Origin: Selenomonas sp. TAMA-11512
GTDB lineage: Bacteria > Bacillota > Negativicutes > Selenomonadales > Selenomonadaceae
Length of the DNA stretch: 64,000 bases
NCBI RefSeq assembly: GCF_037076525.1
Contig: NZ_AP029018.1
Coordinates: 1,240,001 to 1,304,000 of the forward strand
Direction of reading: 5' to 3'
Shown: piece by piece, positions 1 through 64,000 of the stretch
How positions within the stretch are numbered: the first letter of the stretch is position 1
Layout: each line of letters starts with the position of its first letter
Position numbers and translations under genes: made by a program
The notes under the pieces: model-generated
The model's database searches: none
The model's input: only the letters and a program-made list of their open reading frames with translations
What the model was told of the DNA's origin: nothing

Positions 1-318
1 TGGACAGCTTGGTATCTTCTCTTTTTCCTAATCGGCCACGTTGTCTATCTTCGTATCTTCCTTAAAGCAATCGGAGGCGAGCACATCAATTATGCGTTGA
101 TTGCCGCACATCTTTCCAATCCGATCATTTGGGTTCTTTATCTCATCGGTATGGTGGCTGCAATTTTCCACTTTTGCAACGGCATTACGACATTCTGTAT
201 GACGTGGGGTATCACAAAGGGACCTCGTGCGCAGACAGTTGTCGGTGTGGCAAGCATGGGGCTGTGCGCTCTGTTGTCGCTCATCACACTTGCGTTTATG
301 GTTAGCTACCTCATCTAA
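1..318 (+). CDS. sdhC: Succinate dehydrogenase/fumarate reductase cytochrome b subunit, 5' end missing
   Basis: Open reading frame 1 runs from base 1 without a start codon, so the gene begins upstream of the window and only about 105 C-terminal residues are visible. They are strongly hydrophobic and form membrane spans, including a segment with a His-Phe-Cys-Asn stretch and a final span ending in Ser-Tyr-Leu-Ile. In the SdhC family of type-B (diheme) enzymes this subunit binds heme and menaquinone and anchors SdhA and SdhB to the membrane. Assignment rests on these helices and on sdhA starting 18 bases downstream and sdhB after that, the usual C-A-B order. In a fermenter the complex probably works mainly as fumarate reductase; that direction is inferred. 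Confidence 0.88.
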   Translation, partial: WTAWYLLFFLIGHVVYLRIFLKAIGGEHINYALIAAHLSNPIIWVLYLIGMVAAIFHFCNGITTFCMTWGITKGPRAQTVVGVASMGLCALLSLITLAFMVSYLI

Positions 319-336
319 AGAGAAGGAGAGACTTTC

Positions 337-2139
337 ATGGCAGATAAAAAGAAAATCATAGTTGTCGGCGGCGGCCTCGCAGGTCTTATGGCGACAATGA
401 AAATCTGTGAACTTGGCGGCGAGGTAGAGCTCTTCTCCTACTGCCCGGTTAAGCGTTCACATTCGCTGTGCGCACAGGGCGGCATGAATGCCTGTATGGA
501 CTTGAAGGGTGAGCACGACAGCATTTACGAGCACTTTGATGATACGGTCTACGGCGGAGATTTCCTCGCAGATCAGGGGGCTGTCAAGGGCATGGTCGAA
601 ATGGCTCCGAAACTTGTCAAGATGTTTGATCGCATGGGTGTTGCTTTCAATCGTACGGCGGAGGGGACGCTGGATCTCCGTAACTTCGGCGGACAGAAGA
701 ATAAGCGTACCGTATTCTCCGGATCGACGACCGGTCAGCAGCTTCTCTATGCACTTGATGAGCAGGTTCGCCATTGGGAGGTCAAGGGTGCTGTTAAGAA
801 ATACGAGTTCTGGGAATTCGTCAAGATTATCAAGAACAAGGACGGCATCTGCCGCGGTATCGTTGCACAGAGCATGAACTCAATGGAGATTCGGTCCTTC
901 CCGGCGGATGTTGTCATTCTCGCGACAGGCGGTCCCGGTATGGTCTATGGCCGTGCGACGGCTTCTACGATCTGTAACGGCTCGGCGGTATCTGCTGTTT
1001 ATCAGCAAGGTGCCCGCATCGGAAACCCCGAGTTTATTCAGATTCATCCAACGGCGATTCCGGGTACGGATAAGAATCGTCTCATGAGTGAGGCTTGCCG
1101 CGGTGAGGGCGGCCGCGTTTGGGTTTATCGCAACGGTGAGAAGTGGTACTTCCTTGAGGATATGTATCCGGCTTACGGAAATCTTGTTCCTCGTGATGTT
1201 GCGTCGCGTGCTATCTTTAAGGTTTGCGTCCATATGGGGCTCGGCATTAACGGTGAGAATCGCGTGTACCTCGATCTGTCGCACCGCTCGGAAGAGTTCC
1301 TCAAAAATCGCCTCGGCGGTATTCTGGAAATGTATGAGGAATTTGTCGGTCCAAGCCCTGCGAAGGTGCCGATGGAAATTTTCCCGTCAATCCATTACTC
1401 GATGGGCGGCATTTGGGTAGATAAGATGCATCATACGAATATCCGCGGTCTCATGGCTGCCGGTGAGTGTGATTACCAGTATCACGGCGCAAATCGTCTG
1501 GGTGCAAACTCACTGCTCTCCGCTACTTACTCCGGTGTCGTTGCGGGCCCGGAGGCTATGCGTCTTGCAAAGTCGGGTGAGCTGGGAGATGAGCTGACGG
1601 ATGCTGAGCTCGAGGCAGCACGTGCAGAAGTGCAGGCTGAGTATGACAAGATTCGTCAGATGGATGGCTCGGAGAATGCGCATCAGCTTCACCATGAAAT
1701 GGGAGACATCATGTATAAGTATGTCTCCATTGAGCGTGACAACAACGGCCTTGATCAGTGCCTCGTCGAGCTCAAGGATATTTTGAAGCGTTGGGATAAT
1801 ATCGGTGTTACAGATCGTGGCAACTGGGCTAATCAGGAAGCTATGTTTGTCCGTCAGCTTCGCAATATGATCATCTATGCGATGGCTATTACGAAGGCTG
1901 CCCGTATGCGTGACGAAAGCCGAGGCGCGCATGCAAAGATCGTCCTTGAGAATGGCGTCCGCAAGACAGATGCAGATGGTGAGCTTGTATTCATGACACG
2001 TGATGATGCGCGTTTTATGAAGATTACCATTGTCAATTTTGATGCTGCAACGGAAGAGCCTGTCGTCACATATGAGGACTTCGATCATTCGTACATTAAG
2101 CCGCGTGCTCGTAACTACGCTGTAGCAAAGAAAGAGTAA
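337..2139 (+). CDS. sdhA: Succinate dehydrogenase/fumarate reductase flavoprotein subunit
   Basis: A 600-residue flavoprotein that interconverts fumarate and succinate. The N-terminus carries the FAD-binding GGGLAG fingerprint (residues 11-16). The family's FAD-attachment motif SHSLCAQGG follows, with His42 as the expected covalent FAD ligand. The active-site region with an HPTAIP motif and the C-terminal ARMRDESRG segment typical of SdhA/FrdA are present. Length matches the Bacillus/Wolinella-type flavoproteins. The ATG is preceded by AGAAGGAGAG at good spacing. It lies between sdhC and sdhB with short gaps, so the three are one operon. The reaction is cytoplasmic, with electrons exchanged through SdhB with the membrane menaquinone pool. 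Confidence 0.97.
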   Translation: MADKKKIIVVGGGLAGLMATMKICELGGEVELFSYCPVKRSHSLCAQGGMNACMDLKGEHDSIYEHFDDTVYGGDFLADQGAVKGMVEMAPKLVKMFDRMGVAFNRTAEGTLDLRNFGGQKNKRTVFSGSTTGQQLLYALDEQVRHWEVKGAVKKYEFWEFVKIIKNKDGICRGIVAQSMNSMEIRSFPADVVILATGGPGMVYGRATASTICNGSAVSAVYQQGARIGNPEFIQIHPTAIPGTDKNRLMSEACRGEGGRVWVYRNGEKWYFLEDMYPAYGNLVPRDVASRAIFKVCVHMGLGINGENRVYLDLSHRSEEFLKNRLGGILEMYEEFVGPSPAKVPMEIFPSIHYSMGGIWVDKMHHTNIRGLMAAGECDYQYHGANRLGANSLLSATYSGVVAGPEAMRLAKSGELGDELTDAELEAARAEVQAEYDKIRQMDGSENAHQLHHEMGDIMYKYVSIERDNNGLDQCLVELKDILKRWDNIGVTDRGNWANQEAMFVRQLRNMIIYAMAITKAARMRDESRGAHAKIVLENGVRKTDADGELVFMTRDDARFMKITIVNFDAATEEPVVTYEDFDHSYIKPRARNYAVAKKE

Positions 2140-2157
2140 GAGGGAGGAAGGACAAAC

Positions 2158-2907
2158 ATGGCAGATAAAAAAGTTCGCTTTATCATCGAGCGTCAGGATG
2201 GTCCAAAGGACAAACCGTATACGCAAGAGTTTGAAGTTGACTACCGCCCCGGACTCAATGTTGTTGCGGCACTGATGGAGATTCAGAAGAATCCTGTTAC
2301 GGTTGACGGTAAGCGCGTTGCTCCGGTCGTTTGGGAGTGCAATTGTCTTGAAAAGGTTTGTGGTGCTTGCACGATGGTTATCAATGGGAAGGTACAGCAG
2401 GCCTGCTGTGCATTGATTGATAATCTCTCACAGCCGATTCGTTTGGCTCCTGCACGGACGTTCCCCGTTATCCGTGATCTTCACATTGATCGCTCCGTTA
2501 TGTTCGAGAGCCTTAAGAAAATTCATGGCTGGGTTGAGGTTGAGGGTTCCTGGGAACTTGGAGATGCTCCTCGTCAGGATCCGAACTTGGCAAAGATTCG
2601 CTATGAGATTTCAAAGTGCATGACCTGCGGATGCTGCTTAGAGGCTTGTCCGAATGTCGGTCCGCAGTCCGACTTCATCGGGCCATCACCTACAGTACAG
2701 GCATATCTCTTCAATACGCATCCTCTTGGACAGTACAGCAAGGAAAAGCGTCTGGAAGCTCTCATGGAAAAAGGCGGCATTACGAGCTGCGGCAACAGCC
2801 AGAACTGCGTCGAGGTTTGCCCGAAGCAGATCAAGCTCACGACGTATCTCGCGCAGCTTAACCGTGATGTCAACAAGCAGGCACTCAAGAATATCTTCAA
2901 TAACTGA
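2158..2907 (+). CDS. sdhB: Succinate dehydrogenase/fumarate reductase iron-sulfur subunit
   Basis: A 249-residue electron-transfer subunit. The N-terminal ferredoxin-like domain has the plant-type [2Fe-2S] pattern CNCLEKVCGAC followed by a distal Cys in QQACC. The C-terminal half has two clusters, CMTCGCCLEACP and a second CGNSQNCVEVCP, that ligate the [3Fe-4S] and [4Fe-4S] centres in this family. It passes electrons between the FAD of SdhA and the heme/quinone sites of SdhC. GGGAGGAAGG before the ATG is a strong ribosome-binding site. A rho-independent terminator follows 15 bases after the stop, closing the sdhCAB operon. Confidence 0.97.
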   Translation: MADKKVRFIIERQDGPKDKPYTQEFEVDYRPGLNVVAALMEIQKNPVTVDGKRVAPVVWECNCLEKVCGACTMVINGKVQQACCALIDNLSQPIRLAPARTFPVIRDLHIDRSVMFESLKKIHGWVEVEGSWELGDAPRQDPNLAKIRYEISKCMTCGCCLEACPNVGPQSDFIGPSPTVQAYLFNTHPLGQYSKEKRLEALMEKGGITSCGNSQNCVEVCPKQIKLTTYLAQLNRDVNKQALKNIFNN

Positions 2908-2922
2908 GATGCTCCGATACAG

Positions 2923-2951
2923 AAGGACTACCTTTTCAGGTGGTCCTTTTT
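2923..2951 (+). terminator. Terminator of the sdhCAB operon
   Basis: AAGGACTACC pairs with GGTGGTCCTT around a six-base loop (one G-T pair) and runs into a T tract. It sits just after the sdhB stop. Confidence 0.85.
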
Positions 2952-3182
2952 GCTGTAATGATTATATAAGGCTTATTTATAGTCCACTTTATATATAAGG
3001 AGATGTGCCGGAAGGATATAAATTGTACGGGAGAATCGGAAATGCGGACATCAAGCATGGTGCAGTATAGAGAATGGCGGAAGAATCAGTGCTTCCTAAA
3101 TAAGCTTTTATTTTCAGCCAACTTGTGATATATTGACTAATAAAAGAGTAGGAGCAAAAGAGTAGAGAAGCCATGAGAAAGG

Positions 3183-3728
3183 ATGATGGCTTTGGCAAAT
3201 ATCCTGCGGGAGGGAGAAAGACTTTGTCTCCGGCAAGCAGAAGAACAAGATCTCGACTATATTATGGAGCTCACACATGCCCCGGAAAATAAGCCTTTTA
3301 TTGTACCGTTTGATCGTGAGATGCATGAAAAGGCAATTGCGAACCCGACGGAGACGATGGATATCATTGTCGAGCGCAAGGAGGATGGTGCCCGCGTCGG
3401 ATACTTTTATGTGCATGGGTTAAAAAGCGAGGCCAAAGAGATTGAATGGACACATGTCATTATGGGGGTCAAAGGACAGGGATATGGTCATGAGGCAATG
3501 AAGCTTATCAAGGCATGGTCGTTTCTGGATAAAGGCTTTCACCGTGCTTGGCTGGATTGTAAAGACTACAATGAGCGGGCGCTGCATCTCTATGAGAGTG
3601 AAGGAATGATTCGCGAGGGCTTGATTCGAGAGACGCTCCTGACGGATGGAAGGTATGAGAACCTTGTCATCTTAGGAATGCTCGATCGTGAATATATGGT
3701 ACGCAGAGCCGAAGGGTTGGAGATCTGA
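3183..3728 (+). CDS. GNAT-family N-acetyltransferase
   Basis: About 178-181 residues with the Gcn5-related acetyltransferase fold of the RimJ/RimL (Acetyltransf_3) type. An N-terminal strand REGERLCLRQAEEQD leads in. The acetyl-CoA loop is VKGQGYGHEAMKL, and a late motif ALHLYESEGM is characteristic of the fold. The substrate cannot be told from sequence. The start is uncertain: ATG 3183 and ATG 3186 lie against the AGAAAGG stretch, too close to use it, whereas TTG 3192 sits about eight bases after it, so a slightly shorter protein is possible. The gene stands alone in the gap between the sdh terminator and the CheY-like gene. Confidence 0.82.
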   Translation: MMALANILREGERLCLRQAEEQDLDYIMELTHAPENKPFIVPFDREMHEKAIANPTETMDIIVERKEDGARVGYFYVHGLKSEAKEIEWTHVIMGVKGQGYGHEAMKLIKAWSFLDKGFHRAWLDCKDYNERALHLYESEGMIREGLIRETLLTDGRYENLVILGMLDREYMVRRAEGLEI

Positions 3729-3762
3729 CGCGTTACAAAAACGTTTGCGGGAGGTAATCGGC

Positions 3763-4146
3763 ATGGAGTATAAGTTGAAAATTTTAATCACGGATGACTC
3801 TGCGCTACTGCGAAAAAAATTACGTGAAGAGCTGGAAACAATGGATATTGAGGTGCTTGAGGCTGAAAATGGAAGAGAAGCTATCATGGAAAGTCTCAAG
3901 GACAAGCCGGACGGCATAATTCTTGATGTTGTTATGCCTGAGGTCAATGGTGTTGAGGCGCTTAAAGTCATCAAGGAAATTGATCCGGACATGCCGGTGG
4001 TTATGCTCTCTTCCGTAGGAACGCAGGAGAATCTTCTTGAAACCATGAAAATGGGGGCATTGGACTTTATTCAAAAACCGTATACCAAGGAGCAAATCAT
4101 AAATTCGATTGAAAAAATCCGCAAAAAGGTGTCGGATAATGCATAG
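3763..4146 (+). CDS. CheY-like single-domain response regulator
   Basis: A 127-residue stand-alone receiver domain. Acidic pocket Asp11-Asp12, phospho-acceptor Asp55 in the LDVVMPEVNG motif, conserved Ser84 in MLSS and Lys105 in QKP are all present, so it should be phosphorylatable. It lacks any output domain and would act by binding partners, as CheY does. ATG 3763 is chosen because GGGAGGT lies just upstream and the family begins with a charged strand there; the longer frame from 3688 overlaps the acetyltransferase gene. The stop overlaps the next gene's start by 8 bases, which points to translational coupling with the CheX/CheC-like protein. Confidence 0.9.
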   Translation: MEYKLKILITDDSALLRKKLREELETMDIEVLEAENGREAIMESLKDKPDGIILDVVMPEVNGVEALKVIKEIDPDMPVVMLSSVGTQENLLETMKMGALDFIQKPYTKEQIINSIEKIRKKVSDNA

Positions 4147-4993
4147 AGAACAGGGATTTTTACAGTATTTATTGGCAAGAGGAAAATTGGATATAGCGAG
4201 TGCGAAGCAGGTGTTGGCTGCATATCCGCATACTGTTCCTGATCTAGCGCTCAGGGCATATGCGTCAGGCCTTATTCATGAAGCTGCGGACAGCTCATTG
4301 AAGGGGCTTATTGATGTTGAGTTTATCGCTGTCTGCGAGGAAATCGGTTGCATGCCGGAGTCGGTCGCACAAAATTTTGTTGAATTTATTCCACAACCCG
4401 GGCTCCGTATGGCTGAAACGATTGCGGCGACGGGGATTCTTTCCCGATCGACGGTGGCAGAAGCGTATCAAGCCTATGTAAAGACGGAAGAGTCTTTTTT
4501 GAGACAGGCCATGAAGGCGCTGTCCGATGAGGAGCTTGAGCAGGAAATCTTTTTATATACAGAGTATATGAATGTGTTTCTGCGTTCTATGGAGGATTTT
4601 CTCGAGTTCCCTGCCGTTGTTTTGCCTCGTACAGAGGTTGAGGACGTTAAAAAAGAATTTTCGCAAATGGTGGCACAGACCATTGAAGGTGCTAAGTGTA
4701 TGGAAACGGCAATTGCAGGTGCGGACGGCGTGTTCTATGCCTTAGCCAGTGCTTATGCACATGAAGATATTGGAGAAAATGAAGAACTTGCGACAGACAG
4801 CATGAAGGAATTCTTAAATGTCGTCAATGGAAACTATGCAGTTCTTTTAGACCAACGCGATATAGATGTAGATCTTTCTCTTCCTCGCTTCGGACGAAAG
4901 ATAAAAATTCTGCCGAGTCGTTTATTGGAGGTGCCGCTGGCCACTCCTGCAGGATCATGTCTTGTTATCCTTGCTACGGATCGTTTTTTATAA
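4139..4993 (+). CDS. Probable CheX/CheC-type chemotaxis phosphatase-like protein
   Basis: 284 residues. The N-terminal two thirds are helical and not recognised. The C-terminal part (from about residue 195) resembles the CheC/CheX/FliY phosphatase fold: the segment around Glu224-Phe-Leu-Asn227 followed by a Val-Val-Asn-Gly run matches the E-x2-N catalytic pattern of the family, and a later DVDLSLPRFG strand fits the fold. Such proteins dephosphorylate CheY-P or localise regulators. The gene overlaps the CheY-like regulator by 8 bases, so the two probably act as a pair. No kinase, receptor or flagellar gene is nearby. Family placement is moderate; phosphatase activity is inferred. Confidence 0.65.
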   Translation: MHREQGFLQYLLARGKLDIASAKQVLAAYPHTVPDLALRAYASGLIHEAADSSLKGLIDVEFIAVCEEIGCMPESVAQNFVEFIPQPGLRMAETIAATGILSRSTVAEAYQAYVKTEESFLRQAMKALSDEELEQEIFLYTEYMNVFLRSMEDFLEFPAVVLPRTEVEDVKKEFSQMVAQTIEGAKCMETAIAGADGVFYALASAYAHEDIGENEELATDSMKEFLNVVNGNYAVLLDQRDIDVDLSLPRFGRKIKILPSRLLEVPLATPAGSCLVILATDRFL

Positions 4994-5003
4994 TTAGAAT
5001 CAT

Positions 5004-5045
5004 CTCTCTCATGGCGGTGTGTTTCCTGCATGAGGGAGTTTTTTT
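5004..5045 (+). terminator. Terminator after the CheY/CheX-like pair
   Basis: CTCTCTCATG pairs with CATGAGGGAG (one G-T) around a 15-base loop, followed by seven T residues. Confidence 0.85.
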
Positions 5046-5129
5046 GTGAAAGATTCGAAGATATAGTATTTTTTGATATAACAAGGCACAAAATATTGAA
5101 GAAAATTTGTGCTTTATTAATATTTTCTC

Positions 5130-5158
5130 TTTACGGATGAACGGAATTGAAGTAGAAT
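5130..5158 (+). promoter_or_regulatory. Putative sigma-70-type promoter for the activase gene
   Basis: TTTACG, a 17-base spacer and TAGAAT lie about 100 bases upstream of the activase start in an otherwise AT-rich gap. This is a pattern match only. Confidence 0.45.
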
Positions 5159-5258
5159 AATGAATAGGTTTCACTATGTGGTGGAGCTTTCTTTGTAATG
5201 GATGCAGCCGGGAAAACAGAACCTGCTGCTTAAGAGCTTTATCTAGGTGGTGAGAGGA

Positions 5259-8200
5259 TTGTCTTCCTTATTTGACGTGGGAATCGACATTGGTTCAACG
5301 ACGATTAAGCTCGTGGTTTTAGACTATGAAAAGAAAATTGTCTGCAAGAACTATGCCCGTCACTTCTCGGAGATTGGTACTGCACTTTATGAGAATCTAC
5401 AGAGTCTTAAAGACATTGTTGGCAAGGAAGCGTTTTCGTTTGCGCTGACAGGCTCGGCAGGGATGGGGATTGCACAACAGCTGAAACTTCCGTTTGTGCA
5501 GGAAGTCATCGCTTGTGCTTCAGCGGTAAAGGCGTTGATTCCACAGACGGACACGGTCGTCGAGCTCGGCGGCGAGGACGCCAAGGTCACATATTTCGGT
5601 GAGGCGCCGGAACAGCGTATGAATGGTGTTTGCGCAGGCGGGACAGGCTCCTTTATCGATCAGATGGCATCCCTTCTGTCAACAGATGCGGCAGGGCTGA
5701 ATGCTCTGGCTGAAAAAGGCAAACAGATCTATACGATTGCATCGCGCTGCGGTGTCTTTGCAAAAACGGATGTGCAGGCACTTATGAACGATGGTGCGGA
5801 GAAGGCGGATATTGCACTCTCTGTGTTTCAGGCGGTTGTCAATCAGACGATCAGCAATCTGGCACAGGGACGGCCTATTGACGGCAAAGTCGCTTTTTTA
5901 GGCGGCCCGCTTCACTTTCTGCCCATGCTCAAACAGCGTTTTATCGAGACGTTGAAGCTCTCGAAGGATGAAGTTGTTGAGACGGAGGACGGAAATTATT
6001 TTGTTGCGCTCGGTGCAGCTTTATCGGAGGAGGCTGAGGTCATTGACTTCGAACGACTGCAGAGCAGCCTCCAAGAGGCGGAGAAAGTCGCAGCGAAGGA
6101 AATCCGGCAAACGGACTTTACCCTCTTTGACAGTGCGGCAGAGCGAGTGGAGTTTCAGAAGCGCCATGAAAAGGATAAGGTCAAGCGTGGAGATCTCGCC
6201 TCTTATACTGGGCCGGTCTATATCGGTATAGATGCAGGGTCAACAACGACAAAAATTGCTGCGATTGGGCGCAATAAAGAGCTTCTCTACACGTCGTATG
6301 GAAGCAACCAGGGATCACCGCTTTCAACGGTTGTCAATGAAATGAAAGACCTCTATGCGTCACTTCCGACAACGGCCCACATTGGCGGTGTCTTGACGAC
6401 GGGCTATGGGGAAGCAATTGTAAAGGCAGCTCTCCACGCGGATGCCGGTGAGGTTGAGACATTTGCACATCTTCGTGCGGCACAGGAGTTTTGTCCCGAG
6501 GTCACATTCATTATGGATATCGGCGGGCAGGATATGAAGTGCTTCTTTGTCAAGGACGGCACCATTGGCAATATTACGCTGAACGAGGCTTGCTCGGCGG
6601 GGTGCGGGTCTTTTATCGAGACCTTTGCCAAGGGGCTTGCCATGACGGCCGGAGAGTTTGCTGCCATGGCGCTCGACGCAAAGGCCCCTGTTGATTTAGG
6701 AACGCGCTGTACAGTCTTTATGAATTCCAAGGTCAAGCAGGCGCAGAAGGAAGGGGCATCGGTCAGCGACATATCGGCCGGGATTGCTTTCTCCGTTATA
6801 AAGAATGCCCTGTTTAAGGTCATGCAGCTTAAAGACGTGCGTGAGCTCGGGGATCATATTGTCGTGCAGGGAGGGACATTCTATAACGATGCTGTCCTGC
6901 GCTCGATGGAAAAACTCCTTTCAACCGATGTCATTCGTCCGGATATTTCAGGGCTTATGGGGGCTTATGGAGCGGCTATCCTGGCCCTTGAGAGAGGGCA
7001 GGAGTCCTCGTCTGTCCTGTCGGCAAAAGAGCTGTCCGATTTCTCCGTCAAGGCAAGCACCTATCGCTGCAAGAAGTGCGGAAATCAGTGCCAAATTACC
7101 ATGCAGCAGTTCTCCGACGGTGGCCGTTACTACACGGGAAACCGCTGTGAGCGCGGCATTGGCGGTGAAAAGAAGACGGATGAAGAACAGGTTCCGAACA
7201 TTTACAAGTTCAAATATCGCCGTCTCTTCAAGCACTATAAAGCACATACGGGTGCTCCCCGCGGCAAGATAGGCATTCCTCGCACGCTCAATATGTATGA
7301 GGATTATCCTTTTTGGTTTACCTTTTTCGATCAATTGGGCTACGAGGTTGTCCTATCGGGAAAATCGTCGGCATCGATGTATTACAAAGGCATGGCGACA
7401 GTTCCGTCAGACTCGCTTTGCTATCCGGCAAAGCTGGTACACGGGCATATTATGGATCTCATTGAAAAAGGCGTTACGAAGATTTTTTATCCATGTATTC
7501 CTTACAATATAGGGGATGAAATACACGGTTCGGACAACAACTACAACTGCCCTGTAGTCGCCTCATATGCGGAAAACATCCGCGGAAACATGGATATTCT
7601 GCAGGAGAAAAACATTGAATTCATGCAGCCCTTCCTTCCGATGGATGATCCGAAACGCATGGAAAAGCGCCTCTACGAGGAGCTGCAGAGCGAAAAGATC
7701 AAGAAAACGGAGCTCAAGGCCGCGATGGAAGCGGGCTATAGAGAACTCGCGCAGTACAAGCAAGAGGTCCGCGATTTCGGCTCCAAGGTATTGGAAGAGT
7801 TGGAGCGCACAGGACAGCAGGCAGTCCTCCTCGCGGGACGCCCCTACCATATTGATCCGGAGATCAATCATGGCATACCGGAGATGATTGTTTCGTACGG
7901 CCTCCCTGTGCTTTCGGAGGATGCCGTCTATCACAAGCCGATCCGTCATGCAGAGAGTCTCGAGATCGTCAACCAGTGGAGCTACCATGCACGTCTCTAT
8001 CATGCGGCTCGCTATGCCAATGAGCATGACAACATCACGCTCATTCAGCTCTCGTCCTTTGGATGCGGTCTTGATGCGATTACGACGGGACAGGTCAAAG
8101 AAATTATTGAAGAGCAGGGTCGTATTTACACGATGATCAAGCTTGATGAGGTTTCGAATCTGGGGGCGGCGCGCATTCGTCTGCGCTCTTTGATGGCGGC

Positions 8201-9527
8201 TCTTGCACGCAAAGAACAGGCGGCGTTTCAGCCTGCTGTGCGGAAGGATCGACCGCGCTTTACGGAAGAGTGCAAAAAAACGCATACCATCCTCGCACCG
8301 CAGATGGCTCCGATACACTTTCGCCTCATGCAGGCGGCGCTCAAAAAGCATGATTACGAGGTCGTCATACCCGATATGCCGACCAAGGCTGCGATTGATT
8401 TGGGGCTTCGCTATGTCAATAACGACATGTGCTATCCGGCGATTGTTGTCATTGGACAGCTCATTGCTGCGCTCAAAGAAGGAAAATGCGATCCCGATCA
8501 TACATCGATCATGCTTTTCCAGACCTGTGGCGCTTGCCGCGCAACGAATTATTTGAGCCTCCTGCGCAATGCTCTGCGATATGCGGGATTTCCGCAAGTT
8601 CCTGTATTCGCCTGCTGGGGCCTTGAAACGGATGCCTTTGAGCTGGATCGAGCGTGTCTCATAGATGCTATCAAGGCTGGTGTTTACGGGGATTTGCTGC
8701 AAAATGTCAAGAATCGTGTTTTGCCGTATGAGGTCGAGCCCGGTTCAACAATGACGCTCTATGAGAAATGGATGCAGACGGCAGAGACAGAAATCCGAAA
8801 TGGCAGCTACATGAAATTTTCGCAAAATCTCAAGAACATTGTGACCGACTTTGATGCACTTCCCATCCACGAGGATATGTGGAAGCCGAAGGTTGGTATT
8901 GTCGGAGAAATTCTTGTTAAGTATCACCCTGTGGCAAATAATCACATTGAGCAGGTGTTGATGGATGAGGGCGCCGAAGTGGTCATGCCTGACTTTGTCG
9001 ATTTCTTCCTCTATATGGCGTATGATTCTGTTGTCGAGCGAAAGCTTCTGGCAGGTAAATTGAGGGATAAGATTTTTGCCGAGATGTTTATCAAGGTCAT
9101 GGAGTTTTTCCGTCGACCGGCAAGAAAGGCCCTCAAGAGCAGTAAGCGATTCCGCGCGCCGTATAAGATTACGGAGACGGCAAAGCTGGCGTCTCGTCAC
9201 GTATCGCTTGGCAATATGGCGGGTGAGGGCTGGTTTCTCACGGGCGAGATGGTCAAACTCATTCATGAGGATGTACCGAACGTCGTTTGTCTGCAGCCGT
9301 TCGGATGCCTCCCGAATCACATCACTGGCAAGGGAGTTATTCATGAGCTTCGTCGCAGCTATAAGAATGCAAATATTGTTGCCATTGATTGCGATGCGGG
9401 ATCGAGTGAAGTCAATCAGGTCAATCGTATTAAGCTCATGCTGTCTGTTGCCAAGGATAAAAATCCGATGCTGCAGAAAGAAGACGTGTCGTCTGTGTCA
9501 GGTGACACAAGTTTTAAAATAGGATAA
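5259..9527 (+). CDS. Fused 2-hydroxyacyl-CoA dehydratase activase-like protein (BcrAD/BadFG ATPase + DUF2229)
   Basis: About 1,422 residues. Two ASKHA-type ATPase domains lie in tandem, each starting with a phosphate-binding loop (GIDIGSTT near residue 8, GIDAGSTT near residue 319). Each carries a cysteine pair (VCAGGTGSF with SRCGVF; ACSAGCGSF with TRCTVF), the kind that bridges a [4Fe-4S] cluster in HgdC-type activators. A CxxC segment near residue 603 precedes a DUF2229 region (GIPRTLNMYEDYPFW), then an HgdB-like C-terminal half with several conserved Cys. Activators of this class drive ATP-dependent one-electron reduction of 2-hydroxyacyl-CoA dehydratases. The function of the large fused forms is not settled, and no dehydratase gene is adjacent. 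TTG 5259 is preferred because AGGTGG lies 8 bases upstream; GTG 5247 is the alternative. Confidence 0.85.
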   Translation: MSSLFDVGIDIGSTTIKLVVLDYEKKIVCKNYARHFSEIGTALYENLQSLKDIVGKEAFSFALTGSAGMGIAQQLKLPFVQEVIACASAVKALIPQTDTVVELGGEDAKVTYFGEAPEQRMNGVCAGGTGSFIDQMASLLSTDAAGLNALAEKGKQIYTIASRCGVFAKTDVQALMNDGAEKADIALSVFQAVVNQTISNLAQGRPIDGKVAFLGGPLHFLPMLKQRFIETLKLSKDEVVETEDGNYFVALGAALSEEAEVIDFERLQSSLQEAEKVAAKEIRQTDFTLFDSAAERVEFQKRHEKDKVKRGDLASYTGPVYIGIDAGSTTTKIAAIGRNKELLYTSYGSNQGSPLSTVVNEMKDLYASLPTTAHIGGVLTTGYGEAIVKAALHADAGEVETFAHLRAAQEFCPEVTFIMDIGGQDMKCFFVKDGTIGNITLNEACSAGCGSFIETFAKGLAMTAGEFAAMALDAKAPVDLGTRCTVFMNSKVKQAQKEGASVSDISAGIAFSVIKNALFKVMQLKDVRELGDHIVVQGGTFYNDAVLRSMEKLLSTDVIRPDISGLMGAYGAAILALERGQESSSVLSAKELSDFSVKASTYRCKKCGNQCQITMQQFSDGGRYYTGNRCERGIGGEKKTDEEQVPNIYKFKYRRLFKHYKAHTGAPRGKIGIPRTLNMYEDYPFWFTFFDQLGYEVVLSGKSSASMYYKGMATVPSDSLCYPAKLVHGHIMDLIEKGVTKIFYPCIPYNIGDEIHGSDNNYNCPVVASYAENIRGNMDILQEKNIEFMQPFLPMDDPKRMEKRLYEELQSEKIKKTELKAAMEAGYRELAQYKQEVRDFGSKVLEELERTGQQAVLLAGRPYHIDPEINHGIPEMIVSYGLPVLSEDAVYHKPIRHAESLEIVNQWSYHARLYHAARYANEHDNITLIQLSSFGCGLDAITTGQVKEIIEEQGRIYTMIKLDEVSNLGAARIRLRSLMAALARKEQAAFQPAVRKDRPRFTEECKKTHTILAPQMAPIHFRLMQAALKKHDYEVVIPDMPTKAAIDLGLRYVNNDMCYPAIVVIGQLIAALKEGKCDPDHTSIMLFQTCGACRATNYLSLLRNALRYAGFPQVPVFACWGLETDAFELDRACLIDAIKAGVYGDLLQNVKNRVLPYEVEPGSTMTLYEKWMQTAETEIRNGSYMKFSQNLKNIVTDFDALPIHEDMWKPKVGIVGEILVKYHPVANNHIEQVLMDEGAEVVMPDFVDFFLYMAYDSVVERKLLAGKLRDKIFAEMFIKVMEFFRRPARKALKSSKRFRAPYKITETAKLASRHVSLGNMAGEGWFLTGEMVKLIHEDVPNVVCLQPFGCLPNHITGKGVIHELRRSYKNANIVAIDCDAGSSEVNQVNRIKLMLSVAKDKNPMLQKEDVSSVSGDTSFKIG

Positions 9528-9536
9528 AAGGCTTGT

Positions 9537-9565
9537 TTGACATACAGCATCCGGTGGTTTATAAT
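9537..9565 (+). promoter_or_regulatory. Consensus sigma-70-type promoter of guaB
   Basis: TTGACA, exactly 17 bases, then TATAAT: a perfect consensus pair 87 bases upstream of guaB. Initiation near 9572 would give a leader of about 80 bases. Confidence 0.85.
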
Positions 9566-9580
9566 GGCAAAAATGTCTCA

Positions 9581-9608
9581 AGAAGAGCTTCCTGAGGGAA
9601 GCTTTTCT
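9581..9608 (+). other. Leader hairpin upstream of guaB
   Basis: AGAAGAGCTTCC pairs with GGAAGCTTTTCT, 12 base pairs with one G-T, around a TGAG loop, inside the guaB leader. It lacks a long T tract after the stem. It could be an mRNA-stabilising or attenuating structure; no known purine riboswitch motif was recognised. Confidence 0.5.
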
Positions 9609-9651
9609 TCATATATCGGAGTCAATGAAGAAGTGAGAAAAGGAGAAAAAG

Positions 9652-11154
9652 ATGGCATTTTATTACAATGAACCGTCGCACACATTTGGTGAATATCTCT
9701 TGGTTCCGGGCTATTCCTCGGATAAATGTATTCCGATGAATGTCACCCTTGAGACACCGCTTGTTAAATTTAAAAAAGGTGAAGAGCCGAAAATCAAGCT
9801 GAATATTCCCATGACCTCTGCCATCATGCAGGCTGTATCAAATGATACGCTGGCGATCGCTCTTGCTCGTGAGGGCGGCGTTTCCTTTATCTATGGCTCC
9901 CAGACAGTTGAAGAAGAGGCCGCCATGGTCGCTCGAGTCAAGAACTACAAGTCGGGGTTTGTCTCTAGTGACTCCAATCTTACACCGATGACAACGCTCA
10001 AAGAAGTTCTTGATCTTAAAGAAGAGACGGGACATTCCACAATGGCAGTCACGGAAGATGGAACGGCGGAGGGAAAACTGCTCGGTATTGTCACGAGCCG
10101 AGATTATCGTGTCACGCGCATGCGGATGGACACGCTTGTCAAGGATTTTATGACACCTTTTGAAAAGCTCATTTATGCCGATGCGGACATTACGCTCTCG
10201 CAGGCAAATGATCTTATCTGGCAGTACAAGCTCAACATGCTTCCTCTCATTGATAAAAATCAGCGATTGAAGTATATGGTTTTCCGCAAGGATTATACAG
10301 ACAACAAAGATCATGAGTTGGAGCTCGTCGATGATCAAAAACGATATATTGTCGGTGCTGGTATCAATACGCGCGACTACGCAGAGCGTGTGCCGGCGCT
10401 CTTGGAAGCGGGGGCGGATGTCCTCTGTATCGACTCATCGGAGGGCTTCTCTGAATGGCAGCGCATCACGATTAAGTACATCAAGGAGCATTTTGGCGAG
10501 GATGTCAAGGTTGGTGCCGGCAACATCGTTGACGGAGAAGGTTTCCGATTCCTTGCAGAGGCCGGTGCGGACTTTGTCAAAGTAGGTATTGGCGGCGGAT
10601 CCATCTGCATTACTCGAGAGACGAAGGGCATCGGTCGAGGACAGGCAACGGCGGTCATTGAGGTCGCTAAGGCGCGGGATGAGTACTTTAAAGAGACAGG
10701 CATCTATGTGCCGATCTGCTCGGACGGAGGGATTGTTCATGACTACCACATGACACTGGCGCTTGCGATGGGCGCAGACTTCATGATGCTTGGCCGTTAC
10801 TTTTCTCGATTTGATGAGTCTCCAACGGATATCGTCAAGGTCAACGGTACCTATTACAAGGAATATTGGGGTGAGGGCTCAAATCGTGCACGTAACTGGC
10901 AGCGTTATGATATGGGTGGAGCACGCAAGCTTTCCTTTGAAGAGGGCGTTGATTCCTATGTGCCCTATGCCGGATCACTCAAGGAAAACGTCGGCACGTC
11001 GCTGGCAAAGATTCGTTCTACCATGTGCAACTGTGGTGCGCTTACGCTGGAGGAACTGCGTGATAAGGCGAAGATTACACAGGTTTCCGCGACTTCTATT
11101 GTCGAGGGCGGATCACATGATGTTATCCTCAAGGATAAGTTCGGCAGAGACTAA
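9652..11154 (+). CDS. guaB: Inosine-5'-monophosphate dehydrogenase
   Basis: A 500-residue IMP dehydrogenase that oxidises IMP to XMP with NAD, the committed step of GMP synthesis in the cytoplasm. The N-terminal barrel part contains [12 protein letters not shown] and [15 protein letters not shown]-domain insert (about residues 95-225) has the typical VTSRDYR turn. The catalytic loop [12 protein letters not shown] carries the nucleophile Cys319, followed by the GRGQATAV segment. The flap and C-terminal part contain an EGVDSYVPY motif. The start has AAAAGGAGAAAAAG upstream. It is a single-gene unit with its own consensus promoter and a strong terminator. Confidence 0.95.
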
Positions 11155-11177
11155 AAACAACATTTCCATATCCAAAA

Positions 11178-11227
11178 GGGGCTGTGACAAAATGATTTCT
11201 CATCTTGTCACAGCCCCCGATTTTTTT
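11178..11227 (+). terminator. Strong terminator between guaB and tRNA-Ser
   Basis: GGGGCTGTGACAA pairs perfectly with TTGTCACAGCCCC (13 bp) around a 14-base loop and is followed by GATTTTTTT. It closes guaB on the plus strand; the minus-strand face lacks a T tract. Confidence 0.9.
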
Positions 11228-11228
11228 A

Positions 11229-11317
<89 letters not shown>

Positions 11318-11371
11318 TCGAGCGCTATAAGTTTAGCAAAGAATATAGAAAATGTCAATATTGCGCGGCCC

Positions 11372-11400
11372 TTTTCATATTCATTTGAACAGAGTATAAT
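11372..11400 (+). promoter_or_regulatory. Putative promoter for the AEC permease operon
   Basis: TTTTCA, 17 bases, then a perfect TATAAT, 24 bases before the start codon. The -35 match is weak. Confidence 0.45.
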
Positions 11401-11423
11401 GTGGAAAAGGGAGTGAGTATACG

Positions 11424-12365
11424 TTGTTGGATAATCTGATTGTGTCGTTGGGGGCTGTTGTGCCGCTTTTTGTACTTGTGGGCATCGGTCTCGTTGTGAA
11501 GCAGATGGCGTTTTTGACGAGCGAGGAACTGCGCCGTGTCAATAAGATGGTATTTGAGATATTCTTCTTCTTTATGATGTTTTACAACATTTATATAACG
11601 GATATAGGAAATCTGTTTCGTCCGGGACTGGTCACGTTTGCCATTGCGAGTGTTTTGCTGACGATTCTCATTGCGACATTTATTGTCGTTCGTATAGAAC
11701 CGACGAATGCCCGTCGCGGCACGATGATACAAGCGATATTTCGCAGCAATTTTGTTTTGGTTGGCATTCCTGTTGTGTCCAATCTGTTTCCGGCTGAGGA
11801 GATTGCCGTTACAACAATGATGATCGCTGTCATTGTTCCACTTTACAATGTTTGTGGCGTACTTGTCCTGGAGACGTTTCGCGGAGGGAAAATCAATCCG
11901 TGGCACATGATGAAAAGCGTACTGCAAAATCCTATGATATTAGGGGCTGTTCTGGGTGCATTTCTTCGTTTGGCGGCTCTGCACATACCGTTGCAGATCC
12001 TGAAGCCGATCGGGCAGGTGGCTGCAGCTACTACGCCAGTAGCTTTGATTATTCTTGGAGCATCCTTTCAGTTGGGCACGACAGAGGCCCATCGTCCACA
12101 GCTTATTGAAACGATACTTGCGAGGCTCGTCTTAGTACCGTGTGCTGTTCTTGGAAGCGCTTACGCGCTGGGATTTTCCGGGATAGAACTCGCGACGCTG
12201 ATGGTCATCTTTGCTGCGCCGTGCGCGGTTGCCTCGTTTGCGATGGCGCAGCAAATGGGGGGAGATGCTGATCTTGCGGGAAATGCGGTCGTATTTACTT
12301 CCGGGCTCTCAGCTGTTACGCTTTTTTTATGGGTACTTCTGTTTAAGACGATCGGAGCATTTTAA
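11424..12365 (+). CDS. AEC-family (auxin efflux carrier-type) permease
   Basis: A 313-residue membrane protein with about ten hydrophobic spans split into two halves around a short central loop, the layout of the AEC/bile-acid-permease fold. Segments such as FRSNFVLVGIPVVSNL, an internal QNPMILGAVLGAF and a C-terminal FAAPCAVASFAMAQQMGGD are characteristic. Bacterial members export or import organic acids such as malate or malonate; the substrate here is unknown. The start is TTG 11424, about ten bases after GGGAG. It may be cotranscribed with the two following genes. Confidence 0.88.
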   Translation: MLDNLIVSLGAVVPLFVLVGIGLVVKQMAFLTSEELRRVNKMVFEIFFFFMMFYNIYITDIGNLFRPGLVTFAIASVLLTILIATFIVVRIEPTNARRGTMIQAIFRSNFVLVGIPVVSNLFPAEEIAVTTMMIAVIVPLYNVCGVLVLETFRGGKINPWHMMKSVLQNPMILGAVLGAFLRLAALHIPLQILKPIGQVAAATTPVALIILGASFQLGTTEAHRPQLIETILARLVLVPCAVLGSAYALGFSGIELATLMVIFAAPCAVASFAMAQQMGGDADLAGNAVVFTSGLSAVTLFLWVLLFKTIGAF

Positions 12366-12419
12366 CTTGTCGGCCTTTGCTTTACATGAATTTAATTAAA
12401 CGGAAAGGGGATATTCGGA

Positions 12420-13118
12420 TTGAAGGATGAGATAAAGGCGCGGGTTGACGAAGAGGTCGCTGCATGGGCGTATATGGAGCACCTTCCGGAGGTCTTGGAG
12501 GGGTATCAACTGCAACGGGATATGCGGGTTGCAGGCGATGTATATGACTTGTTTTCTTACGAAAATAAAGAGGCGCGACGCGGATTGACCGTGTACTTCC
12601 ATGAGGAAACGAAGGAATATAAATTGCGGGTACATGTGGGGCTGACTGAGTTTGCTCGCATCGAGTGCATTGCAGGTGATTTGTCGTCTTTCGAGGCACT
12701 GCTGCAGGGGAATATGCAGCATATCCTGGCTGAAATGGCGCATTTTTCGGAGGAGAACCTGAGTTCATTGATTCGTGAGAAGCATCTGCCCGATTGGGAA
12801 TATGGGAATGCTTTGCCGAAGACATTGGAGGGGTTTGAGCTCTACATATCTCCAAAGACGCCTTACCAGATTACGAATGGATCTTATATCGTATTCGATT
12901 ATACGGATTTTTCCATTCGGAGCAACTTTACAATATACTATAATATCTATCGGGATGAATTCTTTGGAGAGGCACGTGTTGTCGAGGTACCGGAGATGAA
13001 CTACGATTATGATGCAAAGGAGCTGGAGACATTGGAAGTCAGGCTTCGGGAGCATCTTGTACCGCGATTACAGGATATACGGCAGCGAGCAGAGGCTATA
13101 CTGACGGCACGAAATTAA
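12420..13118 (+). CDS. Unknown protein with two internally repeated halves
   Basis: 232 residues, soluble, acidic, without signal peptide or membrane span. I do not recognise the family. The two halves resemble each other: LPEVLEGYQL (about residue 22) and LPKTLEGFEL (about 134) each open a block of roughly 85 residues. Each block then has a YDLFSY/YIVFDY strand, an LTVYFHEETKEY/FTIYYNIYRDEF strand pair, an acidic helix, and a helical end with HILAEM or LVPRLQDI. This looks like a tandem duplication of one alpha/beta domain. The start is TTG 12420 after GGAAAGGGGAT. It lies between an AEC permease and a PLP-fold enzyme, 14 bases upstream of the latter. Confidence 0.7.
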   Translation: MKDEIKARVDEEVAAWAYMEHLPEVLEGYQLQRDMRVAGDVYDLFSYENKEARRGLTVYFHEETKEYKLRVHVGLTEFARIECIAGDLSSFEALLQGNMQHILAEMAHFSEENLSSLIREKHLPDWEYGNALPKTLEGFELYISPKTPYQITNGSYIVFDYTDFSIRSNFTIYYNIYRDEFFGEARVVEVPEMNYDYDAKELETLEVRLREHLVPRLQDIRQRAEAILTARN

Positions 13119-13132
13119 GAAGAGGTTTTTAT

Positions 13133-14389
13133 ATGAATTTTTCAAAAGAACTTTTAGGGTTAAAAGAAGAGGTTATACAGGAGCTTGAGCTGCACTTTAA
13201 AGAAATTGATGCCGCTGCAGAGGTCAATACGCTCAAGGTCATCGATGCGATGCGTCGTGTACGTGTTTCGGATATGCACTTCAATACTTCAAGCGGTTAT
13301 GCTTATGATGATGTCGGCCGTACAAAGCTGGAGGAGCTCTATCAAGAGGTGTTTAAAGCGGAGAGCGCACTTGTACGAACGCAATTCGTCTCAGGGACGC
13401 ACACCTTGTCAGCGGTACTTTTCGGTATTCTGCGCCCGGGAGATCGGGTTGTCTCGCTGACAGGCACTCCATATGATACGATGCAGACCGTCTTAGGCTA
13501 TACGCGGGAAAGCAAAGGCTCTTTAAAAGAGTTTGGTATTCTCTATGAGGAGCTGCCTCTCATGGAGGACGGAGCAGTTGATATGGACGGTATAGATGCC
13601 GTTTTGAGACGTGATACAAAGATGGTCATGATACAGCGCTCTCGCGGATACAGTAAACGTCCTACGCTCAGTGTTGGCAAGATTGGTGAAATCTGTGAAA
13701 AAGTACATACAATATGTCCGAACTGTGTATGCTTTGTCGATAACTGTTACGGTGAGTTCGTTGAGGAAAAAGAGCCTATTGAGGTAGGGGCGGATATTGC
13801 TGCCGGGTCTTTGATTAAGAACCCGGGGGGAGGTCTCGCCCCAACCGGTGGCTATATTGTCGGGCGCAGAGATCTTGTCGAGCTTGCTTCGTATCGATTG
13901 ACGTCTCCCGGCATGGGAGCGGAGCTGGGTGCCTCGCTCTCCAACAATCGGTATCTCTTTCAAGGTTTTTTTATGGCGCCGCATATTGTGGCGCAGGCAT
14001 TGAAGGGGGCGATATTTGCCGCAGGTGTTTTTTCTCGTATGGGTTATCCGACATATCCCGATCCTTGGGAGGAGCGTTATGATATCATACAGGCCATTGA
14101 ACTTGGCTCTGCGGAGAAGCTGGCCGCTTTCTGCCGGGGTGTACAGTATTATTCGCCTGTGGATTCTTTTGTTACGCCGGAGCCGTGGGATATGCCCGGA
14201 TACAGTGATCAGGTTATCATGGCGGCCGGAACATTTGTGCAGGGAGCTTCGATTGAGTTTAGCGCAGACGGACCGATGAGAGAGCCGTATAATGTCTATC
14301 TGCAGGGCGGGCTGACCTTTGAGCAGGTGATGTTTGGCATATTGGGTGCAGCCTCCGAAATCAAGCAAATAGAAGCAGATCAAAAGTGA
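13133..14389 (+). CDS. Methionine gamma-lyase-like PLP enzyme (aluminium-resistance protein family)
   Basis: 418 residues of the PLP-dependent fold type I family annotated as 'aluminium resistance'/Met_gamma_lyase (YnbB-like). Recognisable parts are the N-terminal FNTSSGYAYDDVGR segment, a cofactor-binding FVSGTHTLSAVLFG stretch, the VQRSRGYSKRP strand (here MIQRSRGYS), an FVDNCYGEF aspartate that would contact the pyridine nitrogen, and the presumed Schiff-base lysine in AGSLIKNPGGG. The family is widespread in Firmicutes and its true substrate is unclear, so the gamma-lyase name is by homology only. It starts 14 bases after the duplicated unknown protein, with AAGAGG upstream. Confidence 0.88.
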   Translation: MNFSKELLGLKEEVIQELELHFKEIDAAAEVNTLKVIDAMRRVRVSDMHFNTSSGYAYDDVGRTKLEELYQEVFKAESALVRTQFVSGTHTLSAVLFGILRPGDRVVSLTGTPYDTMQTVLGYTRESKGSLKEFGILYEELPLMEDGAVDMDGIDAVLRRDTKMVMIQRSRGYSKRPTLSVGKIGEICEKVHTICPNCVCFVDNCYGEFVEEKEPIEVGADIAAGSLIKNPGGGLAPTGGYIVGRRDLVELASYRLTSPGMGAELGASLSNNRYLFQGFFMAPHIVAQALKGAIFAAGVFSRMGYPTYPDPWEERYDIIQAIELGSAEKLAAFCRGVQYYSPVDSFVTPEPWDMPGYSDQVIMAAGTFVQGASIEFSADGPMREPYNVYLQGGLTFEQVMFGILGAASEIKQIEADQK

Positions 14390-14474
14390 GATGGTTCCCA
14401 TACATATTGTTTTTGAAAATGTATGTATAGGCATTGCTTGTGTTTCAGGTACCTTGTTTAGGTACATAGGATGG

Positions 14475-14503
14475 TTGTAGAAAAGTTGAAAGCATGGTAT
14501 AGT
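14475..14503 (+). promoter_or_regulatory. Putative promoter of the DUF47-pit operon
   Basis: TTGTAG, 17 bases, TATAGT, 29 bases before the DUF47 start. Pattern match only. Confidence 0.4.
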
Positions 14504-14532
14504 AATGTCAGGATTACTGTTTGGAGGTCGAC

Positions 14533-15159
14533 ATGTTTAATTTTAAACAGAAGGACACGGAGTTTTTTGATCTGTTCTTAGAAAGTGCCAGGTACTTCCA
14601 CAAATGTGCGGTCATGATGGATGACGTCATGCAGGATTATACGAAGGCTGAGGAGAAGATGACGGAAATCATTGACTTAGAGCATGAAGCGGATGCTGTC
14701 AATGACAAGATCATCGATAAGCTGAATCAGACTTTTATTACGCCGATTGACCGTGAAGACATCTACTCCATGGCAAACGGACTGGATGACGGGGTGGACT
14801 TCTTGCAGGGGACGCTGCAGCGCATCGTTATGTATCGAATCGGTGAAGGCAAGGATGGAGCTGTCAAGCTGACAAAACTTCTTATTGAAAGTACGGAAGA
14901 GATGCTTCGCGCCTTTGAGTTATTAAAGGATGTCAAGAAGAACCAAATACAAATCCTAAAGTGTACGCATAAGATCAGCAGCCTGGAAAGTGAGGGCGAT
15001 CGCGTTTATCGTCATGAAGTTGCTGCGCTCTTCGAGAATACAAAGGATCCGATAGAGCTTATCAAGTGGAAGGATGTCTTTGAATTCCTGGAAGATACGC
15101 TGGATCATTGTGAGTCCGTTGCGGATATGATACGTGGTGTGGTAATGAAGTATGCCTGA
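14533..15159 (+). CDS. DUF47/PhoU-like accessory protein of phosphate transport
   Basis: A 208-residue, largely helical DUF47 (YkaA/TIGR00153-like) protein. It has the family's heptad-rich repeats, DLEHEADAVNDKIIDKLNQTF and later KISSLESEGDRVYRHE, with acidic residues that bind metal in PhoU-like folds. The DREDIYSMANGLDD segment is diagnostic. ATG 14533 is used because GGAGG lies five bases before it; TTG 14521 would lie upstream of that site. The stop overlaps the pit start by 8 bases, the usual pairing, and it probably regulates that transporter. Confidence 0.92.
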   Translation: MFNFKQKDTEFFDLFLESARYFHKCAVMMDDVMQDYTKAEEKMTEIIDLEHEADAVNDKIIDKLNQTFITPIDREDIYSMANGLDDGVDFLQGTLQRIVMYRIGEGKDGAVKLTKLLIESTEEMLRAFELLKDVKKNQIQILKCTHKISSLESEGDRVYRHEVAALFENTKDPIELIKWKDVFEFLEDTLDHCESVADMIRGVVMKYA

Positions 15160-16150
15160 TGTACAGATTTTAATTTTAGCCGTAATCGTTCTTGCGCTTG
15201 CCTTTGATTTTATCAATGGCTTTCATGATACGGCAAATGCCATAGCGACGTCGGTCTCGACGCGCGCGATTCGTCCTCGTAATGCCATCATAATGGCTGC
15301 TTTATTGAACTTTGTCGGTGCGATGTATAGTACCGGTGTTGCGAAGACCATTGGTGGAGATATTGTAGCCAGTGCGTCAATGGTTAATGAGCGTGTCATT
15401 ATAGCAGCGTTGATCGGTTCTATTGCATGGAATATATTCACTTGGTGGATTGCAATACCGAGCAGTTCTTCGCACGCTATGGTAGGCGGCATTATTGGAG
15501 CGGTGCTTGTCTCTGTCGGTATGGATGGTTTGAATCTCTATGGTATAGGGAAGATCGTCTTATCACTTGTGTCATCTCCTTTAGTTGCCATTATTTTAGG
15601 CTATGTTGTCATGACAATCCTCTTTAAAATCTTCGGCAATTATGCTCCGTCTATGCTCAACAGTCGGTTTAAAAAGATGCAGATACTTTCTGCGGCTGCG
15701 ATGGCGTTTTCACATGGTTCGAACGACGCGCAAAAATCCATGGGTATCATTACGTTGGCCCTCTTGTCAGGCGGCTATATACCCGTTTTTGAAGTGCCGG
15801 ACTATGTGAAGATTTCCTGTGCTGCTGCCATGGCGGCGGGGACGGCTACCGGCGGGTGGAAGATTATCAAGACGATTGGCGGTAAGATTTTTAAGCTTGA
15901 GCCGGTCAGCGGTTTTGCTGCGGATTTAAACTCGTCTATTACGATTTTTACCGCGACTCTTTTGCATTTGCCTGTCAGTACGACACATGTCGTCTCCGGC
16001 TCCATTATGGGCGTCGGTACGGCGAAGCGCATACGTGCTGTTCGTTGGGGTGTGGCACAGCAGATGTTTATGGCATGGGTGCTGACAATTCCGTGTTCTG
16101 CGCTTGTCAGTGCATTGGCTTATCAGATTATTTTATGGGTAATTCCGTAA
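15152..16150 (+). CDS. pit: PiT-family inorganic phosphate transporter
   Basis: A 332-residue polytopic membrane protein. Both copies of the PiT signature are present: near the N-terminus FDFINGFHDTANAIAT, and in the second half AFSHGSNDAQKSMGII. PSSSSHAM and VSTTHVVSG are the conserved Ser/Thr-His motifs of the two inverted repeats. The family symports phosphate (often as a metal-phosphate complex) with H+ or Na+. Translationally coupled to the upstream DUF47 gene and closed by a terminator. Confidence 0.95.
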   Translation: MPDVQILILAVIVLALAFDFINGFHDTANAIATSVSTRAIRPRNAIIMAALLNFVGAMYSTGVAKTIGGDIVASASMVNERVIIAALIGSIAWNIFTWWIAIPSSSSHAMVGGIIGAVLVSVGMDGLNLYGIGKIVLSLVSSPLVAIILGYVVMTILFKIFGNYAPSMLNSRFKKMQILSAAAMAFSHGSNDAQKSMGIITLALLSGGYIPVFEVPDYVKISCAAAMAAGTATGGWKIIKTIGGKIFKLEPVSGFAADLNSSITIFTATLLHLPVSTTHVVSGSIMGVGTAKRIRAVRWGVAQQMFMAWVLTIPCSALVSALAYQIILWVIP

Positions 16151-16169
16151 TGCGTATCACTGAAGTAAA

Positions 16170-16218
16170 GTCTTTTTCTACGTGACGATAAAATGTATCC
16201 GTAGAAAAAGGCTTTTTT
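16170..16218 (+). terminator. Terminator after pit
   Basis: GTCTTTTTCTACG pairs with CGTAGAAAAAGGC (one G-T) and is followed by TTTTTT. Confidence 0.85.
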
Positions 16219-16268
16219 ATATGCGGCGAGAAATATATATATACACTTATGGATAGGAGAGATGCAGT

Positions 16269-17918
16269 ATGGAAATCATTCGTGGAGAAGGGAAGATTTA
16301 TCCTCCTGATACAAAACTTTTAGACATCGCAAAAGAGGTTGCCTCTCCGGACGATAAAGCAATGATTGTTGCCGGACTGATTGATCACAGCCTGAAGGAT
16401 TTACAAAATACCGTTGGCGAATACCAAAGCATTTCTTTTGTTCGTACGGATAGCGAAATGGGGCGACGAATTTACCGGCGTTCTGTTGTTTTTTTGCTGT
16501 TTATTGCTGTGCGTGAACTTTATCCCGAAGCAAAGGTCATCGTGGAATTTACCGCGCACAAAGGTCTCTACTGTACAATTGAGCGAAAAAAGGCGCTGTG
16601 TACGGCGGATGTACAGGCGATAGGGAAGCGAATGCGTGCGATTGTCCAAGAAAATCGTCCGATTGAAAAGAAATATTTAAGCCGCAATGAAATGATACAG
16701 CTCTATCAACAGGAGGGCCAGTATACAAAAGCGGAGATCACGGCTATGATGGATCGTGAGCAGTTGAGCCTTTATTACTGCGGAGATTATCATGATTATC
16801 TCTATGGACCGATGGTGGGTGAAACGGGGCTGCTGGAAAAATTTGAGGTGGATTTCCTGCCGCCGGGTATACTTTTGCGCACGCCCTCGATTGAACAGCC
16901 GAATGTCGTTACGCCATTTATACAGCAGCCGAAATTCAGCAATGTTCTCCTGGAGGCGGAACACTGGGCAAATGTGTTGCGGTGCGATTATGTGACGGAT
17001 TTGAATCGTCATATTCGGGAAGGCGGAATACGTGATATCATTCATGTTTCAGAAGCTCTTCACGAAAAGAAGATTGCAGAGATTGCCGACCATATTGCAA
17101 AGCATATAGACGAGCTTCGTATTATTTTGGTCGCAGGGCCGTCTTCGTCGGGCAAGACCTCTTTCGCGCAGCGGCTTCGTATTCAGCTTCGCGCCAATGG
17201 AATAGAGCCCAGATCCATATCTTTGGATGATTACTTCAAGCATCGTGAAAATACGCCGCGTACGGAGACGGGAGAGTATGATTTTGAAAATATCCATGCC
17301 CTTGAGGTGGATTTATTTAATGAGCATCTTGTTTCTCTGATGAAGGGGGAAGAGATTGTTCTTCCGCATTATAATTTTTTGACAGGGCGACGTGAAGAGG
17401 GGACAAGAGCAATTTCTCTTGTTTCCCAAGCCCCCCTTATCATTGAAGGCATTCATGGGCTGAATGAAGCGCTGACAATATCCATTCCAAGAGCGAATAA
17501 ATATAAAATTTATATCAGTGCATTGACACAGCTCAATATTGATGCACACAATCGAATCGCTACAACCGATGCGCGGCTTCTTCGCCGTCTGGTGCGTGAC
17601 TACCAGTTCCGAGGCGCTTATGCGCTGAAGACACTCAAACAGTGGCCTGACGTTCGTAAAGGGGAGGAGAAAAATATCTTTCCTTTCCAGGAGGAGGCCG
17701 ATGTCATGTTCAATTCGGCATTGATTTACGAGCTTGGCGTGCTGAAGCGCTATGCAACACCACTGCTGGAAATGGTACCGAAAAATCTCCCTGAATATGT
17801 CATGGCACAGAATCTCTTGGATATATGTAATGTTTTTGCTCCCATTGATGATGAAGAGGATATACCGAACAATTCACTGTTAAGAGAATTTATAGGAAAA
17901 TCCATATTTTTCCGCTGA
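16269..17918 (+). CDS. Nucleoside (uridine-type) kinase with N-terminal TGS/ThrRS-like domain
   Basis: 549 residues. The N-terminal part (about 1-220) resembles the TGS and editing-like domains of threonyl-tRNA synthetase that are fused to this kinase group. The C-terminal part is a P-loop kinase of the uridine kinase/phosphoribulokinase family with Walker A GPSSSGKT (residues 290-297, Lys296), then SLDDYFKHRE and the base-contact segment EGIHGLNE. Family members phosphorylate uridine, cytidine or related nucleosides using ATP or GTP; the substrate here is not fixed by sequence. Single-gene unit with terminators on both sides. Confidence 0.88.
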   Translation: MEIIRGEGKIYPPDTKLLDIAKEVASPDDKAMIVAGLIDHSLKDLQNTVGEYQSISFVRTDSEMGRRIYRRSVVFLLFIAVRELYPEAKVIVEFTAHKGLYCTIERKKALCTADVQAIGKRMRAIVQENRPIEKKYLSRNEMIQLYQQEGQYTKAEITAMMDREQLSLYYCGDYHDYLYGPMVGETGLLEKFEVDFLPPGILLRTPSIEQPNVVTPFIQQPKFSNVLLEAEHWANVLRCDYVTDLNRHIREGGIRDIIHVSEALHEKKIAEIADHIAKHIDELRIILVAGPSSSGKTSFAQRLRIQLRANGIEPRSISLDDYFKHRENTPRTETGEYDFENIHALEVDLFNEHLVSLMKGEEIVLPHYNFLTGRREEGTRAISLVSQAPLIIEGIHGLNEALTISIPRANKYKIYISALTQLNIDAHNRIATTDARLLRRLVRDYQFRGAYALKTLKQWPDVRKGEEKNIFPFQEEADVMFNSALIYELGVLKRYATPLLEMVPKNLPEYVMAQNLLDICNVFAPIDDEEDIPNNSLLREFIGKSIFFR

Positions 17919-17970
17919 GATCAAAGACAGGTATTTCCATTGTAAAGAGGTTTTTCCTGCTTGATACAAA

Positions 17971-18007
17971 AAGTCGTTGTGTAGGGCGTTTGCACAACGG
18001 CTTTTTT
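17971..18007 (+). terminator. Terminator after the nucleoside kinase
   Basis: AAGTCGTTGTG pairs with CACAACGGCTT (one G-T) and is followed by T residues. Confidence 0.85.
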
Positions 18008-18108
18008 CTCATTTAAAGACTTTTTACTTGTTATGCGTTCTTGCTTGCTGTATAATAGGGGACGCATGTAAAATGGATATACTATGTAAAGAAGGGAGTG
18101 TAGAGGAC

Positions 18109-20259
18109 ATGGAAAAACGAAAGGCAGCCGCAAGACCGGTCAATCGATCCAATAAAAAGAAGAAAAGCAGTCATGTGGGACGTATTGTCTTGGGGATAGT
18201 AACCGTATTATTTGTCATGCTGATTGGTATCGGATGCGGCTTTTTGACGGCAAGCATGAATACCCGTGCAAACATAGCAGAGGATATTCTTCCATCGGCC
18301 TCCTCACATATCTATGATATCAACGGCAACGAGATTGCAAATGTCCATGCGACGGAAAATCGTGAACCGGTTAAGCTTTCACAGGTTCCGATAAATTTAC
18401 AGAATGCTTTTATCGCTGTCGAAGACAATCGTTTCTATGAGCACTCCGGTGTCGATCCGCGCGGTATACTTCGCGCTGTGTTTAAGAATGTTATGGGCGG
18501 AGAGGTAGCTGAGGGCGGTTCGACCATTACGCAGCAGTTAGCGAAAAATGCCTATTTGACGCAGGAGCGCACATTAAAGAGAAAGATACAGGAGGTTTTC
18601 CTCGCACTTCAGCTGGAACGTCAGTACACAAAGCAGGAGATATTGGAGTTCTATCTCAATCAGATTTATTTCGGACAAGGTGCTTATGGTGTACAGGCTG
18701 CTGCACAGACTTATTATGGCAAGAATGTCGAAGATTTGGATCTCAACGAATGTGCTATGTTGGCAGGGCTTCCGAAAAGTCCGAATTACTATTCCCCGGC
18801 ATCCAATTTGGATGCGGCGCAGGAACGCAAGGGCGTTGTGCTTGATCAGATGGTCAAGTATGACTATATCACTTCCGGCGAAGCGAGCAAGGTGCGCAAT
18901 GTAGCACCGACGATTATCCAAAAATCGGCGAATGAGGCGAAGGTCGGCGCTTACTTCTTGGACTATGTGACACAGCAGCTCATTGAGCGCTACGGTGCAG
19001 ATGCCGTGTACAAAGAGGGCTTGAAAGTCTACACGACGATTGATATGGACATGCAGCAGGCGGCAGAAGCAGCCGTTGCTTCCCTTGATGCGCAGCGAAC
19101 AGATGCCAATGGTGTGATGCAGCCGCAGGTTGCACTCGTATCGATTGATCCGCATACAGGGTATATCCTTGCTATGGTTGGCGGCCGCGGCACGGATCAG
19201 TTCAATCGCGCCACGTTGGCAGAGCGGCAGCCGGGATCATCGTTTAAACCGTTCGTTTTTGCGGCTGCTTTGCAGGAAGGTTTTACACCGGATACGATTA
19301 TTGACGACAGCCCGATAAAGGTCGGCGGGTGGTCGCCGCATAACTATAATGGGAATTATAACGGAAAGGTGCCTCTGCGATATGTGGCAGAGCAATCATT
19401 GAACGTTCCTACGGTAAAAATTGCACAAAAGATAGGGATGGATAAACCTCTATTTTATGCACAGGAGATGGGAATTACAACGCTTGTCTTGGACGGCGCG
19501 CATAACGATCGCAACCTTGCATCATCGTTGGGCGGACTTACAAGGGGAATTACGCCTCTTGAAATGGTCAGTGCCTACGGTACCTTTGCCAATAAGGGGG
19601 TTCATGTGGAACCCGTTTCCATTGTTCGCGTTGTCGATCGTAATGGAAAGACATTAGAAGAGCATCAAACAAAATCAAAGACGGTTTTGTCAGAATCGAG
19701 CACAGCGGCATTGAATTCAATGCTGCAGGGTGTTGTTCTGCATGGTACGGGAGCAAGGGCGAATATTGGAAGGCCTGTAGCCGGCAAGACGGGAACGACG
19801 GATAATTGGCGTGACGCTTGGTTTGTAGGATATACACCGGATCTTGTTGCCGGTGTGTGGGTCGGCAATGATGATAATACATCCCTTGGGGTTATGACCG
19901 GCGGGATGGAGCCGGCGCAAATATGGAAAGCCTTCATGCAAAAAGTTTTGGAAGGCATACCGGCGAAGAGTTTCCCCGGAGCTCCGCCGCCGGCGGCAAA
20001 GGTCACCTACATTGGGGATGAAGGCAAAGAGGGAGACGATGGCGGTAAGTCATCGGACAGAAAGACGAATACAAAAAATACGTCGAAGTCGAAATCTGAT
20101 CAGAAGAGCGAAGTGCCGACACCGAACGGAAATGGTTCTCGAAGCGGCAATACAGGCAATCGGAATATAGATTTTGACCGTACATCAGACGATGGAACAC
20201 AGAATGAGAGTGCGCCTGCTCCGTCGCCGGGAGCAAATGTTGAAAAGGGACGAAATTGA
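18109..20259 (+). CDS. Class A penicillin-binding protein 1A (peptidoglycan glycosyltransferase/transpeptidase)
   Basis: 716 residues. A Lys/Arg-rich cytoplasmic tail is followed by one membrane anchor (about residues 22-47). The GT51 glycosyltransferase domain has [12 protein letters not shown] (catalytic Glu105) and [12 protein letters not shown]. The transpeptidase domain has SxxK at Ser377 (PGSSFKPF), SLN, and KTGTT at Lys560. The last about 90 residues are low-complexity, rich in Lys, Ser, Asn and Asp. It polymerises and cross-links peptidoglycan on the outer face of the membrane. ATG 18109 follows GAAGGGAG; an in-frame ATG at 18073 is possible. tyrS starts 16 bases after the stop. Confidence 0.94.
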
Positions 20260-20275
20260 TAAAGGAGCGAGTTTG

Positions 20276-21496
20276 TTGGCCAATGTCTTTGATACGCTGA
20301 AGGAAAGGGGCTTCATTGCACAGTGCACGAATGAGGAGGAGGTACGTGACCTTCTTGAAAAAGAGAAGATCACCTTCTACATCGGATTTGATCCAACCGC
20401 GGACAGTCTTCATGTGGGGCATTTTCTCGCACTGATGGGAATGTCTCATTTGCAGCGTGCGGGGCATCGTCCCATTTGTCTCGTTGGCGGCGGCACGGGG
20501 ACGGTCGGCGATCCTTCGGGACGCACGGATATGCGCAAAGTACTGACGGATGAGGATATCATATACAACTGCAATCAGTTTAAGAAGCAGATCTCGCGCT
20601 TTATTGACTTTAATGATGGAAAGGCGCTGATGGTAGATAACGGAGACTGGCTCAGAAAGTTAAACTACGTCGAGCTTCTTCGCGATGTCGGTTCACACTT
20701 TTCCGTCAATCGTATGCTGTCTGCTGAGGCATATAAGTCACGTTGGGAGCGCGGGCTGACTTTTTTGGAGTTCAACTATATGGTGATGCAGGCGTATGAC
20801 TTCCGTGAGCTCAATCATCGTTATGATTGCAAATTGCAGCTCGGCGGTGACGACCAGTGGTCAAACATCATTGCCGGGGTTGAGCTTGTGCGTCGTACGG
20901 ACAGCAAGAGCGTCTATGGTCTGACATTCTCGCTTCTCACGAAAAGTGACGGGCAAAAAATGGGGAAGACCGCCGGCGGTGCCCTTTGGCTTGATCCGGA
21001 GAAGACATCGCCATATGAGTTTTATCAGTATTGGCGCAATGTTGATGATACAGATGTCGAGAAGTGTCTCGCTCTCTTGACATTCTTGCCGATGGCGGAG
21101 GTGCGGCGTCTGGGCAGCCTTAAGGATGCCGCTATCAATGAGGCAAAGTCTGTTCTTGCCTATGAGGTCACGAAGCTTGTTCATGGTGAGGAAGAGGCTG
21201 CAAAGGCAAAGGCTGCGGCGGAAGCTGTTTTTGGCGGAAGCGGTGAGAGCGCGGACATGCCCTCCTTTACGCTGACGGCAGATGAGCTTACGGCGCCTGT
21301 GATCGATGTGTTGGTAAAGTATGGTATCGTTGCCTCGAAGGGCGAGGCGCGCCGCTTAATCGCACAGAACGGTATCACACTTAATGGAGAGAAGCTCACG
21401 GATGATGCAGTCAAGCTGGCAGAAAGTGACTTTTCCGGAGGAAGTGCGGTCATTCGCAAAGGCAAGAAGAAAGCATATAGATTGGTGAAGGAGTAA
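20276..21496 (+). CDS. tyrS: Tyrosyl-tRNA synthetase
   Basis: About 406 residues, class I synthetase that charges tRNA-Tyr. Visible are the [16 protein letters not shown] region containing the HIGH-type motif (HVGH), the tyrosine-binding LLRDVGSHF and [10 protein letters not shown] segments, the GDDQWSNI motif, and the KMSKS-type loop as KMGKT. The C-terminal 70 residues are an S4 RNA-binding domain ([15 protein letters not shown]). TTG 20276 is chosen because AAAGGAG lies eight bases upstream; a TTG three bases earlier is equally in frame. No T-box leader is present, unlike many Firmicutes tyrS genes; here it follows the PBP gene directly. Confidence 0.94.
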
Positions 21497-21502
21497 TAAA
21501 GT

Positions 21503-22234
21503 ATGTCAGGTCATTCCAAATGGGCAAATATCAAGCGTAAAAAAGGCGCGAATGACGCAATTCGAGGTAAGCTGACGACAAAGATCGGCCGTGAAATCAC
21601 GATTGCCGTGCGCATGGGCGGCAGCGATCCTACCGGCAATATGCGTCTCAAGCTCGCTCTTTCTAAGGCAAAGGCAAACAATATTCCAAAGGACAACATT
21701 CAGCGTGCTATCCAAAAGGGGCTCGGCGCCTCGGAGGGGAATAACTATGAGGAGCTTGTCTACGAGGGATACGGCCCCGGCGGTACAGCTGTCATGTGCG
21801 ATATCTTAACGGATAACCGCAACCGCAGTGCCGCGGATATACGTCATCTTTTCTCAAAGTATGGCGGCAATCTCGGGGAGACAGGCTGTGTCGCATGGAT
21901 GTTTAAGCAGAAGGCTGTATTCCTTGTCGAAAAGGAAGCCTTTGACGATGAAGATGAATTAATGACGATTGTCCTTGATGCCGGTGCAGAGGATTTCAAG
22001 GCGGAAGAGGATGTCTTTGAGATAAGTGCGGAACCGTCGGAATACGATGCAATTGAGGCAGCGCTTGCAGAACGAAACATAGAGACCGCTTCGGCGGAAA
22101 TTACGATGGTGCCGGATACGACGGTGCATCTTGCAGGGGCGGATGCGGATAAGATGCAGACGCTGATCGACATGCTTGAAGAGAATGATGATGTGCAGAA
22201 CGTCTACTCGAACTTTGAGGCAGAGGATGAATGA
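21503..22234 (+). CDS. YebC/PmpR-family DNA-binding regulatory protein
   Basis: 243 residues of the TACO1/YebC family, starting with the hallmark SGHSKWANIKRKKG and continuing with KANNIPKDNIQRAIQKG and YEGYGPGGTAVM. Members act in transcription control or in relieving ribosome stalling on proline-rich stretches. It lies directly upstream of ruvCAB, the conserved neighbourhood of yebC in many bacteria, with a hairpin in between. Confidence 0.94.
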   Translation: MSGHSKWANIKRKKGANDAIRGKLTTKIGREITIAVRMGGSDPTGNMRLKLALSKAKANNIPKDNIQRAIQKGLGASEGNNYEELVYEGYGPGGTAVMCDILTDNRNRSAADIRHLFSKYGGNLGETGCVAWMFKQKAVFLVEKEAFDDEDELMTIVLDAGAEDFKAEEDVFEISAEPSEYDAIEAALAERNIETASAEITMVPDTTVHLAGADADKMQTLIDMLEENDDVQNVYSNFEAEDE

Positions 22235-22245
22235 TGTAAGGCGGG

Positions 22246-22274
22246 AAGGCGGCCAGAGATTGGTCGCCTTTTTT
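22246..22274 (+). terminator. Terminator-like hairpin between yebC and ruvC
   Basis: AAGGCGGCCA pairs with TGGTCGCCTT (one G-T), followed by a T run that abuts the GGAGG ribosome-binding site of ruvC. It could give partial termination or mask ruvC translation. Confidence 0.7.
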
Positions 22275-22283
22275 GGAGGCGGT

Positions 22284-22778
22284 ATGCTGGCACTAGGTAT
22301 TGATCCCGGAACGGCAATTTGCGGCTTCGGACTTGTAGAATCAACGGGAAGCCGGCTGATACCGAAAGCGTATGGAGCAGTCACGACGAGTCCGAAGGCC
22401 AGAATGCAGGACCGGCTTGTCACGCTCTATGATGAGCTGGATGCGCTTATCAAGGAGTACAAGCCGGATGTCATGGGGATCGAGCAGCTTTTTTTCAACC
22501 GTAACGTGACAACAGCAATTCCCGTCGGACAGGCGCGAGGGGTCGCGCTCCTAGCGGCAGCTAAAAATCATATCGAAATTCTGGAGTACACACCTCTGCA
22601 GGTCAAGCAGTCCGTAACGGGGTATGGAAAAGCAACCAAAGAGCAAGTGATCTACATGGTCACGAAACTCTTGCATCTATCAAAGGCACCGAAGCCGGAC
22701 GATGTAGCGGACGCGCTGGCAGTTGCAATCTGTACGTCGCACACATTGGCAAGTCCCGCCTGGCGCAATCGCTTATAG
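22284..22778 (+). CDS. ruvC: Holliday junction endonuclease RuvC
   Basis: 164 residues, the usual RuvC length. The RNase H-like active site is visible: Asp7 in GIDPGT, the Glu in MGIEQLFF, and the C-terminal acidic pair in KPDDVADALAVA. It resolves Holliday junctions by symmetric cleavage together with RuvAB. ATG 22284 follows GGAGG by four bases. ruvA starts 12 bases after the stop. Confidence 0.95.
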   Translation: MLALGIDPGTAICGFGLVESTGSRLIPKAYGAVTTSPKARMQDRLVTLYDELDALIKEYKPDVMGIEQLFFNRNVTTAIPVGQARGVALLAAAKNHIEILEYTPLQVKQSVTGYGKATKEQVIYMVTKLLHLSKAPKPDDVADALAVAICTSHTLASPAWRNRL

Positions 22779-22790
22779 GAGAGAAGTGCA

Positions 22791-23393
22791 ATGATAGGTT
22801 TTTTGCGTGGCAAGGTCAGTCATATCGCTGAAGATATGTGTTTCCTTGACGTATCGGGAGTCGGCTATCGCATTTTTGCTTCGAGTCGTACACTTTCGAC
22901 TTTGGATATAGGAAAAGAACGGCAGCTCTTCACGCATCTTGCAGTTCGTGAAGATGCGATGATACTCTATGGGTTCACGACAAAGGAGGAATATGACGTA
23001 TTTCAGTCCCTGATTGCGGTATCCGGAGTAGGCCCAAAAGCGGCATTGGGAATACTGTCTTCTTTCTCGGCGGCACAGCTTGCACTGGCCATCCAAAACA
23101 AGGATGTCAAGCGATTGACACAGGCACCGGGCATTGGCAAGAAATCGGCGGAGCGTCTTATTCTGGAGTTGAAGGACAAGCTTACGGGTATTGCAATGCC
23201 GGAGGAGGATGGCGCGGTCGTTAAACCATCTGTCGATATGGCCGAACTGTCGTCTCCTCGAGATGAAGCCCTTGCTGCACTTGCTTCCTTTGGCTACACG
23301 CGAGAGGAAGCAGAACCATTCTTGAAAAAAGCGGATGCGGCGGCGACGACAGAGGAACTCATCCGAATGTTTTTAAAGCAGGCGGCAAAGTAA
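22791..23393 (+). CDS. ruvA: Holliday junction helicase subunit RuvA
   Basis: 200 residues. The N-terminal OB-fold begins MIGFLRGKV. Tandem helix-hairpin-helix motifs follow (VSGVGPKAALGIL and APGIGKKSAERLI). A flexible linker leads to the C-terminal domain III (DEALAALASFGYTREEA) that contacts RuvB. It binds four-way junctions as a tetramer. AGGAGAGAAG precedes the start. Confidence 0.96.
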   Translation: MIGFLRGKVSHIAEDMCFLDVSGVGYRIFASSRTLSTLDIGKERQLFTHLAVREDAMILYGFTTKEEYDVFQSLIAVSGVGPKAALGILSSFSAAQLALAIQNKDVKRLTQAPGIGKKSAERLILELKDKLTGIAMPEEDGAVVKPSVDMAELSSPRDEALAALASFGYTREEAEPFLKKADAAATTEELIRMFLKQAAK

Positions 23394-23406
23394 GGGAGGG
23401 AAATGA

Positions 23407-24423
23407 ATGGAAGACATGATGGAGTTCGAAAGTCGCATTATGATGACGGAAGAACAGCAGGCAGATGGCTGGCAGTATAGTCTGCGGCCCAGAAAACTTG
23501 CCGAATACATCGGGCAGGATAAGGTTAAAGAAAATATGAAAGTCTATGTGCAGGCGGCGGTCTCTCGCAGGGAAGCCCTCGATCATGTACTCCTTTACGG
23601 ACCTCCGGGTTTGGGCAAAACAACGCTTGCCGGTATTATTGCCAATGAGCTGGGCGTCAACCTTCGAGTGACTTCCGGACCTGCCATCGAACGATCGGGA
23701 GATCTTGCTGCGCTTTTGACCAATCTCGGCGAGAGGGATGTCCTCTTCATTGATGAAATTCATCGCCTTTCGCATAGCGTGGAAGAAGTACTGTACTCGG
23801 CGATGGAGGACTTCGCTCTCGATATTATCATCGGCAAAGGACCGAGTGCCCGTTCGATTCGACTTGATATTGCACCGTTTACGTTAATCGGTGCGACAAC
23901 GAAGGCTGGCGCGCTTGCATCTCCTTTGCGCGATCGCTTCGGTGTCATTGAACGGCTGGAATACTATCAGCCGGAATCACTGGTATTTATTATCAAACGT
24001 GCAGCGGAGATTATGAATATTGCGATTGAAGAGCGCGGAGCAATCGAGATCGCTCGACGTTCTCGCGGTACGCCGCGCATTGCCAATCGACTCCTAAAGC
24101 GCGTTCGGGACTTTGCGCAGATTGAGGGAGACGGAGCCATTACGGATGCGATTGCGGATCGAGCGTTAAGTCGTCTCGAAGTGGATAAAGCGGGACTTGA
24201 TCGTACAGATCGTCGTCTCCTGGAAGCGATGATCAAAAAGTTTTCCGGAGGGCCTGTCGGTCTCGATACGATGGCGGCATCTATCAGTGAGGAGTCAGAT
24301 ACGATTGAAGATGTTTACGAGCCGTATCTCATGCAGCTCGGTTTTCTGCAGAGGACGCCTCGCGGGCGTGTGGCTACGGAGGCGGCGTATCGGCATCTGG
24401 GCATTCCCTGTAAGGAGGTATGA
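23407..24423 (+). CDS. ruvB: Holliday junction branch-migration ATPase RuvB
   Basis: 338 residues, AAA+ motor. It shows the [14 protein letters not shown] entry motif (here starting LRP), Walker [10 protein letters not shown], Walker B FIDEIHRL, sensor 1 IGATTKAG and the C-terminal winged-helix end with LQRTPRGR. It drives branch migration with RuvA. GGGAGGG precedes ATG 23407. queH begins four bases after the stop. Confidence 0.96.
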
Positions 24424-24426
24424 GGT

Positions 24427-25047
24427 GTGAAGCTTCTATTGCACGCTTGCTGCGGTCCTTGCTCCTGTTATCCGGTGAGAAAATTGCGCTCCGATAATAT
24501 CGAGCCGACGGTATATTTCTTTAATCCCAACATTCACCCATATAAAGAATGGGAGAATCGTCTAAAAACGATGAAGGAATTTGCGGAAAAGGAAGGTGTC
24601 ACACTGATTGCGGATGAGAACTATATGCTTCGTGACTTTCTAAAGAAAGCACTTATCGCTGAAGAGGCGGAGAATAGTCGTTGCCGGATGTGCTATACCT
24701 GGAGGCTGGGGGAGGCTGCTCGTTTTGCTGCAGAGAATGGATTTGACAGCTTTACGAGTACACTTTTCTATAGTATCTATCAAAATCATGAGTTGATGAA
24801 GGTAACGGCAGAGGCGTTTGCCAAGCAGTACGGCATCTCGTTCTACTATGAGGATTTTCGCATCGGATGGCAGGATGGTATTGATATCAGCCATGCACTG
24901 GAGCTCTATCGCCAGCCTTATTGCGGCTGCATCTTCAGCGAAGAGGAGCGCTATAGCAAGGCGATTCGCAAGGCGAAAAAGAAAGTGGCAAAAGCATTGA
25001 AGCGTGAGAGGTTGGAGATGTTGACGAAGGAGGCGGCGGGTTATTGA
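24427..25047 (+). CDS. queH: Epoxyqueuosine reductase QueH
   Basis: 206 residues of the DUF208/QueH family, which performs the last step of queuosine synthesis (epoxyqueuosine to queuosine in tRNA) in organisms without QueG. The cysteine pattern is complete: ACCGPCSCY near the N-terminus, SRCRMCYTWR in the middle and RQPYCGCIFSEEERY near the C-terminus, which bind a [4Fe-4S] cluster and adjacent metal in the family. GTG start with GGAGG eight bases upstream. queA and tgt lie just downstream, consistent with the same pathway. Confidence 0.93.
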   Translation: MKLLLHACCGPCSCYPVRKLRSDNIEPTVYFFNPNIHPYKEWENRLKTMKEFAEKEGVTLIADENYMLRDFLKKALIAEEAENSRCRMCYTWRLGEAARFAAENGFDSFTSTLFYSIYQNHELMKVTAEAFAKQYGISFYYEDFRIGWQDGIDISHALELYRQPYCGCIFSEEERYSKAIRKAKKKVAKALKRERLEMLTKEAAGY

Positions 25048-26228
25048 GTGGCATATCATTACATCCAATGAGAAACTCCGTGTCATATCGGATCCTTACT
25101 CTCTTGTCGGGGCTTCTTTTCATTGCGATTCTAATGGTTCCGGTGAGAGGCGAAGCGTCAAGCAATATCAGTTTTCAAGGGCAGTCACCATCGGAAGCGC
25201 GCAAGGCTGCCGAGGCAAAGCGAACCGGGGAGCGGACAAAGAAGAGGGCTGAAAAACCGCGTGCAGTCGGGGCGAATAAAACAGAGGAGAAGCCCTCTGC
25301 AGAAGTTTCGGCAGGCTCTGCACCGAAGGGGAAGACAACGTCTGCCGGATCAACCCCGAACAAGGATGCGAAGCAGCCGATTCCGGCGAAAACCATCCGT
25401 GTAGGTATCCTGGGGGAAAATGGCAAGCTCCTGAGGATTGAGACGCTATCGATAGAGGAGTATTTAAAAGGGGTTCTCCCCAGGGAGATGCCGCCCTCGT
25501 GGAACAGCGAGGCGCTTAAGGCACAGGCGGTAGCTGCTCGTTCCTATGCTTTGGCCAATTTGCACAAGCATGAAAAGGACGGTTATGATGTCTGCAATAC
25601 AACACATTGTCAAGTCTACGATGCCGCGAGTGCAGTTGCCGCTACAAATGCCGCCATATCGGCAACACGAGGAGAGGTTCTGACCTATGGAGGCCGAATC
25701 ATTGAGGGGATCTTTCACAGTGATTCCGGCGGTATGACTGAAGACAGCGAAGCGGTCTGGGGAACGAAGACGGACTATTTGCGTGCCGTGAAGGAGCCGA
25801 TGATAAAGACAGCAGAGTGGAGTGCCGGCTTCACGCTGAAGGAGGCCGAGCAAAAGCTTGATAAGGCAGGCTATAAGATTGGCATGCTTAAGAAGGTGGA
25901 GCTGTCGAAGCTTGTCATCGGGCAGGCGGCAAAAGATCGCAGCCGATCCGGCCGAGTGCTCTCTGCACGATTTGTTGGAAAGAAAGGAACAAAAGAGCTC
26001 ACAGGCAATGATTTGCGACGCATCTTTGGACTCAAAAGCACGCTCTTTGAAGTCCGGCTTGATAAGAAAGAGCTTGATTTTCTGGGCTATGGCAGCGGCC
26101 ATGGGCTGGGAATGTCGCAGGCAGGAGCTGATCGATTGGCTGCAACGAAGACATACAAGGAGATTTTAGCCCATTATTATACGGGAACGGTGTTAAAAGA
26201 AAATTATGGATACAGCGGAGGAAGATAG
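25044..26228 (+). CDS. SpoIID/LytB-domain protein, secreted
   Basis: 394 residues. An N-terminal signal-like segment (about residues 15-37, ending GEA) is followed by a low-complexity Lys/Ala/Glu/Pro linker to about residue 115. The SpoIID/LytB domain follows, with EEYLKGVLPREMPPSW, AQAVAARSYAL, THCQVYDA, FHSDSGGMTEDSEAVW and the C-terminal GHGLGMSQ. SpoIID itself is a lytic transglycosylase acting on stripped peptidoglycan glycans; the related LytB acts with amidases. In a probable non-sporulating host a wall-remodelling role is inferred. TTG 25044 overlaps the queH stop by four bases, about ten bases after GGAGG. Confidence 0.88.
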   Translation: MSGISLHPMRNSVSYRILTLLSGLLFIAILMVPVRGEASSNISFQGQSPSEARKAAEAKRTGERTKKRAEKPRAVGANKTEEKPSAEVSAGSAPKGKTTSAGSTPNKDAKQPIPAKTIRVGILGENGKLLRIETLSIEEYLKGVLPREMPPSWNSEALKAQAVAARSYALANLHKHEKDGYDVCNTTHCQVYDAASAVAATNAAISATRGEVLTYGGRIIEGIFHSDSGGMTEDSEAVWGTKTDYLRAVKEPMIKTAEWSAGFTLKEAEQKLDKAGYKIGMLKKVELSKLVIGQAAKDRSRSGRVLSARFVGKKGTKELTGNDLRRIFGLKSTLFEVRLDKKELDFLGYGSGHGLGMSQAGADRLAATKTYKEILAHYYTGTVLKENYGYSGGR

Positions 26229-26234
26229 GACTCT

Positions 26235-27254
26235 ATGCAATTGACGGATTTTGACTATGAGCTTCCGGAAGAGAGGATTGCACAGACTCCGATGGAGCCG
26301 AGAAATGCGTCTCGTCTCATGGTGCTTGATCGTGCGCAGCAAAGTATTGAGCATCGGCACTTTTATGATTTAAAGGGATATTTGCAGAGAGGAGATACCC
26401 TGATCGTCAATGATACTCGCGTTATGCCGGCAAGACTCTTCGGTACGCGGACGACGGGGGCGCACGTCGAAGTGCTGCTCTTGAAACGAATCGACAGGGA
26501 TCGATGGGAGAGTTTAGTCAAGCCGGGGAGAAAGGCGCGGCCCGGTGAAGTCATTACCTTCAGTGAGAACTTATCGGCTCGTGTTTTGGAGACAACGGAC
26601 TTTGGCGGCCGAATCATTGAGTTTTCTTATGAGGGCGTTTTCGAGGAAATTTTGGATCAATTGGGAGAGACGCCGCTTCCACCGTACATTCATGAAAAAT
26701 TAAAGGATAGGGAGCGTTACCAGACGGTCTATGCAAGAGAGCAGGGCTCAGCGGCGGCTCCGACGGCAGGTCTGCACTTCACGAAAGGGCAGCTCAAAGA
26801 GATAGAGGCTGCGGGAGTGCATATCGGATATGTTACGCTGCACGTCGGGCTTGGCACGTTTCGTCCTGTAAATGCGGAAGTTATCGAAGAGCACGAAATG
26901 CACTCGGAATACTATATGGTTTCTGCGGAGACAGCTGCGCTCATACGCGAAACAAAAGCGTCCGGACATCGTGTCATCGCCGTCGGCACCACTTCCGTAC
27001 GTACGCTGGAATCCGCTGCGAACGATGATGGTTCAATAGAGGCGGCCGGTGGATGGACAAAGATTTTTATCTATCCGGGATACACGTTTAAGATTGTTGA
27101 TGCAATGATTACAAACTTTCATCTGCCGAAGTCCTCACTTGTTATGTTGGTTTCTGCCTTTGCAGGCCGAGAATACATCCTTGATGCATATCGGACAGCA
27201 GTCAGAGAGAAATATCGGTTTTTCTCTTTTGGAGATGCGATGTTTATTCAGTAA
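26235..27254 (+). CDS. queA: S-adenosylmethionine:tRNA ribosyltransferase-isomerase
   Basis: 339 residues. QueA transfers and isomerises the ribosyl group of SAM to 7-aminomethyl-7-deazaguanine in tRNA, giving epoxyqueuosine. Characteristic stretches are [52 protein letters not shown] and [11 protein letters not shown], with a C-terminal [19 protein letters not shown]. Cytoplasmic. It is seven bases after the spoIID-like gene, in the queH-spoIID-queA-tgt cluster. Confidence 0.96.
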
Positions 27255-27258
27255 TCAT

Positions 27259-28463
<1,205 letters not shown>

Positions 28464-28480
28464 AAAGGAGATAATAAACT

Positions 28481-28765
28481 ATGGACGCAGAAGCAATGAA
28501 CATTTTTTACACGTATGGGCCGCTTATATTCATGGTACTGGTCATCTACTTCCTGATCATTCGCCCGCAGCGCAGACAGCAAAAAGAGCGTCAGGCCATG
28601 CTGGATGCACTGAAGGTCGGCGCTGAGGTCATTACCATCGGCGGCATTTACGGCACACTGACCGAGGTCAGCGAGAATACGGTAAAGCTTAAGATCGCGG
28701 ATCATGTCGAGATTAAGATGGCTCGTGCCTCTATCAATGGTGAGGCTGGGGCAAGCAAAAAGTAA
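28481..28765 (+). CDS. yajC: Preprotein translocase accessory subunit YajC
   Basis: 94 residues with one N-terminal membrane span (about residues 8-25) followed by the diagnostic IIRPQRRQQKERQ and a small beta domain (LKVGAEVITIGGIYGTL). YajC associates with SecDF. Here secD and secF are in the same run but separated from it by three unrelated genes. AAAAGGAGA precedes the start. Confidence 0.95.
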   Translation: MDAEAMNIFYTYGPLIFMVLVIYFLIIRPQRRQQKERQAMLDALKVGAEVITIGGIYGTLTEVSENTVKLKIADHVEIKMARASINGEAGASKK

Positions 28766-28780
28766 AGCCGGTGATGCTGT

Positions 28781-29353
28781 ATGACGAACGCTGTAATCAA
28801 AAGAGAGCTGCGAAAAAAACTGTTGAACAGGCGGCGTGCTCTATCTGATGCAGAACGAAGAGCGTACAGTCAACGAATTTGGTCGATTGTAGAGGCGACT
28901 AAAGAGTATCGAGAGGCAAAAAGCATAATGGCCTTTGCCTCCATGCCGGATGAGATTGCCTCCTTGCGTTTTCTGCAAAGGGCTATTGCCGACGGAAAGG
29001 AAGTCCATATTCCACGGATCACAGGCTGCGGTATTATAACGGCGGCGCGGCTCTACAGCACAGAGGAGCTTTTGCCTGCTGCCTTTGATATCCTTGAACC
29101 GCCGAAGATAAATCCCATCACAGATCCGGCTATGATTGACCTGATGCTGATCTCGGGTGTGGGATTTACCGAAAGCGGTGATCGATTGGGAATGGGAGGC
29201 GGATACTATGATCGATTCCTTCCCTTGGCGACCGGGGCCGCGCGTATCGCTGTCGCCTTTTCCTGTCAGTTGGTTGAGATGATACCGATCGATGCGACAG
29301 ATCAGGGAGTCGATGTTGTAATTACCGAACAAGGCATCATAAAGTGCAGGTGA
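28781..29353 (+). CDS. 5-formyltetrahydrofolate cyclo-ligase family protein
   Basis: 190 residues. The family converts 5-formyl-THF to 5,10-methenyl-THF with ATP. An N-terminal basic helix (KRELRKKLLNRRRALSD) is followed by SIMAFASMPDEI and the C-terminal nucleotide/folate motif DRLGMGGGYYDRFLP, which is the family's signature. It sits between yajC and the SpoIIE-type phosphatase with short spacers, so it is part of the same run. Confidence 0.92.
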   Translation: MTNAVIKRELRKKLLNRRRALSDAERRAYSQRIWSIVEATKEYREAKSIMAFASMPDEIASLRFLQRAIADGKEVHIPRITGCGIITAARLYSTEELLPAAFDILEPPKINPITDPAMIDLMLISGVGFTESGDRLGMGGGYYDRFLPLATGAARIAVAFSCQLVEMIPIDATDQGVDVVITEQGIIKCR

Positions 29354-29359
29354 AGAAGT

Positions 29360-30070
29360 ATGGAAGTCCGAATTGGTATTGCCAAGACAAGCAAATATGC
29401 GATGCAGTATTGCGGAGACAGCTGCGATATCGCGGAACGTCCGCATGGAGGTATTTCTGCCATTATTGCGGACGGACAGGGAAATGGCCTTGCCGCGCAC
29501 CATACAAGCAGTCTTGTAGTCAATAAGGCTGCATCTCTTCTTGCTGACGGGACTCGCGATGGAGCCGTGGCTCGGGCCGTGCATGACTATCTCTATGCGG
29601 TAAAAGACAGAAAGGTATCATGTACACTCGCACTTGTCAGTGCCGACCTTGAGTCCGAAACTGTTGTCATCAGCCGCAATACAAACTGTCCTGCCATTGT
29701 CAAGACGGATGAGTATACGGCTGTTTACGATGAATCGGTCTCTGCCATCGGTGTCAATCGCCACATGAAGCCGATCGTCTATGAACTTCCGATGACACCG
29801 GGCATGGTTATCGTCACCTATACGGATGGTATTGCACATGCCGGTAAGAAGCGAAAGGGCGAAGAGGCGTCTATTGACAAAATCATTGAGATCATCGAAA
29901 AAAATGATGCGAGCGATCCGGAGTTTATTGCTCGCTCTATTATGGAGTATGCGCTGACTCTCGATCAGGAGCAGGCCGGAGATGATATGACGATTGTGGT
30001 GCTTTCCGTTGTGGAAAGACAGCGGGCAGGAGTGAAAATCGAGGAGATCAGGGTCACATATCCGTGCTAG
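29360..30070 (+). CDS. SpoIIE/PP2C-type serine-threonine phosphatase
   Basis: 236 residues consisting of a bare phosphatase domain with no sensor, coil or membrane part. Metal-binding motifs of the SpoIIE/PPM fold are visible: IIADGQGNGLAA near residue 34, YTDGIAHA in the middle of the second half and AGDDMTIVVLSV near the C-terminus. It should dephosphorylate Ser/Thr-phosphorylated regulators such as anti-sigma antagonists; no such partner is adjacent. Its TAG stop lies inside the left end of a small inverted-repeat element, so the last few residues (TYPC) may derive from that insertion. It starts seven bases after the cyclo-ligase gene. Confidence 0.82.
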   Translation: MEVRIGIAKTSKYAMQYCGDSCDIAERPHGGISAIIADGQGNGLAAHHTSSLVVNKAASLLADGTRDGAVARAVHDYLYAVKDRKVSCTLALVSADLESETVVISRNTNCPAIVKTDEYTAVYDESVSAIGVNRHMKPIVYELPMTPGMVIVTYTDGIAHAGKKRKGEEASIDKIIEIIEKNDASDPEFIARSIMEYALTLDQEQAGDDMTIVVLSVVERQRAGVKIEEIRVTYPC

Positions 30071-30234
30071 GGAAGCACGGATAAAATGAAGTCTGTCAGA
30101 TTGGTGTAGATTTTTCGTTCTGTCAAGGAGGCAAAACGGACGCAGAGTGGTTCTCTGTGGAGGATTTGCCGACGCAGAGAGGGCGGAAAAAATGCGCCAA
30201 GATGGCTGTGCTGAATTTATCCGTGTTTCCCTAG
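30067..30234. repeat. Small interspersed repeat with terminal inverted repeats, copy 1
   Basis: 168 bases bounded by 19-base inverted ends, 18 of 19 matching: the left end is CTAGGGAAGCACGGATAAA (30067-30085) and the right end is its near-perfect complement (30216-30234). The interior is closely similar to the reverse complement of 40515-40681, e.g. ATGAAGTCTGTCAGATTG at 30085-30102 and a conserved ACGCAGAG-CTCTGT hairpin. It encodes no transposase, so it looks like a MITE-type or intergenic repeat. It carries the stop codon of the phosphatase gene at one end and finishes 32 bases before the P-loop gene start. Confidence 0.8.
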
Positions 30235-30266
30235 ACAAATCATGCGGAGGAAAGAGGAGAACTGCG

Positions 30267-30632
30267 ATGCGAGTAGCTGTCGTTGGCGTCTGCGCCTCGG
30301 GAAAGACGACCCTGGTCAAAGGGCTCCAAGAGGCCGGTGTGGATGCGTACAATGTAGCGCAAGAACATTCCTGTATTCACGACTTTTGGAATAAACGCAA
30401 ACCGGATATCCTTGTCATGATTGACGCGACATTACCTGCGATCAAGAAGCGCCGACGTGTCTTTTGGACGGAGGAACGCCTTGTCGTACAGCATGAACGA
30501 CTAAAGGATGCTAAGGCGCATGCAGACTTATATATACAGACTGATGCGTATAGTGCACAGGAGGTCTTGGAACAGGTGCTTGCATTTCTCCGGAAGACGC
30601 AAGAGGTATCAAGAGAAGGGAGGAAACAATAG
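30267..30632 (+). CDS. Small P-loop NTPase-like protein of unknown role
   Basis: 121 residues. The N-terminus is a strand plus Walker A loop, VVGVCASGKTTL (Gly7 to Lys13-Thr14), typical of small nucleotide-binding kinases. A later strand DILVMIDATLPAIKKRR could supply the Walker B/Asp and an Arg-rich segment. At this length it lacks most of a full kinase lid and is not assignable to a known family by eye. ATG 30267 follows AAAGAGGAGA; the frame is open upstream to 30147, but that extension lies mostly inside the repeat element. The secD start is one base after its stop. Confidence 0.72.
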   Translation: MRVAVVGVCASGKTTLVKGLQEAGVDAYNVAQEHSCIHDFWNKRKPDILVMIDATLPAIKKRRRVFWTEERLVVQHERLKDAKAHADLYIQTDAYSAQEVLEQVLAFLRKTQEVSREGRKQ

Positions 30633-30633
30633 C

Positions 30634-31875
30634 GTGCAAAAGGATAAATTTTTGAAGCTATTGGTGACGGTTGCTGTAATCGTCGGTATGTTCGTTGCAT
30701 TTGTACAACCTCTGGCAAACTCCATTCGACAGGGATTGGATTTGCAGGGGGGAACGCATGTCGTCTTGGAGGCGGTGGACACGCCCGAAGCACAGGTCAA
30801 CGAAGACGCGATGAAGCGCGTTGTCACTATTATGGAAAAGCGTGTCAATGAGCTGGGCCTCACAGAGCCTTTAATTCAGAGACAGGGTGAGCGACGTATC
30901 ATCATCGAACTTCCCGGTGTCAAGGATCCGGATGCTGCCATCAAGGTCATCGGTAAGACAGCCATGCTGGAGTTCCAGGATGAGGATGGCAATACCGTTA
31001 TGACCGGTACGGATCTCAAGGATGCACAAGCAGCGACAAACCAGAGCGGACAGCATGTCGTTCACCTCGAGTTCTCTGCTGAGGGAGCGCAGAAGTTCGG
31101 TGAGCTTACGACGATGAATGTCGGACGGCGTATAGCCATTCTCCTTGATGGTGAGGTTTTGACGGCCCCGAACGTTCGTGAGCCGATCATGGGAGGAAGG
31201 GCTGAAATTACAGGGCAGGAGACCCTGGATGAAGCGAATAATCTGGCAGTCCTTCTTCGAAGCGGTGCACTCCCTGTTAAGGTGGATATTATTGAGACGC
31301 GAACGGTTGGGCCTACGTTGGGACAGGATTCCAAGGATAAGAGCCAGTTTGCCTTTCTCATTGGCATCTCTTCAGTTCTTGTATTTATGGTTATCTTCTA
31401 TCGCCTCTCCGGACTCGTTGCCGATATTGCATTGATGGCGTATGTTGTTATGCTGCTTGCAATCCTTTATTTCCTGGATGCTACGCTGACATTGCCGGGA
31501 GTGGCGGGCATTATCTTATCTATCGGTATGGCCGTTGATGCGAACGTCCTTATATTTGAGCATTTTAAGGAAGAATACCGACTGGGAAATTCTCTGCGCG
31601 TCTCCATGGATGCAGGTTTCCGTCGTGCGTTCACGACAATTTTAGACTCAAATATTACGACGATAATTGCAGCATTTGTCCTCTTTATGTTCGGTACAGG
31701 TACGATTAAGGGATTTGCGATTACGCTTGGACTGGGAGTATTCCTGAGCATGCTGACGGCAATTACCTTTACACAATATATGCTCAAACTTTTGATCGGA
31801 TCGAATATTTTAAAGAATCCCGCTGCCTATGGAGCAACAGGATTTTTTGGAAAGGAGGGGAGAAGACATGAATAA
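30634..31875 (+). CDS. secD: Protein translocase subunit SecD
   Basis: 413 residues. One N-terminal span (FLKLLVTVAVIVGMFVAF) is followed by the periplasmic region with QGLDLQGGTHVVLEA, then the P1-type domain with LPGVKDPDAAIKVIG, and a cluster of five C-terminal spans including AGIILSIGMAVDANVLIFE, an RND-family motif. SecDF uses the proton-motive force to help pull exported proteins through SecYEG. GTG 30634 follows GGGAGGA. secF overlaps by 8 bases. Confidence 0.96.
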   Translation: MQKDKFLKLLVTVAVIVGMFVAFVQPLANSIRQGLDLQGGTHVVLEAVDTPEAQVNEDAMKRVVTIMEKRVNELGLTEPLIQRQGERRIIIELPGVKDPDAAIKVIGKTAMLEFQDEDGNTVMTGTDLKDAQAATNQSGQHVVHLEFSAEGAQKFGELTTMNVGRRIAILLDGEVLTAPNVREPIMGGRAEITGQETLDEANNLAVLLRSGALPVKVDIIETRTVGPTLGQDSKDKSQFAFLIGISSVLVFMVIFYRLSGLVADIALMAYVVMLLAILYFLDATLTLPGVAGIILSIGMAVDANVLIFEHFKEEYRLGNSLRVSMDAGFRRAFTTILDSNITTIIAAFVLFMFGTGTIKGFAITLGLGVFLSMLTAITFTQYMLKLLIGSNILKNPAAYGATGFFGKEGRRHE

Positions 31876-32776
31876 GCTGAACATCATCAAATACACAAAG
31901 ATATGGTTTCTCATTTCTCTCCTCGTTATCCTTGCCGGTATTGTCAGCATTGCAACGCAAGGATTTAATCTTGGGATCGACTTCACGGGCGGTACGATTA
32001 TTGAGATGAAATTTCGGCGAGAAGTATCGCTGGCTGAGGTGCGTGATATCCTACGTCCTTACGGACTGGATAACAGCACGATTCAATTCTCGGGTGACAC
32101 ACAGGATATGGAGGCTGCGCCTAGCGTCATGATCCGCTCCATCGACCTCGAGGAAGAGGAGCGGAAGGCGGTTATGGCATCTCTTCGTGAATCCCTGGGG
32201 GATTATGATGTCCTTCGCGAGGAGAAGGTCGGTGCGACCATGGGGTCCGAGCTTATTATGAACGCTCTGTGGGCGCTTGTCCTATCGTGGCTGTCAATCG
32301 TTGCCTATGTCTCGTATCGATTTGAATTCCGATTCGGCATATCATCGATTTTGGCACTTGTTCACGATGTATTAATCGTTTTGAGTATCTTCTCAATTAC
32401 TCAACGACCTGTAGATTCATCGTTTGTTGCGGCGCTTTTGACAATTGTTGGCTTCTCCATCAACGATACTATCGTCATCTTTGATCGCATTCGTGAGAAT
32501 TTGAAGCTTCACTTCCGTCGCGGCGGAGATGTTGTCGAACTCGTTAATCGATCCATCTATCAGACGTTGACGCGTTCTATCTATACGACGCTTACCGTTC
32601 TCTTTACGACGTTTGCACTTTTCTACTTTGGTGGCGATACGACGAAGGATTTCTCCTTTGCGCTTCTTATCGGGTTCTTTGCAGGTGCGTATTCCTCCAT
32701 TTTTATTGCAAGCCCTCTCTGGATTGTCATACGCAATTGGTCGGAAAATCGCCGTAAGGCGAAGCGTATGGCATAA
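31868..32776 (+). CDS. secF: Protein translocase subunit SecF
   Basis: 302 residues. An N-terminal span is followed by FNLGIDFTGGTIIEMKF, the SecF hallmark, a periplasmic domain, and five C-terminal spans with the conserved FSINDTIVIFDRIREN and FALLIGFFAGAYSSIFIASP. It pairs with SecD in the membrane. ATG 31868 lies after GGAGGGGAGAAG and overlaps secD. A bidirectional terminator separates it from the convergent fba gene. Confidence 0.96.
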   Translation: MNKLNIIKYTKIWFLISLLVILAGIVSIATQGFNLGIDFTGGTIIEMKFRREVSLAEVRDILRPYGLDNSTIQFSGDTQDMEAAPSVMIRSIDLEEEERKAVMASLRESLGDYDVLREEKVGATMGSELIMNALWALVLSWLSIVAYVSYRFEFRFGISSILALVHDVLIVLSIFSITQRPVDSSFVAALLTIVGFSINDTIVIFDRIRENLKLHFRRGGDVVELVNRSIYQTLTRSIYTTLTVLFTTFALFYFGGDTTKDFSFALLIGFFAGAYSSIFIASPLWIVIRNWSENRRKAKRMA

Positions 32777-32790
32777 ATGCAAATACGTTT

Positions 32791-32837
32791 ACATAAGAAA
32801 AAGCAGCTGCAATCCAAACAGCTGCTTTTTCTTATGT
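32791..32837. terminator. Bidirectional terminator between secF and fba
   Basis: ACATAAGAAAAAGCAGCTG pairs perfectly (19 bp) with the distal arm around a 9-base loop. Its A-rich and T-rich arms supply a T tract on either strand. Confidence 0.88.
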
Positions 32838-32842
32838 AATTC

Positions 32843-33832
32843 TTACTTAACAAGGGCCAAAACTTCTACCGCCTTGCCGTCCGAACCGAGGACTTCCTTG
32901 ATTTTGTGCTCAACAAGCTCCTGCACATAAGCGCGACCGTCCGTGATATACTGACGCGGATCGAAGTGATCCGGATGAGCGATGAAGTGCTCACGAATAC
33001 CGGCCGTCATAGCCAGACGTAAATCAGAGTCGATGTTGATCTTGCAGACTGCAGATTTTGCTGCTTTGCGAAGCTGATCTTCAGGAATACCGACAGCATC
33101 CTTCATCTTGCCGCCATTCTCGTTGATGATCTTGACATACTTAGGAATGACCGAAGATGCACCGTGAAGAACGATAGCAAAGCCGGGGATGCGTTTCTCG
33201 ATTTCTGCGAGAATATCGAAGCGGAGCTCCGGCGGGACGAGAACACCGTCCGCGTTTCTCGTGCACTGTTCCGGCGTGAACTTGAACGCGCCATGCGAGG
33301 TGCCGATAGCGATAGCGAGGGAATCAACACCTGTCTTGGAGACAAATTCCTCGACCTCTTCCGGCTGTGTGTACTTTGCATTCGCTGCGGAGACATTGAC
33401 ATCATCCTCGATGCCGGCAAGCTGTCCAAGCTCTGCCTCGACACAGACATTGCGAGCATGTGCATACTCGACGACCTTCTTGGTAATCTCAATGTTCTCC
33501 TGGAAGCTGTGATGCGAAGCATCAATCATAACGGAGGTGAAGCCGTCGTCTATGCAGGACTTGCAAGTCTCAAAATCCGCACCGTGATCGAGATGCAGGG
33601 CAACAGGAATGTCGTTGACTTCAAGTGCCGCCTCAACAAGGTGACGAAGATATGGACCCTTTGCGTACTTACGAGCGCCGGCTGATGCCTGCAGAATGAC
33701 CGGGGATTGAAGCTTTGCCGCAGCATCCGTGATGGCCTGAACGATTTCCATGTTGTTGATGTTGAAAGCACCGATAGCGTAGCCGCCCTCAGCTGCCTTC
33801 TTAAACATTTCCTTTGTTCCGATTAGTGGCAT
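32843..33832 (-). CDS. fba: Class II fructose-bisphosphate aldolase
   Basis: 329 residues. It cleaves or condenses fructose-1,6-bisphosphate and triose phosphates with a zinc ion. Signatures are AFNINNMEIVQAI, the metal-binding HLDHGADFETC, the segment VMIDASHHSFQENI and CVEAELGQLAGIEDD, and the C-terminal NIDSDLRLAMT. Length fits the class II type used by Firmicutes. It is monocistronic, convergent with secF and divergent from the trp locus. AGGGGGTC lies upstream of the ATG on the minus strand. Confidence 0.96.
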   Translation of the reverse strand: MPLIGTKEMFKKAAEGGYAIGAFNINNMEIVQAITDAAAKLQSPVILQASAGARKYAKGPYLRHLVEAALEVNDIPVALHLDHGADFETCKSCIDDGFTSVMIDASHHSFQENIEITKKVVEYAHARNVCVEAELGQLAGIEDDVNVSAANAKYTQPEEVEEFVSKTGVDSLAIAIGTSHGAFKFTPEQCTRNADGVLVPPELRFDILAEIEKRIPGFAIVLHGASSVIPKYVKIINENGGKMKDAVGIPEDQLRKAAKSAVCKINIDSDLRLAMTAGIREHFIAHPDHFDPRQYITDGRAYVQELVEHKIKEVLGSDGKAVEVLALVK

Positions 33833-33876
33833 AAATAGACCCCCTAAAAATTAAAAGAACGGATATTACATTCTTC

Positions 33877-33885
33877 ATTATAGCA
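33877..33885 (-). promoter_or_regulatory. Extended -10 promoter of fba
   Basis: Read on the minus strand it is TGCTATAAT, an extended -10 (TGn plus a perfect TATAAT), about 45 bases upstream of the fba start. No clear -35 element is present. Confidence 0.55.
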
Positions 33886-33931
33886 TAGATGCAGGAAAGA
33901 AAAAAGGGAGAAAACTTTATTTTCCCCATGA

Positions 33932-33977
33932 GGTAAAATTTATATTGGTGCATGTAGGTTAAATTTATATTGGTGCA
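33932..33977 (+). repeat. Two 21-base direct repeats upstream of the trp promoter
   Basis: GGTAAAATTTATATTGGTGCA (33932-33952) recurs as the same word with one substitution at 33957-33977, a 25-base period. The second copy ends 4 bases before the -35 hexamer of the trp promoter. The spacing places both near one face of the helix, as expected of an activator or repressor site. Which protein would bind is unknown. Confidence 0.7.
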
Positions 33978-33981
33978 GGAC

Positions 33982-34010
33982 TTGACAGACAGTTATCGCT
34001 CGTTTATGAT
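33982..34010 (+). promoter_or_regulatory. Promoter of the trp operon
   Basis: Perfect TTGACA, 17-base spacer, TATGAT. Transcription from about 34017 would produce the T-box leader. Confidence 0.8.
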
Positions 34011-34029
34011 AGTGAGGTAAAATATATAT

Positions 34030-34363
34030 AAAATCGTTGATCAGGAAATAGTAGCTAGGCACAGCTTTCTTCCAGCGAGTCGATGACCGAGCAATCGGAG
34101 GTGTGAGGATCGATAGGAAGCGTTTGGTGAATGGACCTGTGAGAGCCTGCCGAATCCATTGGCTGCATGCCGTGGTAGTAGGACAGGACGGCTGCCTCCG
34201 TTATCGGGCTAGAGTATCGGTTTTTCCTGTACTTGAAGAATGAGGAGTCTTCCTGACCGTGGCGCGGTATGTGCATACGAATGGAAGGACTCGAATTTGG
34301 GTGGCACAGCGGATCATTTCGCCCCAATGGATAGCTTTATCCTTTGGACGGAATGATTTTTTT
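34030..34363 (+). promoter_or_regulatory. T-box riboswitch, tryptophan specific
   Basis: Stem I runs from about 34035 with the AGTA motif (34050-34053), CTTCC/GGAAG pairing, an AGCGAG turn and the specifier loop GGTGAATGGACC. The specifier reads UGG (34132-34134), the only Trp codon. The antiterminator is explicit: TTGGG (34297-34301) pairs with CCCAA, a 7-base bulge TGGCACA holds the TGG that meets the tRNA CCA end, and GCG pairs with CGC. Uncharged tRNA-Trp would stabilise it and turn on the operon; otherwise the overlapping terminator forms. The bulge reads TGGCACA where the usual consensus is UGGNACC. Confidence 0.92.
34313..34363 (+). terminator. Intrinsic terminator of the trp T-box
   Basis: ATCATTTCGCCCCAA pairs with TTTGGACGGAATGAT (two mismatches) and runs into seven T residues. 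Its 5' arm overlaps the 3' arm of the antiterminator, so the two structures exclude each other. Confidence 0.85.
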
Positions 34364-34428
34364 ATTGTCAAGATAAAAGAGACTAAACCAAAGAGTACAG
34401 GCAGATTAATGAACGGTGCGGTGAGAGT

Positions 34429-35058
34429 ATGTTTGTGAAAATTTGCGGTATAAAGACGGAAGAAGCCCTTGCAGCAGCGGATGCAAATGGCGCGGATTTT
34501 GTCGGGTTTATCTTTGTCAAGGAAAGCCATCGCTACATTGAGCCTGCAAATGCGGCTGTGCTGACCGCAAAGCTTCATCGTGCGAAAACTGTGGGTGTCT
34601 TTGTTAATGCTGGGGTCGAAGAAGTGCAACGCATCAGCAAACAGTGCAACCTTTCCTATGTACAGCTGCATGGTACGGAGTCCGCGGACTACGCGAAGTG
34701 TATTGAGACACCAGTCATCAAAGCTTGGCGGTGGGGGGATAATTTTTCCTTAGAGGAAGCGTCGCGGTATCCAGCGGAGCTGCACATCATCGACAGCTAT
34801 CGGCCCGGTGGTGCAGCCGGCGGGACAGGGGAGGTTTTTCGATGGCGTGAGGCAGTCGATGACTTAAAGGCGTTTCAAAAGCCTTTCCTGGTTGCCGGAG
34901 GGATTACGGAGAACAATGTATTCGACGCGCTCGATACATTTCATCCGGCAGGGATAGATGTATCCGGAGGACTGGAAATAGATCGCGAGAAATCAGTGGA
35001 AAAGATAGTATCGTTTTTGCATCGGATAAATCAATGGAGGGATGCGCGTCATGCGTGA
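34429..35058 (+). CDS. trpF: Phosphoribosylanthranilate isomerase
   Basis: 209 residues. It isomerises N-(5-phosphoribosyl)anthranilate in tryptophan synthesis. The TIM-barrel signatures are present: VKICGIKTEE at the start (catalytic Cys), GADFVGFIF, YVQLHGTE, and the phosphate-binding end LVAGGITENNVFDAL with GIDVSGGLE. It is the first gene after the T-box, an unusual first position compared with trpE-first operons. The stop overlaps trpC by 8 bases. Confidence 0.95.
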   Translation: MFVKICGIKTEEALAAADANGADFVGFIFVKESHRYIEPANAAVLTAKLHRAKTVGVFVNAGVEEVQRISKQCNLSYVQLHGTESADYAKCIETPVIKAWRWGDNFSLEEASRYPAELHIIDSYRPGGAAGGTGEVFRWREAVDDLKAFQKPFLVAGGITENNVFDALDTFHPAGIDVSGGLEIDREKSVEKIVSFLHRINQWRDARHA

Positions 35059-35842
35059 TATATTAGCGGATATTGTTGCGAAGAAAAGAGAGATTGTCGA
35101 GAAAGGAAAACGTCAGATATCATTGGCGACATTAAAGGATGAACTGCAGCCGGCAAGTTTTGCCGTGTCGAGAAAATTTCGTCGGGAATCATGGAGCCTG
35201 ATTGCGGAATGTAAACTCCAATCGCCGGCAAAGGGTCGTCTGACAGAGGGGTATACGGTCGATCAATTGGCGAAAATTTATGCGGCGAACGGTGCCAGCG
35301 CGCTCTCGATTCACACAGACCCGCATTTTCTTGGGAAAAATGAGGATCTGCAAAGAGTTCGCAAGTTGGTGGATATACCTCTGCTGCGCAAGGATTTCAT
35401 CATCGATCCCTATCAAATCTATGAGGCTCGTTATCTGGGCGCAGATGCTGTCCTGCTGATTGCTCGGATTTTGTCCAAAGAGCAGTTAAAGGAATTTGTA
35501 TTTTGTGCATGGGAACTGGGGATGGACACGCTTGTCGAGGTACACGATGAAGCGGATATGGAGGCAGCGCTCTATACGCCGGCGGAGTTGATCGGCATCA
35601 ACAATCGAAACTTAAAGACCTTTACGACTTCGATTGAGCAGACGCTGTCGCTGCTTTCAATTGCGGACAAAGAGCGATTTTTAATCAGCGAGAGCGGTAT
35701 TTTTTCGGCAAAGGACGCAAGAGCTCTTTATGATGCGGGATGTGACGGCATCCTGGTCGGAGAAGGACTGGTTCGTGCTGAGGATGTCGGTGAGATGACG
35801 AGAGCGCTCAAGGGCATGGCAGAGAGTCGTGCTTCCGCCTAA
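35051..35842 (+). CDS. trpC: Indole-3-glycerol phosphate synthase
   Basis: 263 residues. It closes the indole ring in tryptophan synthesis. Visible are AECKLQSPAKGRL (catalytic Lys), ALSIHTDPHFLGKNEDLQ, PLLRKDFIIDPYQIYEAR, IGINNRNLKTF and the terminal SESGIFSAKDARAL and GCDGILVGEGLV. ATG 35051 is preferred because GGAGGG ends ten bases upstream; ATG 35042 is immediately on top of that site. Confidence 0.95.
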   Translation: MRDILADIVAKKREIVEKGKRQISLATLKDELQPASFAVSRKFRRESWSLIAECKLQSPAKGRLTEGYTVDQLAKIYAANGASALSIHTDPHFLGKNEDLQRVRKLVDIPLLRKDFIIDPYQIYEARYLGADAVLLIARILSKEQLKEFVFCAWELGMDTLVEVHDEADMEAALYTPAELIGINNRNLKTFTTSIEQTLSLLSIADKERFLISESGIFSAKDARALYDAGCDGILVGEGLVRAEDVGEMTRALKGMAESRASA

Positions 35843-35890
35843 AAGGCGCTGAGCATCGGATGAAGATTTATACCTATGAGGAGGATATAG

Positions 35891-37072
35891 ATGGCGAAGG
35901 GCAGATTTGGAAAATATGGAGGACAGTATGTGCCGGAAATTGTTATGCCTGCATTGGCGGAGCTGGAGGAGGCGTATGACCGATATAAGGAAGATACGGA
36001 CTTTCTGGCGGAGTTTCGCACACTCTTAAGGGAATATGCCGGTCGACCGACGAATCTCTACTATGCGGAGAAATTGACCAAATACTACGGCAAGGGGAAG
36101 ATTTATTTAAAACGCGAAGATTTGCTTCATACGGGGGCGCATAAGATTAACAATGCACTGGGACAGGCACTTCTCGCGCATAAGATGGGGAAAAAACGGA
36201 TTGTCGCAGAGACGGGCGCTGGGCAGCATGGTGTCGCCTCGGCGACAGTGGCTGCACTTTTCGGTATGGAGTGCCATGTGTTCATGGGTGTAGAAGATAT
36301 CGACCGTCAAAGGCTCAATGTTTTTCGTATGAAGCTTTTAGGCGCTGAAGTTATTCCTGTTTCCTCCGGGACGGGGACGCTCAAAGACGCGACGAGCGAG
36401 GCGATACGTTACTGGGCCACAAATATTGAGGATACATATTACATCATCGGTTCGGCCGTCGGACCACATCCGTATCCTACCATGGTTCGCGATTTTCAGA
36501 AGGTCATCGGTGAGGAGATTCGCAAGGATGCGTTGGAAAAGACGGGAAAACTCCCGGATTATCTCATTGCCTGCGTTGGCGGCGGCAGTAATGCGATTGG
36601 CACATTCTACGATTTCAAAGATGAGCCGACGGTGAAGAAGATTGGCATTGAGGCCGGCGGCCGCGGCGAAGCACCTGTGGATAATGCAAAAACACTGTCC
36701 GGAGCAGGTGAACCGGGGGTACTGCATGGATCGTACAGCTATCTCTTGCAGGATTCGGACGGACAGGTGGTTGAGGCATATTCGATTTCCGCAGGATTGG
36801 ATTATCCGGGTGTCGGGCCGGAACATTCCTATTTCAAGGATATGGGGATTGTGCAATACTTGTCTGTAAGAGACAGTGAGGCGATTGATGCTTTTCAGCG
36901 GCTGGCACACGTAGAAGGCATTTTGCCGGCGTTGGAGAGCTCACATGCACTTGCTTATCTGGAAAAGCTGATGCCGCAGACAAAGGAAGAGGATGTCATC
37001 GTTTTGTGCCTTTCCGGTCGTGGAGACAAGGATGTGCAGTCCGCGGCAAAGGCAATGGGGGAGGCGATTTAA
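35891..37072 (+). CDS. trpB: Tryptophan synthase beta chain
   Basis: 393 residues, the PLP enzyme that joins indole and serine. The PLP lysine is in [10 protein letters not shown]; other signatures are [11 protein letters not shown], the glycine-rich phosphate loop VGGGSNAIG, the GEPGVLHGS segment and a C-terminal LSGRGDKD. It begins with the canonical [20 protein letters not shown] precedes ATG 35891. Its stop is directly followed by the trpA start, consistent with a stoichiometric alpha2-beta2 complex. Confidence 0.97.
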
Positions 37073-37873
37073 ATGGGAACACGCTTGGAAAAGGTCCTGC
37101 AGAGACGCAGGGATGCGGGACGCAAGAGCATCTTTATTTATATTACCGCCGGTTGTCCGGATGTGGAAACCTCACTGGATGCAATTCGTCTCGCCGAGGA
37201 AAATGGTGCAGACGTCATTGAGCTGGGATTGCCTTTTTCCGATCCGATGGCGGACGGACCTGTGATTCAGGAGGCTTCGGTCAAAGCCCTTCAAGCCGGT
37301 ATGAATCTGGATCGTGCGAAGGCACTCGTCAAGAGAGTTCGTGAAACCTCGGAAATTCCTATCCTCGGTATGGGATACATCAACAATATGCTGTATTATG
37401 GATTTGAAGCATTTGTCGAGGACTTTAAAGCCGCCGGCATGGATGGTGTCATCATACCGGATCTGCCGCATGAGGAGTCCGGCGATATGCGGGAGATCTG
37501 CCGGGCACATGACTTCCATCTTGCGGAATTTGTGACGCCGTTGACGACAGCTGCACGAATGAAAGAGACCTGCAGGGATGCCAGCGGGTTCATCTACTGT
37601 GTTTCCAATACAGGCGTAACGGGCGTCAAGGAAGTCGATTACTCGGCGATCAGCTCTGTTGTAACAGAAGCTCGCAAGCATACAAGCGTGCCTTTGGCCG
37701 TCGGCTTCGGTATCGGCTCTCCGGAGGCTGCGGTAGCCGCCGCGAAGGAAGCAGACGGTGTCATCGTCGGAAGCGCTGTTGTGAAGCACATTTTAAAGGG
37801 AGACTTGCCTGCTGCCGCTGCACTTATTACCTCGATGCGAAAAGCGCTTGATCGGACGTATAGGGACGCCTGA
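37073..37873 (+). CDS. trpA: Tryptophan synthase alpha chain
   Basis: 266 residues. It releases indole from indoleglycerol phosphate and channels it to TrpB. Signatures are FIYITAGCPD, the catalytic Glu in ADVIELGLPFSDPMADGP, the Asp in GVIIPDLPHEE, and the phosphate-site VGFGIGSPEAA followed by GVIVGSAVVK. The start abuts the trpB stop with no gap; GGGGGAGG lies upstream. Confidence 0.97.
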   Translation: MGTRLEKVLQRRRDAGRKSIFIYITAGCPDVETSLDAIRLAEENGADVIELGLPFSDPMADGPVIQEASVKALQAGMNLDRAKALVKRVRETSEIPILGMGYINNMLYYGFEAFVEDFKAAGMDGVIIPDLPHEESGDMREICRAHDFHLAEFVTPLTTAARMKETCRDASGFIYCVSNTGVTGVKEVDYSAISSVVTEARKHTSVPLAVGFGIGSPEAAVAAAKEADGVIVGSAVVKHILKGDLPAAAALITSMRKALDRTYRDA

Positions 37874-37887
37874 GAGGGGGTTAAAAG

Positions 37888-39384
37888 ATGCAGGTAAAGC
37901 CTGATATAAATAGGTTTCAAGAGCTGTCAAAGACGGCGAATCTCATTGCTGTTGGGGGAGAGCTCTCCATGGATATGGATACACCTGTATCCGTGTACAG
38001 CAAGCTGGTCGGTGAAAAAAGGGGATTCATCCTGGAATCGGTTGATACAACGCAACAGAAGTTTGGGCGGTTTTCCTTTATAGGCGCAGATCCGTTTGCG
38101 CTTCTGCAAGTTTATCCGAAACGATTGATGGTTCGTGAAAATGACCGCATGAAGGTTATCGAAGGAGATCCTGTTCAAAGCATCAAGACATATATGCGGC
38201 GATTCCGGCCCGCACTGGAGGATACAGAACTGCCGCTGGCAAATGGCGGCATGGTCGGCTATCTGAACTACGAAATCGCAGCCACATTTGACCGTGTGCG
38301 CGGGATGACGCCCGATGAGGAAGAGCTCCTGGGAGAGTTTATGGTATGCCGTATCCTTGTGGTATTTGATGCATTGAAGAATACGGCTCGTCTTATCTAC
38401 CTTGCGGAGATCGGAGATAAGGATCCTGCTGCAGTCTACAAAGACGCTCTCTTGAAGATGCAGAGAGTGCGAGAAAAGCTGATGACTCCATTGGAGGCCT
38501 CGAATACACCTTCTCATCGAAAGGAGAAGGTTAACTTCCTGAACCGCTATGGTAAGATGCCTCAAGATTTTCTCGATGCAATTGCAAAGGCAAAGGAACA
38601 CATCTTTGCAGGGGATGTCTTTCAAGTCGTGCCTTCGAAGCAGTTTCGCGAGAGGATTACAAAACCCTGTTTCCACTTCTACCGCAGGCTTCGTCAGGTC
38701 AATCCGTCGCCGTATATGTTTTATCTGAACTTCCGACGTACAAAGCTCGTAGGGGCTTCCCCTGAGATGCTTGTAAAAGTGATGGGAGACAAGATCTATA
38801 CCTATCCGATCGCCGGTACACGTCGCCGCGGCATGAACGATGATGAGGATCTGCGATTGTCTGCGGATCTTCTGAGTGACGAGAAGGAATGCGCAGAGCA
38901 CTCGATGCTTGTGGATCTTGCGCGAAACGATATTGGCCGCATCAGCCGCCCGGGAACCATAGAGGTTACGAAGCTAAAAGTCATCGAGAAGTTCAGCCAT
39001 GTACTGCATATAGTGTCGGAGGTCGTCGGTACGCTGCAGCAGGGAATGACTGTAATGGATGTACTAAAAGCGTGCTTTCCGGCAGGAACTGTATCCGGTG
39101 CGCCAAAACTTCGTGCAATGGAGATCATACGGGAACTGGAGCCGGTACGGCGGGAGAGCTATGCCGGTACAGTGGGTTACATGGACTTTGCCGGCAATAT
39201 GGATATGTGTATTACACTGCGAACGATGCGTATAGAGGACGATGAGACGGCGGTGATTCAGTCGGGGGCAGGGATTGTTGCCGACTCCGTCGCAGAAAAG
39301 GAATATCAGGAAATCCTGCAAAAGTCAAAGGCACTCTTTGAAATTGTCGAGGAGGTGGAAAACGATGTTGTTGCTTTTCGATAA
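37888..39384 (+). CDS. trpE: Anthranilate synthase component I
   Basis: 498 residues, the chorismate-utilising subunit that makes anthranilate with ammonia from TrpG. The N-terminal region carries the regulatory strand with ESVDTTQQKFGRFSF, containing the ES element of the tryptophan feedback site. The C-terminal catalytic part has IFAGDVFQVVPSKQF, ASPEMLVKV, PIAGTRRRG, DLARNDIGR, GAPKLRAMEII and IQSGAGIVADS. It overlaps trpG by 20 bases. Its position after trpFCBA, at the far end, is atypical. Confidence 0.96.
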   Translation: MQVKPDINRFQELSKTANLIAVGGELSMDMDTPVSVYSKLVGEKRGFILESVDTTQQKFGRFSFIGADPFALLQVYPKRLMVRENDRMKVIEGDPVQSIKTYMRRFRPALEDTELPLANGGMVGYLNYEIAATFDRVRGMTPDEEELLGEFMVCRILVVFDALKNTARLIYLAEIGDKDPAAVYKDALLKMQRVREKLMTPLEASNTPSHRKEKVNFLNRYGKMPQDFLDAIAKAKEHIFAGDVFQVVPSKQFRERITKPCFHFYRRLRQVNPSPYMFYLNFRRTKLVGASPEMLVKVMGDKIYTYPIAGTRRRGMNDDEDLRLSADLLSDEKECAEHSMLVDLARNDIGRISRPGTIEVTKLKVIEKFSHVLHIVSEVVGTLQQGMTVMDVLKACFPAGTVSGAPKLRAMEIIRELEPVRRESYAGTVGYMDFAGNMDMCITLRTMRIEDDETAVIQSGAGIVADSVAEKEYQEILQKSKALFEIVEEVENDVVAFR

Positions 39385-39934
39385 TTATGATTCTTTTACT
39401 TACAATATCGCACAGCTTTTGATGGATCTGGGAAAAGAAGTCGAGGTCGTGCGAAACGACGTGTGCACGCCGGAAGAATTACTCATGAAAAAATATGAGG
39501 CGGTTGTACTATCACCAGGCCACGGTGTGCCGAAAGAAGCAGGCTGCCTGGAGGATTTCATTGAAAAAGCCAAAGGGAGACTGCCAATCTTGGGTGTATG
39601 CTTGGGTCATCAGGCGATCGGTGAGGTCTTTGGAGCAAAAGTTGTTCGAGCAAAGAGCATTGTTCACGGTAAATCCTCTGTGTTGCTGCATGATGGTACC
39701 GGTCTTTACCAAGACGTGTCAAAAAATGCACTCGTGGGACGCTATCATTCACTAGTCGTTGAGAGGGAAAGTTTGCCGGATTGTCTGTATGTGACTTCAG
39801 AGCTCGAAGATGGGATGATTATGGGACTGCGACATCGTCATTACGAGATGGAGGGAATCCAATTTCATCCCGAATCTATTTTAACGCCTGAAGGGCGGCA
39901 GATGATGAGGAATTTTTTAGGTAGGATTGCGTGA
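39365..39934 (+). CDS. trpG: Anthranilate synthase component II (glutamine amidotransferase)
   Basis: 189 residues, class I glutaminase that feeds ammonia to TrpE; PabA-type double use for folate is possible. It starts LLLFDNYDSFTYN. The oxyanion region SPGHGVP, the nucleophile Cys in GVCLGHQAIGE and the His-Glu pair in IQFHPESILTPEG complete the triad. ATG 39365 lies inside the trpE end with GGAGG upstream. The stop overlaps the ubiX start by one base. Confidence 0.95.
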   Translation: MLLLFDNYDSFTYNIAQLLMDLGKEVEVVRNDVCTPEELLMKKYEAVVLSPGHGVPKEAGCLEDFIEKAKGRLPILGVCLGHQAIGEVFGAKVVRAKSIVHGKSSVLLHDGTGLYQDVSKNALVGRYHSLVVERESLPDCLYVTSELEDGMIMGLRHRHYEMEGIQFHPESILTPEGRQMMRNFLGRIA

Positions 39935-40524
39935 TGGAAAATAAAGAGATAAAAACAGATCAGCGAATCATAGTGGGGGCTACGGGAGCCAGCGGCAGTC
40001 CGCTCTTGATAGAATGTCTTCGACAGATTCGCGATACAGCGGGTTACGAGGCTGAACTCATCTTGACGCCTGCGGCCGAGTTGACACTGCGGCAGGAAAG
40101 TGATGTCACGCTGGAAGAGGTAAAGGGATTGGCTGTTCGCACCTATGCGATTGATTCCATTGGAGCTCCGCCGGCAAGCGGTTCCTACCCGACGGCAGGC
40201 ATGGTGATCGTACCATGCTCCATGCACACATTGGCCGGTATTCATTCCGGATTCTCGGATAACCTTCTCCTGCGAGCGGCAGACGTTACGATAAAAGAGG
40301 GGAGACGACTTGTTTTAGCCGTGCGAGAGTCTCCGTTAAGTGCGATTCACCTGCGTAATATGCAGGAGCTGGCCCTGCTTTCCAACGTTAAAATCATGCC
40401 GCCGATGATGACTTTTTACAACCGACCAGACAGTATAGATGAAATGGTGAAGGCGTTTGCCGCACGGTTGCTGCTGCCCTTCGGAATTAAGCATCAAGAG
40501 CATAGAGAGTGGACAGGGATATAA
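39934..40524 (+). CDS. ubiX: UbiX/Pad1-type flavin prenyltransferase
   Basis: 196 residues. UbiX joins dimethylallyl phosphate to FMN to make the prenyl-FMN cofactor of UbiD decarboxylases. Family marks are the N-terminal IVGATGASGSPLLI, the IDSIGAPPASGSYPTAGMVI core, PCSMHTLAGIHSG, LRAADVTIKEGRRLVLAVRE, then PLSAIHL and MPPMMTFYNRPDSI near the C-terminus. ATG 39934 overlaps the trpG stop, so it is translationally coupled to the trp operon. No ubiD is in the window. The TAA stop falls at the border of the second small repeat. Confidence 0.93.
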   Translation: MENKEIKTDQRIIVGATGASGSPLLIECLRQIRDTAGYEAELILTPAAELTLRQESDVTLEEVKGLAVRTYAIDSIGAPPASGSYPTAGMVIVPCSMHTLAGIHSGFSDNLLLRAADVTIKEGRRLVLAVRESPLSAIHLRNMQELALLSNVKIMPPMMTFYNRPDSIDEMVKAFAARLLLPFGIKHQEHREWTGI

Positions 40525-40681
40525 GCACGGATAAATGCAGCACAGCCTGGCGTATCTTTTCCGCCCACGCTTCGCACACCATCCTCTACAGAGCATTGCT
40601 CTGCGTCCGGGTTGTTTCCTTGTGATAGAATGAAGCATCTATGTCAATCTGACAGACTTCACTTTATCAGCGATTCCCAAG
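40515..40681. repeat. Small interspersed repeat with terminal inverted repeats, copy 2 (inverted)
   Basis: About 167 bases. Its reverse complement aligns over its full length with 30067-30234. Shared blocks include GTGAAGTCTGTCAGATTG, CGGACGCAGAG, CTCTGT-GAGGAT, GGGCGGAAAA and GGCTGTGCTG-ATTTATCCGTG. The left end GCACGGATAAA and right end TTTATC...TTCCC form degraded inverted repeats. This copy is more divergent at its ends than copy 1. It lies directly after ubiX and 65 bases before the IS3-family element. Confidence 0.75.
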
Positions 40682-40854
40682 AATAGACCCCCCTTGTGGA
40701 CGGATCTCTGAAAGTTGGTTCTGACAAATTCTTGAAGTGGTAAACTAAAACTGGACACAGAGGGGGTAGAAAATGGACACTGTTTGCAGTATCCTGTACA
40801 CAGGATGACAGGCAGCGGACAGCCTATCTCCCGATGCAGACAGGAGGTTGCCAC

Positions 40855-41223
40855 GTGAAGTACACCAAGGAGCAACGTTTGGACATAGGCCGTCGGATCT
40901 ACGACGGCGAGCTCACGAGATATGAAGCAGCAGAAGAATACGGGATCAGCGAGCAGACCGCACGGGATTACATGCGCCACTACCGGGATGCCAACCAGCT
41001 CCCGCCGAAAAGGGGGGTGCGCAGCTGCTTGGGTCTTGCCAAGACCAAATCCATACCAGTTCCCACCGGCCTGGAAGATCTCCAGTCCATGACGAAAAAA
41101 GAACTAATCGATGCCCTCGTTATGGCAAGGATCACAGAGGCACGCTTAAAAAAAGGTTATCTGGTGGAAGGAGTTGGTGCGGAAAAGACGTTCATTCCTA
41201 TCGGCAGGAAGAATACCAAGTAG
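40855..41223 (+). CDS. IS3-family transposase OrfA (helix-turn-helix)
   Basis: 122 residues. The N-terminal helix-turn-helix (YTKEQRLDIGRRIYDGELTR then YEAAEEYGISEQTARDYMRHY) should recognise the IS ends. GTG 40855 follows GGAGG by seven bases. The seven-A run at 41148-41154 is positioned as A-AAA-AAA in this frame, so a -1 slip would join it to the OrfB frame. Otherwise it ends at TAG 41223, two bases before the OrfB ATG. Confidence 0.85.
   Translation: MKYTKEQRLDIGRRIYDGELTRYEAAEEYGISEQTARDYMRHYRDANQLPPKRGVRSCLGLAKTKSIPVPTGLEDLQSMTKKELIDALVMARITEARLKKGYLVEGVGAEKTFIPIGRKNTK
41148..41154 (+). other. Putative -1 ribosomal frameshift site in the IS3 element
   Basis: Seven consecutive A residues read LEU-LYS-LYS in the OrfA frame. 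After a -1 slip the reading frame is open without a stop through to the OrfB ATG at 41226 and beyond, as expected for programmed OrfAB fusion in IS3-family elements. Confidence 0.7.
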
Positions 41224-41225
41224 TC

Positions 41226-42095
41226 ATGGAGCTTTCCGGACAGTTCCCCATCCGGCTGCTCTGTACAAAGACCGGAATCCCACGCAGCAGCTTCTACAAC
41301 TGGAAGAAGAGCGTGGAACATCCACCCGAACAGAAGAAACGGCTTGTGCAGAGCATCGGATTGTTTCAGGAATACCATGGGCGCTTTCCCTCCCATGGCT
41401 ACCGCTGGCTGAATGCCAAAATCCGATTGGACAAAGGAATCGTATTTTCCGATCCCTATGCCCATAAATGCTGTAAGATCGCAGGGATCAAGAGCCTTTG
41501 CAAACATTACAGCTACAAGAAGGAGGGCGATCCGTCCAGAACCTATCCGAACTTGTTGCTTGCAGGAATCAACATCACCGGCCCCATGGAATGTGTGGTG
41601 AGTGATATGACCGCCTTTTATGTGGAGCGCACATACTACGAGCTCACACTATATATGGATTTGTGGAATGACGAGCTCATTGCCCACGCGCTCTCATCCA
41701 AGCGCGGCGATCGTATGACCTACCTCGACGGCTTGCAGGACGTGCTTGCGTTCAAGAAGCAGTATCCGAATCAGAAGCTCATCCTGCACAGCGATCAAGG
41801 CTCTGTTTACGCATCCAAGAGCTACAACGAACTCCTGCCCATGTACAACATTGTCAGGTCAATGTCCAGAGCCGGCACACCGACAGACAATGCCGCGATG
41901 GAGGCGATTAATGGTTGGATCAAGGCCGAACTCTTTACAGATTTCCATATTACTTCGCCGGAGAATGTCCCCGCTCAGGTATCCGACTACATCCGCTTCT
42001 TCAACGAGGAGCGCCCTGCATATGCCCTTGGATACCTTACGCCGAAGCAGTATCGGGAGCAGTTCGCGCCAAAGCACGAAGGTGCGGCTCCTTGA
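41226..42095 (+). CDS. IS3-family transposase OrfB (DDE catalytic domain)
   Basis: 289 residues. An HTH_21-like segment (FQEYHGRFPSHGYRWLNAKI) is followed by the rve integrase core. The catalytic triad is visible as the Asp in VVSDMTAFY, the Asp in ILHSDQGSVY and the Glu in DNAAMEAINGWIKAE. A C-terminal YIRFFNEERPAYALGYLTP is typical of the family. It appears intact. Probably made as an OrfAB fusion by -1 frameshifting. Confidence 0.9.
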   Translation: MELSGQFPIRLLCTKTGIPRSSFYNWKKSVEHPPEQKKRLVQSIGLFQEYHGRFPSHGYRWLNAKIRLDKGIVFSDPYAHKCCKIAGIKSLCKHYSYKKEGDPSRTYPNLLLAGINITGPMECVVSDMTAFYVERTYYELTLYMDLWNDELIAHALSSKRGDRMTYLDGLQDVLAFKKQYPNQKLILHSDQGSVYASKSYNELLPMYNIVRSMSRAGTPTDNAAMEAINGWIKAELFTDFHITSPENVPAQVSDYIRFFNEERPAYALGYLTPKQYREQFAPKHEGAAP

Positions 42096-42283
42096 TACGT
42101 GTCCTTTGAATGGAGGTCATGGATATTCTGTGTATCACATCTTCGATGAATATGTACAGTATCTCAATTCTAATGACTAATTTTTAGGTTTTTGTGTCCA
42201 GTTTTTGTTGACTAGTGCAATCTTCCTTTTGAGATCCGATTATCGCAGGGGAGGTCTATTCTTTTCGTGGCGGCGTGTTTAGG

Positions 42284-43878
42284 TTCTTTTCGTGGTGGCG
42301 TAAGTGTAAAATAGTTCTCGGAGGGGGTTGCAAAAAGAGAAAGAGACCAGTACCCTAAAGTGTATGCTAACGAGGCGAATACACAAGAAGGAAGGTCTCT
42401 TATGGAAACTATTGTAACAGAAATCCTGGAAATAATAAAGGGTACAAAAGACAATATCTCACAAGAAGAACAACTGCGCAGTTACTTTGAGATCCTGATA
42501 TGCCGTGCAGTTAGTGAGGCATTCGAACGAATTGACAAAGAACTGGCAAAGCGATACGCAGCCAAAGGCTGGCACGTGGAACGGCTTGATGCACGGTGCG
42601 TGCAAGCAAGCTACGGAACCATGCAAATCCGTCGCAGGCGCATGAAAAAAGAAGGAGAAGCCGGTATATACCCCTTGGACAAAGAAGTGGGTATTCGCCC
42701 TTACCGGAGATACACCGCCTATTTGGAATACGTTATTGCCTGTATTGCAGCCAAGAGCGTCTACCGTGATACAGCCGCTGTCGTCAACCTGCTGAGTCCC
42801 GTCACGATAAGCCACCAACAAGTTGCACATGTCGTGAGACGAGTAGGAGAAACCTATGGTGCTTGGGAGAAATTGCAGGAAAGCACCGATCCCATGGAAG
42901 AGACAGAACTGCGCCGACCGGAAGTTCTCTACATCGAAGGGGATGGACTCATGCTGCACGGGCAGAATAAGAAACAGCTCGAGCTCCATCGATTCCAAAT
43001 CGCCGAAGGCGTGCAAGAAAACGGCAACCGTCGTACCCTTATTGGCACCCACTATGTAGCGAATCTCGATCACGAGAAAGCCAAAGAGAGTCTGCTGCAC
43101 TATCTGGGGAGCCACTATGATCTAACCCATACCCTGGTTCTGAGCAACAGTGATGGAGGTGCCGGTTACACCTGCGGCGTCTTTGAAGAAATCCTTGGAA
43201 GCGTCGGCCAGCATGAGCACTTTCTGGATTGGTACCACGTACAAAGGAAATGCAGAGAACGCCTTTTATGGGCGAATTCGACCCTGTGTAAGAAACTACA
43301 CAAAGCGCTGTATATACATGAGCGTGAGGAAGTGAGCCTTGTATTGGATACCGTGGAATCTATGTCCCAAGATGAGCGACAAACGGAACAAGTGGAGCTT
43401 CTTCGAAAGTACATAGAAAGAAACTGGATATACCTTGCCGGCTTGGAAGAACGAGGGATCGGGGAATACAGGAAGCTTTTGGGGACGTGTGAAAGCAACC
43501 ATAGGCTCTACAGCTACCGGATGAAGAAGCAAGGCAGACGATGGAGTCGAGCCGGTGGCGAAGCGATGGTAAAGATCATCACTGGATTGAAGAACGGTGA
43601 TCTGCGAGAGGCCATGGCGGCGAAGGCGGAGTGGTTCAATGCGAAGGTAGGAAGAGACTTCCGCGGAGCCGTGCGAGAGGCATTGAAAAGAAGAAAAAGC
43701 ACGACATATGACGGGGTCCGACATGGGAGGATTACAGTAAGTGCGCCGATGAGCAGTGGGATTGGACATTTGTCCAAATGCTTTGCTTAGAGGCAAAAAA
43801 AGACTATGCCACGAAGGCAGACACATCAAGGGTGAAAACTCACCACCGAGAAAATCTTGACACATACCGTGGTGGCGT
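42284..43878 (+). mobile_element. ISLre2-family insertion sequence with flanking direct repeats
   Basis: The transposase gene is flanked by imperfect 19-base inverted ends: AGTGTAAAATAGTTCTCGG (42303-42321) and, on the complementary strand, TGTGTCAAGATTTTCTCGG (43846-43864). Outside these, CGTGGTGGCGT occurs as a direct repeat on both sides (42291-42301 and 43868-43878), suggesting a target duplication. A third related copy (42266-42276) lies 25 bases further left. Confidence 0.75.
42402..43790 (+). CDS. ISLre2-family (UPF0236) transposase
   Basis: 462 residues. It has the family layout: a helical N-terminus, a Lys/Arg-rich strand (TMQIRRRRMKKEGE), the YIEGDGLMLHGQ strand whose Asp begins the presumed DDE core, LVLSNSDGGAGYT with the second Asp, and HFLDWYHVQRKCRERL. 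A C-terminal ESNHRLYSYRMKKQGRRWSR supplies the conserved Glu and Arg/Trp. It appears full length. ATG 42402 follows AAGGAAGG. Confidence 0.88.
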   Translation: METIVTEILEIIKGTKDNISQEEQLRSYFEILICRAVSEAFERIDKELAKRYAAKGWHVERLDARCVQASYGTMQIRRRRMKKEGEAGIYPLDKEVGIRPYRRYTAYLEYVIACIAAKSVYRDTAAVVNLLSPVTISHQQVAHVVRRVGETYGAWEKLQESTDPMEETELRRPEVLYIEGDGLMLHGQNKKQLELHRFQIAEGVQENGNRRTLIGTHYVANLDHEKAKESLLHYLGSHYDLTHTLVLSNSDGGAGYTCGVFEEILGSVGQHEHFLDWYHVQRKCRERLLWANSTLCKKLHKALYIHEREEVSLVLDTVESMSQDERQTEQVELLRKYIERNWIYLAGLEERGIGEYRKLLGTCESNHRLYSYRMKKQGRRWSRAGGEAMVKIITGLKNGDLREAMAAKAEWFNAKVGRDFRGAVREALKRRKSTTYDGVRHGRITVSAPMSSGIGHLSKCFA

Positions 43879-43970
43879 GCTCCTTGCTGTATTTAATATT
43901 TCATGATAAAATCAAAGGTGTTATAACAGATTGACATGGTTGCCGGATGCAACAGGAAAGGGTGACGAGA

Positions 43971-46900
43971 ATGGCGACTACTGGCGTTCGTCGTTTATAT
44001 GTAGAGAAGAGGCAGGGATATTTTGATATTCCCGCGCAGCAGCTTGCTGCAGATCTCATTGAGACGTTTCGTCTGACGAGCCTGAAGGCTGTTCGTATTT
44101 TTATTCGTTATGATATCGAAGGACTCACCGATGCGGAATATAAGGCGGTACGGGATGTTGTCTTTGTAGAACCGCCCGTGGATGCATATCATGAGGAGTC
44201 GTTGCCAAGCTTTCCGGATGCGAGAATGTTTGCGATCGAGCCGCTGCCGGGACAATTTGACCAGCGTGCAGATTCTGCGGCACAGTGTGTACAGCTTGTG
44301 ACGGCGAAGGAACGTCCGACGATTCGTACGGCACAAATCATCCTTATTTTGGGTCGTATCTCGGAGGAGGAATATAGTAAAATCAAAGACTACTGTATCA
44401 ATACAGTGGAAAGCCGAGAGGCAAAACTATCTAAGGTGACGACGCTGAAAGAACCGCTTAAGGAGCCGGCAGATGTTGCTGTTGTCAATGATTTTATCAA
44501 CATGGATGAAGTTGGACTCCAGCGTTTGATGAATGATATGGGACTGGCAATGAGTTTTGAAGATCTCGAGTCGGTACAGCGATATTTTGCCATCCGCGAG
44601 CGTCGTAACCCGACGGTGACAGAGATTCGAGTGATCGATACGTATTGGTCGGATCACTGCCGTCATACAACGTTTACGACAGTGCTCGACTCCATTGAGA
44701 TTGAAAGCGGCAAATATGCGGCTATGCTGACGCGAGTAAAAGATCTGTATTTTGCCGACAGAGCGGCGCTCTACGCAGGAGAAAACCGTGATACAACGCT
44801 GATGGATATCGCGGTTATTGGAATGAAGGCACTCCGCAAAGCGGGCAAGCTGGATGATCTGGATGTGTCGGACGAGATCAATGCGTGCAGCATCGTTGTG
44901 CCCGCAGTTATCAACGGCAAAGAGGAAAAGTGGCTCGTCATGTTCAAAAACGAGACGCACAATCATCCGACGGAAATTGAACCTTTCGGTGGTGCTGCTA
45001 CCTGTCTGGGCGGTGCCATTCGTGATCCGCTTTCCGGCCGTTCCTATGTCTATCAGGCGATGCGTGTCACAGGAGCCGCAGATCCCAGACGTCCGATCAG
45101 AGAAACACTGCCGGGCAAACTCCCGCAGAAGAAGATTACACTTGGTGCGGCGGCCGGCTACAGTTCATATGGCAATCAGATCGGTCTTGCTACCGGGCAA
45201 GTCAAAGAGATTTATCATGAAGGTTACATGGCAAAACGCATGGAAATCGGTGCTGTCATCGCTTCCGCCCCCGCGGAAAATGTTGTGCGTGAAGCGCCGG
45301 CCGAGGGGGATGTCGTTGTTCTTCTAGGCGGCCGTACGGGACGTGATGGTATCGGCGGCGCAACGGGATCTTCAAAGGTACACACGACCGCATCTTTGAC
45401 AGAGGCCGGTGCGGAGGTGCAAAAGGGCAATCCGCCAACCGAGCGGAAGATACAGCGTCTCTTCCGCAACCCGACGGTCAGTCGCATGATAAAGCGCTGC
45501 AATGACTTCGGTGCAGGCGGTGTGGCGGTTGCTATCGGTGAGCTTGCCCCGTCCCTGAATATAAATCTGGATGCGGTCAAGAAGAAGTATGAAGGTCTCG
45601 ACGGTACGGAAATTGCGATTTCAGAATCGCAGGAACGCATGGCAGTCGTCTTGGCGAGACGGGATGTAAGTCGTTTCCTCGAGTATGCTGAGCAGGAGAA
45701 TCTGGAGGCGACAGAAGTCGCTGAAATCACGAACAACGGAAAGCTTATCATGCGATGGAGAGGAAAGGTCATTGTCAGTCTGGCTCGTGCCTTTCTTGAT
45801 ACAAATGGAGTTCGGCAGCACGTCCGCGTCAAGATGCAGATGCCGGATTTGAAGAATCCGTATTTTCAAGCATGCCCGACGGAGCTTGAATCGGCACGCA
45901 AGAAACGTGATTTGACCGCCGCATGGGTGGCCAATATGTCCAGACTCAATGTATGCAGTCAAAAGGGGCTTGTGGAGCGATTTGATTCAACGATCGGCGC
46001 GGGGACTGTCCTGATGCCGTTTGGAGGAAAGCAGCAGCTCACAGAAGAGCAGGGGATGGTGGCAAAGTTGCCGATTCTTTCCGGTGAGACGGATACGGCA
46101 ACGGCCATGTCCTACGGATATGACCCCTATCTTTCCGAGTGGAGCCCATTCCACGGTGCGGTTTATGCGGTTGTTGAAGCGGCAGCGAAGATCGCAGCGC
46201 TGGGGGGCGATACGTCGAAGATTCGCTTGACATTTCAAGAGTACTTTGAGCGCCTAGGCAAGGATCCTTTGAAGTGGGGAAAACCGACAGCTGCTCTTTT
46301 AGGTGCTCTTTGGGCACAGCATCAGCTGGAAATTCCCGCTATCGGCGGCAAGGACTCCATGTCCGGCACCTTCGAAAATATCTCCGTTCCGCCTACCCTG
46401 GTTGCCTTTGCTGTTGATGTCGTGCAGGCAAGCCGTACCGTCTCGGCTGCGTTCAAGTTCCCCGGCAACAAGGTCTATATTCTCAAAGTACCACGTGACA
46501 GCAATGATTTGCCGCACTTTGAGACGATGAAGAAAACCTTTGCTCGCGTATATAAACTGGCGCAGGATAAGAAGCTCTTCGCAGCGATGAGTGTCGGCAT
46601 TGGCGGTATCGCGGCAGCTGTGACAAAAATGGCATTGGGCAATAAGATGGGTTTTCGCTTTGAGAATGCGCTGCCCTTTGATGATCTTTTCCGTCCGGAA
46701 TATGGATCGATTATCATTGAGATGTCGGAGAATGCCAATCCGGATGATTCACTTGCCGGTCTCAAGTGGTCTCGCCTGGGGGCGACAACGACTTCGGAGA
46801 GTGTTGTCTGCGGAGATATGGTACAGACGATTGCGGAGCTCACAAATGCCTATACGAAGCCCTTGGAAAAGATTTTCCAAACGAAGGCGAAGCTGCATGA

Positions 46901-47777
46901 ACGCGGGATGAATGTTCCTATCATTCCCTATACAGAGGGTCGTACGTCGGCGAAGTCCTCATATCGGACAGGTGGCGCAAAACCGCGTGTGTTCATACCT
47001 GTATTTCCCGGAACAAACTGTGAAGTCGATTCAGCGCGTGCTTTTGAAGCCGTCGGCGGACAAGTTGAAACATTGGTCATTCGCAATCTTACTCCAAAAG
47101 CTGTTGAGGAAAGTGTCGAGGCCATTGTTAAGGGCATTGAGAGAGCCAATATTGTCATGCTGCCGGGAGGGTTCTCCGGCGGTGATGAACCGGATGGATC
47201 GGGCAAGTTTATTGCAGCAACCTTCCGCAATCCCCGCATTGCCGATGCTGTCATGCGTTTCCTGCGGCAGAGAGATGGGTTAATGCTCGGCATTTGCAAC
47301 GGGTTTCAAGCGCTTATTAAATTAGGGTTGTTGCCCTATGGTGAGATTTGCAGCTTGACGACAGGGACACCGACCCTGACCCACAACATCATCGGCCGCC
47401 ATGTCTCTTGCATGGTGGAGACCCGGATCATGTCGAATCGATCTCCGTGGCTTAGCAATGTTTCGGTTGGTGATATTCACTCGATTGCTGTGTCACATGG
47501 AGAAGGGCGGTTCGTTGCTGACCGTGAACTCGTCGCTAAGATGCGTCAGCTTGGCCAGATTGCAACACAGTATGTCGATGATCGCGGCGATCCGACCATG
47601 TATATGCCCTTTAATCCCAATGGCTCTTATGAGGCCATTGAAGGGATTACAAGCCCGGATGGACATATCTTTGGTAAGATGGGACACTCTGAGCGTGTCG
47701 GAGAATTTATTGGAAAGAACGTACCCGGCAATAAGGATCAAAAGATTTTTGAGGCAGGCATTCAGTATTTCCGTTAA
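43971..47777 (+). CDS. purL: Phosphoribosylformylglycinamidine synthase, single-chain form
   Basis: 1,268 residues, fusing the PurS-like, PurL and PurQ activities found as separate proteins in Bacillus. It converts FGAR to FGAM with ATP and glutamine. Visible are the N-terminal PurS-like part, the catalytic TYWSDHCRHTTF, the metal/ATP region FKNETHNHPTEIEPFGGAATCLGG, a second half with GGKDSMSGTF, and the C-terminal glutaminase with PGTNCEVDSARAF, GGFSGGDEPDGSGKF, Cys in LGICNGFQAL and HGEGRF. ATG 43971 follows GAAAGGGTGA; the frame extends upstream to ATG 43947. TTGACA at 43931 may belong to a promoter. Monocistronic, closed by a long hairpin. Confidence 0.95.
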   Translation: MATTGVRRLYVEKRQGYFDIPAQQLAADLIETFRLTSLKAVRIFIRYDIEGLTDAEYKAVRDVVFVEPPVDAYHEESLPSFPDARMFAIEPLPGQFDQRADSAAQCVQLVTAKERPTIRTAQIILILGRISEEEYSKIKDYCINTVESREAKLSKVTTLKEPLKEPADVAVVNDFINMDEVGLQRLMNDMGLAMSFEDLESVQRYFAIRERRNPTVTEIRVIDTYWSDHCRHTTFTTVLDSIEIESGKYAAMLTRVKDLYFADRAALYAGENRDTTLMDIAVIGMKALRKAGKLDDLDVSDEINACSIVVPAVINGKEEKWLVMFKNETHNHPTEIEPFGGAATCLGGAIRDPLSGRSYVYQAMRVTGAADPRRPIRETLPGKLPQKKITLGAAAGYSSYGNQIGLATGQVKEIYHEGYMAKRMEIGAVIASAPAENVVREAPAEGDVVVLLGGRTGRDGIGGATGSSKVHTTASLTEAGAEVQKGNPPTERKIQRLFRNPTVSRMIKRCNDFGAGGVAVAIGELAPSLNINLDAVKKKYEGLDGTEIAISESQERMAVVLARRDVSRFLEYAEQENLEATEVAEITNNGKLIMRWRGKVIVSLARAFLDTNGVRQHVRVKMQMPDLKNPYFQACPTELESARKKRDLTAAWVANMSRLNVCSQKGLVERFDSTIGAGTVLMPFGGKQQLTEEQGMVAKLPILSGETDTATAMSYGYDPYLSEWSPFHGAVYAVVEAAAKIAALGGDTSKIRLTFQEYFERLGKDPLKWGKPTAALLGALWAQHQLEIPAIGGKDSMSGTFENISVPPTLVAFAVDVVQASRTVSAAFKFPGNKVYILKVPRDSNDLPHFETMKKTFARVYKLAQDKKLFAAMSVGIGGIAAAVTKMALGNKMGFRFENALPFDDLFRPEYGSIIIEMSENANPDDSLAGLKWSRLGATTTSESVVCGDMVQTIAELTNAYTKPLEKIFQTKAKLHERGMNVPIIPYTEGRTSAKSSYRTGGAKPRVFIPVFPGTNCEVDSARAFEAVGGQVETLVIRNLTPKAVEESVEAIVKGIERANIVMLPGGFSGGDEPDGSGKFIAATFRNPRIADAVMRFLRQRDGLMLGICNGFQALIKLGLLPYGEICSLTTGTPTLTHNIIGRHVSCMVETRIMSNRSPWLSNVSVGDIHSIAVSHGEGRFVADRELVAKMRQLGQIATQYVDDRGDPTMYMPFNPNGSYEAIEGITSPDGHIFGKMGHSERVGEFIGKNVPGNKDQKIFEAGIQYFR

Positions 47778-47816
47778 ATGATCATACTGTGTGATAAACT
47801 TTTACGTCATTCATTG

Positions 47817-47887
47817 AGAAGCGCCTCCTATGCTGTCTTTGTGGTTGTCAGTCCACATATAGGTCAGCATAGGAGGCGCTTCTTTTC
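47817..47887 (+). terminator. Long hairpin terminator of purL
   Basis: A 19-base perfect stem (AGAAGCGCCTCCTATGCTG and its complement) encloses a 29-base loop that itself contains TGTGG/CCACA, followed by TTTTCT. Confidence 0.85.
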
Positions 47888-47890
47888 TAT

Positions 47891-47921
47891 AAGCCCACCC
47901 CCAGTTGACGAGGGGAGGCTT
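47891..47921. other. Small hairpin between purL and carboxyltransferase terminators
   Basis: AAGCC-CCCC pairs with GGGG-GGCTT with one bulged position on each side around a ten-base loop. No T tract, so no terminator call. Role unknown. Confidence 0.4.
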
Positions 47922-47945
47922 ATCATGTCTATTCGGTGCTAAAAA

Positions 47946-47981
47946 GCGGAGGACAAAATGAAAAATCATTTTATCCTCCGC
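47946..47981 (-). terminator. Terminator of the carboxyltransferase gene
   Basis: GCGGAGGA-AAAATG pairs with CATTTT-TCCTCCGC around a short loop, with T-rich sequence on both strands. Read on the minus strand it follows the carboxyltransferase stop by 16 bases. Confidence 0.85.
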
Positions 47982-47997
47982 TCAATTTTTTGTTGTG

Positions 47998-49389
47998 TTA
48001 AGCTTTTTTGTAAGCTGTCATTGGTGCATAGTGTTTCTTAAAGAACTCTTCTGCAACCTGTGGGAAGAGAGCATAGGACAGTACGTCTTCCTCTGTCGGG
48101 TTGAGGAAGCCTTTTTCATGAAGCTCCTTCTCAAAGTCCGCAAAGGAATGAGCCTTTGCATCTTCCGCTTTGATATCTGTAATTATCTCATTTTCAGCAA
48201 CTTTGAGTGTCTTTGTAAGGAAATCGTGGTCGACTTCAACCGGAGTCTTACCAAACATACCGCGTGCAAGATCCTTGAATTCCTTAGGAACCATCTTATA
48301 CCGCTCGCCTGTCATGACGTTGAAGGTCGCCATCGTACCGACAATCTGGCTGGATGGCGTAACGAGAGGCGGATAACCGGCATCTTTACGGACACGCGGC
48401 ATCTCGTCAAGGAGATCTTGATATTTGTTTTCCATACCTGCCTCTTTGAGCTGGTTTGCAAGATTGGACAGCATGCCGCCGGGAATCTGGAAATCAAGAA
48501 CGTTCGGATTGACATCAAAGTAGCCTTTGAGACCGAATTCATTGATGAGTTCCTGTTTGACTTTGAGGAAGTGCTTGGAAATCGGCGTCATGGCCTGACG
48601 ATCAAGTCCCGTGTCATACTCTGTACCTTCAAGGGTTGCAACCATTGTTTCCGTACATGGCTGGGATGTATCAAGTGCAAATGGAGCAAGTGCACAGTCA
48701 ATGACATCAACACCGGCTTCAATCGCTTTCAAATAGGTCATGCTGCCAAATCCTGAGGTGTAATGCGTGTGGAGCTGAACCGGAATATTGTCAGGAAGTG
48801 AGGCCTTCAGTTTTTTGACAAGATCCTCTGCAACATAAGGCTTTAAGAGGCCGGACATATCTTTGATGCAAATGGAATGAACGCCCATGTCGACAAGCTT
48901 CTTGGAGAGGTCGACAAAGTAGTCATTGTTATGAACAGGAGATACCGTATAGACAAGGCAGCCCTGAACTTCCGGTTTTTCCGGGCAGGCAAGTGCAGCA
49001 TCAATAGCCGTCTTCAGATTGCGAATATCGTTGAGTGCATCAAAAATACGGAAAACACCAACACCATGTTTGGAAGCCTTCTGCACAAAGCGAGTGACAA
49101 CGTCATCAGAATAGTGATTGTAACCAAGCAGATTCTGACCGCGAAGGAGCATTTGGATAGGTGTCTTGAGTCTTGCCTTGAGGTTGTCAAGTCTCTCCCA
49201 AGGATCTTCGTCCAGGAAGCGCAAGCAGCTGTCAAAGGTTGCTCCACCCCAAGCCTCAAGAGACTTATAGCCAATTTTATCGAGTTCCTCAAGCATAGGC
49301 TCCATCTGGGAGTAACGCATGCGCGTCGCGCAGAGGGACTGATGGCCGTCACGAAGGACAGTCTCTGTAATCTTTACCTTTTTTGCCAT
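47998..49389 (-). CDS. Biotin-dependent carboxyltransferase, transcarboxylase 5S / oxaloacetate decarboxylase alpha type
   Basis: 463 residues. This is the pyruvate/oxaloacetate carboxyltransferase domain: TVLRDGHQSLCATRMR, the LEAWGGATFD motif, FRIFDALND, the metal/carbamyl-lysine region ICIKDMSGLLKP and LHTHYTSG with its His-x-His ligand pair, then CALAPFALDTSQPCTE. A C-terminal PYC/OADA domain follows, but there is no biotinyl domain with an MKM motif. That fits the 5S subunit of methylmalonyl-CoA carboxytransferase or an OAD alpha chain with separate biotin carrier. In a Selenomonas-like fermenter it would shuttle CO2 between oxaloacetate/pyruvate and propionyl/methylmalonyl-CoA. Partners are not in the window. 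Confidence 0.85.
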   Translation of the reverse strand: MAKKVKITETVLRDGHQSLCATRMRYSQMEPMLEELDKIGYKSLEAWGGATFDSCLRFLDEDPWERLDNLKARLKTPIQMLLRGQNLLGYNHYSDDVVTRFVQKASKHGVGVFRIFDALNDIRNLKTAIDAALACPEKPEVQGCLVYTVSPVHNNDYFVDLSKKLVDMGVHSICIKDMSGLLKPYVAEDLVKKLKASLPDNIPVQLHTHYTSGFGSMTYLKAIEAGVDVIDCALAPFALDTSQPCTETMVATLEGTEYDTGLDRQAMTPISKHFLKVKQELINEFGLKGYFDVNPNVLDFQIPGGMLSNLANQLKEAGMENKYQDLLDEMPRVRKDAGYPPLVTPSSQIVGTMATFNVMTGERYKMVPKEFKDLARGMFGKTPVEVDHDFLTKTLKVAENEIITDIKAEDAKAHSFADFEKELHEKGFLNPTEEDVLSYALFPQVAEEFFKKHYAPMTAYKKA

Positions 49390-49437
49390 GAATATACACT
49401 CCTTAAGCTATGGAATCATAAGCGTGTTCTATGAGAT

Positions 49438-49466
49438 AGTATAGGTTCTATCAGTGATAATGTCAA
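49438..49466 (-). promoter_or_regulatory. Consensus promoter of the carboxyltransferase gene with a tet-operator-like dyad
   Basis: Read on the minus strand: TTGACA, 17 bases, TATACT, 49 bases before the ATG. The spacer contains CTATCAGTGATA (plus-strand 49448-49459), with the dyad TATCAgTGATA, which resembles the core of TetR-family operators. Confidence 0.7.
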
Positions 49467-49668
49467 TAAGAGTTTGTGATTTTTTGCACAAAATTTGTGA
49501 GTGCATCAAACAGGTTTTTGAATTGTTTTAATGACTTTTTATGAGTGAGCTATATATTGTAAATTAAATATTATTATGGTTTCACAAAATGACTGCTTTT
49601 ATTGCAGGCTTTCATAGGATATGTTAAAATGGCAAAAAAGCAGAAGGGAATATGGAGGGGGATGCAGC

Positions 49669-49944
49669 ATGAAGTTAGTTGTCACGATTGTAGGTCGCGA
49701 TCAGGTCGGTATTGTTGCGATGGTGAGTGCAATATTGGCAGAGGAAAAGGTCAACATCTTAAATATCAATCAAAATATCATGGATGGTTTTTTTAACATG
49801 GTCATGATTGCAGAAATGAAAGAGGATGTTTTGAAGTTAGCGGATCTCCAGAAGCTTTTAAAGGAAAAAGGCGATACCATGGGCCTTGAAATCAAGGTAC
49901 AGAGACAAGACATCTTTAAAGTCATGCACAGCATTGATATCTGA
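49669..49944 (+). CDS. Small ACT-domain protein
   Basis: 91 residues, one ACT domain of the GcvR-like type: MKLVVTIVGRDQVGIVAMVS is the typical first strand and ligand loop, and NILNINQNIMDGFFNMVMI the second strand. ACT domains bind amino acids and regulate enzymes. It is 30 bases upstream of the UPF0210 gene, a pairing that recurs across Firmicutes and other bacteria. GGAGGGGGA precedes ATG 49669. Confidence 0.9.
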   Translation: MKLVVTIVGRDQVGIVAMVSAILAEEKVNILNINQNIMDGFFNMVMIAEMKEDVLKLADLQKLLKEKGDTMGLEIKVQRQDIFKVMHSIDI

Positions 49945-49974
49945 TTGTATCGGATAGAAAGGAGGCGAGAGCAC

Positions 49975-51336
49975 TTGATTACCATGCAAAATATCCTCGA
50001 GACAAATCACATGATTACGGAAAACAAGCTTGATGTTCGCACGATTACGATGGGAATTTCTCTCCGTGACTGCGCGCATCCGAATATAGATTCTTTCTGT
50101 AAGAATGTTTACGAAAAGATTACCCGATCGGCGGAGTTCCTTGTAAAGACAGGGGAGGACATAGAGGAGGAGTATGGCATCCCGATCATCAATAAGCGTG
50201 TATCTGTCACACCGATTGCTATTGCTGCGGAAGCGTGTGAAACAGATAGTTATGTCCCTGTTGCTGAGACAATGGATCGGGCTGCCAAGGAAATAGGCAT
50301 AAATTTTATAGGTGGTTTCTCTGCTCTTGTGGACAAGGGCTATACGAAGGGTGACCGGATGCTTATCGCCTCTATTCCGCAGGCACTTGCTGCAACAGAT
50401 ATTGTGTGCTCTTCGGTCAATTTGGGATCGACAAAAGCAGGCATCAATATGGACTGTGTCCGTGAGATGGGCGAGGTCATTAAGCGTGCCGCGGAATTGA
50501 CGCGCGATCGCGATGCGATTGGCTGCGCAAAACTCGTTGTATTTTGCAATGCTCCCGGTGACAATCCGTTTATGGCGGGGGCTTTTCATGGGGTCAGTGA
50601 GGCGGATAAGGTTGTCAGTGTGGGGGTTTCAGGCCCCGGCGTTGTCAAGCATGCGATTGAGGATATGAAGGGCGCAGACTTTAGCGCGATTGCTGAGGAG
50701 ATCAAGCGAACCGCATTCAAGATCACGCGTGTCGGTCAGCTTGTTGCGCACGAGGCATCGAAGCGTCTTGGAGTGCCGTTTGGCATCATAGATCTGTCCC
50801 TTGCTCCGACGCCTGCAGTCGGCGACAGTGTCGCGCATATCCTTGAAGAGATGGGAATAGAGAGCTGTGGTGCACCGGGGACGACGGCAGCGCTGGCACT
50901 TCTCAACGATGCGGTGAAAAAAGGCGGTCTTATGGCATCTTCACATGTCGGCGGTCTATCGGGTGCGTTTATTCCCGTCAGTGAGGATGCAGGCATGATT
51001 GATGCTGTTGTCAAGGGCAGCCTATCCCTTGAGAAGCTTGAGGCAATGACCTGTGTCTGTTCGGTAGGGCTTGACATGATTGCAATTCCAGGCGATACGT
51101 CTGCGGCAACCATCTCGGGAATCATTGCAGATGAGGCCGCTATCGGTATGATCAATAACAAGACCACAGCGGTGCGCGTCATCCCTGTTCCCGGCAAGAA
51201 GGTTGGAGACAGTGTTGAATTCGGAGGTCTCTTGGGATTGGCACCCATCATGGCGATCAAGGATACATACAGTTCGGATGCCTTTATCGCTCGGGGCGGT
51301 CGTATACCTGCTCCTGTTCGCAGCTTGACAAATTAA
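49975..51336 (+). CDS. UPF0210/DUF711 family protein
   Basis: 453 residues. The family has a glycyl-radical-enzyme-like (PFL-like) barrel fold by structure in other organisms but no known activity. Conserved stretches include [79 protein letters not shown], and the C-terminal [19 protein letters not shown] 49975 is preferred (GGAGG ends nine bases before); ATG 49984 would be 18 bases from that site. It is always or often paired with the ACT protein seen just upstream, so an amino-acid-responsive function is inferred. Confidence 0.9.
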
Positions 51337-51357
51337 TCTTATACAAGAGTAATATTG

Positions 51358-51990
51358 ATGCGAGTTACAAAGAAGATAAAAGAGGAACAGCTTGCCATAT
51401 TGGAGCGAGTGTATTTTGATGCAAAGCCGGAACTTGTGTTCAACACGCCTTTTGAGCTGCTCATTGCGGTTATTCTGTCAGCGCAGTGCACGGACAAAAG
51501 AGTCAACATTGTGACGGCACGCCTCTTTCAAAAGGCTTCTACACCGGAGGCGATTATCGAACTTGGACTATCCGCATTAGAAGAGGAAATCCACGATTGC
51601 GGTTTTTTTCACAATAAGGCAAAGAATATCATGGCAACATGTCATCGGTTAGTCGAGGAGTATAATGGCGAGGTGCCGGAAAAATTTGAACAGCTCCTTG
51701 CGCTTCCCGGTGTCGGACGGAAAACGGCAAATGTTGTAGCGAGTGTCGCCTTTGGTTATCCTGCGATAGCCGTGGATACACATGTTTTCCGCATCGCCAA
51801 CCGGTTAAAACTGGCTATGGGAGAAACGCCGGAAGAAGTTGAGTTGGGACTGATGAAAGCCATCCCGAAAGAGAAGTGGTCGGCTGCACACCACTGGCTG
51901 ATTTGGCACGGCAGACGTATCTGTAAGGCAAGAAAGCCGCTTTGCGATGCGTGTCCCCTGCGAGATGTGTGTCCAAGTTTCAGCGGATAG
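51358..51990 (+). CDS. nth: Endonuclease III
   Basis: 210 residues, bifunctional DNA glycosylase/AP lyase for oxidised pyrimidines. Signatures are the helix-hairpin-helix LPGVGRKTANVV with the catalytic Lys-type residue region, VDTHVFRIANRL with the catalytic Asp, and the C-terminal iron-sulfur cluster pattern Cys-x6-Cys-x2-Cys-x5-Cys (CKARKPLCDACPLRDVC). ATG 51358 is used; TTG 51355 directly precedes it. Shine-Dalgarno AAGAG is weak. Confidence 0.95.
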   Translation: MRVTKKIKEEQLAILERVYFDAKPELVFNTPFELLIAVILSAQCTDKRVNIVTARLFQKASTPEAIIELGLSALEEEIHDCGFFHNKAKNIMATCHRLVEEYNGEVPEKFEQLLALPGVGRKTANVVASVAFGYPAIAVDTHVFRIANRLKLAMGETPEEVELGLMKAIPKEKWSAAHHWLIWHGRRICKARKPLCDACPLRDVCPSFSG

Positions 51991-52018
51991 AGCGGTTTCG
52001 TTTGGAAGCTTCCCAGTG

Positions 52019-52024
52019 TATAAT
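52019..52024 (+). promoter_or_regulatory. Possible -10 element before the ArgA-like gene
   Basis: A perfect TATAAT lies 15 bases before the ATG; the expected -35 position reads TTTCGT, a weak match. Confidence 0.3.
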
Positions 52025-52039
52025 GTAGAAGGGAAAAGT

Positions 52040-52501
52040 ATGAAGTATAGAAAGGCAATCTTTTCAGACGTAGAGCCGATCTTTCATCTGATTAATGATT
52101 ATGCCACAGATGGTCAGATGCTGCCTCGGTCACGCAATACACTCTATGAGACGCTGCGTGATATGGTTGTTGCAGAGGACAATGCGGGCAAGATTGTCGG
52201 TGTTGGCGGGTTGCACATGATGTGGGACGGGCTCGCTGAAGTGCGTGCTATGGCCATTCATCCGGATTCCTCCAGGCAGGGTATCGGTACGAAAATTGTG
52301 GAAATGCTGCTGGATGAGGGCAGGGTTCTCGGTGTGAAAACAGTCTTTACGTTGACCTATAAACCTGCTTTTTTTCAGACGCTCGGATTTGAGGTTGTGT
52401 CAAAGGACAGCTTACCGCACAAGGTGTGGAAGGAATGTATAGAGTGTCCGAAGTTTCCAAATTGCGATGAAATTGCCATGATGCGAAGTATGAAAAGATA
52501 A
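52040..52501 (+). CDS. GNAT acetyltransferase, short ArgA-like (putative N-acetylglutamate synthase)
   Basis: 153 residues of the GNAT fold: RKAIFSDVEPIFHLINDYA at the start, acetyl-CoA loop SSRQGIGTKIVEMLL, then PAFFQTLGFE. The C-terminal KVWKECIECPKFPNCDEIAM with its three cysteines is a hallmark of short ArgA-type N-acetylglutamate synthases in actinobacteria and Firmicutes. If so, it makes N-acetylglutamate in arginine synthesis. No other arg genes are in the window. Assignment beyond GNAT is moderate. Confidence 0.8.
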   Translation: MKYRKAIFSDVEPIFHLINDYATDGQMLPRSRNTLYETLRDMVVAEDNAGKIVGVGGLHMMWDGLAEVRAMAIHPDSSRQGIGTKIVEMLLDEGRVLGVKTVFTLTYKPAFFQTLGFEVVSKDSLPHKVWKECIECPKFPNCDEIAMMRSMKR

Positions 52502-52576
52502 GAAAGTTGAATACACACACGTAGGAAGAACTACAAATATAGTCCGAGATGATAAACTGTATAAGGAGATGTTTTG

Positions 52577-53593
52577 ATGATCATTGTAATGAGCCCGAAT
52601 GCGACAGCGGACAATCTATCAAAAGTACAGAGGAAGCTTCTGGACTCCGGCTTGAAGTATCATCTGTCACAGGGGGAATCCCGCACGATTGTCGGTGTCA
52701 TTGGTGATAAGAATATCATTGCCGGATTGCAGATGAATTCCTTTGATGGCGTTGAGAAGACCGTACGCATTACGGAGAAATACAAACTGGTCAGCCGAGA
52801 GTTCCATCCTATGGACACGGTCATCGATTTTGGTGACGGTGTGAAAATCGGTGCCGGACACATGACGGTTATGGCCGGTCCCTGTGCTGTAGAGAGCATG
52901 GATCAGCTTTTGGAGGCTGCCCGCTGCGTCAAAAAGGAGGGAGCACAATTTCTTCGCGGCGGTGCGTTCAAACCGCGAACATCTCCATATGATTTTCAAG
53001 GACTTGCCGCGGAAGGTTTACAAATGCTTCGTCGTGCGGCAGACGAGACGGGGCTGAAGATTGTCACAGAAATTGTCAATATCAATGACGTTGAGCTTAT
53101 AGAGAAATATGCAGATGTGCTCCAAATCGGTGCTCGCAATATGCAGAATTTCCAGCTTCTTAAAGAAGTTGGAAAGGCAAGGAAGCCTGTTCTTTTAAAG
53201 CGAGGTATTTCGGCAACTATCAGTGAGTGGCTAAATGCCGCAGAATATATTATGGCAGAGGGAAATATGAATGTTGTTTTCTGTGAACGCGGCATTCGAA
53301 CGTATGAGACCTTTACTCGAAATACACTCGATCTGTCTGCGGTCGCTGCTATCAAAGAAATCTCTCACCTGCCGATCATTGTTGATCCCAGCCATGGTAC
53401 CGGGCGCTGGCAGATGGTGCAGTCTATGGCCCGCGCGGCAGTTGCAGCGGATGCGGATGGGCTGATCATCGAAGTACATCCGCATCCAGAGGTGGCACTC
53501 TCCGATGGAGATCAATCTCTCACGCCGAAAAACTTCGCAAAAACCATGGAAGAAGTTCGTGCATTTGCGAAACTAATGGGACGAGAAGTATGA
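52577..53593 (+). CDS. aroF: 3-deoxy-7-phosphoheptulonate (DAHP) synthase
   Basis: 338 residues. It condenses PEP and erythrose-4-phosphate at the head of the shikimate pathway. An N-terminal ferredoxin-like domain (about residues 1-70) is fused to the barrel, the Thermotoga-type layout in which that domain gives feedback control by Tyr/Phe. Core marks are MAGPCAVES, LRGGAFKPRTSPYDFQGL, QIGARNMQNFQLLKE, KRGISATISEWL, ERGIRTYETFTRNTLDLSAV and DPSHGTGRW. AAGGAG lies eight bases before ATG 52577. The symbol is a convention; aroG-type naming is also used. Confidence 0.94.
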   Translation: MIIVMSPNATADNLSKVQRKLLDSGLKYHLSQGESRTIVGVIGDKNIIAGLQMNSFDGVEKTVRITEKYKLVSREFHPMDTVIDFGDGVKIGAGHMTVMAGPCAVESMDQLLEAARCVKKEGAQFLRGGAFKPRTSPYDFQGLAAEGLQMLRRAADETGLKIVTEIVNINDVELIEKYADVLQIGARNMQNFQLLKEVGKARKPVLLKRGISATISEWLNAAEYIMAEGNMNVVFCERGIRTYETFTRNTLDLSAVAAIKEISHLPIIVDPSHGTGRWQMVQSMARAAVAADADGLIIEVHPHPEVALSDGDQSLTPKNFAKTMEEVRAFAKLMGREV

Positions 53594-54498
53594 GTAAATG
53601 TATAGCAGAGACGGCAAAGATGAAACTTGCTATTATAGGAGTAGGCCTTATTGGGGGCTCCTTAGGAATGTCACTAAAAGCGGCTCTCGGTGATGATATT
53701 TACATCACGGGCCTTTGTCGAACACAGGACTCCATGGATTTAGCCATGGAGCGTGGGGCTGTCGACTTTGCTTCGTCCGATTTGGAGACGGTGGTCAAGG
53801 ACGCGGATATTGTCTTTCTGTCCACACCCGTCTTACAGATGCCTCCGCTCGTTGCACGCATGCTGCCGTTTTTGAAACCGGGCGTTATTTTGACTGACGC
53901 AGGCAGCACGAAAGGGTATCTCTACGAAAAACTCAGGGAAATCCTGCCGTCGGATGTCTATTATATTGCCGGACACCCCATGACGGGTAAGGAGAAAAGT
54001 GGTGTTGCGGCGGCAGATAAGGATCTCTTTAAGAACCATGCCTACATCATCGTCGGGGACACGGGAGCTCCGAGAGAAGCTCATGAGAAATTGCGTGCGC
54101 TTTTAGAGCACACGGAAGCGACCTTCTACGAACTTGGCTATGAGGCACACGATCGCTGTGCCTCTATTATCAGTCATATCCCGCATATCACGGCCGCTGC
54201 GCTTGTCACGCTGCTTAATCGGAGCGGTGATGACTTTGAGTCGTGCCTAAAACTTGCCGCAGGCGGTTTCAAAGATACGACACGTGTTGCGTCCGGCGAC
54301 TCTGATATGTGGGCAGATATCTGCATGACGAATCCAATTGCCATTCGCGATCACCTGGTTCGTATGCAGGGAATCCTGGGTGAGGTCATCAAGTACATAG
54401 ATCAAGGTGACCGCGATGGTGTATATCAGTACTTTTTAGCGGCGAAGAGAAGCCGTGATGAGATTATTTGGCGGACAGAAAAACTGTTCGAGCTCTAA
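53590..54498 (+). CDS. tyrA: Prephenate dehydrogenase
   Basis: 302 residues. It oxidatively decarboxylates prephenate to 4-hydroxyphenylpyruvate for tyrosine synthesis. The Rossmann fingerprint GVGLIGGSLG starts at residue 17. Catalytic segments AGHPMTGKEKSG and the helical C-terminal domain with ISHIPHITAAALV and AAGGFKDTTRVASGD are present. There is no ACT or chorismate mutase fusion. ATG 53590 overlaps the DAHP synthase stop (ATGA), so the two are translationally coupled; Met11 is a possible alternative start. Confidence 0.95.
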   Translation: MSKCIAETAKMKLAIIGVGLIGGSLGMSLKAALGDDIYITGLCRTQDSMDLAMERGAVDFASSDLETVVKDADIVFLSTPVLQMPPLVARMLPFLKPGVILTDAGSTKGYLYEKLREILPSDVYYIAGHPMTGKEKSGVAAADKDLFKNHAYIIVGDTGAPREAHEKLRALLEHTEATFYELGYEAHDRCASIISHIPHITAAALVTLLNRSGDDFESCLKLAAGGFKDTTRVASGDSDMWADICMTNPIAIRDHLVRMQGILGEVIKYIDQGDRDGVYQYFLAAKRSRDEIIWRTEKLFEL

Positions 54499-54548
54499 AC
54501 AGATGCGTGCCAAAACGCAGACGACAGCATGTTCTCATTATGATGTTT

Positions 54549-54561
54549 ACATAATTTATGT
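54549..54561. other. Perfect 13-base dyad between tyrA and the DUF3783 gene
   Basis: ACATAA-T-TTATGT, in a 153-base gap. It could be an operator; no regulator can be named. Confidence 0.3.
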
Positions 54562-54651
54562 CACACTATTAGGCGGCATATTCGTTAGGAGGACACCTGC
54601 GAAGTATGTCGCCTTTTCACTTTGTGCAGAATGTCACAAGAAGGGAATATT

Positions 54652-55077
54652 ATGAAAAAGACTGCAGCAGCAAAGGCAAACAAAAATGAAAAAATTCTTT
54701 TATACTGCATGGATGATGCTCGATTCGAAATGGTATCAGTGGCAATTAAAAAACTACATATTGAAGTGCTGCAGGCAGATGAGCGTGCTCTCGGAAAAAA
54801 AGTGGGAGCGCTTTTTGGAATGAGAGGATTCAGTGATTCATCGGTCGAGGTGCAGCCCGCTTTTCATCGAGAGGCAGCCGTTTTTTACAATATCAAGAAC
54901 AAGCGCCTGGATGCAGTTCTTTCAGGATTAAAAGAAGAAAATATTATTTTAAAATACAAAGCTGTAACAACGCCGTTTAACATCCATTGGACACTGGCAA
55001 AGCTTTTTGATACGATGTATAAGGAGCATGCTTATCTGGTTGAAAAGGGGGCAGATGGGGTTCATCATGATGAATAA
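54652..55077 (+). CDS. DUF3783-domain protein
   Basis: 141 residues. A Lys-rich N-terminus (KKTAAAKANKNEK) is followed by a compact domain with ILLYCMDDARFEMVSVAIKKL and the C-terminal LKYKAVTTPFNIHWTLAKLFDTMYKEH, the pattern of the DUF3783 family seen in Firmicutes. Function unknown. The end overlaps the next gene by 11 bases, so the two are probably made together. AAGGG precedes the ATG. Confidence 0.8.
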   Translation: MKKTAAAKANKNEKILLYCMDDARFEMVSVAIKKLHIEVLQADERALGKKVGALFGMRGFSDSSVEVQPAFHREAAVFYNIKNKRLDAVLSGLKEENIILKYKAVTTPFNIHWTLAKLFDTMYKEHAYLVEKGADGVHHDE

Positions 55078-55900
55078 TATGGAAAAAGCGGAAGAAAAAG
55101 AGCAGCTTGAAAAAACGCAGCTTCTTTCTTCCGAGCAGCAGCTGCAAATTCAACAAGAGGATTACGAAAAAATAACCACAGGTGAAATACGTGAACTGCC
55201 GAGACACGGGACAAGTGGTGTACGCAATCAAAAGACGATGGATGCGGAAGAGTCGTTTACAAATACAGAAAGAGGAATTGGTAAAACGGCAAAAAAAATT
55301 ATAATCATTGGCGGGGTGTTTTTTGCAGCTTTAGTTACAGGTTTCGTTCTATCGGACTCAGCACAGGAACAGGAGCGTATGCGACAGGAACAGGCGACGG
55401 CTGTGCAGGATTTGGAAATTCGTCAAAGCCATATGGCAAAGGAAGAAGCAGCGTTAGAACAACAGAAAGCCGCATTGGAGAAACAGAAGTCTGAACTCGA
55501 AGCTCGTGAGCGTGAACTTGAAAAAGAAGAAGCCCGTTTACAAGGTAAGGAAGAGCGTATTGAACAGGAGAAAGCATCCAATTCTGTTGTTGACAATGTG
55601 ATTGATAAGATTACGGGAAAAGATGGAGAACGTAAGCGGGAAGCGGCGGATGTGGAAACAGACATCAACAAGCTGCACGAAGAATTAAAGACACTTCGTG
55701 CAGCCATTCAGGATACTGATACAACCTTGCAAAAAATTGATGAACAGCTGGATAGTCTTGGTGAATTGGCGGAAAGTGCCAGGCGTGCATCCGATACCGC
55801 GAGGGAGGCTTACAAGGAAAATGAGCAATTGATTAATAAGGTGCTTACATTTATTGAACAAGGGGCAAATGTACTGCGTGCATTTTTTACATCAAAGTGA
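55067..55900 (+). CDS. Membrane-anchored coiled-coil protein, unknown
   Basis: 277 residues. An acidic N-terminal cytoplasmic tail of about 75 residues precedes one membrane span (IIIIGGVFFAALVTGFVL, residues about 76-95). Roughly 90 residues of strongly heptad-like Glu/Lys/Gln sequence follow, then a second helical region (DINKLHEELKTLRAAIQDTD...) to the C-terminus. The layout resembles cell-envelope scaffold proteins but no domain is recognisable. It overlaps the DUF3783 gene. Two adjacent ATG codons (55067, 55070) follow a GGGG stretch. Confidence 0.72.
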   Translation: MMNNMEKAEEKEQLEKTQLLSSEQQLQIQQEDYEKITTGEIRELPRHGTSGVRNQKTMDAEESFTNTERGIGKTAKKIIIIGGVFFAALVTGFVLSDSAQEQERMRQEQATAVQDLEIRQSHMAKEEAALEQQKAALEKQKSELEARERELEKEEARLQGKEERIEQEKASNSVVDNVIDKITGKDGERKREAADVETDINKLHEELKTLRAAIQDTDTTLQKIDEQLDSLGELAESARRASDTAREAYKENEQLINKVLTFIEQGANVLRAFFTSK

Positions 55901-55967
55901 TATTTCAATAAACTGTAAAATCAACGAAAAGACCCCTAAAAGACATTTTCCTGATGACATAAAGGGA

Positions 55968-55996
55968 GTGACATACATTCTATAACGTAGTATAAT
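55968..55996 (+). promoter_or_regulatory. Promoter of the ComFB-like gene
   Basis: GTGACA, 17 bases, perfect TATAAT, 41 bases before the ATG. Confidence 0.6.
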
Positions 55997-56036
55997 ACTA
56001 CCATGGAGTTGTTGATTTGGAAGGTGTGTGTGCAGG

Positions 56037-56351
56037 ATGCCGATCAAGAATGTCATGGAAGACTTTGTAGAAGGAAATATGAAGGATGTTCTTCACATGT
56101 ATCCGGAGTGTTGCCGCTGTCACGCGTGCCGGGATGATATTATGAGTATTGCTCTCAACCATCTTGAACCGAAGTATGTTTCGACTGAAAAAGGCGGCGT
56201 GTTTGCAAAGCTTGTAGCACTTGATCCAATGGAAAAGGTGGTTATCATTCAAGAGATCGCAAAGGCAGTCCAAATTGTAGCTAAGTCTCCAAGACATCCT
56301 GAAGAGGAGAAAATTTTGCCGGATTCGACAGACGTAAAGAAAAAAAAATAA
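56037..56351 (+). CDS. Late-competence ComFB-like protein
   Basis: 104 residues with the ComFB fold opening (KNVMEDFVEGNMKDVL). A cysteine cluster follows at residues 25-31 (Cys25, Cys26, Cys28, Cys31), suggesting a metal site. ALNHLEPKYVSTEKGGVF is the family's central motif. A basic Lys-rich tail ends the protein. In Bacillus comFB is in the comF operon but is not essential for transformation. Here it stands alone with its own promoter and terminator-like hairpin. Confidence 0.85.
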   Translation: MPIKNVMEDFVEGNMKDVLHMYPECCRCHACRDDIMSIALNHLEPKYVSTEKGGVFAKLVALDPMEKVVIIQEIAKAVQIVAKSPRHPEEEKILPDSTDVKKKK

Positions 56352-56369
56352 TAAACATCTAAAAGGAAA

Positions 56370-56426
56370 GCTGGCCTGCCACCCAAAGTTACTCATTAAG
56401 TCTAACTTTTGGCGGCAGGTCAGTTT
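56370..56426 (+). terminator. Terminator-like hairpin after the ComFB-like gene
   Basis: CTGGCCTGCC with CAAAGTTA pairs with TAACTTTTG and GGCAGGTCAG, forming a long imperfect stem followed by TTTG. The T tract is short. Confidence 0.6.
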
Positions 56427-56546
56427 GTGCAAAAGTTTGATAAGTTGTACAATAATTGTCTTAAAAGAATAATGCGACAATGAAACTTGCAATTTGCCCC
56501 TAGGGGTTTATTCTATAGAAAAATGTAGCGTAATACCTTGATAATA

Positions 56547-56555
56547 TGATATAAT
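56547..56555 (+). promoter_or_regulatory. Extended -10 promoter of alaS
   Basis: TGATATAAT, an extended -10 with perfect TATAAT, 54 bases before the start. No good -35 match. Confidence 0.5.
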
Positions 56556-56609
56556 CCACAAGTTAGAAACAATAGATAAAGATGTAAAATACATGGAGGT
56601 AGGTTTATT

Positions 56610-59234
56610 TTGAAATACATGAGCGGCAACGAACTTCGAGAGGCGTATTTGCGGTTTTTCGCCGAAAAGAAGGCGCATTTGCGTTTGGCAAGTGCATCGT
56701 TGATTCCCGAAAACGATCCTACGCTTTTGATTATTGGCGCCGGGATGGCTCCTTTCAAACCGTTTTTTACGGGTAAAATGAAACCTCCGTGTACGCGTAT
56801 TACGACAAGTCAGCGTTGTGTGCGTACGGGTGATATAGAAAATGTCGGTCGAACGGCGCGACATCAGACCTTCTTTGAAATGCTCGGAAATTTTTCCTTT
56901 GGCGATTATTTTAAGCAGGAAGCTATCTCTTGGGCATGGGAATTTTTGACGGAGGTTGTCGAACTTCCGAAGGACAAGCTTTGGGCAAGTGTCTACCCGG
57001 ATGATGAAGAGGCAATCGCTATTTGGCTTAAGCAGCCGGGGTTCGCACAGGATCACATCGTGAAACTGGAGGATAACTTCTGGGAAATTGGAGAGGGGCC
57101 CTGTGGTCCGGATTCAGAGATTTATATTGATTTGGGCGAGGAACGTGGCTGTGGCAAGGAGACATGTGCTGTTGGCTGCGACTGCGATCGCTACTTGGAA
57201 ATCTGGAATCTTGTCTTTACGCAGTATAATAGAACGGGGGATGGGGAATACCTGCCTCTTGAACATAAAAATATTGATACGGGCTGCGGCTTGGAACGAC
57301 TTGCGTCTGTCGTACAGGCAAAGAAAACGAACTTTGAGACAGACTTGCTCTATCCGATTATTGAGTATGCTGCAGGTATTGCCGGTGTTGCGTATGGCAA
57401 AGATGTAGAGACGGATATTTCACTCAAGGTCATTGCGGATCATGCGCGCAGCATGGCCATCATGATTATGGACGGCATCCTGCCATCGAACGAAGGTCGT
57501 GGTTATGTCCTGCGTCGTATCCTGCGACGCGCGATTCGTCATGCACGTCTTCTCGGGATTCAGGGTAAATTCCTTGAAGGAGTTGTCAATTCGGTTATTT
57601 CTATCTTTAAAGATGCATCGGATTTCGGTGCAATTGTTCAAAAGGAAGCGTATATCAAGAAGGTTATCAGCCAGGAAGAGGACCGTTTCCATCAGACGCT
57701 TTCCCAAGGTATGGAGCTTTTAAACGAGGAGATCAAAAAACTCAAAGACAGCAAGAAGACCACACTCGATGGAAAAGCAGTTTTCAAACTCTATGATACA
57801 TTCGGTTTTCCCTGGGAACTTACAGAGGAAATCCTTGAGGAAGAGCACTTCTCTCTCGATAAAGAGGGGTTTGAGGCAGCCATGAAGGCACAGCGTGAGC
57901 GCGCTCGTGCGGCTCGTGGTGAGAATCAGCGCGTCACTGTTCCCGACTTGTCCGGGATAGATACAGCAAGTCTTCAGCAGGACAGCAAGGCGACGCATGC
58001 AGAAATCGTTGCCATCTGGAAAGAGGGTATACTTGTTGATACGCTTGCTGACGGCGAGGAGGCCGGTATCATCCTATCTGTAACTCCCTTTTATGCAGAA
58101 GGCGGTGGACAGGTTGGTGATGCCGGGCATTTTACGGGTGAATTTGGTAAGGTTTGCATTGATAATGCAAAGAGGCTTCCTGATGGAACGATTTATCATT
58201 TAGGCTATGTTGAAGAAGGGCAATTAAAAGTCGGTGAATCGGTTTCGATTCAAATTGATCAGGAGAAAAAGCGTTCGTCCGCTCGTAACCATACAGCGAC
58301 ACACCTTTTGCAGGCTGCACTGAAGAAAGTTGTCGGTGATCAGGTCAATCAGGCGGGGTCGCTTGTTACTCCGGAGCGTCTTCGCTTCGACTTCTCAAAC
58401 TTTGAGCCGCTTACCGAGGAACAGCTCAAGTCCGTTGAGGATATGGTCAATGAAGAAATCTTAAAAGGCACGGAAGTGACCATTCGTCAAATGAAAATTG
58501 ATGATGCAAAAGCGATAGGAGCGATGGCGCTTTTTGGTGAGAAGTACGGCGATATCGTGCGCGTCGTCAGCGTCGGTGATTTCAGCGTAGAGCTTTGCGG
58601 CGGATCGCATGTACGCGATGTCGGATTGATCGGTTCTCTTAAGATTATCAGTGAGACAGGCGTCGCTGCCGGTGTGCGCCGTATTGAAGCAATCACCGGA
58701 CGTGCTGCTCTTGCGTATGCAAATAAGCAAGAGGAGTTGGTGTGCTCGCTTGCGCGGATTCTCAAGTGTCAGAAAGAGGACATCGCGACACACGTAACGG
58801 ATCTTCAAACAAACCTTAAAGATACACAGAAGAAATTGGCTGCATTCCAAGCAAGTCAGGCGAAGGATGAGGTTGAGAACCTGCTGTCTGCAGCTGATAC
58901 GATCAATGGAGTGACTTTTGTGGGTGGTAAGGTCACGAGCGAAGGTGTTGACGATCTTCGAAAGATGGCAGATCTCGTCATTGATAAGCTTTCCAATGGC
59001 GTTGTTGTGCTGGCTTCGGCGCAGGATGGAAAGGCAATTCTGGTCGCTAAAGCCGGTAAGGATGCACTTGATAAGGGAATTCATGCAGGCAATGTTGTCA
59101 AAGCGGCTGCAAAAGCAGTAAATGGCGGCGGCGGCGGGCGAAAGGATATGGCGCAGGCCGGCGGCAATGATCCCGACAAAATTGACGAAGCGATTAAGGC
59201 TGCAAAAGAAGAAGTGCAGAAACAGATCGGGTAG
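56610..59234 (+). CDS. alaS: Alanyl-tRNA synthetase
   Basis: 874 residues, full bacterial length. Class II catalytic core with RTGDIENVGRTARHQTFFEMLGNFSFGDYF and the RRAIRHARLLG motif. The editing domain has HTATHLLQAAL (HxxxH metal ligands) and ELCGGSHVRD (Cys and His). The C-terminal oligomerisation part ends with a Gly-rich GGGGGRKDMAQAGG. TTG 56610 is used because GGAGGTAGG lies upstream at about eight bases; ATG 56619 is 17 bases away. No T-box was found before it. Confidence 0.96.
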   Translation: MKYMSGNELREAYLRFFAEKKAHLRLASASLIPENDPTLLIIGAGMAPFKPFFTGKMKPPCTRITTSQRCVRTGDIENVGRTARHQTFFEMLGNFSFGDYFKQEAISWAWEFLTEVVELPKDKLWASVYPDDEEAIAIWLKQPGFAQDHIVKLEDNFWEIGEGPCGPDSEIYIDLGEERGCGKETCAVGCDCDRYLEIWNLVFTQYNRTGDGEYLPLEHKNIDTGCGLERLASVVQAKKTNFETDLLYPIIEYAAGIAGVAYGKDVETDISLKVIADHARSMAIMIMDGILPSNEGRGYVLRRILRRAIRHARLLGIQGKFLEGVVNSVISIFKDASDFGAIVQKEAYIKKVISQEEDRFHQTLSQGMELLNEEIKKLKDSKKTTLDGKAVFKLYDTFGFPWELTEEILEEEHFSLDKEGFEAAMKAQRERARAARGENQRVTVPDLSGIDTASLQQDSKATHAEIVAIWKEGILVDTLADGEEAGIILSVTPFYAEGGGQVGDAGHFTGEFGKVCIDNAKRLPDGTIYHLGYVEEGQLKVGESVSIQIDQEKKRSSARNHTATHLLQAALKKVVGDQVNQAGSLVTPERLRFDFSNFEPLTEEQLKSVEDMVNEEILKGTEVTIRQMKIDDAKAIGAMALFGEKYGDIVRVVSVGDFSVELCGGSHVRDVGLIGSLKIISETGVAAGVRRIEAITGRAALAYANKQEELVCSLARILKCQKEDIATHVTDLQTNLKDTQKKLAAFQASQAKDEVENLLSAADTINGVTFVGGKVTSEGVDDLRKMADLVIDKLSNGVVVLASAQDGKAILVAKAGKDALDKGIHAGNVVKAAAKAVNGGGGGRKDMAQAGGNDPDKIDEAIKAAKEEVQKQIG

Positions 59235-59251
59235 AGAATGGTATGCAAGCA

Positions 59252-59285
59252 AAGTGGCTGCTGCACAATTTTGTGTAACAGCCCT
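59252..59285 (+). terminator. Weak hairpin after alaS
   Basis: GGCTG-CACAA pairs with TTGTG-CAGCC with an internal loop, followed by CTTT only. It may give partial termination. Confidence 0.35.
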
Positions 59286-59329
59286 TTGGTGATTTTCAGG
59301 GTTATCGGTTTTGGAAGGGAGACAGCTGC

Positions 59330-60289
59330 GTGGAGGTTGATGTAACGACTCGTGTAAGTCGTTATCTTCGCATGGGATTCTTTTCGCTTGTGCTGTTCAT
59401 CTTCGTTTTGGGTGCGAGCCTTTATCTTTATCAACAGCGTACGAGAGGTATAGAGCTCTCTGACGCGGTGATACAAGGGGATATGGTTGAGGTCAAGACA
59501 AAGACGAAAGGCATCTTGGCAGGAATTTCTGTGAACGATGGCGATGTAGTCGAGGCAGCTGCACCCATTTTGGTATTGACAGTCCCTTTGGGGGAAGCGG
59601 AGCTGAAGCAGCTCGAGGATACAGTGGCGCTGACAAAACGTAATTTGACGGATTTACAAAAAGGAATTACGGTTATGCGGGAAGTGCCTGTTGTAACATC
59701 CTCCGCCGGGAGCGGTGCATCGGTAGCCGCGGCACAAGAACGTCTCGATCGCATGAACAAGCTTTATGAAATGGGCGCTATCAGTGCTGTTAAGCGTGAT
59801 CAGGCACAGGCTGAATATCAGGCGGCACTTGCTTCAAGCAGCACTACTGCAGCAAGCAGTCGCTATCAGACATCCGTGCAGCCTGCATCACCGGAGGTTG
59901 TCAAACAGGGGGAGACAGCGCTTAAACAGGCAGAGGTTGCTTTTGCTAATGCGAAAAAGACGATTGAAGAGTCTGTCGTTAAGGCTCCGGTACCTGGGAT
60001 AGTGCATCTCTTACCGTGGACTGTCGGACAGGAACTGGAAGAGGATACAACGATAGCATGGATTGAAAGTCAGACATCGTTTCATATTGAGGCTACAGCA
60101 CCGATAACGCAAAAGTCTCAATTCGCCGTCGGGCAGCCTGTACAATATGACCTTGCAGGTCACAGCATGCAAGGTATGGTACAAGAAATTACGGAGGATG
60201 ACGCATCTTTGCATCTGCGTATTTCTTTGCCGACTGATACGGAGGATTATGCGGCGGGGGATAAGATCTCTGTTCGCGTGCTGCGGTAA
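59330..60289 (+). CDS. HlyD-family membrane-fusion/periplasmic adaptor protein
   Basis: 319 residues. One N-terminal membrane anchor (MGFFSLVLFIFVLGASLYLYQ, residues about 15-33) precedes a lipoyl-like half (GILAGISVNDGDVVEAAAPIL), a coiled hairpin with EAELKQLEDTVALTKR and a second lipoyl half (VKAPVPGIVHLLPWTVGQELEEDT), then a beta-barrel. This is the HlyD/EmrA layout used with ABC, MFS or RND exporters in diderm bacteria. No pump or outer-membrane channel gene is adjacent. GTG 59330 follows GAAGGGAGA. Confidence 0.85.
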   Translation: MEVDVTTRVSRYLRMGFFSLVLFIFVLGASLYLYQQRTRGIELSDAVIQGDMVEVKTKTKGILAGISVNDGDVVEAAAPILVLTVPLGEAELKQLEDTVALTKRNLTDLQKGITVMREVPVVTSSAGSGASVAAAQERLDRMNKLYEMGAISAVKRDQAQAEYQAALASSSTTAASSRYQTSVQPASPEVVKQGETALKQAEVAFANAKKTIEESVVKAPVPGIVHLLPWTVGQELEEDTTIAWIESQTSFHIEATAPITQKSQFAVGQPVQYDLAGHSMQGMVQEITEDDASLHLRISLPTDTEDYAAGDKISVRVLR

Positions 60290-60323
60290 TATGCGCGATA
60301 TATAGTTGAAAGGAGGTGGGTGT

Positions 60324-61076
60324 TTGCGTGTTTTATTGACAAATGATGACGGCATTGAGGCGGATGGAATAGAGGCGCTGGTTGCTGCGCTTGCGTCATC
60401 GCATAAAATTGTTGTGGCTGCGCCCACAAGAGAAATGAGCGGAATGTCACACGCCATTACGGTGGGAAAGCCCCTTTCTGTGACACACTGTGCGTATCTT
60501 GAAGAAGCGTATGGTGTCGAAACGTATTGTATCGATGGAACACCGGCAGACTGTGTGATGCTGTATCTTGAAGCAATCGCAGATACAAAGCCGGATCTTG
60601 TCATTTCCGGAATCAATCACGGTTCGAATCTCGGTACGGATGTCTTATACTCAGGTACCGTCAATGCCGCGATGGAGGGTTATCTGCACGATATACCTGC
60701 AATTGCCGTATCCCTGGAGGAACGATCGGAGATACCTTTTGCAGAAGCTGCAAATATTATTCGGGCGACACTGCCCGGATGGCTTGACGTTGATGAAACG
60801 CCGTTCTACAATGTAAATTTTCCAAGGCAGTTTTCAGGCGGTATACCGAGTTTTTCCTATAGCCGTATCGGTCGTCGCGACTATATCAATGCGTTTAATC
60901 GTTATGAGGAGGACGACGGTCGTCTCTATTATGTGATGGCAGGGGAGATTGATGATGATCACAGCGATGCCATGTCGGATCTTGTCGCTGTAAAAAATGG
61001 ATATATTTCTGTCACGCCGTTAATGACGGATTTGACAGATCATATATTATTGGACACATTTCAACGAAATGTGTAG
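60324..61076 (+). CDS. surE: 5'-nucleotidase SurE
   Basis: 250 residues, metal-dependent nucleoside monophosphatase/exopolyphosphatase. The metal site LTNDDGIEADG opens the protein; VAAPTREMSGMSHAIT, DGTPADCVMLYL and SGINHGSNLGTDVLYSGTVNAAMEG are the other conserved blocks. TTG 60324 lies after AAAGGAGGTGG with good spacing; the frame extends to 60306 but that would lie upstream of this site. Confidence 0.94.
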   Translation: MRVLLTNDDGIEADGIEALVAALASSHKIVVAAPTREMSGMSHAITVGKPLSVTHCAYLEEAYGVETYCIDGTPADCVMLYLEAIADTKPDLVISGINHGSNLGTDVLYSGTVNAAMEGYLHDIPAIAVSLEERSEIPFAEAANIIRATLPGWLDVDETPFYNVNFPRQFSGGIPSFSYSRIGRRDYINAFNRYEEDDGRLYYVMAGEIDDDHSDAMSDLVAVKNGYISVTPLMTDLTDHILLDTFQRNV

Positions 61077-61153
61077 CAAATGCGTTTCCTGCGCAAAAGC
61101 ATTGCAGGATTTTGGAGAGGTTTTTCGGTTGTAAACGGAGAGGAGAAATTGCT

Positions 61154-62395
61154 ATGGAATCTATGATTAAAGACATTAAGCTGGCACCATCCGGCCATGA
61201 TAAGATCAATTGGGTCAAAAATTTCATGCCTGTTATGGAGGCTGTCAACAAGGAATTTTCAGTATCGAAACCCTTTGCCGGCAAGAAGATTGTTATCACG
61301 CTTCATCTTGAAGCGAAGACGGCATATCTGGCAATTATCATGAAGAATGCAGGTGCGGAGGTTGCTATTACGGGCAGTAATCCGCTGTCGACACAGGATG
61401 ATATTGCCGCTGCACTCGTCGAGGAGGGAATCCATGTCTTTGCAACGCATGGCTGCACAGATGAGGAGTATGAGACCTATATCCAGAGGGCATTGGATAT
61501 CAAGCCGGACATCATCATTGACGATGGCGGCGATCTTGTGCATATTCTCCATACGAAGCGTCGTGAACTCCTGCCCAATATCCTGGGCGGTTCCGAAGAG
61601 ACAACGACCGGTGTTCATAGGCTCCATGGGTTGGCTAAGACCGGCAAGCTCGAGTTCCCTATGATTGCAGCAAACGATGCCTATTGCAAGTATCTTTTTG
61701 ATAATCGCTATGGCACCGGGCAGTCTACGTGGGATGGCATCATGCGTGCGACGAACCTGAGTATCGCCGGCAAGACTGTCGTCATTGCCGGGTACGGATG
61801 GTGCGGTAAAGGCGGTGCCATGCGTGCGTTGGGGCTTGGCGCAAATGTCGTTATTACCGAAGTCGATCCAATCAAAGCAATCGAGGCTGTATTTGACGGG
61901 TTCCGTGTTATGCCGATGGACGAGGCCGCAAAGATCGGCGACATCTTCTTGACTCTTACGGGTAATAAGGACATCCTTCGCAAGCATCACTTCGAGGTCA
62001 TGAAGGATGGCGCCATGATGGCAAACTCCGGACACTTTGACGTGGAAATCAACATTCCGGAGCTTGCGGAAATTTCCACATCTCGTCGTACCGTGCGTCA
62101 GAACATCGAGGAATTTGTGCAGAAGGACGGCAGAAAGCTCTACCTGCTTGCAGAAGGACGTCTGGTCAATCTTGCCGCAGGGGACGGACATCCCGCCGAA
62201 ATCATGGATCTTTCCTTTGGCGTGCAGTTCTTCTCGGCACTGCACATTCTACAGCATCATCAGGAGCTCAAGAACGAGGTTTATCTGATGCCGGATGAAA
62301 TCAATACGAAAATCGCAGAGCTTAAACTTGCCGCAGTCGGTGTCAAGATTGATACACTGACAGCAGAGCAGAGAGAATATCTCTCGCTGGACTAA
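61154..62395 (+). CDS. ahcY: Adenosylhomocysteinase
   Basis: 413 residues, the short bacterial/archaeal form. It reversibly hydrolyses S-adenosylhomocysteine to adenosine and homocysteine with bound NAD. Signatures are ITLHLEAKTAYLA, GSNPLSTQDDIAAAL, GGSEETTTGVHRL, and the NAD fingerprint VVIAGYGWCGKGGAMRALG. The segment NSGHFDVEI is also typical. ATG 61154 follows AGGAGAAATT. The SAH/MTA deaminase gene lies 18 bases after the stop, a coherent pair for removing SAH. Confidence 0.95.
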   Translation: MESMIKDIKLAPSGHDKINWVKNFMPVMEAVNKEFSVSKPFAGKKIVITLHLEAKTAYLAIIMKNAGAEVAITGSNPLSTQDDIAAALVEEGIHVFATHGCTDEEYETYIQRALDIKPDIIIDDGGDLVHILHTKRRELLPNILGGSEETTTGVHRLHGLAKTGKLEFPMIAANDAYCKYLFDNRYGTGQSTWDGIMRATNLSIAGKTVVIAGYGWCGKGGAMRALGLGANVVITEVDPIKAIEAVFDGFRVMPMDEAAKIGDIFLTLTGNKDILRKHHFEVMKDGAMMANSGHFDVEINIPELAEISTSRRTVRQNIEEFVQKDGRKLYLLAEGRLVNLAAGDGHPAEIMDLSFGVQFFSALHILQHHQELKNEVYLMPDEINTKIAELKLAAVGVKIDTLTAEQREYLSLD

Positions 62396-62413
62396 GCGAG
62401 TGAGGAGATTATC

Positions 62414-63694
62414 ATGCGTATTACAATACAGAATGTAATGGCTTTTCTGCCAACGGGAGAGAGCAAAAAAGTCGATATTGCCATTGAAAATGACAGAATT
62501 AAAGCCGTTGGGGAGCTTCCTGCCGGATGGGTGGCTGACCGTCTCATAAATGGGGATAGAAAGTTTGCCATTCCCGGATTTGTCAATGCGCATACACATG
62601 CATCGATGACACTTCTGCGCAGCTATGCGGATGACATGGAGCTCATGGATTGGTTGGAGAATAAGATTTGGCCCATTGAGGCAAAGCTGACGAGTAATGA
62701 TATTTACTGGGGGGCTATGCTCGCCGCTCTTGAGATGATCAAGAGCGGTACGACAGCTTTTGCGGATATGTACGGACCGGATATGGAAAGGGTCGCGGAG
62801 GCTGTTCAAGTATCCGGTCTGCGAGGCGTGCTCTCTCGCGGACTCATCGGTGTCGCGCCCGATAGCGATAAGAAGCTGGAAGAAAATGTCTCTCTTTACA
62901 GAGATTATCACGGTGAGGCAAATGGGCGCATCCAGATCATGTTTGGGCCCCATGCGCTGTATACTTGCCCTCCTGACTATCTCAAGAAGGTTTCGAAGGC
63001 TGCGAGTACGCTTGGAGCGGAGATTCACATCCATATGTCGGAGACTCGCTTTGAGATTGAGAACTGCCTTAAGGAGTATGGAAAGCGGCCCTTTGCTCAT
63101 GTGGAGTCGACGGGGCTCTTTGAGAATGGAACCTTGGCAGCGCATTGCGTTCATCTCGACGAAGAGGACATTGATATCATCAAGAAGTACGGCATCCGTG
63201 TCGCGCATAATCCCGGAAGCAATATGAAGCTCGCCAGCGGAACAGCACCTGTACCGCGTCTCCTAAAAGAGGGAATTACAGTGGCTCTCGGAACGGATGG
63301 AACGTCTTCGAACAACAATCTTGATATGTTGGAAGAGGTCAATCTTGCCGCGATGCTGCACAAGGTTGTAAGTTATGATCCTACGGCTGTGCCTGCAAAA
63401 ACGGCACTTCAAATGGGGACTGTAGAAGGGGCGAAAGCCCTTGGTTATCACGATGTCGGCAAACTGGAGGCAGGACAGAAGGCGGATATTGTGCTTCTAT
63501 CGATGAAAGGGGCCGCTTGGACGCCTTGCTATGATCCTGTGTCACTTCTTGTGTACTCGGCGAATGCCTCAGCTGCCGATACAGTCATCGTTGATGGCCG
63601 TCTTTTGATGGAAAAGCGCGAAGTATTGACGATGGATGAAGAAAAGATCCTCTATGAAGCAGGGAAATGCGCGGATCGGCTGGTTGCAAAATAA
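62414..63694 (+). CDS. mtaD: S-adenosylhomocysteine/5'-methylthioadenosine deaminase-type amidohydrolase
   Basis: 426 residues of the amidohydrolase superfamily (TRZ/ATZ, MtaD group). Metal ligands are the His pair in FVNAHTHASMTLLRS, the His in IHIHMSETRFE, the His in AAHCVHLDEED, and the Asp in ALGTDGTSSNNNLDM. It deaminates SAH, MTA or adenosine to the inosyl forms. Location next to ahcY supports SAH/MTA as substrate; exact preference is not fixed by sequence. GAGGAG precedes the ATG. Confidence 0.9.
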   Translation: MRITIQNVMAFLPTGESKKVDIAIENDRIKAVGELPAGWVADRLINGDRKFAIPGFVNAHTHASMTLLRSYADDMELMDWLENKIWPIEAKLTSNDIYWGAMLAALEMIKSGTTAFADMYGPDMERVAEAVQVSGLRGVLSRGLIGVAPDSDKKLEENVSLYRDYHGEANGRIQIMFGPHALYTCPPDYLKKVSKAASTLGAEIHIHMSETRFEIENCLKEYGKRPFAHVESTGLFENGTLAAHCVHLDEEDIDIIKKYGIRVAHNPGSNMKLASGTAPVPRLLKEGITVALGTDGTSSNNNLDMLEEVNLAAMLHKVVSYDPTAVPAKTALQMGTVEGAKALGYHDVGKLEAGQKADIVLLSMKGAAWTPCYDPVSLLVYSANASAADTVIVDGRLLMEKREVLTMDEEKILYEAGKCADRLVAK

Positions 63695-63715
63695 GGAAAC
63701 GGACGGTGTAGACGA

Positions 63716-64000
63716 TTGAAGGAAAAGGCTGCGGAAAGTAAGAAAAGAAAAAAACAACAGCGGCAGCCTCGTGCTTTCAAGCAAGCAGCTGCGAAAACAC
63801 AGACAGCAGATCCCAGGGAGAAGTCCAAGATGGACAAAGGGAAAAAATATGAACTCTTTGGACTCCTATTGGTTGCTGTGGGACTGATTGGTCTTTGCGG
63901 CATGCTGGATTTCAATGTGGGCTTCATCGGTCTTACCTTTGCAAAGATACTGCACTATTTCTTCGGTTATGGCGCTTGGCTTGCTGTGGCACTTCTCTTA
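63716..64000 (+). CDS. ftsK: DNA translocase FtsK, 3' end missing
   Basis: The frame from TTG 63716 is open to the window end (95 codons). A very basic N-terminal tail rich in Lys, Arg and Gln is followed by KYELFGLLLVAVGLIGLCGML and a further span with IGLTFAKILHYFFGYGAWLAVALLL. This matches the N-terminal four-helix membrane domain of FtsK/SpoIIIE (the F-G-Y-G-A-W turn is typical). The ATPase motor is outside the window, so the call rests on the N-terminus. GGACGGTG lies upstream of the start. Confidence 0.8.
   Translation, partial: MKEKAAESKKRKKQQRQPRAFKQAAAKTQTADPREKSKMDKGKKYELFGLLLVAVGLIGLCGMLDFNVGFIGLTFAKILHYFFGYGAWLAVALLL

Follow-up and report, generated by a model that had tools for sequence, protein, structure and literature searches.

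A mobile, high-copy IS5-type MITE family in Selenomonas and related bacteria, with an apparently RNA-like covarying interior and exchangeable ends

What kind of element is a short repeat with inverted ends that occurs twice, in opposite orientation, in one stretch of the Selenomonas sp. TAMA-11512 genome? The window (the whole 64,000-nucleotide stretch analysed) had received a preliminary description from its letters alone, which proposed at 30067–30234 a MITE or REP-like element without a transposase, mobilised in trans, probably multi-copy and of no described family. Read from the sequence, the 19-base ends of this unit are identical at 18 of 19 positions, and its interior aligns over the full length to the reverse strand of 40515–40681 (160 aligned columns, 19 gap columns), as had been noted. 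The repeat is therefore real as described, but its limits are not: an excess of 4-bp flanking duplications over permutation across 69 copies assigns the CTAG on either side (30067–30070 and 30231–30234) to the target, leaving 30071–30230 as the element (Table 1). Bases 30068–30070, the TAG stop codon of the gene at 29360–30070, lie inside the left duplication. The absence of a transposase was borne out, with internal stops in five of six frames and the sixth open for the element's 55 codons only. Being 160 bp long (under 500 bp), non-coding and bounded by terminal inverted repeats, the element has the size, coding status and ends of a MITE.

Table 1. Features of the two element copies and their neighbouring genes in the window
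Feature	Position	Strand	Remark
Left target-site duplication, CTAG	30067–30070	+	basis: 4-bp duplications over 69 copies
Mobile element copy 1, 160 bp	30071–30230	+	+ is the better folding, RNA-type strand
Left terminal inverted repeat GGAAGCACGGATAAA	30071–30085	+	
Right terminal inverted repeat GGAAACACGGATAAA	30216–30230	-	read on the - strand
Conserved structured core (model R1)	30087–30217	+	long hairpin with tandem G.A internal loops
Right target-site duplication, CTAG	30231–30234	+	
Copy 2	40521–40677	-	diverged further (82% identity to copy 1)
Terminal repeat of copy 2, GGAATCGCTGATAAA	40663–40677	-	read on the - strand
Neighbour gene, SpoIIE-type phosphatase domain	29360–30070	+	stop codon within copy 1 target duplication
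Neighbour gene, flavoprotein	39931–40524	+	stop codon within outer end of copy 2

The core of copy 2 covers 40534–40661, and its outer end is degraded on one side; the flavoprotein gene there is presumably UbiX-like. The two insertion sequences reported beside this copy are an IS3-family transposase (41226–42095, with a helix-turn-helix frame at 40834–41223 upstream) and an ISLre2 transposase (42360–43790), together spanning 40834–43790. At copy 1 the left end (30067–30089) carries stop codons in more than one frame, from the TAG or TAA of the target and the TGA at 9–11 and 17–19 in typical copies, so that genes struck near their 3' end terminate cleanly. Gene-end distances spike at 0, -11 and -19. 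The left end also holds an extended -10-like motif, TGATAAAAT, a candidate picked out by eye.

The repeat is abundant in its own genome (2,593,422 bp, one contig). BLASTN gave at least 47 matches, 40 of them long and 84–100% identical (40 of 138 candidates scored), and the end motif with up to three mismatches occurred 124 times (63 + 61) against 2 for the reversed control. A covariance model, R1, built from 16 sequences of the interior alone, was run with 150 of 1047 candidates scored and gave at least 81 matches at E≤0.01, of which at least 69 fell below 1e-16. The multi-copy nature of the element, previously a conjecture, is thus established, and the 67 further strong copies beyond the window's two rule out an origin by gene duplication. 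For the analysis of ends we took 76 of the 81 matches, omitting five weak or partial ones, and both ends could be placed in 69. The commonest end-to-end length was 160 bp (39/69). An exact 4-bp flanking duplication, the feature that dispersal by transposition had called for, was found in 29 of these 69 copies and was inexact in the other 40; the permuted mean was 7.3, and none of 20000 permutations reached the observed value. Duplications of two, three and five bases numbered 10, 5 and 1. In the four bases directly before and directly after the element, the preferred sequences were TTAA, CTAA, CTAG and TTAG, a YTAR-like target of four bases, and YTAR is the target of the IS5 group. A replication-strand bias was considered and set aside (12, 22, 23 and 19 copies by half and strand; origin not established). 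At G000:C1:1443532-1443605, in the same genome, two facing ends together span 74 bp and enclose no more than a weak 39-base match to the core, which may mark a derivative that has lost part of its interior.

The ends point to a source of the transposase. IS5-family insertion sequences (NCBIfam IS5_4) share the element's ends, GGAAGCRCTGATAAA, and the expectation that a donor would have ends starting CTAGGGAA proved correct once CTAG had been assigned to the target. Four DDE_Tnp_1 matches were found in the element's own genome, two of which (L031 and L033) are IS5-like transposases, both broken and each keeping one matching end or more; L033 has itself received a copy of the element, with a TTCA duplication. 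Among 14 related genomes searched, 11 had DDE_Tnp_1 matches, and three of these (G146, G134 and G002) carry open frames of 344–345 codons between matching ends, all three being uninterrupted IS5_4 transposases (E 2.4e-92, 6.4e-91 and 4.7e-95). Autonomous elements are thus present in three related genomes, and the two found in the element's own genome are remnants. A further genome (G091) has two IS5 elements between matching ends, with one stop codon in each. The remaining three of the 14 (G036, G129 and G124) gave no DDE_Tnp_1 match though each has at least 22 core matches, so many copies can occur where this search sees no donor.

Movement itself is documented at one site. In G134 (locus L169) an IS5 transposase gene is interrupted by a 160-bp copy flanked on either side by TTTA, and the joined flanks equal 77 of 78 positions of an uninserted homologue in G091 (L167, itself with one stop codon). 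This clean empty site (n=1) shows transposition of a 160-bp copy; the family is dispersed, multi-copy and provided with an empty site, as a MITE should be. The copies, the 4-bp target duplication, the empty site and the IS5-type elements with equal ends all fit the earlier MITE reading, and insertion sequences of this type with matching ends would mobilise the element in trans. A second end type points to another subgroup: in G031 an incomplete IS5_3 frame of 205 codons (profile positions 90–256 of 258) sits in a 662-bp stretch with GGGCGTGTTKAAAAA ends. No intact IS5_3 element with GGGCGTGTTKAAAAA ends was found. The core was also considered as an internal-deletion product of the donor insertion sequence and this was rejected, as only short matches, mostly at the ends, were seen. 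A comparison of G029 with G074 over 200 kb, aimed at further empty sites, gave seven matches, four of which represent two shared copies, the other three lying outside the listed aligned blocks.

The interior has properties of a structured RNA. Copy 1 folds at -89.9 kcal/mol against -49 for shuffled sequence (z -9). We aligned 55 of 84 core matches with MAFFT (alignment A7), omitting 21 antisense duplicates, one duplicate copy and seven weak or partial matches. In this alignment 92.8% of cells are paired, and double-sided change occurs at 40 of 44 pairs, in 408 cells (shuffled 113, s.d. 10). The covariation score of 0.549 exceeds both the shuffled (0.197, s.d. 0.008) and the slid (at most 0.137) controls, as in structured RNA families. 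The interruptions of the long hairpin are mostly tandem G.A, with GA opposite GA in 40, 38, 37 and 24 of the 55 rows at four sites. Some rows that lack the G.A at a site have Watson-Crick pairs there instead, CC/GG in two cases and GC/GC in three. The rule is not strict, since site 3 has GC/AA in eleven rows and site 4 has AA or CA opposite GA in 23.

The fold might instead be kept at the DNA level, the palindrome of an ordinary MITE being preserved by hairpin or cruciform formation or by conversion between arms, with no RNA role. The whole element is palindromic, ends included, and the antisense strand folds too, with a mean of -41 against -63 kcal/mol for the sense strand. However, all 55 rows fold more stably in sense than in antisense, and such asymmetry counts against this reading because processes acting on double strands should be strand-blind; the consensus of 66 of the 69 own copies folds at -82.5 kcal/mol in sense and -42.8 in antisense. 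Wobble is likewise one-sided. In a structure-fitted alignment of 61 distinct rows (the 59 best plus L199–L201, less one duplicate), pairs with a Watson-Crick majority show G.U 186 times and A.C 41 times (178 and 57 in A7), counts whose p-values are not independent tests as the rows are related, and whose bias may be partly methodological as RNAalifold and the model favour G.U. Among own copies, 108 Watson-Crick pairs have become G.U, 61 A.C and 121 other mismatches, an excess of G.U to which subfamilies may contribute. The mismatches, moreover, are largely tandem G.A at fixed sites. We therefore regard a purely DNA-level fold as rather unlikely; the wobble bias suggests an RNA, and a folded single DNA strand could give the same bias.

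None of 4227 Rfam families scored above gathering at the element, and relaxed searches (E up to 5 or 1) yielded no known RNA family either, in line with the earlier impression of an undescribed repeat. Two overlaps below threshold at copy edges, rimP at L074 (E 0.62) and MEG8_3 at L186 (E 0.91), are taken as chance. Group I introns gave no match in Rfam searches of the element and loci. Near individual copies we noted a T-box-like leader (L186:940-1134, 77.8 bits against a gathering score of 93) and, on the same locus as a copy, parts of a group II intron (L188:2349-3130, G248).

If the fold is selected, its surroundings may tell whether it serves the host gene or the element. One alternative holds that the repeat is a cis-acting message element of Correia/NEMIS or BOX type that is transcribed along with adjacent genes and sets message stability or processing, for example through RNase III. 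Transcribed Correia repeats are cleaved by RNase III, according to the available parts of two papers (PMC3049150, PMC10969869). With a crude ORF rule, moreover, an element end is no more than 12 nt away from 26 of 63 gene 3' ends in the element's own genome, compared with 2 of 73 5' ends. This closeness to stop codons was dropped as a lead, for it varied with the ORF rule and was unremarkable elsewhere: under a second rule (window -20 to 12 nt) the counts are 37 of 68 3' against 26 of 82 5' ends here, and 32 of 76 against 37 of 92 in other genomes. For orientation and distance we used 96 of 111 matches, 84 of them with 500 bp on each side. Between co-directional genes, 20 copies are sense and 16 antisense here, and 21 and 21 in other genomes (19 and 12 in the own genome under the first ORF rule). 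Since orientation is random, no cis effect on host messages is visible. Fixed copies tell against this reading as well. In 12 comparisons of orthologous copies, several sharing a locus, the element is better conserved than both flanks in six, less than both in four and between them in two. Paired sites of these copies comprise 32 singly broken, 14 A.C and 11 doubly broken cells, alongside 24 singly kept, 19 doubly kept and 49 gapped cells. Fixed copies thus show no consistent extra conservation, broken pairs being about as common as kept ones. A cis-acting role in host messages accordingly seems unlikely. Random orientation and the lack of consistent extra conservation point to selection on the mobile lineage, so that the fold is probably selected in the lineage that keeps jumping, with little selection on single copies. 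Its role could possibly lie in RNase III resistance of a transcript, in helix breaks that stabilise the palindrome or in a protein partner.

The core reaches well beyond one genome. Plain-DNA searches of relatives matched 11 of 60 genomes (own included), some at 71–87% over the full length; in G024 and G008 the matches covered the interior only. Within the family, model R1 at E≤1e-4 found the core in 72 of 151 genomes, from 19 of 30 genera; across the class, at E≤1e-5, it did so in 69 of 300, from 28 of 97 genera, and 26 of these 69 lie outside the family. Beyond the own family, matches below 1e-15 occur in four others (f4, f10, f11 and f15); the weaker ones in f6, f7, f23, f24, f32 and f34 may come from unrelated hairpins. 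The highest numbers per genome include 107 (G176), 63 (G045), 48 (G031), 46 (G002) and 42 (G025 and G123), and the 35 genomes scored most deeply gave 890 matches (cut-offs 0.01, 1e-4 and 1e-6). Neither this spread nor the structured, covarying interior had featured in the preliminary description.

The ends do not follow the core. The same core is found with end types GGAARCRCTGATWAA, GGAACCGCTGATTAAA, GGGCGTGTTGATTAA and GGTGCTGGTGGTAAAA and is combined with ends of two IS5 subgroups; the ends thus vary, whereas the interior is conserved between genera and in at least five families, in shape more than in sequence. Copies of genus g25 (G024, loci L102–L107 and L085) have ends that are unlike between copies and largely complementary within each, as if the ends changed in pairs. 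Two end types also coexist within each of G025 and G026. We built a tree of 76 of 90 cores, leaving out 14 with unclear or unequal ends (a repeat tree had one row fewer), from about 119 columns and with few well supported branches. On it the four end types need 6 changes against a minimum of 3, and monophyly of type B (12 rows) is rejected (p-AU 0.0004); without the doubtful L196, a weak type B, 11 rows remain, with 4 changes and a p-AU of 0.011. It remains that type-B ends were apparently gained, or lost, more than once.

Several copies lie in unusual sequence. A search of plasmids and phages gave no match, and carriage by either was set aside. Three IMG/VR contigs classed as viral (L435, L436 and L437) have strong core matches, possibly prophage borders or host sequence. 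The contig that carries one strong copy (L316:2131-2261, 128.8 bits) was assigned to a goat-rumen Desulfovibrio MAG, reflecting either transfer or misbinning. A contig of Alphaproteobacteria (L377) was not matched by the model at 1e-10, and its pattern hit is attributed to chance.

Retention of the core with different ends would also suit a trans-acting structured RNA, multi-copy and partly adopted by the host (to bind proteins or act as a sponge), with the MITE ends serving only to copy it. The non-paired GA loops recur across families and could form a surface for protein or tertiary contacts. This reading is nevertheless improbable in our judgement, as 231 of 300 class genomes, some of the same family, have no match at the cut-off, and the core is therefore not generally needed. 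The former label REP-like finds no support, and a REP/RAYT element is hardly credible: the repeat is palindromic, mostly intergenic and of high copy, but REP/RAYT palindromes measure 20–40 bp, and this unit is 160 bp long, has the ends of an IS5 element, duplicates 4 bp of target and has IS5 relatives with equal ends, as an IS-derived MITE does.

What we have is a real, mobile, high-copy IS5-type MITE family, unnamed as far as searched. The account that we consider probable combines a MITE moved by IS5 transposases with an RNA-type covarying interior, exchangeable ends and selection on the propagating lineage. IS5-family DDE transposases would recognise the GGAAGCRCTGATAAA ends of the non-autonomous element, which, judging from its anatomy and the one empty site, inserts at a 4-bp YTAR-like target that is then duplicated. 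The interior of about 130 nt is an RNA-type structural module rather than leftover sequence, a long hairpin in which short helices alternate with tandem G.A internal loops and whose fold is kept by compensatory change in several families with wobble allowed on one strand. The ends are exchangeable, one core occurring with those of two IS5 subgroups. The target of selection would most likely be the lineage that propagates, not its host, and a folded transcript or single strand would aid spread or the tolerance of insertions, for example by RNase III resistance or by shielding of the ends. More tentatively, and with real doubt on our part, the family might be a bacterial counterpart of SINEs, in which the structured RNA is the unit of selection, the ends are exchangeable and the fold is needed for spread or tolerance.

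MITEs are usually viewed as remnants between two ends. Here it is the ends that are replaceable and the middle that is preserved, with RNA-like covariation across several families. The host bacteria belong to a class known from mouths and rumens, and the family gives a testable case of a DNA transposon with an RNA fold under selection. The covariance model labels repeats so far unnamed (the 890 matches in 35 genomes), and natural end-swap pairs are at hand for work on transposase recognition.

No earlier description of the repeat family was seen in the titles and abstract openings screened, few of them from subscription journals, so that one may exist elsewhere. Several known systems come close to it. 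IS5_4 (NF033581) and IS5_3 (NF033580) have the same terminal repeats and a 4-bp YTAR-like target; the element differs in lacking a transposase, and its core, with only end-length or chance-length matches to them, is not visibly part of either. Bacterial MITEs derived from insertion sequences, as presented in the accessible part of PMC10969869, resemble it in being short and non-coding, with inverted repeats, target duplications, a stable transcript fold and an insertion sequence with equal ends. They differ in the interior, which here spans families, shows compensatory change and is combined with varied ends; within the texts available to our literature search, no MITE report described an interior conserved in this way. 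RUP and BOX of Streptococcus pneumoniae are similar in their high copy number, ends like those of a resident insertion sequence and tight fold that includes the ends, as far as the available portion of PMC3049150 goes. They differ in range, being placed there in S. pneumoniae, more rarely in S. mitis and hardly ever in other streptococci, and the main text of that paper contains no words beginning covari- or compensat-. The Correia/NEMIS repeats of Neisseria, again from partial texts (PMC3049150, PMC10969869), are likewise small mobile repeats with inverted ends (26 bp, with an interior of up to 156 bp) whose Correia transcripts are cut by RNase III; their interior is of another kind. IStrons, from what the consulted part of PMC4227781 reports, also place an RNA module on DNA-transposon ends of different IS families, in an RNA-transposon symbiosis. 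They carry a self-splicing group I intron, however, and none matched in the element, which we accordingly do not count among them. Set beside these systems, what appears new is an interior that is a covarying RNA-type structure, common to several families of the class and joined to changeable ends.
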